In this document: positions 1-23,969 of the stretch, in pieces
Numbering within the stretch: the first letter of the stretch is position 1
Layout of the letters: every line of letters begins with the position of its first letter
Virus record (IMG/VR): IMGVR_UViG_3300049489_000380
Location: 1-23,969 of that record
Origin: a virus
Direction: 5' to 3' (one strand)
Length of the DNA stretch: 23,969 nucleotides
Notes under the pieces: model-generated
The model's database searches: none
Told to the model about the DNA's origin: nothing
Seen by the model: only the letters and a program-made list of their open reading frames with translations
Made by a program: the position numbers and the translations under genes

Positions 1-6
1 GGGTAT

Positions 7-210
7 TTGTTGCCATTGTTACCAAGGATTTTGATTTGTTTTTCTTGAGTAGCTGATTTTGGGGTGTTTTAGGGGGTTTGGTAGGTATGTATCTGTATAT
101 ATCTATGGCAACAATGGTAACAATGGCAACAAGTCCGCAAGCTATTGATTTTAATGGCGAAAATGGCAAAAACAGCACTGGCAACAATTGGCAACAATTG
201 GCAACAAGTC
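7..210. repeat. Iteron-like TGGCAACAA repeat cluster with an 18-bp inverted repeat; possible origin or operator region
   Basis: Three 9-bp units lie back to back at 106-114, 115-123 (variant TGGTAACAA) and 124-132. Three more TGGCAACAA units lie at 179-187, 189-197 and 199-207 with a 10-bp period. Both triplets end in the same GTC. The 18-mer TGGTAACAATGGCAACAA at 115-132 is the exact reverse complement of 7-24, giving perfect inverted arms about 90 bases apart. Between the arms lies a T-rich stretch (about 29-70). Directly repeated short units next to an AT-rich stretch are typical of replication-initiator iterons or multi-site operators; that role is inferred. No protein-coding gene of confidence fills bases 1-303. 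Confidence 0.55.
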
Positions 211-227
211 AGCTGTTCAAAAAATGA
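105..227 (+). CDS. Possible 40-aa ORF running through the iteron-like repeats
   Basis: An ATG-to-TGA frame of 40 codons begins at 105 and reads MATMVTMATS, ending in QLATSQLFKK. The TGGCAACAA units translate in two ways within it: as MAT/MVT repeats in the first triplet, and as GNN-WQQ-LAT in the second, because the second triplet has a 10-bp rather than 9-bp period. There is no convincing Shine-Dalgarno sequence upstream (TATATATCT precedes the ATG). The amino-acid pattern can be explained wholly by the DNA repeats, so this may not be a gene. It is listed because it is the only open frame of any length in the leader. Confidence 0.15.
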   Translation: MATMVTMATSPQAIDFNGENGKNSTGNNWQQLATSQLFKK

Positions 228-253
228 TCAACAAAATATCTTGCGCCAAAACT

Positions 254-280
254 GCTAACAAGCTAAAGTTAGCTAACAAG
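254..280. repeat. GCTAACAAG direct repeat and GTTAGCTAAC palindrome
   Basis: GCTAACAAG occurs at 254-262 and again at 272-280. The second copy overlaps a perfect 10-bp palindrome GTTAGCTAAC at 268-277, and GCTAAC at 254-259 can also pair with GTTAGC at 268-273 as a small hairpin. The element lies about 25 bases before the first gene of the operon, where an operator or leader hairpin could act. The same 10-mer palindrome recurs at 10303-10312 in another intergenic gap. Function is inferred only from position and symmetry. Confidence 0.3.
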
Positions 281-303
281 AAAAACCAACCAAGGTGAGC
301 AAA

Positions 304-474
304 ATGAGTGATGACTACAACGAAGAGTTGAGTCTTGCAGTATTGAGCGGGTTTAGACTAAGGCAGCAGCAAGTCGATATAGCCCTGGAGACCAAAGCTT
401 TAATTTCAGAGAACATCTGGGAGCTTTACGACGAGAAAGATGAACAAAAACAAGGTGAGGGTGAGCAAAAATGA
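304..474 (+). CDS. Small hypothetical phage protein (56 aa)
   Basis: A 56-residue acidic protein beginning MSDDYNEELSLAVLSGF and ending in a Lys/Glu/Gln-rich tail (DEKDEQKQGEGEQK). No family is recognised. The middle (about residues 17-45) looks helical, with alternating hydrophobic and charged residues; there is no signal peptide or membrane segment. The start is supported by a good ribosome-binding site, AAGGTGAG, about six bases upstream. The stop overlaps the next start as ATGA at 471-474, which implies translational coupling with the downstream DUF6378-like gene. It is the first clear gene of the plus-strand operon after the repeat-rich leader. Confidence 0.6.
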   Translation: MSDDYNEELSLAVLSGFRLRQQQVDIALETKALISENIWELYDEKDEQKQGEGEQK

Positions 475-824
475 GCATGATCGACAAAGCAATGGGCAAA
501 CTGGCATCAGGAATGATAAGCGAGCTGGCATTCGACCCCACGGCCGTTGGCCTACTGCGCAAAAGCGCTGAGGTCATGGAAGAGCGTGGAAAGCAGTACG
601 ACAGCCCGGAGGGGGAGCGGAGCATGGGCAAAGCCGTGGCGGCGCTCAATGCGATTACCGGCAGAGATTTAAGTGAGCGCGAGGGCTGGCTACTGCTGGA
701 GCTGGTCAAGAAAGTGCGCGAGTTCACCGCAGAGCCGGGCGGTCATGCGCATACGGACTCGGTGGTGGATGGCATAGCTTATTCGGCATTGGGTGGCGAA
801 GCGGCATTGGGGGGCAAGCGATGA
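471..824 (+). CDS. DUF6378-like phage protein
   Basis: A 117-residue protein with the pattern of the phage DUF6378 family: an ERGKQYDSPEGERS-type motif near residues 38-51, a central segment containing LSEREGWLLLELVKKVREF (about residues 68-86), then HTDSVVDGIAYSALGGEAAL near the C-terminus. The order ERGxxY...D...A, then a hydrophobic helix ending in KxxR, then DSxxDxxxYxxLxxE, is what I recall for this family, and the length is normal for it. The biochemical role is unknown; such genes commonly sit in phage replication or accessory regions. The start overlaps the previous stop (ATGA) and the stop overlaps the next start (ATGA at 821). Confidence 0.65.
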   Translation: MSMIDKAMGKLASGMISELAFDPTAVGLLRKSAEVMEERGKQYDSPEGERSMGKAVAALNAITGRDLSEREGWLLLELVKKVREFTAEPGGHAHTDSVVDGIAYSALGGEAALGGKR

Positions 825-1321
825 GCAAATACGGCTTTGATAAAATGGAAGTTGGCACCGAGCTGGAATTTTCTGACGCGGCAACTCACACCAAGGTTGC
901 GGCATCGGCCAGAAAGTTCTTCAAAAAGAACAATTGGTATTTGTCTGTCTACTCAAGGGATGGAGCCCTGTGCATTCGCCGAGGCCTGGGCAGGTATCAC
1001 TCGTGCAAGACTGGGCGAAAGCGGGGCACACCGCCAGGGCTATCTTGGGACAAGCTGGTAAGCTTTACCGCTGACAGGGTGACGAGCTGGAGTTTGTATT
1101 GGAAGCGGCGCCAGCCAGGGCGGAAAAGCTACAAACTGGTTGCGGATGGGATGGCTGACGACAAAGCAAATTATTATATTAACGCCATCATCGATGGCGA
1201 TGGCGATGTCGTATTTTTCAGCGACGACTACGATGAGCTTGCACAAAAAAGGTCAGAGCTGTGTAAGATTGTTCGGGGGTATATTGAGAGAGATATGAGG
1301 GCGGCGGGGGTGCATACATGA
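821..1321 (+). CDS. Hypothetical basic protein (166 aa)
   Basis: I do not recognise a family with confidence. The N-terminal half (residues 1-60) reads FDKMEVGTELEFSDAATHTKV followed by a helix rich in Lys and Arg and then strands (NNWYLSVYSRDGALCIRRG). This resembles small phage domains with an 'xxGxxFxF' opening followed by a basic helix that may bind nucleic acid. The second half contains a Trp/Arg-rich stretch (SWSLYWKRRQPGRKSYKL, about 89-106) and an acidic DGDGDVVFFSDDYDEL segment (about 126-141). No membrane segment is visible. It is coupled by ATGA overlaps at both ends, so it belongs to the same transcription unit as its neighbours. Confidence 0.55.
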   Translation: MSKYGFDKMEVGTELEFSDAATHTKVAASARKFFKKNNWYLSVYSRDGALCIRRGLGRYHSCKTGRKRGTPPGLSWDKLVSFTADRVTSWSLYWKRRQPGRKSYKLVADGMADDKANYYINAIIDGDGDVVFFSDDYDELAQKRSELCKIVRGYIERDMRAAGVHT

Positions 1322-1659
1322 TCAACCGACTAAAATCAATAGCCCTAGAGATAGCCATCCTGGCCTACATGCTGGCCACGTCATTGCCATGCGCCTACGC
1401 GCTGGACTACGACTTGCGCACGGCATACGTGGCAACATGCGGCTTTTACGCCATTGCGCTGTTCCTGATCAAGTATCGCAGGCAGCCGTTCACCACCGGC
1501 GCCGGCATGCTGCAGAGTGATGAGAATAAAATCCGTTATGGCTTGCGCACGCTGCACGACGCCGTGGAAACCGGTTCTGTCTTTGCTTTGTTCATGATCC
1601 CAGTTATACTGCAGGCTCTATTTGTTAACTATTTGAGCGGCGCATGGCCAGACATTTGA
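1318..1659 (+). CDS. Small integral membrane protein (113 aa)
   Basis: About three hydrophobic segments are visible: residues 7-29 (ALEIAILAYMLATSLPCAYAL), about 37-53 (AYVATCGFYAIALFLIKY) and about 88-107 (SVFALFMIPVILQALFVNYL). They are joined by a basic loop (KYRRQPFTTG) and a polar stretch (QSDENKIRYGLRTLHDAVE). That topology fits a small inner-membrane protein. It overlaps the upstream gene by ATGA and the downstream coiled-coil/membrane gene by 16 bases, so the two membrane proteins are probably made together. It is too far from the lysis cassette (22962 onward) to call it a holin. Superinfection exclusion or envelope modification are possible roles, but nothing here proves either. Confidence 0.55.
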   Translation: MINRLKSIALEIAILAYMLATSLPCAYALDYDLRTAYVATCGFYAIALFLIKYRRQPFTTGAGMLQSDENKIRYGLRTLHDAVETGSVFALFMIPVILQALFVNYLSGAWPDI

Positions 1660-2180
1660 GAGACATAGCCCCGAGCGCCGAGGTCATGGCCGAATTCCGC
1701 GATTCATTGTCATCCGAGACAAAGTCGCGGGAGTTCCATGCAAAATACCCGGAATTTTGCGACAAAACCATGATTTTTTTTGAGGAAATGGCCGGGTTTG
1801 CAGTGCGAGCAGCTACACGAGACGACATAAAACAGCTGGTAGAGTCAATCAGGGTCCACGCAGAACAGCTAGGGCATCACGATCGACGAATAAATGACCT
1901 TGATTACCGCGTCAAGCATCTTGAGCAGCTCGTAACTCACGTCAAAATCGCAGTAGACGCAAGCAGCGAAATCGCCAAGCAGAATTTGCAACTTTCACAA
2001 TCCATAAGCGCCCGTCTTGACGAAATGTCGTCAAAAACCCCAGTAAAAACCCTCGCATCTATTCCAGCCATAGCCTGGCCAATTATCGGCGTTGTCGCGC
2101 TCGCGTCTGTTGCTGCCCTGGCGGGCGAAATGGCCGGGTTCATCAGGTGGCTGGGCACAATCAAAATATTCGGATCGTAA
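1644..2180 (+). CDS. Coiled-coil protein with a C-terminal membrane anchor (178 aa)
   Basis: Residues 1-55 are polar and helical. Residues about 60-130 have heptad-like hydrophobic spacing (IKQLVESIRVHAEQLG, INDLDYRVKHLEQLV, LQLSQSISARLDEM), suggesting a long coiled coil. A strong hydrophobic segment (SIPAIAWPIIGVVALASVAALAGEM, about residues 139-163) near the C-terminus should anchor it in the membrane, with a short tail. No family is recognised. It overlaps the preceding membrane-protein gene by 16 bases and is followed one base later by the small gene at 2182. The three form a compact cassette of unknown function; a tail-anchored coiled coil beside a small membrane protein suggests a membrane complex, as inference. 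Confidence 0.55.
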   Translation: MARHLRDIAPSAEVMAEFRDSLSSETKSREFHAKYPEFCDKTMIFFEEMAGFAVRAATRDDIKQLVESIRVHAEQLGHHDRRINDLDYRVKHLEQLVTHVKIAVDASSEIAKQNLQLSQSISARLDEMSSKTPVKTLASIPAIAWPIIGVVALASVAALAGEMAGFIRWLGTIKIFGS

Positions 2181-2181
2181 A

Positions 2182-2397
2182 ATGGCTGTAGTGCGTGAGC
2201 TAGACTTTTCTACATCACTGACAGGCGTCAAAGCCATTGCCAATTGCAGCGCGTCAGCTATCACGGTCGGCCTGTCTGTTGAGTATCGAGACGCGGCCCC
2301 AGCAACGTTCAGTATTGTGCTAAACCCAGGCCAATCACTACCCTGTATCTGTGACATCACCAGTGTCAGCGCTCCAATCGTAGCATTCAAACGCTAG
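2182..2397 (+). CDS. Small beta-rich hypothetical protein (71 aa)
   Basis: The protein begins MAVVRELDFSTSLTGVKAI and consists mostly of alternating short beta-like segments (ITVGLSVEYRD, TFSIVLNPGQSLPCICDI, APIVAFKR), so a compact beta-sandwich or barrel is likely. The ATG at 2182 was chosen because it follows the upstream stop by one base. The same frame is open back to an ATG at 2092, but that start would lie deep inside the upstream gene's membrane segment. Similar small beta proteins occur as virion-associated or accessory phage proteins; function is unknown. It is the last gene before the first intergenic promoter-like repeat. Confidence 0.5.
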   Translation: MAVVRELDFSTSLTGVKAIANCSASAITVGLSVEYRDAAPATFSIVLNPGQSLPCICDITSVSAPIVAFKR

Positions 2398-2404
2398 CAA
2401 ATAG

Positions 2405-2454
2405 TTGCACATTTGGCGTTATGCGTTTAAAATAACGAAAACGCCGAATGGTTT
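2405..2454 (+). promoter_or_regulatory. Putative promoter with nested palindromes (repeat copy R1)
   Basis: TTGCAC at 2405-2410 and TAAAAT at 2428-2433 are separated by 17 bases, a reasonable sigma70-type pair. The -10 sits inside the inverted repeat CGTTAT (2417-2422)/ATAACG (2432-2437), and a second one, GGCGTT (2415-2420)/AACGCC (2440-2445), encloses it. The block 2417-2454 matches 2693-2730 without gaps at 30 of 38 positions, including TTAAAATAACG and CGAATGGTTT. A palindrome over a -10 box suggests a repressor-controlled promoter for the 65-aa gene at 2477. Promoter activity is inferred. Confidence 0.45.
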
Positions 2455-2476
2455 GCGGTTGTAGCGGGGCCTATAA

Positions 2477-2674
2477 ATGAGCACAGAAGCGGAATATCTA
2501 ATAGCGGCGCTAAAACGTCTCGATGCCAGCAAGGTGATCTGGGAGCTGGAGGTCACATATCACGAGGATGGCAGCGGCGATATCTCATATTTTGCTCCTG
2601 ACCGGTTAGGTTACTACCCGACGTTTAAATTTAATAAAAACGGCGAGCTAATTCACGCCGGTGTCACTATATAA
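2477..2674 (+). CDS. Small hypothetical protein (65 aa)
   Basis: The protein starts with a helix (STEAEYLIAALKRLDASKVIWELEV), followed by strands with acidic and aromatic residues (TYHEDGSGDISYFAPDRLGYYPTFKFNKNGEL). No family is recognised; the strand part looks like a short beta-hairpin domain. It is preceded by the promoter-like repeat R1 and a GCGGGG stretch upstream of the ATG that could act as ribosome-binding site. It is followed by the second repeat copy R2. Standing alone between two similar promoter/palindrome blocks, it looks like a self-contained accessory cassette rather than part of the coupled operon upstream. Confidence 0.5.
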   Translation: MSTEAEYLIAALKRLDASKVIWELEVTYHEDGSGDISYFAPDRLGYYPTFKFNKNGELIHAGVTI

Positions 2675-2678
2675 AAAC

Positions 2679-2736
2679 AGCTGTAATTTCGTCGTTATTG
2701 TGTTAAAATAACGTAAAACACGAATGGTTTACAGCT
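2679..2736 (+). promoter_or_regulatory. Putative promoter/operator (repeat copy R2)
   Basis: Contains the perfect 7-bp inverted repeat CGTTATT (2693-2699)/AATAACG (2707-2713) with a 7-base spacer, overlapping a -10-like TAAAAT at 2704-2709. The -35 region is weak (CTGTAA at 2681-2686, 17-base spacing). An outer inverted repeat AGCTGTAA (2679-2686)/TTACAGCT (2729-2736) encloses the element and runs up to the ATG at 2737. The 38-base core matches R1 at 30 positions with no gaps. The next gene encodes a small HTH-like protein, so autoregulation through these palindromes is an attractive inference. Confidence 0.45.
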
Positions 2737-2967
2737 ATGACCCCATCAAAACAAGCCAAATTTTACGGCGCGCGCTCACTAGAGGCTGTCGCGTCATTCT
2801 CTGGATACACAGCAGAGACACTACGCAGGTACGCAGCTGAAAAGCCCGATAGGTTCAGGGGGCTTTGCCTCGCGTGCGTGTGCGATGAGCTTAAAATAAC
2901 CGGGCCGCAGCTTAGGGCTCTTCATGCCATGCACATGTCAGTTAGTCATGCGGAAATCAAAAGGTAG
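2737..2967 (+). CDS. Small HTH-like putative DNA-binding protein (76 aa)
   Basis: Residues about 14-37 (LEAVASFSGYTAETLRRYAAEKP) fit a helix-turn-helix: a first helix, the turn at SGYT, then a recognition-like helix AETLRRYAAEKP. The remainder (RFRGLCLACVCDELKITGPQLRALHAMHM) is helical. The 'SxxTLRxW/Y...KPxxF' arrangement resembles many small phage regulators of this size, but I cannot name a family. It starts directly at the end of palindromic repeat R2. Only a weak Shine-Dalgarno is visible, so expression may be low or leader-controlled. Likely role, inferred: a small transcription factor acting on R1 and R2. Confidence 0.5.
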   Translation: MTPSKQAKFYGARSLEAVASFSGYTAETLRRYAAEKPDRFRGLCLACVCDELKITGPQLRALHAMHMSVSHAEIKR

Positions 2968-2976
2968 GAACACAAA

Positions 2977-3225
2977 ATGCGCCATTTATTTGCGATGATT
3001 AAGAGCCGTATCAGAAATGAACAGCCGGCCTGCCCGGCAGTAGGGAGCCTCTGGAAATTCAAGAACAACTCCCCCTGGCCGAAACAGGACTATTTCGTAA
3101 CTGTGATTGATACCGAATCTGGATGGGTTAGATACAAAATTGTCAACGGCGGTATTTACGGCGATTCGCAGCTTAGGCTCGACAGCTTTTTTATCTGCTA
3201 TCAGCAGGTTGAGCCATCAACATAG
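2977..3225 (+). CDS. Small hypothetical protein, SH3-like pattern (82 aa)
   Basis: After a basic N-terminal helix (HLFAMIKSRIRNEQ) comes a strand-rich part: PAVGSLWKFKNNSPWPKQDYFVTVIDTESGWVRYKIV, then RLDSFFICYQQVEP. The order 'VGSxWxxK...PW...VxVxDxxxGWVRY......L...F...Y' is a recurrent pattern of small phage accessory proteins that should form an SH3-like barrel. No enzymatic motif is visible. The ATG is preceded by AGGTAGGA about eight bases upstream, a good ribosome-binding site. Nine bases separate it from the HTH-like gene upstream and ten from the YopX-like gene downstream. Confidence 0.5.
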   Translation: MRHLFAMIKSRIRNEQPACPAVGSLWKFKNNSPWPKQDYFVTVIDTESGWVRYKIVNGGIYGDSQLRLDSFFICYQQVEPST

Positions 3226-3235
3226 GGAATTAATT

Positions 3236-3568
3236 ATGTCCAAACGATACCGCTACTACTCAAGCGAGCACCAAAAGTTTTTCTATGCAAACATTGGCGA
3301 CGGCATTAGCAAGATTGTGGTCGACCCTGAGCACATCCAGCTAGGATCAGGCGTACATTCAATTGATGGCGAGGAGATATTCGAGGGCGACATAGTGCAG
3401 TTGCAGCACACCAATCTGCGCGCGACTATCGATTTTGATGAAGGCTGCTTTTGTTTTCAAGGCTTCATGACGCACAGCGAGGCAACGTACTGGCCATCGA
3501 ATCTTGTAGTGATCGGTAATATCGTCGAGGGGTTAAAAGATGGATTTGCAGACAAAAACCTTGCATAA
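3236..3568 (+). CDS. YopX-like phage protein (110 aa)
   Basis: The protein begins MSKRYRYYSSEHQKFFYAN and carries the core signature of YopX-type phage proteins: IDGEEIFEGDIVQLQH near residues 43-58, then TIDFDEGCFCFQGF and LVVIGNIVEG near the C-terminus (strand, 'GD-I-V', variable strand, 'IGNI'). YopX family members are about 110-140 residues and are common in phage accessory regions with unknown function. The ATG at 3236 was chosen because it begins after the preceding stop. The frame is open to an ATG at 3107, but that start would overlap the upstream gene by more than 100 bases and add unrelated sequence. Confidence 0.6.
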   Translation: MSKRYRYYSSEHQKFFYANIGDGISKIVVDPEHIQLGSGVHSIDGEEIFEGDIVQLQHTNLRATIDFDEGCFCFQGFMTHSEATYWPSNLVVIGNIVEGLKDGFADKNLA

Positions 3569-3610
3569 TACAGGGCATTGTTGTAGCAATCAAAAAAGAA
3601 CGGTGAATAG

Positions 3611-4063
3611 ATGCCAATTACAGTAGAGAACAGGGCGGCAATGCCGCCTCGGGGTCGAAACAAAAAGACCATTATTCTTGAAGCGCTAAAGAAAACGGCT
3701 CTTCAGGGACTCGATCGAAACTCTTCAAACGAAGAGGCCGAGGAGGTGTGGTTCGCGTTTCTCGCAAGAAGCGCGGTTGATCCGGCAAACAAAGATGCCG
3801 GGGCCTGTTTGCGATTGTTGACCGAGAGGGGGTGGGCAGCACTGAAAGCCACAACTGAGCCAGTCCATTTTGAGTTCGATCGAGAGGCGAGCCCAACAGT
3901 CCAGGCTGCTCAGATTATCAAGGCGGCCGCAGATGGAGTGATACCCGTTGAGCATGCAACGCAATTAGTATCAGCAGTCCGAGCATTGATTAGCGTAGAG
4001 TTCGAGACAGACACCAAAAAACGCCTTGAGGCTATGGAAGCGTTGTTGAATGGGAGTCAGTGA
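3611..4063 (+). CDS. Putative terminase small subunit
   Basis: A 150-residue protein beginning MPITVENRAAMPPRGRNKKTIILEALKK. The basic N-terminus with a helical segment could be the DNA-recognition part. The middle (EEAEEVWFAFLARSAVDPANKDAGACLRLLTERGWAAL) and the C-terminal helices (FETDTKKRLEAMEALL) suit an oligomeric terminase small subunit. The identification rests mainly on position directly before the large terminase (14-base overlap) and on similarity to phage proteins of the PPRGRNKK...LRLLxERGW type. The ATG at 3641 (giving MPPRGRNKK) is an alternative start. It would bind pac/cos DNA and hand it to the large subunit for packaging into the procapsid. Confidence 0.5.
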   Translation: MPITVENRAAMPPRGRNKKTIILEALKKTALQGLDRNSSNEEAEEVWFAFLARSAVDPANKDAGACLRLLTERGWAALKATTEPVHFEFDREASPTVQAAQIIKAAADGVIPVEHATQLVSAVRALISVEFETDTKKRLEAMEALLNGSQ

Positions 4064-4376
4064 TCGACTTCAGAAGCTCGAAGCGCTGGTTGCCGCGCGC
4101 GCCGGTATCGTAAAGCCGTCAGTATATGGAATCGTAGACAGGGTTGATCTGATCGACGGGGCGAAAGTCCCTCATTTCATTCGAAAATGGAAGGGCTCTA
4201 TAGGCAACATGATCGAGACGGACGATGAGCCGACCATCATGTGCATTGAGAAATTAGAGCCCGCGATTCTGAGACACAAAAAATACAAATGCCTGTTCGG
4301 CGGTAGGGCCGGAACCAAATCAATGTTCGCTATGGATGCAATGGCTGTAAAGTGCTTTGTCTGCGCGAGCGAATGA
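4050..4376 (+). CDS. Terminase large subunit, N-terminal fragment (frameshifted)
   Basis: This 108-residue frame ends shortly after the ATPase Walker A segment: KYKCLFGGRAGTKSMFAMDAMA, with GGRAGTKS at residues 84-91. The phage-type P-loop has Thr where Gly is usual, but related 'deviant' P-loops (GGRGSAKS) are common in terminases. After AMDAMAV the frame reads KCFVCASE and stops. The expected next strand (VLCLRERMKSLKES) is encoded from 4352 in the -1 frame. One additional A in the AAA run at 4349-4351 would restore a continuous protein of about 552 residues. Start at 4050 has GGAAG nine bases upstream. This fragment alone lacks Walker B and the nuclease, so it cannot work as a motor. Confidence 0.75.
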   Translation: MGVSDRLQKLEALVAARAGIVKPSVYGIVDRVDLIDGAKVPHFIRKWKGSIGNMIETDDEPTIMCIEKLEPAILRHKKYKCLFGGRAGTKSMFAMDAMAVKCFVCASE

Positions 4377-5707
4377 AGTCGCTGAAAGAGTCCATTTACT
4401 CTGGCGTGGCCGGGCGAATAGTTGACCTGCAGTTCGAGGGATTCACCCCTGTGCCATCACACTCCGAGATTAGGCACAGGTCAGGCGGTGGATTCTCATT
4501 CCAGGGCATGCAGAACATTGCAGATTTCAAATCCTTATTCCGTTACAGGTATTTCCTAATGGAAGAATCGGCCCGCACAAGTCAACACGCAATCAACACG
4601 CTAGGCCCAACACTTCGTGACGTTGAGGGCGCAGAGCTGTGGTGGGTGTGGAACCCCGAGAGCGTCAGCGATGCAATCAGCAAAGAGTTCATTAATCCGT
4701 ATCAGTCTCAACTTGATCGCGACGGGTTTTATGAAGACGAGTTTACGATGGTCATCAAAGTGGGCTACCAAGACAATCCATGGTTTGAGCTTGATCAGTC
4801 ATTAAGCACTGAGATGAAAAAAGACCGTGCACGGGTAGCTCGCGGGATAATGCCGCAGGCTAGGTTCAGACATATTTGGGAGGGTGGATTTTTGGACGAC
4901 GTAGAGAACGGATTGATCAAAGAGGAGTGGTTCGACTCTTGCGTTGATGCTCATATCGCTCTGGGCTTTGAGCCGCTAGGCGCCGTTGTTGTTGGATTTG
5001 ACCCAGCAGATACCGGCGGTGACGCCCATGGTTACGCTGTTCGCCATGGTCGCGTGTTTACTCAGGTCGGCGAGATCGATGCAGCAAACGGCAACAGAGC
5101 GGCAGATGAGGCGTGTGGGCTGGCGAGAAACAACCTGGCGGACTTCTTTATATGGGATTGCGACGGCTTGGGTGCAACACTGCGTGATAATGTCGCCAAT
5201 GGGTTGTCGGCTGGTAAAATTACCCCGCTGATGTTCAAAGGCTCTGAATCGCCTGAGCGGCCAGACGCAAAATTTTTCGACAGCGAGCATCACAACATCA
5301 AGGGTAACCCAACGAACAAGCAGGTGCTGAGGAATAAGCGAGCCCAAGGTTATGTTCAGCTGGCCAGGGCTATGCGCCTCACTCATGAGGCCGTGCAGAA
5401 ATCAAAGCGCGGCATTGCTCCGGCGATCAATGTTGATGAGCTGATTTCGTTCTCGTCGGCCGGGATGAAGAGCAAAGACAAGCTCCGGGCGGAGCTGAGC
5501 CGCCTCCCTCTTAAACCCGCATCGGGCATGGTTGCGCTGTACTCAAAAGACGAAATGCGCAGAGGTATTAGCACAGCCACGGGCTCGCGTCTAGTCATCC
5601 CGTCGCCAAATATGGGCGATTCTGTTATGATGGCATTCTTTGAGACCCCGGTTATGTCAATAAACTGGGGCGATGACATTCAATACCAGCCGGAGTATAT
5701 GGCGTGA
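4352..5707 (+). CDS. Terminase large subunit, C-terminal fragment (Walker B and nuclease)
   Basis: Read from GTG 4352, 451 residues contain the rest of a terminase large subunit. LCLRERMKSLKESIY is the strand and helix that normally follow Walker A. FLMEE at residues 68-72 is Walker B plus the catalytic Glu. WWVWNPES (97-104) is the coupling motif. The RNase H-like nuclease has acidic residues at D217 (VVGFDPADTGG), D269/D271 (IWDCDG) and D423 (NMGDSVMMAFFE). It lacks Walker A, which is in the upstream frame. If translated separately it could start at ATG 4373, which overlaps the upstream stop as ATGA, but this would drop the LCLRE strand. It overlaps the portal start as GTGA. Confidence 0.85.
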   Translation: MLCLRERMKSLKESIYSGVAGRIVDLQFEGFTPVPSHSEIRHRSGGGFSFQGMQNIADFKSLFRYRYFLMEESARTSQHAINTLGPTLRDVEGAELWWVWNPESVSDAISKEFINPYQSQLDRDGFYEDEFTMVIKVGYQDNPWFELDQSLSTEMKKDRARVARGIMPQARFRHIWEGGFLDDVENGLIKEEWFDSCVDAHIALGFEPLGAVVVGFDPADTGGDAHGYAVRHGRVFTQVGEIDAANGNRAADEACGLARNNLADFFIWDCDGLGATLRDNVANGLSAGKITPLMFKGSESPERPDAKFFDSEHHNIKGNPTNKQVLRNKRAQGYVQLARAMRLTHEAVQKSKRGIAPAINVDELISFSSAGMKSKDKLRAELSRLPLKPASGMVALYSKDEMRRGISTATGSRLVIPSPNMGDSVMMAFFETPVMSINWGDDIQYQPEYMA

Positions 5708-7770
5708 TCGACAAGAAAACTTTTGTGCAGATGTACAACGCTGCGAAAAATTACACTGATCAGCTCACCGAAGACAACATTAAGAGCCTCGACTATTATT
5801 TGCAGAGCCCTCGCGGCGATGAGCGGCCCAACGAGTCCAGAGCGGTAAGCTCAGATTGTTTTGACGTGGTGGAATCTGACATGCCATCAATGGTGCGCAC
5901 ATTCCTAGGTGGCGGGGATATCATGGAATTCGCGCCAGGCAATCCATCGAACAAGGCTGAGGTGTTGGAGGCTGAGCAAAAGACCAAGTTGATCAATCGG
6001 CTGATCCTGCGCCAAGAGTGGTCGTTCAAACTGTGGTACGACTGGCTCAAGGGGGCCGGTATATTCAATTACTCTGCGGTGACTTATTACCCCAAAAAGA
6101 CCGAGAAGCGCACGGTCCGAGTGTACAACGGTATTTCACGCATCGAGCTTGAGGCAATCGCCGCTGCACTCGATGAGTCTGCTGACGTCACCAGGGTCGA
6201 GATCACTGAGAGCGATTATGATGATGGAACAATCGACGCACAATTTGAGATTTGGCGCAAAACTACCGAATATATCGCGGAGTATATCCAGCCCGACAAA
6301 TTCCTGATTAGCCGTGGCGGCCCAACGCTGGATGATTGCTCATTCGTCGGCCATGTTGACACGCTGCGCAAAGGCGAGCTCATCGAAATGGGCATTTCGC
6401 CCAGTATCGTCAAAACGCTGCCAGCCTATGTGACGTCAGGGTTCAATAGCCAGACGTCATCGCTATCTAGCAGCACGCGCATAGATGATGCAATGCAGGG
6501 CGCCATTGGGGGTGGATACGATACCGAGTCAGAGCCCGAGTGGTATCTCGATCAAGTCGAGGTTGTTTTCGCGTGCGTAATTTCAGCATTAAAATCCGGT
6601 CATCTTGATCGGCGCCGTGTTATTTACGCTGGTAATGAAATCCTGAGCGATGAGCCGTTTGACCACGTTAACTATGCGGTCCTGTCCTCGTATCCGCTGC
6701 CAGGTCAGGTGATCGGCATGAGTCGGGCTGGGATCACCAGAAGCACTCAAGACAAGAAAACTTTCATTCAGCGCGGCATTCTCACAAACATGGCGTCCGT
6801 CATTAAGCCGATGACCGCGATCAACATCGACAAAGATGCAGGCGCGGTCAATATCGATGACATTCAAAACCGCAGGCCCAATGGGGTGGTGAGAGTCAAG
6901 GGCGATCCGTCGTTTTCTATCATGCCGCTGCCTGCCGTTGATATTAGCCAATCCGCATTGACGCTGATCCAGTACCTAGACTTTACCCGGGCACAGACCA
7001 CTGGCGCCCTAATGGCAAGCCAGGGGCTCAATAAAGACGCGATATACAACGAGACGGCAACCAGGTTTTCAGGTGTGCAGGCGGAGGGAGCCAGTAAGCT
7101 GGAGGCCGTCATGCGCATTTATGCTGAGACCGGCTGGAGAAAGGTTTATCGCGGGTTTGAGTGGATGGTGAAGCACTACCAGTCTGACGCTATCGAAGAG
7201 ACCGTATTGGGCGAGCAAATAGCATACAGCCCTTCAGATTGGGCGTATGACTGCGAGCTAAACACAACAGTAGGTTTGGCGGCTGCTGATACGTCTGAGC
7301 TAATCGAAAACCTTGGGGCGATTTACAACACGCAATCACAGCTAAGGGCCCAGGGCTCGATGCTCGTTGACGACGCGAAAATGTTTAGCACGCTCAGCAG
7401 GCTGCTAAAGGCAATGAATGTTCACGACCCCGAGGCGTTCTATAACGACCCGTCTCAGCCCGATCAAACAATCAGGGCGCAGAATGAGCAGATGAAAGCA
7501 TTGATATCTCAAATGCAGGCCCAGGCTCAGGAGCTGCAAACCAACCAGGCATTTAAGCAGATCGAAGAGCTAAAAGCCCAGGTTTCGATGCTGAAAGACC
7601 AGAACAAGCAAGCGCTGGATGCCGCGAAATTGCAGGAGGATGCGCGCCAATTCGATATCACAACAGAGCAGAAGGAGCGCCTGCATCGGGCAGATAACGC
7701 TGTGAAAATTGCAGGGCTTGAACTTGAGCACGATAAAAACCTAGCAGGCGGAATCAAAAATGAGCGATAG
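5704..7770 (+). CDS. Portal protein (P22-like, podoviral)
   Basis: The 688-residue protein forms the dodecameric ring through which DNA enters and leaves the head. The N-terminus (SLDYYLQSPRGDERPNESRAVSSDCFDVVESDMPSMVRTFLGG) is the typical opening of podoviral portals: YYxG-like, RSxVVSxDvxDxVE, PsxxrxF. The stem and clip region follows. Residues about 587-688 are a long Gln/Glu/Lys-rich helical tail (QMKALISQMQAQAQELQ...LKDQNKQALDAAKLQED), comparable to the helical barrel of the P22 portal; the length is close to P22's 725. The start is GTG at 5704, overlapping the terminase stop, with GGAG at 5692-5695 at suitable spacing. It lies between terminase and scaffold as expected. Confidence 0.85.
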   Translation: MIDKKTFVQMYNAAKNYTDQLTEDNIKSLDYYLQSPRGDERPNESRAVSSDCFDVVESDMPSMVRTFLGGGDIMEFAPGNPSNKAEVLEAEQKTKLINRLILRQEWSFKLWYDWLKGAGIFNYSAVTYYPKKTEKRTVRVYNGISRIELEAIAAALDESADVTRVEITESDYDDGTIDAQFEIWRKTTEYIAEYIQPDKFLISRGGPTLDDCSFVGHVDTLRKGELIEMGISPSIVKTLPAYVTSGFNSQTSSLSSSTRIDDAMQGAIGGGYDTESEPEWYLDQVEVVFACVISALKSGHLDRRRVIYAGNEILSDEPFDHVNYAVLSSYPLPGQVIGMSRAGITRSTQDKKTFIQRGILTNMASVIKPMTAINIDKDAGAVNIDDIQNRRPNGVVRVKGDPSFSIMPLPAVDISQSALTLIQYLDFTRAQTTGALMASQGLNKDAIYNETATRFSGVQAEGASKLEAVMRIYAETGWRKVYRGFEWMVKHYQSDAIEETVLGEQIAYSPSDWAYDCELNTTVGLAAADTSELIENLGAIYNTQSQLRAQGSMLVDDAKMFSTLSRLLKAMNVHDPEAFYNDPSQPDQTIRAQNEQMKALISQMQAQAQELQTNQAFKQIEELKAQVSMLKDQNKQALDAAKLQEDARQFDITTEQKERLHRADNAVKIAGLELEHDKNLAGGIKNER

Positions 7771-8074
7771 AGAAACACTGGCGCTGGCCGTTTCGGTCGG
7801 CATGAATGCTGCGAGATTGCTGAATGACGAATTGTTGCGCGGGTTATTTTCTAGCAAAAAGAATCATGCTTGCGAGATGTTCATGATGTCTGGCGCAGAT
7901 GACGACAAGCGAAGGGCTGAGCTATGGCGATCAGTCCAAGGCGTTATATCAATCGAGAGAGAATTGCAAGCTCTTGTTGATAGTGGTAACATGGCGGCTG
8001 ATAGTCTAAAGCTATTAGATGAGCGAGATCAATTGCAAAATGCTAATAGCGCACACAATTTTTTGAGGCAATAG
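7760..8074 (+). CDS. Small hypothetical protein between portal and scaffold (104 aa)
   Basis: A mostly helical, charged protein (LALAVSVGMNAARLLNDELLRGLFSSKKNH, then DDDKRRAELWRSVQGVISIERELQALVDSGNM). No family recognised, no signal peptide, no membrane segment. It overlaps the portal gene by 11 bases and ends one base before the scaffold ATG, so it is co-translated with head-assembly proteins. Genes in this slot in related podoviruses are often short uncharacterised proteins. A role in portal or procapsid assembly is inferred from position alone. Confidence 0.5.
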   Translation: MSDRETLALAVSVGMNAARLLNDELLRGLFSSKKNHACEMFMMSGADDDKRRAELWRSVQGVISIERELQALVDSGNMAADSLKLLDERDQLQNANSAHNFLRQ

Positions 8075-8075
8075 C

Positions 8076-8870
8076 ATGAGTTTAGGCATGGGATTTCTCG
8101 ACGATGAAACGACCGCGCAGGCGGCACCCGAAGAGTCAGTAGAGCAAGAATCGGAACCCGATGCTGAATTATTGGATGATAGCGACAGCGCAGAGAGCGA
8201 CGAAGCTCAAGACGAAGTAGGCGAGCAGGATGCCATCGTAATTGATGGTGAGACTGTGACCGCCGACCAAATCAAGGAGTGGAGGCGCGGCACTCTGCGC
8301 GAGCAAGACTACTCGAAAAAAACAATGGCATTGGCTGAAGAGCGCAAATCGGTCGAGGCTATTAAAGCTGAGTTAAATTCAATTCGTCAGTCGTTGCAAG
8401 CTGGCGAGGCCGAGTTTAAAAAAGCGATCATGGGTGATCTTGATGGTATCGATTTAAAGTCTTTACGCGAAGAAGACTATGTTGAATATCAGAAAATAAA
8501 AGAGCTGATTGCAGACAGACAAGCGAAGTTCGACGCGATTAAAGAAGCGGCTAGTAGGTCGCACCAACTAACAATTCAGGCGGAAGGCAAGAAGCTTCAC
8601 GACGAACTGGGCTGGTCTGATAAATCGAAAAGCGAAGCCGATATCGCTGCTTTTAAATGGCTTGCAAAAGAGACTGGAATTGACGATTCGGATGCGTCAA
8701 GCCTTGTTTCTGCGCGAGTAATGAAGGCGCTAATCGAGTTCGCAAAAATGAAGCAAGCCGCTGCGGCAAAGCCCCCAAAGGGCCAGCCAAAAAAGGTTGC
8801 GTTCAAATCATCAAAAACTTCCGTCACAGCTAAAGCGGCTGACGACACCCTGGCTGATCTATTTTTTTAA
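8076..8870 (+). CDS. Scaffolding protein
   Basis: A 264-residue protein placed directly before the major capsid gene, with scaffold-like composition. The N-terminus is very acidic (about residues 10-50). Then comes ITVTADQIKEW-type sequence with WRRGTLREQDYSKKTMALAEERK (69-91), a recurrent motif of podoviral scaffolds. A long charged coiled coil follows to about residue 170. A basic C-terminus (KPPKGQPKKVAFKSSK, about 233-248) probably binds the capsid inner surface, as the basic helix-turn-helix of P22 scaffold does. It would template procapsid assembly and leave before or during packaging. The ATG follows a GAGG site; the next gene is 15 bases away. Confidence 0.75.
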   Translation: MSLGMGFLDDETTAQAAPEESVEQESEPDAELLDDSDSAESDEAQDEVGEQDAIVIDGETVTADQIKEWRRGTLREQDYSKKTMALAEERKSVEAIKAELNSIRQSLQAGEAEFKKAIMGDLDGIDLKSLREEDYVEYQKIKELIADRQAKFDAIKEAASRSHQLTIQAEGKKLHDELGWSDKSKSEADIAAFKWLAKETGIDDSDASSLVSARVMKALIEFAKMKQAAAAKPPKGQPKKVAFKSSKTSVTAKAADDTLADLFF

Positions 8871-8885
8871 ACGAGGATTTAAATT

Positions 8886-9869
8886 ATGGCTATTATCGGT
8901 AATGGCTTTTTAACGCTGAACGATCGCGCCCAGCGATTGACCGGCAACGATATGAAAAAAGCGAAAATGATCGCCGAGTTATTGGCTGAGACAAACGACA
9001 TTCACGAAGACATGCCCTATGTCAACGCGAACCGTGGCACAACTCACGAGATTTCAATGCGCGTTGGTCTGAACCCTACATACTGGGCGCAGATGAACAA
9101 GGGGACCCCTTCTGGCAAGTCGGCTGTTGTGAGTCAAAAAGAGAGCACAGCCGTTCTTGAGACTCTGGGCCTTTCTGACATTCGCATGCCAAACGTCAAA
9201 GAGCTCCGCGCGTCAGAAATGTCGTCAGCGATCAGCGCCTTGTCAAATGATATGGCAACCGAGATGTTCTATGGCACCGCCTCTGATCCCGAGGGTCTGG
9301 TTGGCTTGTCTGCTCGTTACAGCTCAACAACTGCTGGAAACGGGAAAAACGTCATTAAAGCTGGCGGCGTGGGTGCAGACAACACATCTATTTGGTTGCT
9401 TGGCTTGGGTCAGCGTGCGATTTATGGAATCCTTCCAGAGGGCTATGGTAACGGCGTTAAATACTCTGATCAGGGTATGCACCCGACCTCTGACGCCCAG
9501 GGCAACACATTTATGGCTCACCGCGACCTGTATTCGATGGCTGGCGGCCTAGCTATTGAAGACTGGCGATATGCTGTTCGTATCTGTAATATCGATGTTT
9601 CGGAATCATTGGCTGATCCGGCAAACGCTGGAATTATCAATTTGATGATCCGCGCTATGGGAGAGGTGCCCACACTGAAAGCGGCTGGCATTAAGCTCGG
9701 CTTCTATATGAACCGCGCTGCCAAGCAAATCCTCGATCTGGAAGGCGTCGAAAAATCAAACGCCCTATTCACTTCTCGCGAAGTCGAAGGGGTAACTCGT
9801 AATGAGTTCCGCGGCATTCCTCTGCGTCTGTGCGATGCAATTTTATCAACCGAATCACTCGTAGTTTAA
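8886..9869 (+). CDS. Major capsid protein (epsilon15 gp7/BPP-1-like)
   Basis: 327 residues, the usual size for the epsilon15 gp7/BPP-1 capsid family, which has an HK97-type fold. Diagnostic pattern near the N-terminus: NDIHEDMPYVNANRGTTHE (about residues 36-54), then RVGLNPTYWAQMNKGTPSGKS, then EMFYGTASDPEGLVGLSARY (about 125-144). It is not preceded by a protease and there is no long cleavable N-terminal arm, in line with relatives that use a separate scaffold. A strong AGGA site precedes the ATG. It is followed by a Bbp16-like cement gene, the same pairing as in BPP-1. Assigned by pattern recognition rather than alignment. Confidence 0.85.
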   Translation: MAIIGNGFLTLNDRAQRLTGNDMKKAKMIAELLAETNDIHEDMPYVNANRGTTHEISMRVGLNPTYWAQMNKGTPSGKSAVVSQKESTAVLETLGLSDIRMPNVKELRASEMSSAISALSNDMATEMFYGTASDPEGLVGLSARYSSTTAGNGKNVIKAGGVGADNTSIWLLGLGQRAIYGILPEGYGNGVKYSDQGMHPTSDAQGNTFMAHRDLYSMAGGLAIEDWRYAVRICNIDVSESLADPANAGIINLMIRAMGEVPTLKAAGIKLGFYMNRAAKQILDLEGVEKSNALFTSREVEGVTRNEFRGIPLRLCDAILSTESLVV

Positions 9870-9879
9870 GGGGAACGAT

Positions 9880-10302
9880 ATGTTTACTGAATACCAAGCT
9901 ACATTGTCAAACGCTCAGGCGTTCACTGCTACCGGCCCCACTACTGATGCTTACGACACCGGCGCAAACTACGACTCCGGCCGTGGAGAGCAGTTCGGCA
10001 TCCTGTATACTGTTGACGTTGCCGCTGACACAGCCTCTGCGAACGAAACCTACGCGTTCTCGGTTGAGACTGACGACAACACAGGCTTCTCAAGCGCGAC
10101 AGTGCTGACCACTTTGACTGTGGCCGGTGCTCAACTGTTTGCCGGTGCAAAAGTATGGGTGCCTGCACCATTGGGATTGGAACGCTACGTTCGCGGTCGG
10201 CTCACCCTTGGCGGCACAACCCCATCGATCACTGTTACCGCAGAGTGGAAGCCGTATTGCGACGTTGCTACAGAGACCAGCAACCTGCCATCCGGTTATT
10301 AA
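9880..10302 (+). CDS. Bbp16-like capsid cement (decoration) protein
   Basis: A 140-residue, strand-rich, slightly acidic protein (MFTEYQATLSNAQAFTATG, then YDTGANYDSGRGEQFGILYTVDVAA...TYAFSVETDDNTGFSSATVL, ending GLERYVRGRLTLGGTTPSITVTAEW). This order and size match the Bbp16 cement protein of Bordetella phage BPP-1, a jelly-roll that staples neighbouring capsid subunits from outside. It directly follows the major capsid gene with a strong AAGGGGAA ribosome-binding site, so near-equimolar expression with capsid protein is expected. No catalytic residues are expected or seen. Confidence 0.75.
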   Translation: MFTEYQATLSNAQAFTATGPTTDAYDTGANYDSGRGEQFGILYTVDVAADTASANETYAFSVETDDNTGFSSATVLTTLTVAGAQLFAGAKVWVPAPLGLERYVRGRLTLGGTTPSITVTAEWKPYCDVATETSNLPSGY

Positions 10303-10312
10303 GTTAGCTAAC
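10303..10312. repeat. Second copy of the GTTAGCTAAC palindrome
   Basis: A perfect 10-bp palindrome lying immediately after the cement-protein stop and 13 bases before the next ATG. The same decamer occurs at 268-277 before the first gene of the operon. Two exact copies, both intergenic, suggest a protein-binding site, but chance cannot be excluded for so short a sequence. Confidence 0.25.
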
Positions 10313-10325
10313 ACAGGGTAAAAAC

Positions 10326-10544
10326 ATGAAATTTATTGCCAATAAGCGCGGTTATTTTGCAGACAAACTCCGCCAAGAGGGCGCCACTGTCGAGATCGAC
10401 GATAAGTGGCTGGCAGAATACAAAAAGACACACGGCCGGGCATTTGAGTGCAGCTGGCTTGATCCTGTTGAGGTCGTAGAGGACAAACCAAAGCGCACTC
10501 GCCAGGCTAAGTTGGACGAACCCGAGCAGTTAGCAGAAGAATAG
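10326..10544 (+). CDS. Small charged head-region protein (72 aa)
   Basis: Residues 1-25 (MKFIANKRGYFADKLRQEGA) follow a pattern common among short phage head-region proteins: 'MKFIAxKxGYFxxxxRxxGxxxEI' then 'SWLDPV' (about residues 44-49), which probably forms a small beta domain. The C-terminus is a Lys/Arg/Glu-rich tail (EDKPKRTRQAKLDEPEQLAEE) likely to be disordered. Exact function is unknown. Its position between the cement protein and a transcription terminator makes it the last gene of the head transcription block. A GGG-containing ribosome-binding site precedes the ATG. Confidence 0.5.
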   Translation: MKFIANKRGYFADKLRQEGATVEIDDKWLAEYKKTHGRAFECSWLDPVEVVEDKPKRTRQAKLDEPEQLAEE

Positions 10545-10551
10545 TTTTTCA

Positions 10552-10560
10552 TGGTATGAT
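10552..10560 (+). promoter_or_regulatory. Possible extended -10 promoter overlapping the terminator
   Basis: TGGTATGAT matches the extended -10 form TGnTATnAT at 5 of 6 hexamer positions. No good -35 box is seen at 16-18 bases; TTAGCA lies at 10530-10535 with 19-base spacing. If active, initiation near 10567 would begin inside the terminator stem, so a transcript from here would escape that hairpin and serve the tail genes. This is inference from two short motifs. Confidence 0.25.
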
Positions 10561-10561
10561 T

Positions 10562-10584
10562 AGGGGGGTAAAACCCCCTTTTTT
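10562..10584 (+). terminator. Rho-independent terminator after the head genes
   Basis: A GGGGG/CCCCC stem (10563-10567 with 10574-10578, extended by A10562-T10579) closes a six-base loop and is followed by a run of six T (10579-10584). It lies in the only sizeable gap between the capsid block and the tail block. It should stop part of the transcription coming from the capsid genes, so that abundant head proteins are made in excess over adaptor and tail proteins. The T-run is only a few bases from the next gene's ribosome-binding site (AGGTG). Confidence 0.75.
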
Positions 10585-10595
10585 ATAGGTGCAAA

Positions 10596-11213
10596 ATGGC
10601 GCTTGATAACTATGCAAACCTGCGGCAGGCGGTTAAAAAATGGACTGCACGCGATGACAGCGACGAAATATTAGCGGATTGCATAACCGAGGCCGAGCAA
10701 GAGATATTTTACGGTCAGTCGCCGCTGCGCACGCATGAAATGCTGGTCACGACAACCGTGGCCACTGCGCTCAAAGTTATTCCATACCCAGACAGATTAC
10801 TGCAAATCGTCAGCATCGAGATATTGATCGACGGTCGATATTTTAAGCTAAAGGCCCTCCCGGAAAACATTTCCCCGAGCGATTCCGAGACCGGCACCCC
10901 AAGCTATTACACGATGCGCTCAGGCATTGAGCTAGACATAACTCCGGACAAGTCGTATACATTTAAAATCGTGCACTATGCGCGACCACTGCCGCTGAGC
11001 GATGACAGTCCAACCAATCCTATTCTAACTAAATACCCATTGGCCTATAAATTCGGGGTTGTGGCATCGGTCTATATGTTTGCGCGAGAGGAGGAGTTGG
11101 CAAACGTCTATGCATTGAGAATGCGTGACGTAATTGCCAAAGCCAATGCCGCGTCAGCCAGCCTGATGATGGGCGATCTGCCGACCCAGATAATTCATGG
11201 GGATATCCCATAA
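10596..11213 (+). CDS. Head-tail adaptor protein
   Basis: 205 residues matching the general phage adaptor type that binds below the portal ring (functionally like P22 gp4 without the muramidase). It opens with helices typical of these proteins (NYANLRQAVKKWTARDDSDEILADCITEAEQEIFYG). A strand region follows (LVTTTVATALKVIPYPDRLLQIVSIEILIDGRYFKLKALPENI...TGTPSYYTMRSGIELDITP), then C-terminal helices (YPLAYKFGVVASVYMFAREEELANVYALRMRDVIAKA). The helical first part with TxxxEI, the 'LPxDxLxIxSI' strand and 'P..Y...G..I...P' are the recognisable order. It is the first gene after the terminator and is followed, with a TAATG overlap, by the gp10-like gene. Confidence 0.7.
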   Translation: MALDNYANLRQAVKKWTARDDSDEILADCITEAEQEIFYGQSPLRTHEMLVTTTVATALKVIPYPDRLLQIVSIEILIDGRYFKLKALPENISPSDSETGTPSYYTMRSGIELDITPDKSYTFKIVHYARPLPLSDDSPTNPILTKYPLAYKFGVVASVYMFAREEELANVYALRMRDVIAKANAASASLMMGDLPTQIIHGDIP

Positions 11214-12667
11214 TGCCCTCACCATTCCAGACCATACAGCTGCAAACGTCAGGCCCATCATACGCAAGTAGGTCACTTCCGATATCTGCCCAGCGATCAT
11301 TTAACATGTATCCGGAGGTCCCAGCAGCAGACGGAATATCGCCTGTGGTTATGTACTCGTGGCCAGGGCTCGGGCTGAGAAATACAAATTTTTCAACAAG
11401 CCCGATTTATGGCGCCTATGTGTTCAACGGTGAGTTTTATGCTGTGTCAGGCCATGATTTACGCCGGTACTCTGCCGGCCTGACATCGTTCACCGTGGTT
11501 GGGAGTATTACAAAAGCTGCGGACGACTCTAGAGTGAGCATTTCCGACAACGGCCTAGTGATGCTGCTGGTCGCAGGCGCCGAGGCGTGGCAGTGGAATG
11601 GCACAACGCTAACACAGGTGCCCAGCGTTACATTTAATCCAACCAAGGTGCAGTTTTTAAACGAGCGCTTCTATCTGAATGGCGACGACGGCGGCACTTC
11701 TGTTAGTGATGTTCTGTCGACCAATTTTGATTCTGGCAATGTGTTCTATGGCCGGTCGACCCCGACAAAAACAATCACTCACCATATTTTCAACCAGATT
11801 GTTTACCTGTTTGACGAATCGAGCATCGAGCCGTGGAGTGACGCGGCAGATGGGGCGCCGCCTGTATCGAGAATCAACAACGGCATTATACAGGGCGTCG
11901 GCTGCACATCGATAAACGGCATCACCAGCACTGACACTGCAATGTATCTAATCGGCAGCGATGGGCACGCCTACGCAGTGAAAGGCTTTTCTGCTCAGGA
12001 CATTACCAATACAGTCATAGCGAACCATTTTAGAGGCATGGACGTATCGCAATGCGATGTTGATGCCGTGTCGATCAATGGCGATAAGTTCATAATATTT
12101 CATTTTTACGCAGACGAAGAGTGCTGGGTGTTTTCTGAAAAATCCCAGCAGTGGTTTGAGGTCGGCAACGAGGGCGCCCCATATCAGCTAGTTGCTCCAG
12201 TTTTTTATAACGGGGAGTGGCGCTGCGGCGACAGGCAAAGCGGATCTTTGTTCGGCCTAGCCACTGACTATTCACTGAACGGCACTAACGTTTTCGTAAA
12301 AGAGCGCGTATTTGCTACATTATCCGGCGAGGACTTCGGGGCTCCTGGCCGGTCGCTAGAGATGAGCAAGTTAAGGCTTTCTATTGAGACCGGGACCATT
12401 GATCCCTTAGCGCAGACTGATCAGCGCCCAGAAATCATGCTGGTTCCATCGTTTGACGGCGGTTATACCTGGGGCAGGCCCATCATGCTGAGCCTTGGTA
12501 GATCAGGCGATTATACCTTGCCGGTTGAAGTGCATATGATGCAGCGATTCAGACGGGCCGTGTTTAAAATCAGAATGACGGACCGGCTTGGATCGCTGTT
12601 TACTAAGGGTCTTAGCGGCCTGACAATCTATTCAGCCTCTATTGATATTAGAGTTCTGCCACTATGA
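11213..12667 (+). CDS. P22 gp10-like packaged-DNA stabilisation (tail accessory) protein
   Basis: 484 residues, close to the 472 of P22 gp10. These proteins close the portal channel after packaging and connect to the spike or needle. The N-terminus is characteristic: SYASRSLPISAQRSFNMYPE, then SPVVMYSWPGLGL near residue 50. A beta-propeller-like body with repeated strands follows (YGAYVFNGEFYAVSGHDLRRY, VSISDNGLVMLLVAGAEAWQW, FLNERFYLNGDDGG, ALGDI-type loops and SGLTIYSASIDIRVLPL at the end). It starts in the TAATG overlap with the adaptor stop and ends in an ATGA overlap with the next gene, so the tail-assembly block is tightly coupled. Confidence 0.8.
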   Translation: MPSPFQTIQLQTSGPSYASRSLPISAQRSFNMYPEVPAADGISPVVMYSWPGLGLRNTNFSTSPIYGAYVFNGEFYAVSGHDLRRYSAGLTSFTVVGSITKAADDSRVSISDNGLVMLLVAGAEAWQWNGTTLTQVPSVTFNPTKVQFLNERFYLNGDDGGTSVSDVLSTNFDSGNVFYGRSTPTKTITHHIFNQIVYLFDESSIEPWSDAADGAPPVSRINNGIIQGVGCTSINGITSTDTAMYLIGSDGHAYAVKGFSAQDITNTVIANHFRGMDVSQCDVDAVSINGDKFIIFHFYADEECWVFSEKSQQWFEVGNEGAPYQLVAPVFYNGEWRCGDRQSGSLFGLATDYSLNGTNVFVKERVFATLSGEDFGAPGRSLEMSKLRLSIETGTIDPLAQTDQRPEIMLVPSFDGGYTWGRPIMLSLGRSGDYTLPVEVHMMQRFRRAVFKIRMTDRLGSLFTKGLSGLTIYSASIDIRVLPL

Positions 12668-13461
12668 CCGGATCAATCATTCCTGTCAGCATTATCTCGA
12701 AAATGCGCCCGGCCAGTCTGCGCGTGGGTGAGCTTGAACCTTATTTTAGGCTGTTGGAGCAGGCTATTGAGCAAATGCAGGTCCAGACTGGCCCGGCCGC
12801 AGGTGACCTTGAGGTTGGTAAGCGCTTAGTCATTTCAGCCAAAAACAATGGGGCCTCTGTCGCCAAAGGCGCTACAGTGATGAGCGACGGCGCCCAGTCG
12901 CCGGATAAGATACTTTTTGAGCCCGCTATCGCCAATGGCTCTGTTGAATACTCGCGAATGCTTGGGGTCGCCACTCAGTCAATCGGCGCGGGCGGCACTG
13001 GCGAGGTGATGACATTCGGGATTTTACAGGGCTTTAACGCGACTGGGTCGGCTTACGGTCAGACGTGGGGCGTCGGCGATGACCTCTATTTTTCGCCAAC
13101 AGTACCGGGCGGCTGGACAAATGTGCAGCCAGTCAAACCAGCAATAACCGTACCAGTAGCGACAGTCCTTAGCGCCGCAGCTAACGGCGCCATATTCGTA
13201 AACATGAGGCTGGCCGGAAAGCTGGCAGACCTTCTTGATGTTGATATGTCGCCAGCTCCGGTAAACCGTGATGTTTTGATTTACAACCAGGCCGATGCAG
13301 ATTGGAAGCCGGGGCAGTTGTCGTTGTCTGATATGTCCGACGTCGATATGACCACGCCCCCAGAGAGTCGTGACGGCCTCGCCTATAACGCAACCACATT
13401 AAAATGGGAGCCTGTCGCATCTGTGACTGTAGCCAAGGGGAAGTTTATTTATGCCAAGTGA
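12664..13461 (+). CDS. Virion-associated protein with duplicated C-terminal DVD repeats (265 aa)
   Basis: The first 180 residues include a helical leader (LRVGELEPYFRLLEQAIEQMQVQ) and strand-rich sequence with GDDLYFSPTVPGGWTNV, a motif found in many phage fibre or tail-tip proteins. The C-terminal 65 residues hold two diverged repeats: LADLLDVDMSPAPVNRDVL...WKPG and LSDMSDVDMTTPPESRDGL...WEPV. This is the 'LsDlsDVdxxxPxxgdxLxyxxxxxxWxPx' element widely repeated in phage tail fibres. Likely role: a tail or neck fibre part attached near the gp10-like protein. It overlaps the gene before (ATGA) and the one after (11 bases). Confidence 0.6.
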   Translation: MTGSIIPVSIISKMRPASLRVGELEPYFRLLEQAIEQMQVQTGPAAGDLEVGKRLVISAKNNGASVAKGATVMSDGAQSPDKILFEPAIANGSVEYSRMLGVATQSIGAGGTGEVMTFGILQGFNATGSAYGQTWGVGDDLYFSPTVPGGWTNVQPVKPAITVPVATVLSAAANGAIFVNMRLAGKLADLLDVDMSPAPVNRDVLIYNQADADWKPGQLSLSDMSDVDMTTPPESRDGLAYNATTLKWEPVASVTVAKGKFIYAK

Positions 13462-13780
13462 CTCTTGGGGCGCGTTAGCCCAGTCAGCTCCTGCCGCCAC
13501 GACTCTGACCACTGTTTACACGGTTCCAGCTGGACGAAGGGCAACAGTTGAGGCTGTCGCCTGCAACCGCTCTGGCGTTCCTGTTGCGATTAGGTTGTCA
13601 CTAGCGCAAAACGGGGCAGCTGATGCGCTAGCACAGTATTTACTGTATGATTATGTGCTATCAGAAAACGCATCCCAATCGTCTGCAACTATCACGATGG
13701 GCGACAATGACGAGCTGAGAGTATACGTTGCAGCCGCAGACGTATCTTTTACGATAAACGGCATCGAGGAAGACGTATGA
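13451..13780 (+). CDS. Small virion-associated protein (109 aa)
   Basis: A strand-rich, Ala/Thr-rich protein: SWGALAQSAPAATTLTTVYTVPAGRRATVEAVACNRSG then VAIRLSLAQNGAADALAQYLLYDYVL and DNDELRVYVAAADVSFTINGIEEDV. The order 'P...LYxVPAGRxAxVxxLxxxNRxxxxxxIRLxxxxxG......Yllyd' is a known small beta-sandwich pattern of phage virion or tail proteins. A role as a fibre-attached or neck component is inferred from position. The ATG at 13451 overlaps the upstream stop by 11 bases and the stop overlaps the next ATG as ATGA. Confidence 0.55.
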   Translation: MPSDSWGALAQSAPAATTLTTVYTVPAGRRATVEAVACNRSGVPVAIRLSLAQNGAADALAQYLLYDYVLSENASQSSATITMGDNDELRVYVAAADVSFTINGIEEDV

Positions 13781-13941
13781 TTGAGCTAAACGGTCAGCCT
13801 GCTGAGCTGACATTCACAGTGACAGTTACCAGAAAAAATGGTGATGTCGAAACATTTAACATGATTGGCAAAATAATGCCGCCAGAGGAGCCTAACGATG
13901 GCAGTAACGCACTCGATAGCAGCGCAGAACGCAGCGACTAA
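13777..13941 (+). CDS. Small hypothetical protein (54 aa)
   Basis: Starts in the ATGA overlap with the upstream gene and reads MIELNGQPAELTFTVTVTRK, then NGDVETFNMIGKIMPPEEP and a polar tail. The first 32 residues form a plausible pair of beta hairpins. The opening 'MIELNGxPxELTF.V.VTRxxGxxExY' is one I associate with short proteins in phage tail clusters, but the family has no known function. The last 44 bases overlap the next gene in another frame, so the C-terminal tail (DGSNALDSSAERSD) may be a by-product of that overlap. Confidence 0.5.
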   Translation: MIELNGQPAELTFTVTVTRKNGDVETFNMIGKIMPPEEPNDGSNALDSSAERSD

Positions 13942-14287
13942 CGCAGTAACAGCACTGATCGGCACATCAGGCAATCTTGCATACCGTACATCAGGCACCG
14001 TGGGCTCTCCCGGCGCAATAGCAGCAACGTGCCCGCTTTCCGCAACGGCATTTGGCGCCGCATCTAGCGGAGTGGCAACTGCTAACCCAATATCAACAGA
14101 CACCAACGCCGTTGGCAACGCCTCCCCTGTTGCCACTGCGACGCTACAAACTAGCGCGGGGACTGTTGTCATCCATTGCCAGGTAGCCAGCTCGCTGCAG
14201 GACATCAACATGACAAACGGGCTGACGATTGGCGCCGGGGATCAGGTGTCAACAAGCTCATTAACATACCGCGCGTTGAGTGCATAA
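13898..14287 (+). CDS. Ala/Thr-rich virion-associated protein (129 aa)
   Basis: The protein starts with a helix (HSIAAQNAATNAVTALIGTSGNL) and continues as Gly/Ala/Ser/Thr-rich strands (TSGTVGSPGAIAATCPLSATAFGAASSGVATANPI...TSAGTVVIHCQVAS) and ends DINMTNGLTIGAGDQVSTSSLTYRALSA. This is a typical small phage structural protein; 'AxTxxLDxxN-free' low-complexity composition rather than a motif drives the call. A GAGGAG ribosome-binding site lies before the ATG, inside the preceding gene. No catalytic motif is visible. Adjacent genes of similar composition suggest a multi-protein neck or fibre complex. Confidence 0.5.
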   Translation: MAVTHSIAAQNAATNAVTALIGTSGNLAYRTSGTVGSPGAIAATCPLSATAFGAASSGVATANPISTDTNAVGNASPVATATLQTSAGTVVIHCQVASSLQDINMTNGLTIGAGDQVSTSSLTYRALSA

Positions 14288-14290
14288 TTT

Positions 14291-15112
14291 ATGGCTATTA
14301 CATCGCTGGATGCTGTAATTGCAGGAATGAAGCCGCCCGCGCCGTTTATGAAAGTCGGCGTGACGATGGCGGCGGTCGCCAGCCAGAGGGCATATACCCC
14401 TTGGTACGCTGGCGGCTTCCCCGGGGCGTCAACAGCCACAGCTATTGGCATAAACGGCCAGGCTGTTACTCCAGCTCTGGGCGCTCCTGTTGGCGGCAGA
14501 ATTTTGCGTGTCAATCCGGGGGCGGGAGTTGATGCTCATGTTGCGCGCCTTGCTGCCCAGGCAACACAGCCCGGCACGCTGTGGCTGATTGACCGCTTGT
14601 GGCACAACAGCGGGTTGGTGACCACATCAACAACAGCTCAGGCTATAACTCCTGCGACATTACCGGCGCGATCTAATGACGGCACATCTAACGGAGAGGC
14701 AGTCATGGCCGCTATCGAGTGGTCGGCAGCGGGCGGCGCTGGCACCCCAACTGTCACCCTGACCTATACCGATCAGGACGGCAACACCGGGGCAACCGGC
14801 ACATTTTCAGGCGTAACAACCCCTGGCGTTGGCACGTTTGAGATATTCAGCCTCGCATCTGGCGATACCGGGATACGCGCCCCCACCTCGTTTATTCAGA
14901 GCGCCACCCGAACTAGCGGAACAATGCACCTCGTTCTATTTCGTGTGATTACTCAAATCGAATGCACAGCGGCAAACATCGGCAATGCTGTCGATGCGCT
15001 AACCGGTGGCATGCCGAAAATCTACAATGACTCTGTGTTGCAGTTAGTCTGGTTCCCGACAAGCACGACCGCAACCACGATTTCCGGCCAATATATCGAA
15101 ACGCAGGGCTAA
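14291..15112 (+). CDS. Virion-associated protein (273 aa)
   Basis: A Gly/Ala/Thr-rich, mostly beta protein. The N-terminus (TSLDAVIAGMKPPAPFMKVG), the early QRAYTPWYAGGFPGA, and a late DNIRLxW-like stretch (GGMPKIYNDSVLQLVWFPTSTTATTISGQYIETQG) follow an order that I recognise from conserved phage tail-region hypotheticals, but without function. The final part resembles a capping strand pair. It starts four bases after the upstream stop with only a weak ribosome-binding site and ends four bases before the next ATG. Likely a structural component; a receptor-binding or neck role is inference. Confidence 0.5.
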   Translation: MAITSLDAVIAGMKPPAPFMKVGVTMAAVASQRAYTPWYAGGFPGASTATAIGINGQAVTPALGAPVGGRILRVNPGAGVDAHVARLAAQATQPGTLWLIDRLWHNSGLVTTSTTAQAITPATLPARSNDGTSNGEAVMAAIEWSAAGGAGTPTVTLTYTDQDGNTGATGTFSGVTTPGVGTFEIFSLASGDTGIRAPTSFIQSATRTSGTMHLVLFRVITQIECTAANIGNAVDALTGGMPKIYNDSVLQLVWFPTSTTATTISGQYIETQG

Positions 15113-15115
15113 AAA

Positions 15116-15892
15116 ATGGCGGGCGAGGGCGATTTTCCGTTCCGCTCAGCCTATGCCCGTGGCCGTGGCCGTGGCCGTGGCGCAAAACCATATGATTTCG
15201 CAATACAATCTTACAATGACGCCAATAAGTTAATTTGGTCAGATTGGTTCTTTAATGCACCAAGCGGCGGCGCCTTGCATGATGCTTCCGGTGCTTTGGT
15301 TGGCCCCGGCTCTGTCATTACAGGCTCCGCAGCGCGAACAAAACTGCATGACTCAAGCGGGGCGCTTGTAGGCCCAGGCTCGGTCATTTCTGGGGTTGCA
15401 GCTAGAAGTAAGCTGCATGCGGCATCTGGCGCATTAGTCGGCCCTGGTTCTGTTATTACCGGCTCAGCCGCAAGGGCAAAAGTTCATGACGCTACAGGGG
15501 CCCTTATTGGCCCTGGGGCTCAGGTGGTTGGCGCGGCAGCCCGCACACGATTGCATGATGCCTCTGGCGCCATTGTTGGCCCAGGCTCGGTTATAGCTGG
15601 GTCTGCAACAAGAACTAGGCTGCACACGGCAAGCGGTGCTTTGGTTGGCCAGGACTCGGTTATTGTTGGCAGCGCTTCACGCACTAAGCTCCATGATGCC
15701 ACAGGCGTACTGGTCGGACCAAGCGCTGAACTAATCGGTTCAGCTGCTGTGTTGCGCAACCATGTCGCAACGGGGGCGTTGATTGGCCAGGGCTCTGTAA
15801 TCACTGGCGCAGCGCTACACATTAAACCACCGTCCGCAGGCGGCGCAAGAACTCGATTTATCCGCCCATTCTTCACCAACTTTATGAGTTGA
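15116..15892 (+). CDS. Tail-region protein with eight 23-residue tandem repeats (258 aa)
   Basis: Residues 1-53 are a leader containing an Arg-Gly run (ARGRGRGRGA) and an aromatic segment (IWSDWFFNAPSGGA). Residues 54-237 are eight 23-residue repeats of consensus LHDASGALVGPGSVITG followed by SAARTK, and residues 238-258 form an Arg/Phe-rich tail. In each repeat, His at position 2, Gly at 6, 10 and 17 and Ala at 19 or 20 are nearly fixed. This 'HxaSGaLxGxGsxixGsA' unit recurs in diverse phage-encoded proteins and probably builds an extended beta-rich rod; the Arg-rich ends may anchor it. Function is unknown; its position before the ejection genes suggests a virion fibre. Confidence 0.6.
   Translation: MAGEGDFPFRSAYARGRGRGRGAKPYDFAIQSYNDANKLIWSDWFFNAPSGGALHDASGALVGPGSVITGSAARTKLHDSSGALVGPGSVISGVAARSKLHAASGALVGPGSVITGSAARAKVHDATGALIGPGAQVVGAAARTRLHDASGAIVGPGSVIAGSATRTRLHTASGALVGQDSVIVGSASRTKLHDATGVLVGPSAELIGSAAVLRNHVATGALIGQGSVITGAALHIKPPSAGGARTRFIRPFFTNFMS
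15157..15180 (+). repeat. Four tandem CCGTGG hexamers
   Basis: A 24-base microsatellite encoding alternating Arg and Gly in the leader of the 23-residue-repeat protein. Slippage by whole hexamers would keep the reading frame, so the number of RG pairs could vary among related phages. Confidence 0.7.
15275..15826 (+). repeat. Eight 69-bp in-frame tandem repeats
   Basis: Eight consecutive 69-bp units encode the 23-residue repeats. At DNA level they are clearly diverged: the GGCCCAGGCTC-type segment varies from unit to unit, while encoded residues at His, Gly and Ala positions stay fixed. That indicates old duplication under protein-level selection rather than recent expansion. The seventh and eighth units (ending LR and IK) are the most diverged. 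Confidence 0.8.
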
Positions 15893-15893
15893 T

Positions 15894-16325
15894 ATGCTGA
15901 GAATAGCCGAGCCAAGCGACATTTATTCCATTTTTAATTTGTCGTGCGACGCTCTCGACGAGAAAGGCGAGTCATTCAGCTCGTCGCACCTCATGGGCTC
16001 TATAGCTGAGTCGATTTCGCGCAAAAACGTCTGCCTGTCAATCCTGGGCGGAGATATTTCCGGATTTTTAATCTGGAGTGAAAGCATCCACACTCTGACT
16101 GGCAAGCCGATCTTCAGAAAGATTGCTTTTTATGTCAGCCCAAGGCATCGCGGAGGTAGCTCAGCGCTAAAGCTGATGCTTTTTGCTATCGAAAGGGCTA
16201 AGATGATAGGCGCAAATAAGTTGATTTTTTCTGCTATAATTGATAGCGACTGCATTAGAGTGTCTTCGCTGTACCAAAAACTGGGGCTGACACCGACAGA
16301 AATAACTCACGAGATGAGGTTTTAA
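15894..16325 (+). CDS. GNAT-family N-acetyltransferase
   Basis: A 143-residue protein with the GNAT fold order. The N-terminal strand-helix is MLRIAEPSDIYSIFNLSCDAL, a strand follows (CLSILGGDISGFLIWSE), then the acetyl-CoA pyrophosphate-binding motif A, FYVSPRHRGGSSALKLMLFAIERAK, with RHRGGS at residues 84-89, and finally ANKLIFSAIIDSD and SLYQKLGLTP (motif B). It would transfer acetyl from acetyl-CoA to an amine; the substrate is unknown. It starts one base after the upstream stop and ends one base before the first ejection-protein gene, so it is expressed with virion proteins. Acetyltransferases in this slot occur in several podoviruses, and acetylation of a virion protein or host target is inferred. 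Confidence 0.75.
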   Translation: MLRIAEPSDIYSIFNLSCDALDEKGESFSSSHLMGSIAESISRKNVCLSILGGDISGFLIWSESIHTLTGKPIFRKIAFYVSPRHRGGSSALKLMLFAIERAKMIGANKLIFSAIIDSDCIRVSSLYQKLGLTPTEITHEMRF

Positions 16326-16326
16326 T

Positions 16327-16944
16327 ATGGGCCTAGGCGACCAGTGGCTTGCCGAACGCAGAGCCGATAAAGCTGAGGACGCTGCCAACGTGCAGGCAGC
16401 CTCAGCTGACCGCGCAGCAGAGCTTGTTCAGCAGAGGTACGAGTCATCACGACAGGACTTGGCGCCGTTTCGAGAAGCTGGCGTTAACGTAGCTCTGCCA
16501 AGGCTTTTGCAAATGGCATCCGGCCAGACGCCAGATAGATACAGCCAGATAATGAACAGCCCGATTTTCAAGGACATGCTTGAAATCCGCGACAGATCAA
16601 CTGCTGGTCGATTAGCACAGCAGGGCAGGATAGGCACTGGCGACCAATCGCTACAATTCGCGCAAAACGTCATGGCAACCGCACTTCCGCTTATTGATGT
16701 TAACGTGAGGGACGAACAGATAACCGAGCAAAGGCTAAACAACCTACTGTCAGCAGCTCAGGCGTCTGCCGCGATGACCGGCCAGCAGGGCATTAACGCC
16801 GCCCAAATACAGGGCGACCTCGGGACGCAGGCAGCAAACTCCATTGCGGCAGGGATGGTTGCAAAAGAAAATATTCGACAACAACCGATAAACAACGCGC
16901 TAAACGCATTTACGTCGCTCGGCGGCGCATTTCTGGGGGGATAG
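16327..16944 (+). CDS. Putative DNA-ejection (internal virion) protein, small
   Basis: A 205-residue, helical, Gln/Ala-rich protein: AERRADKAEDAANVQAASADRAAELVQQRYESSRQDLAPFREAGVNVALPRLLQMASG, then SPIFKDMLEIRDRSTAGRLAQQGRIGTGDQSLQFAQN, ending NNALNAFTSLGGAFLGG. 'LxPFxxAG..aLxxL..l' followed by 'rlaaqGrxxtGd...a' is a widely shared pattern among phage internal or ejection proteins at the end of tail operons. The Gly-rich hydrophobic C-terminus may insert into membrane. By order it would correspond to the first of three ejection proteins (as P22 gp7, gp20, gp16), but sequence kinship with those is not claimed. A GAGG site precedes the ATG. Confidence 0.6.
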   Translation: MGLGDQWLAERRADKAEDAANVQAASADRAAELVQQRYESSRQDLAPFREAGVNVALPRLLQMASGQTPDRYSQIMNSPIFKDMLEIRDRSTAGRLAQQGRIGTGDQSLQFAQNVMATALPLIDVNVRDEQITEQRLNNLLSAAQASAAMTGQQGINAAQIQGDLGTQAANSIAAGMVAKENIRQQPINNALNAFTSLGGAFLGG

Positions 16945-16948
16945 ATAA

Positions 16949-18127
16949 TTGGCCATAAATTCCAGTATCCCGCTGCGGATGATGCAAAACGACCAGCCAA
17001 GCACATTTGAGCTGTTAAATCAGGGCATGCAGCTTCGCAGTCAAATCGACAATGCGCCGCTGCTTAAAAGCCAAAACCAAGCCCAAGCACAAATCGCCCA
17101 GGCTGGAGCCGCCGCAGTTGCCCGCGAAGACTCCCTCCGCAAAGCCGGAATTATTTACAACTACGCGAACCAATTAAAGGCGGTGCCAATGGCTCAGCGC
17201 CGAACGTTTTTAGCGTCAATCCCGCCAGATGTCATATCTGGCGTCGGATTAAACCCAGAACAGCTCCAGGGCATGGCCATTGATGACGCCAGTATCGACA
17301 CAACAATCGCCCAGCTTCAGCCTTTACTGCAACAGCAAGGCGCGCAGCAACAAGGGCCCGCATCTCGTCGCAGCCAGGACTATGCAGGCGGCCGGATTAC
17401 AGTTCAAGAAATGACTGATGGCACCGTCAGGTACATGCAGTTCGGTAAAGAAATCCCGCCCGAGCAGGTTCAGGCCGCATTTGAGTCGGCAAACAAGGAG
17501 CACCTTGGCGAGCAAGAGCGATTAAATTACAGCCGCCGCAGCGGGTCTCTTGCCGCAGAGCTTGGATATCGGCCGGAAATAGTGTCACGCGAGACTTCAG
17601 AGCGGTTTGAGTCAAAAGGCGAAGAAAATCGCGCCCAAACTGTTATCGATAGCGGGCTTGATGCATCTCAAGGTCTGCCTGAGCTGAAGCGCTCACTTGA
17701 ATTGCTAAATGAAGTTGATACGGGCGGCATAGATGCTGTCGCGCTGAAAATACAACAGGCGTTCGGGGTTGAAGGCGCAAATCCAGGCGAGCTATCTTAC
17801 AACCTTGGTAAATCCGTTATTTCTCAGCTCAAGTCCATGTTTGGCGGGGCATTCACAAACGACGAGAGAAAACGACTTGAGCAGATCGAGGCAGGATTTG
17901 GAAAAAGCCCAGCAACAAATAAGCGCCTAATATCAAACACAATTCAGATTGTCGAGAGAAAAGCAAAACGAGCCATTGAGCGCGCGGAAGACCGTGGCGA
18001 TTACGAAACCGCAGACGAAATTAGAGCGAATATGGAAGCCATCATGGAACAGCGAGATGAAGTAAAACCGACCGCAAGTAAACCTGCGGCCAGCAACGAT
18101 TTTGAAGGCTTCGAGATCATTGAGTAA
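16949..18127 (+). CDS. Putative DNA-ejection (internal virion) protein, medium
   Basis: A 392-residue, highly charged, Gln-rich helical protein. Residues about 22-60 (LLNQGMQLRSQIDNAPLLKSQNQAQAQIAQAG) and 130-140 (QQQGAQQQG) are low complexity. A central part GTVRYMQFGKEIPPEQVQAA is followed by helical segments (ELKRSLELLNEVDTGGIDAVALKIQQAFGVEG, DERKRLEQIEAGFGKSPATNKRLISNTIQIVERKAKRAIERAEDRGDYETA). The C-terminal core resembles other phage internal proteins of 'ALKxxxxxxxGx...LNxxxQ..LxQLK..FGGxxTexExxxLxxIxxxxGxspxxN' type. The start is TTG at 16949 with GGGGGG about eight bases upstream; ATG 16979 is an alternative. The stop overlaps the next ATG by one base (TAATG). Confidence 0.6.
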   Translation: MAINSSIPLRMMQNDQPSTFELLNQGMQLRSQIDNAPLLKSQNQAQAQIAQAGAAAVAREDSLRKAGIIYNYANQLKAVPMAQRRTFLASIPPDVISGVGLNPEQLQGMAIDDASIDTTIAQLQPLLQQQGAQQQGPASRRSQDYAGGRITVQEMTDGTVRYMQFGKEIPPEQVQAAFESANKEHLGEQERLNYSRRSGSLAAELGYRPEIVSRETSERFESKGEENRAQTVIDSGLDASQGLPELKRSLELLNEVDTGGIDAVALKIQQAFGVEGANPGELSYNLGKSVISQLKSMFGGAFTNDERKRLEQIEAGFGKSPATNKRLISNTIQIVERKAKRAIERAEDRGDYETADEIRANMEAIMEQRDEVKPTASKPAASNDFEGFEIIE

Positions 18128-20511
18128 TGGGAAAAAAAGAATTTTCTATTAAAGCGCCTGACGGCTCGGTGATCAAAGTCACCGCAGATTCCAACGCGGC
18201 TCGCGAAGAGATTTTGACTCTAGCAAAACAAAAGTTTGGCGCTAAGCCAGAAAAAACCGCAGAGTTTTCTATTAAGGCTCCGGATGGGTCGGTGGTAAAA
18301 GTAACCGCAGACGCAGGCACGTCGCGCGAAGAAATTCTCACCCTAGCAAAACAACAGTTTGAGGCAAAAGCAAAAGCAGAGCCTGAAAAACCAATGGTTT
18401 CTGGTCGCGGAATATCCGGCCAGATCAAGACGAATGAGCGCGAAGCGTTTTTATCTGATTTAGAGAAAACTAACCCGTTTCAAGCTAAAGCCCTGCGAGA
18501 CATGAACCCATTCGAGCGTGCGCTGATCGGCGCTGGCTCAGGCTTTTCCACTCTGCTTGAGGGGGCTGGAATCCTATCTCAGAGACCAGAGGACGAAAAG
18601 CTGGCGACTGAGCAAATCGCAAAAAGCGGCAATTCGTTCGGCGCTGGTCAGCTGGTCGGTCAGGCCGCGCCGTTTGCCGGGCTTGGGATGGCTGCCGGGG
18701 CTGCACTCAAGGGCGCTCCGATTGTTAACACAATTACACAAGGCGCGATTGGTGCCGCAGAGGGCGGCATTGTCGCCAGGGGGACCGGCGGTGATGCAGG
18801 CGATATCTTGGCAGGAACGATTACGGGCGGCGCTCTTGGATCTGGGGCTGAGGTTCTTGCTCCTATCCTCAATCGCGCTGCTCGCTCAGTAGTCCAGAAA
18901 GTGACCGGGGCGCCTCCAGCTGGGCGTCTTATCGATGACGCAGGGCGGCCCACAGCAGAGCTACAGCGCGCGCTTGATAAGTCCGGACAGTCATTTGATG
19001 AGGTTGTTGCGGCTGCCACGTCAAAAGACACTGGGTCAGTGGCAAAAAGCATTGTTAGCGCTGGCCGATCTGATGCGCCAGAAGCTGCGGCTGATGCTAT
19101 ATCAGTAAACCCTGAGCGTGTTGCTGCGGCAAAACGAATTGGGGTCCTAGATTCTGCGCCTGTTGCCGTGTTGACTGATGACGCAGCGGCGCAACAGCTT
19201 GGTGGCGCACTAGCCGCAATGCAGGGCACAAAAGAGAGCGTTGCGCTTGACAAGCTGGCCGCTGATTTTGGCCAGGCTGCCGATAGCTTTATTGCTGATA
19301 TCGGAGGGTCTATTGATCGCAATGCAGTTAGCGACGAATTGCTTGGGAAAATAACTGACGACATCACGAGAATCAAGGCGATTGAGAATAGGTTATATGG
19401 CCCGATAGACGACGCAATAGGCCGTGGCACCCGTATTGAGGATTATGCGCAGCCGCTAAAAAATAGGCTGGCAGCCAAGGCGCGAAACTCAGGCGGCGAA
19501 AAAAGACTTCCTCGGCATGAGCGTGAAATGCTGCAAATGCTAAAAAGTCAGGAGGGCATGACCTACCAGAATTTAATCGACAAAATGCACGACATAGGAA
19601 ATGCGGCGTACCGCAAGACGACCACGTATGACGACATCGACACCGCCTCGCTGAAAATGATGTACGGCGATTTAATGCGCGTTCGTGAAGCGGCGGCAGA
19701 TACGTTCGGAGTCGGCGAAAAGATGGCCAAAGCCAAAAAGCTTGGGGCGTCTCGGTTTGCCCTCCAGGAGTCTTCAGACGCTTTATTTGGCCAGAATCTT
19801 GAGCGATCCATATTTGGCCGAATTGATCGCGCAGTAAAAGGGCTGCCGCAGGGTGCGGTAAGAGAATTTACAGTGACAATGGATTTAATCCCTGCAAAAC
19901 ACCGCAAATCTGTTGCCGCGTCAATGCTAAGTACCGCAATGACTGGCGGGCGTGATCAGTCTGTTGGGATAAATTCAACCCAGTTTTCGAAATGGTTCAG
20001 AAATCTCGAGCGGCAACCAACGGCGATGAGCGCGCTAAAAAAATACGTCGGCGAGACGGAGGTAGGGCGCCTGAAAGATTTCGCAACTCTCGCCGAAGGG
20101 GTCTCAGGCGTTACCAAAAACAGAATCCGCACCGGCGTTGCAGGGGACTCGTTAAAGCGGCTAGATGATGTTAATGCTGTAGCCAAAAAACTTTACCAGA
20201 TAGCAGGCCCTATGGCTGGCGCTGTATCCGGGGCTGTTAGGGGCGCCGCTGATCTGATCGGAATGGCCAAAACCCCTGCTGTTGAAGCCGCAGACAATGT
20301 TTTAAGTTCAAGCAAATTTAGAGCCGCAGTTATTGAGGGCGCTAAGTCGGGCGTAAAAACAGACAAATTTAAACGCCTCGACGCGGCTCTCAAGGCATCG
20401 CCAGAGTACAAAAAATACATGAGCTCACTGACTCCTGACTTGCGCTCACAGGTAGCCGCCACTGGCCTTATTGCATGGCTGGCAACATCAAAAGACGAAG
20501 AGGAAAAATAA
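18127..20511 (+). CDS. Putative DNA-ejection (internal virion) protein, large, with duplicated N-terminal domain
   Basis: A 794-residue protein. Residues 5-40 and 46-81 are near-identical copies of a domain reading EFSIKAPDGSVIKVTAD then REEILTLAKQ; this 'xxxxAPDGxxxxVxAxxxAxxEEILxxAK' domain usually occurs once at the N-terminus of phage internal proteins. Residues about 136-250 are Gly/Ala-rich and hydrophobic (GAGSGFSTLLEGAGIL, APFAGLGMAAGAALKGAP, ITQGAIGAAEGGIVARG), fitting a membrane-inserting ejection channel. The rest is long and helical with charged stretches. It is the third and largest of the ejection set and is followed by the tailspike with a TAATG overlap. No transglycosylase or peptidase motif is seen. 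Confidence 0.6.
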   Translation: MGKKEFSIKAPDGSVIKVTADSNAAREEILTLAKQKFGAKPEKTAEFSIKAPDGSVVKVTADAGTSREEILTLAKQQFEAKAKAEPEKPMVSGRGISGQIKTNEREAFLSDLEKTNPFQAKALRDMNPFERALIGAGSGFSTLLEGAGILSQRPEDEKLATEQIAKSGNSFGAGQLVGQAAPFAGLGMAAGAALKGAPIVNTITQGAIGAAEGGIVARGTGGDAGDILAGTITGGALGSGAEVLAPILNRAARSVVQKVTGAPPAGRLIDDAGRPTAELQRALDKSGQSFDEVVAAATSKDTGSVAKSIVSAGRSDAPEAAADAISVNPERVAAAKRIGVLDSAPVAVLTDDAAAQQLGGALAAMQGTKESVALDKLAADFGQAADSFIADIGGSIDRNAVSDELLGKITDDITRIKAIENRLYGPIDDAIGRGTRIEDYAQPLKNRLAAKARNSGGEKRLPRHEREMLQMLKSQEGMTYQNLIDKMHDIGNAAYRKTTTYDDIDTASLKMMYGDLMRVREAAADTFGVGEKMAKAKKLGASRFALQESSDALFGQNLERSIFGRIDRAVKGLPQGAVREFTVTMDLIPAKHRKSVAASMLSTAMTGGRDQSVGINSTQFSKWFRNLERQPTAMSALKKYVGETEVGRLKDFATLAEGVSGVTKNRIRTGVAGDSLKRLDDVNAVAKKLYQIAGPMAGAVSGAVRGAADLIGMAKTPAVEAADNVLSSSKFRAAVIEGAKSGVKTDKFKRLDAALKASPEYKKYMSSLTPDLRSQVAATGLIAWLATSKDEEEK
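18139..18369 (+). repeat. Tandem duplication of a 36-residue N-terminal domain
   Basis: The two copies encode residues 5-40 (18139-18246) and 46-81 (18262-18369), a 123-base period. Most differences between copies are at third codon positions (for example GAATTTTCTATTAAAGCG against GAGTTTTCTATTAAGGCT), while the protein differs at only a few sites in the first 17 residues. This indicates duplication followed by purifying selection on both copies. Confidence 0.8.
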
Positions 20512-22928
20512 TGGCACGCCGCCCGATTAATGGTCTGTTACCGCAATTCGCTAAAAACGCCGGAGGAGCTTCTGCCAGCGGCTATTGGTTAAAATTGTAC
20601 GAGCCGAACACGACCACCCACATACCAATGTACACGCTGCAATCTGGCGGCAGTACGCTGGTGAAATGCGTACTAAACTCTCGTGGCGAGACGATTAGCA
20701 ATGTGCTAGATGACGACTCGACGTTTATCCCGTATGTCGACGAGGATTTTGACGCATACCTGTTTTTTACAGCAGCCGACGCAGACGCGAACAATACGGC
20801 CAATGCTATATTTTTGGGGCAGAGCATTATCAGTGCTCCTGACTGGGCTCAGTTCGCAACTGTAGCAGCCATGATTTCCGGCACAGCATTAAGCCTGTCA
20901 GGCACTTTTAATTGGTCAAATTATGTAGGCCGCACAGTAAAAACCGTTGTAAATAACTCAACGTCGAACGCAGGCGGGGCTGAGTATTTAATCACGGCCA
21001 CAAATCCTGGCAATTTATCTTCATTTTTGGATGGAAGATGGTGCGGCAGAAACCATTCACTCGGCGGTGGATATTATGCGAAACTTGCAAGCTCAGCGCT
21101 GACAGCGGCAATGTTCGGCATGATCTCTGGTACATCTATAAATAATACTGACGCATGGGCAAAATTAACTCAGCAAACAGTAAATGGTGACGACATAAAT
21201 TTTGAGGGCGGCGAGTATCGAGTTTTCAGTGAGGTGACGGGCGTCCTATCATCATCTGCAACCCCTGCAACAACTCGCGCAGTTACTGCATCGCAGCTGC
21301 CGATTATACAGGGCAAGCGCCGCATAACGCTTAGAAACGGGACTATTTACGCTGCAAACCAGGGCGTATCTGCGTCAAAACGATATTTTCCGTGCACGCT
21401 GTCTGTCGTCGAGAGTAGCGACATTGCGGTTTTAATAAACACAGAGGGTAAAGGGGAAAGCTATGGTGATGCAGACTCATCGGCACCACTCAGCGACGAG
21501 TTAAGAGCTGATTTTTTACCGTACAACTCGGGTTGCGCGCTGCTAATCATGTTGTCTAAAGATATTGAGGCCGCTGGAATTTTTAGGCTATGCGGTAGCG
21601 TTGGAGTTATTTACGTCTCATCAAGCGCAGGGGTCAACCTTAATCGATGCTTTGCAAATGCGGCCAGCCTTGGCTATGCAGCGTACGCGATTGACGCTTG
21701 GGTCGGGGATACAACCGTCTCAGGGTTCAGGATTCACGACACATATCTAGAGTCGTGCAAAACTCACAAAGAGGTCGTTTTGTCACGCGAAACCGGGGCG
21801 GCGGTCGGTGCCGCCGTGTATGCAAGCAAAGGCGGGGTTGTGACAGAGGATCCTAGCGTGAAGGTTACCGTGAACGGCGGTTATTTTGCAGACGCGTTCC
21901 CAAATGGCGGCTCGCGTGATATCGGTTGCGCGTTTTATGCAAACGCGAGCACGATGACCGTTAATGGCGTGTTTATTGATAATTGCGCAGGGCTGGGGAT
22001 GACCGGGCAGTCTGTTGATTTTCCAGGCAGACTTACGGTTTCAAACTCTGAGGCGAGGAACCTCAGAAAAACGCTACATCAAGTGCAGGCCACATCGTTT
22101 GGGGTTCAGGAATTTGAATACACAAACGTTATTGCAGAAATAAACAACACAGGAATTTGGGCTGGCGACGCAAACACTGCGAGAACAATTTCAAGCGTTG
22201 TCGCAAACATGAAAGTCGCGACCCAGGTCCACGGGAAAATCACAAACTGCGATATAACGGGCCCGCAATGCGTCTGGGTTAATGACGCTGGCTGTTATGG
22301 ATCATTAATTATTAGTAATAGCAGAATAATTACAAGTGGCTGGCTATGCAAGTCTGGCGGATGGGGCGGCTCCAGCGCGTCATACGCTAGCGGGGTAATT
22401 ATAGATGGATGCACTATATACGACGACAGTGCTGAGACTGATGCGTATATGCAATATGCTAACAATGGAGCCGGAATATTTACACACATAAACATTGATC
22501 TGGATTCTAGTGAGCTAACCTGCGCTCAAGTCCGGCAGGCATACTCGATAACGGCGGCTGGCTCAAATCTGCTGCTACAAATGAACGGGTTTCCTAGAAT
22601 GATCGGCGCGTGGTCCGACACCAGCTGGCTAAAACCGTCATCGTACATGCTGAGCTATAAAGAGCAGCGCGGCCTTAGCGGATCGAATCGCAGGGTTGTT
22701 TTTGAATATCCAAACCGCGTAGCATTTAAACCCTATGTCGTTTTTGACGCGGTGACAGCAGGCGAGAATAGCACTCACGCAGTTCTGTCAGCTGTTGGCG
22801 CTGCTGTTATAAATGCGGACGGAAATGTTGAGCAGGAGTGGCTGATAAACGACACTGGATTATCATTGTGGGCTGCCGATTCGCGCATAATCGCGCAAAG
22901 TCTGTCTATTTATCCACCTCTGGCATAA
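20511..22928 (+). CDS. Tailspike protein (parallel beta-helix, putative depolymerase)
   Basis: 805 residues. Residues 1-106 form a particle-binding adaptor domain of a kind common in podoviral spikes (GYWLKLYEPNTTTHIPMYT, then LNSRGETI and FIPYVDEDFDAYLFFTAADADANNTANAIFLG). A short linker (ATVAAMISGTALSLSGTFNWSNYVGRTV) precedes a long right-handed beta-helix with many short strands and Asn/Gly turns (IDNCAGLGMTGQSVDF, TISSVVANMKVATQVHG, LIISNSRIITSG, GVIIDGCTIYDD). C-terminal residues form a beta-rich trimerisation-like part. Spikes of this type bind and often cleave O-antigen or capsule; no catalytic residues can be named. ATG 20511 was chosen for its GAGG site and TAATG coupling; the frame is open to ATG 20475 inside the previous gene. 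Confidence 0.8.
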   Translation: MARRPINGLLPQFAKNAGGASASGYWLKLYEPNTTTHIPMYTLQSGGSTLVKCVLNSRGETISNVLDDDSTFIPYVDEDFDAYLFFTAADADANNTANAIFLGQSIISAPDWAQFATVAAMISGTALSLSGTFNWSNYVGRTVKTVVNNSTSNAGGAEYLITATNPGNLSSFLDGRWCGRNHSLGGGYYAKLASSALTAAMFGMISGTSINNTDAWAKLTQQTVNGDDINFEGGEYRVFSEVTGVLSSSATPATTRAVTASQLPIIQGKRRITLRNGTIYAANQGVSASKRYFPCTLSVVESSDIAVLINTEGKGESYGDADSSAPLSDELRADFLPYNSGCALLIMLSKDIEAAGIFRLCGSVGVIYVSSSAGVNLNRCFANAASLGYAAYAIDAWVGDTTVSGFRIHDTYLESCKTHKEVVLSRETGAAVGAAVYASKGGVVTEDPSVKVTVNGGYFADAFPNGGSRDIGCAFYANASTMTVNGVFIDNCAGLGMTGQSVDFPGRLTVSNSEARNLRKTLHQVQATSFGVQEFEYTNVIAEINNTGIWAGDANTARTISSVVANMKVATQVHGKITNCDITGPQCVWVNDAGCYGSLIISNSRIITSGWLCKSGGWGGSSASYASGVIIDGCTIYDDSAETDAYMQYANNGAGIFTHINIDLDSSELTCAQVRQAYSITAAGSNLLLQMNGFPRMIGAWSDTSWLKPSSYMLSYKEQRGLSGSNRRVVFEYPNRVAFKPYVVFDAVTAGENSTHAVLSAVGAAVINADGNVEQEWLINDTGLSLWAADSRIIAQSLSIYPPLA

Positions 22929-22961
22929 GGTCGCAGCTTAATTAAATTTGAGGCTTTTATT

Positions 22962-23378
22962 ATGGAACCATCATCAATAGCAGGCATTTTTTCGATCGGC
23001 ACAAAGTTGATTGACCGGCTAATACCGGACAAAGAGCAAAAAGCTCGGGCGCAATTTGAGCTGCTACAGATGCAACAAAATGGCGAGCTTGAAATGATGA
23101 AGGCCTCTTTAAGTGCGATAATCGCCGAGGCGAATAGCGCTGACCCGTGGACTAGCAGGGCGCGGCCTTCATTTTTGTACGTCGTTTATATTTTGTTTTT
23201 GACTGCCATCCCTGTTGGAGTTATGACCATTTTCAACCCGGCGGCAGCGGACGCATTCACGGCAGGGTTTAGGGGCTGGCTTGCGTCAATCCCTGAGCCG
23301 ATTTTAATGCTATTCGGCACCGTGATGACTGGTTATGTTGCTGGCCGAAGCTGGGAAAAAACCAGGGGTATAAAATGA
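22962..23378 (+). CDS. Holin, three-transmembrane (GTA/3TM) type
   Basis: A 138-residue protein of the 3TM phage holin family. A polar helical N-terminus (SIGTKLIDRLIPDKEQKARAQFELLQMQQNGELEMMKASL) leads to the family's typical junction DPWTSRARPSFLY (about residues 61-73). Membrane helices follow at about residues 72-91 (VVYILFLTAIPVGVMTIF) and 112-129 (EPILMLFGTVMTGYVAGR), with a weaker segment between, and a basic C-terminus (RSWEKTRGIK). It would make inner-membrane holes that time lysis and release the endolysin. It lies 33 bases after the tailspike and overlaps the endolysin start by four bases (ATGA). Confidence 0.8.
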   Translation: MEPSSIAGIFSIGTKLIDRLIPDKEQKARAQFELLQMQQNGELEMMKASLSAIIAEANSADPWTSRARPSFLYVVYILFLTAIPVGVMTIFNPAAADAFTAGFRGWLASIPEPILMLFGTVMTGYVAGRSWEKTRGIK

Positions 23379-23929
23379 GTGAATTACCATGGATCGCAGA
23401 AGCCCGAAAACTCATTGGCTTAAAAGAGGTGCCTGGTTCATCCAATAGCCCCGTGATTCTAGATATGCTCGAAAAAATGGGCTCATTCTCGAACGAGACG
23501 CGGGCGTGGTGGAGTGACGACGAAACTCCTTGGTGCGGCCTATTTGTTGGGTATTGCCTGGGGATAACTGGCAGATATGTTGTGAAAGAGTGGTTCAGAG
23601 CAAGGGCGTGGGAGTCGCAAGAAATGACCCCTCTGGCTGAGCCCGCCTATGGCTGTATCGTTACATTTACGCGAAAAGGTGGCGGTCATGTGGGGTTCGT
23701 TGTCGGGGCGACGGGCGATGGCAATCTTCTTGTTTTGGGCGGCAACCAGGGCAACACCGTGAGCATTGCGCCATTTTTGTGCGCCGCGCATGACTCATCG
23801 CGTGTGACCGGGTATTTTTGGCCGTCAATCTGGAACGGCAAAACAGCAGTAAAAAGCACGCCTAATTCATCGCGCTATCAACTGCCGGTCTTGGCTCATC
23901 GCGGCGTATTGTCCAGCAATGAGGCGTGA
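23375..23929 (+). CDS. Endolysin, TIGR02594/CHAP-like peptidoglycan hydrolase
   Basis: 184 residues. The first 155 match a TIGR02594-type cysteine peptidase/amidase domain: PWIAEARKLIGLKEVPGSSNSP, then WWSDDETPWCGLFVGYCL with the putative nucleophile Cys54. YGCIVTFTRKGGGHVGFVVGATGDGNLLVLGGNQGNTV follows, with His105 and Asn124 completing a CHAP-like catalytic set, and FWP near residue 148. It would cut a peptide bond in peptidoglycan. There is no signal peptide, so export depends on the upstream holin. Residues 156-184 form a polar tail (TAVKSTPNSSRYQLPVLAHRG) not typical of the core domain. The ATG overlaps the holin stop as ATGA. Confidence 0.8.
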   Translation: MSELPWIAEARKLIGLKEVPGSSNSPVILDMLEKMGSFSNETRAWWSDDETPWCGLFVGYCLGITGRYVVKEWFRARAWESQEMTPLAEPAYGCIVTFTRKGGGHVGFVVGATGDGNLLVLGGNQGNTVSIAPFLCAAHDSSRVTGYFWPSIWNGKTAVKSTPNSSRYQLPVLAHRGVLSSNEA

Positions 23930-23969
23930 AGGCGCCGTCATTAATCGGTTACTTGCAGCATTCTTATAG
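23919..23969 (+). other. Possible start of a downstream lysis gene at the right edge
   Basis: ATG at 23919 opens a 16-codon frame that ends at a TAG at the last bases of the window. GTG at 23926 opens another frame (KAPSLIGYLQHSY) that runs off the end without a stop. A spanin gene overlapping the endolysin would fit here and the GTG frame is the better candidate, because it stays open. There is too little sequence to decide. Confidence 0.2.

Follow-up and report, generated by a model that had tools for sequence, protein, structure and literature searches.

Gene arrangement around B1 and B2

The window analysed here is a whole IMG/VR virus record, linear and 23,969 bases long, in which the longest open frames of the plus strand tile positions 471-23929 with gaps nearly absent; its portal protein is 25-28% identical to those of LUZ24/PaP3-type and other podoviruses, and no tRNA was found in it. 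By the gene list of the present analysis, intergenic sequence between 295 and 23930 adds up to about 541 bases, and the original prediction, which placed small, independently regulated genes in an otherwise continuous operon, was right with regard to the operon. The two largest gaps, 2398-2476 (79 bases) and 2675-2736 (62 bases), each contain one of two similar blocks, B1 and B2, which at ~58 nt apiece nearly fill these gaps in a block of podovirus late genes (Table 1). As predicted, B1 precedes a single small gene (gene A) and B2 lies directly before gene B; because the small genes C and D trail gene B by 9 and 13 bases, respectively, B2 heads a run of three genes and not the single gene originally envisaged. 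Gene A has no significant fold match in PDB, and its phage relatives are limited to weak matches (E 0.2 or more).

Table 1. Features of the region around the two intergenic elements (window coordinates)
Feature	Position	Strand	Remark
Element B1, 58-nt imperfect hairpin/promoter cassette (candidate)	2403..2460	+	starts 5 nt past stop codon of gene 2182-2397
Element B2, second copy	2679..2736	+	starts 4 nt past gene A stop; ends at gene B start codon
B1 inner dyad CGTTAT-N9-ATAACG, 6-bp arms	2417..2437	+	sequence
B2 inner dyad CGTTATT-N7-AATAACG, 7-bp arms	2693..2713	+	sequence
B1 putative promoter TTGCAC-17-TAAAAT	2405..2433	+	matrix scan; consensus scan lists TGCACA-16-TAAAAT
B2 putative promoter CTGTAA-17-TAAAAT, extended -10 (TGT)	2681..2709	+	matrix scan; absent from consensus-scan list
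CGAATGGTTT, B1 conserved 3' part	2445..2454	+	identical at 2721-2730
CGAATGGTTT, B2 conserved 3' part	2721..2730	+	identical to 2445-2454
Gene A, 65 aa, no family	2477..2674	+	predicted helix and four strands, pLDDT 89
Gene B, 76 aa, its first ~48 aa belonging to a small HTH-like phage family (start MTPS-K/Q-x-AK)	2737..2967	+	
Gene C, 82 aa, no family, within insertion	2977..3225	+	
Gene D, 109 aa, YopX-like, within insertion	3239..3568	+	PF09643, E 1.5e-5, above gathering score

The stretch of ~1.2 kb from about 2398 to 3610, which holds the four small genes and separates a gene of the late operon from the gene for the small terminase (TerS), is best read as a putative accessory insertion. 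The comparison draws on two relatives whose loci hold the junction before TerS; the relatives are distant, and most of their loci end short of this junction. In L004, with a terminase that is 63% identical, the homolog of gene 2182-2397 (23% identity, E 3e-6) runs to 1560, with TerS beginning at 1724. In L046, which was taken from the contig of L005 and has a terminase that is 74% identical, TerS at 7487 comes after a 173-aa gene with only weak similarity (E 0.03) to window 1644-2180. The insertion is absent between these two genes in L004 and before TerS in L046, and tblastn detected none of genes A-D in 19 terminase-relative loci, two of which yielded TerS. The accessory character that the original prediction attributed to the small genes is thus supported by the lack of the four-gene stretch at the corresponding junctions. 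The matching junction of L004 (1561-1723) is itself arranged like a terminator plus a promoter, a G+C stem and its long T-run lying ahead of TATAAT; it is not among the 12 highest-scoring promoter sites that the matrix gave for L004.

Several other features of the window were observed in passing. The large terminase gene falls into two frames, 4050-4376 and 4352-5707. A short stretch present in L003 and L046 is missing from the window (4300-4420), so that either a small deletion or an assembly error breaks the gene; intact copies are present in relatives. Gene 15116-15892, which encodes a repetitive late protein, consists largely of near-identical repeats of ~23 residues (LHDASGALVGPGSVI...), and the start of the 794-aa gene (18127-18400) contains a duplicated domain of ~41 residues (FSIKAPDGSV...) with a repeat distance of 123 nt.

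Similarity of the two copies and promoter-like sites

The originally reported match of 2417-2454 with 2693-2730, at 30 of 38 positions without gaps, was reproduced. When the whole window was dinucleotide-shuffled 60 times, the top-scoring pair of 38-mers separated by no more than 1 kb showed 24-27 identities and never 30, and chance similarity of the blocks is accordingly rejected; the higher-scoring 38-mer pairs of the real window lie within repetitive coding genes, at 15.3-15.6 kb and 18.1-18.3 kb. The similarity extends beyond the blocks initially noticed, to 56 nt at 73% identity (2399-2454 and 2675-2730), and the identities are clustered (p about 0.02, given 21 differences in 67 columns), including identical runs of 11 nt (TTAAAATAACG) and 10 nt (CGAATGGTTT), one of which covers the -10 box. 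The predicted CGTTAT...ATAACG palindromes overlapping TAAAAT are present in both blocks, with all 12 arm bases of the B1 inner dyad identical in B2; the predicted arm length of 7 bp holds for the second block, the arms of the first being 6 bp long.

Sigma-70 promoters have -35 and -10 hexamers spaced by 16-18 nt. We scanned ~47,800 positions on both strands with a matrix of approximate sigma-70 weights. B2 ranked 5th and B1 10th, or 17th and 6th, respectively, without the bonus for an extended -10 box, and with or without this bonus no other intergenic site of the plus strand enters the top 25, which supports the promoter-like sites of the original prediction. A plain consensus scan of the first 6 kb returned 8 promoter-like sites against 6.5 expected, B1 among them and B2 not; the -35 hexamer of B2 is poor. 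Transcription from sigma-70 promoters starts 5-9 nt past the -10 box, and the predicted starts would lie near 2440 for B1 and near 2716 for B2.

The window contains two copies of the element, and the relatives' loci searched yielded none. At the sensitivity used, no further copies were found in IMG/VR, 84,980 genomes, or phage or plasmid collections, and the search of the rest of the genome and of relatives for the palindrome cassette that had been suggested with the original prediction likewise ended with B1 and B2. Exact-pattern searches returned 0, 2 and 3 stretches in IMG/VR and 6 in one species-level genome set; inspected by eye, none of these 11 stretches extends convincingly past the searched letters, for which reason we take them as chance matches and reject them as further copies (two, L021 and L022, are inside long open frames). 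Searches of this exact-match type would overlook copies that have diverged. A covariance model of the element (R1) found nothing in 18 terminase-relative records and, when run on 88 loci and the window, only the two training copies and sub-threshold matches. In a blastn search, the region 2390-2990 gave short, chance-like plasmid matches and one 26-nt stretch of a Pseudoalteromonas phage at the start of gene B.

Fold of the elements and possible modes of action

B1 and B2 likely have a hairpin in common, as judged from the two sequences compared. The predicted RNA folds reach -20.5 kcal/mol (z -3.0) for B1 (2403-2464) and -15.7 kcal/mol (z -2.9) for B2, the latter having 8 pairs in its outer, 5 in its middle and 7 in its inner helix and a bulge of 6 nt on the 3' side. 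A known RNA family is rejected, given that none of 4227 Rfam models matched 2300-2800 (E up to 1). The hairpin is not an intrinsic terminator either, since a U-run is absent, and it is not among the terminator-like sites listed. A leader peptide, suggested by the ATG within CGAATGGTTT and, on reading by eye, by a ten-codon frame in B1 that terminates in an ATGA overlap with gene A, was set aside because the differences between the copies alter residues yet preserve base pairing.

The fold raises the less likely but serious alternative that B1 and B2 act in the late mRNA, where a hairpin of ~58 nt might serve as a processing site for an RNase (e.g. RNase III) or as a translational operator before genes A and B; such an element would be a compact switch separating the accessory genes from late transcription. 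One three-helix fold fits both copies: when the 20 pairs of B2 are superimposed on B1 without gaps, 18 of them form, compared with a mean of 14.6 when the same 17 differing positions are randomised (18 was reached in 1.1% of cases, p 0.011, and in 0.1% with random positions), and 6 of the 8 pairs touched by differences between the copies stay paired, two through a double change and four as G-U. Moreover, G-U pairs are permitted on the plus strand only, the other strand keeping 14 of the 20 pairs in B1, and the B2 stem terminates at the start codon. Against this reading, the comparison involves two sequences only, the minimum-energy fold of B1 itself pairs differently from that of B2, the minus strands are just as stable when compared with shuffled sequence (z -3.4 and -4.0), and in the control for the pair counter the observed value is attained by 126 of 500 shuffles. 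The lack of an Rfam match also counts against it, and an RNA function leaves the -10 box in the conserved loop unexplained. A literature search for intergenic hairpins with small genes and RNase III sites found no reports. A combination of both levels, in which a DNA promoter with its -10 box in the dyad loop is joined to a covarying three-helix RNA hairpin that forms upon transcription from the upstream late promoter and leads to closure or cleavage of the following gene's leader, appears unlikely; were it true, the accessory genes would be made from their own start only and, on the late transcript, would stay off or follow a timing of their own.

The original prediction considered the HTH-like product of gene B as a possible regulator of both blocks. 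For this protein to bind CGTTAT...ATAACG over both -10 boxes and repress itself as well as gene A seems quite improbable to us. The unchanged dyad arms and the position of gene B directly after B2 are consistent with such an operator pair, as are two predicted helices (15-22 and 26-35) compatible with an HTH and a weak match to the PHROG 409 'transcriptional regulator' profile (E 0.017); the AlphaFold model is weak, with pLDDT 64, and has no significant Foldseek match. Relatives point the other way. Among the gene B relatives from IMG/VR (66 loci obtained, 65 used, upstream distance measurable in 64), the gene mostly abuts the preceding one (median -4 nt for the 64 and the window), with a distance of 40 nt or more in 5 of 64; TAAAAT occurs within 60 nt upstream in only 2 of 65, and the covariance model of the element has no significant match in these loci or in 11 named-phage loci. 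The gene B family thus does not bring the element along, which speaks against a conserved self-operator and is still compatible with a private one, and a 6-bp dyad in one block is probably not rare by chance. The proposed regulatory role of the gene B product is therefore unsupported.

The gene B family (L047-L112 and window 2737-2967) comprises widespread small phage proteins with an HTH-like core, most of them abutting or overlapping the upstream gene. The first 21 nt of gene B recur unchanged in one Pseudoalteromonas phage and almost unchanged in PVA1, which suggested a signal in the DNA. This reading was rejected: 11 phage relatives show ordinary coding conservation of the MTPS-K/Q-x-AK start with varying codons, and the exact 21-mer does not occur in IMG/VR.

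We consider it very improbable that the copies are a recombination site or mobile repeat that marks a cassette boundary around gene A and has no regulatory role of its own. The direct copies do flank exactly one gene, and the insertion is missing in two relatives, but there are just two copies, 73% identical, profile matches for the ten genes scanned around them include no integrase or transposase, and the differences between the copies tend to keep the pairing and spare the -10 box.

The explanation that we prefer, with moderate confidence, is that B1 and B2 represent one intergenic promoter/hairpin cassette that was copied, diverged and gives the accessory genes their own start. The cassette would be a promoter of the sigma-70 type, its -10 box falling within the loop of an imperfect inverted repeat (hairpin). 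Host RNA polymerase would start at each copy, amid the late genes, with B1 serving gene A and B2 serving genes B-C-D, so that these genes would not depend on the main late transcript for their expression. The dyad that overlaps the -10 box would be a likely site of modulation by some regulator, and the two similar copies could provide the homology through which gene A might be gained, lost or swapped. The promoter is the most likely part of this cassette, and for the hairpin both an RNA and a DNA role are in play. The cassette suggests how an uncultivated podovirus lineage may supply small genes that it has recently acquired with separate expression signals in a tight late operon.

Comparison with known intergenic control elements

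The feature is real and of a kind that is ordinary and common among phage control elements, with a sequence unseen elsewhere. In promoter early stem-loops (PeSLs), the stem-loop acts as a terminator beside an early promoter. Repeated promoter and stem-loop cassettes of this type were reportedly described in T4-type phages (Arbiol 2010, Comeau 2014). B1 and B2 resemble them as repeated cassettes of a putative promoter and a stem-loop among small accessory genes, and PeSLs are thought to aid gene shuffling. Unlike the classical PeSL, the hairpin of B1 and B2 encloses the promoter and has no terminator U-run, and there are two copies in 23,969 bases, located in the late block of a podovirus, with no sequence relation established. 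By comparison, the T4 PeSLs, which are cited in PMC4503421 and PMC3950731, occur as dense copies in variable regions of T4-type phages (PMC4503421).

Intergenic repeats of the halovirus HF2, as presented in PMC8707807, are of similar length (56-58 bp), carry an AT-rich promoter motif and have promoter activity in a reporter assay, the promoters of B1 and B2 being putative; they differ in being archaeal promoters, in having more copies and in being conserved across a virus genus, whereas B1 and B2 have no copies in relatives. The ESAS/SAS of cluster K mycobacteriophages are, like B1 and B2, imperfect inverted repeats just upstream of the start codons of genes with unusually large gaps; according to PMC3203893 and PMC12699233, they possess 17-bp arms, a 13-bp start motif with a Shine-Dalgarno core and many copies, and are unrelated to B1 and B2 in sequence. 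Direct reading of 2390-2740 revealed neither a 17-bp inverted repeat nor GGGATAGGAGCCC. The gene-start motif of HGTV-1 (PMC3950731) is similar in that a TATA-like region and an inverted repeat precede most genes in one arm, albeit in an archaeal virus and in many copies.

Because the defining features of both are lacking, we file B1 and B2 with neither PeSLs nor ESAS. These precedents place a promoter and/or an inverted repeat before small phage or virus genes and therefore count in favor of the promoter/hairpin cassette. By analogy, and with no homology implied, B1 and B2 can be regarded as the same working kind as PeSLs, HF2 repeats and ESAS, namely, a repeated intergenic control cassette before small genes.
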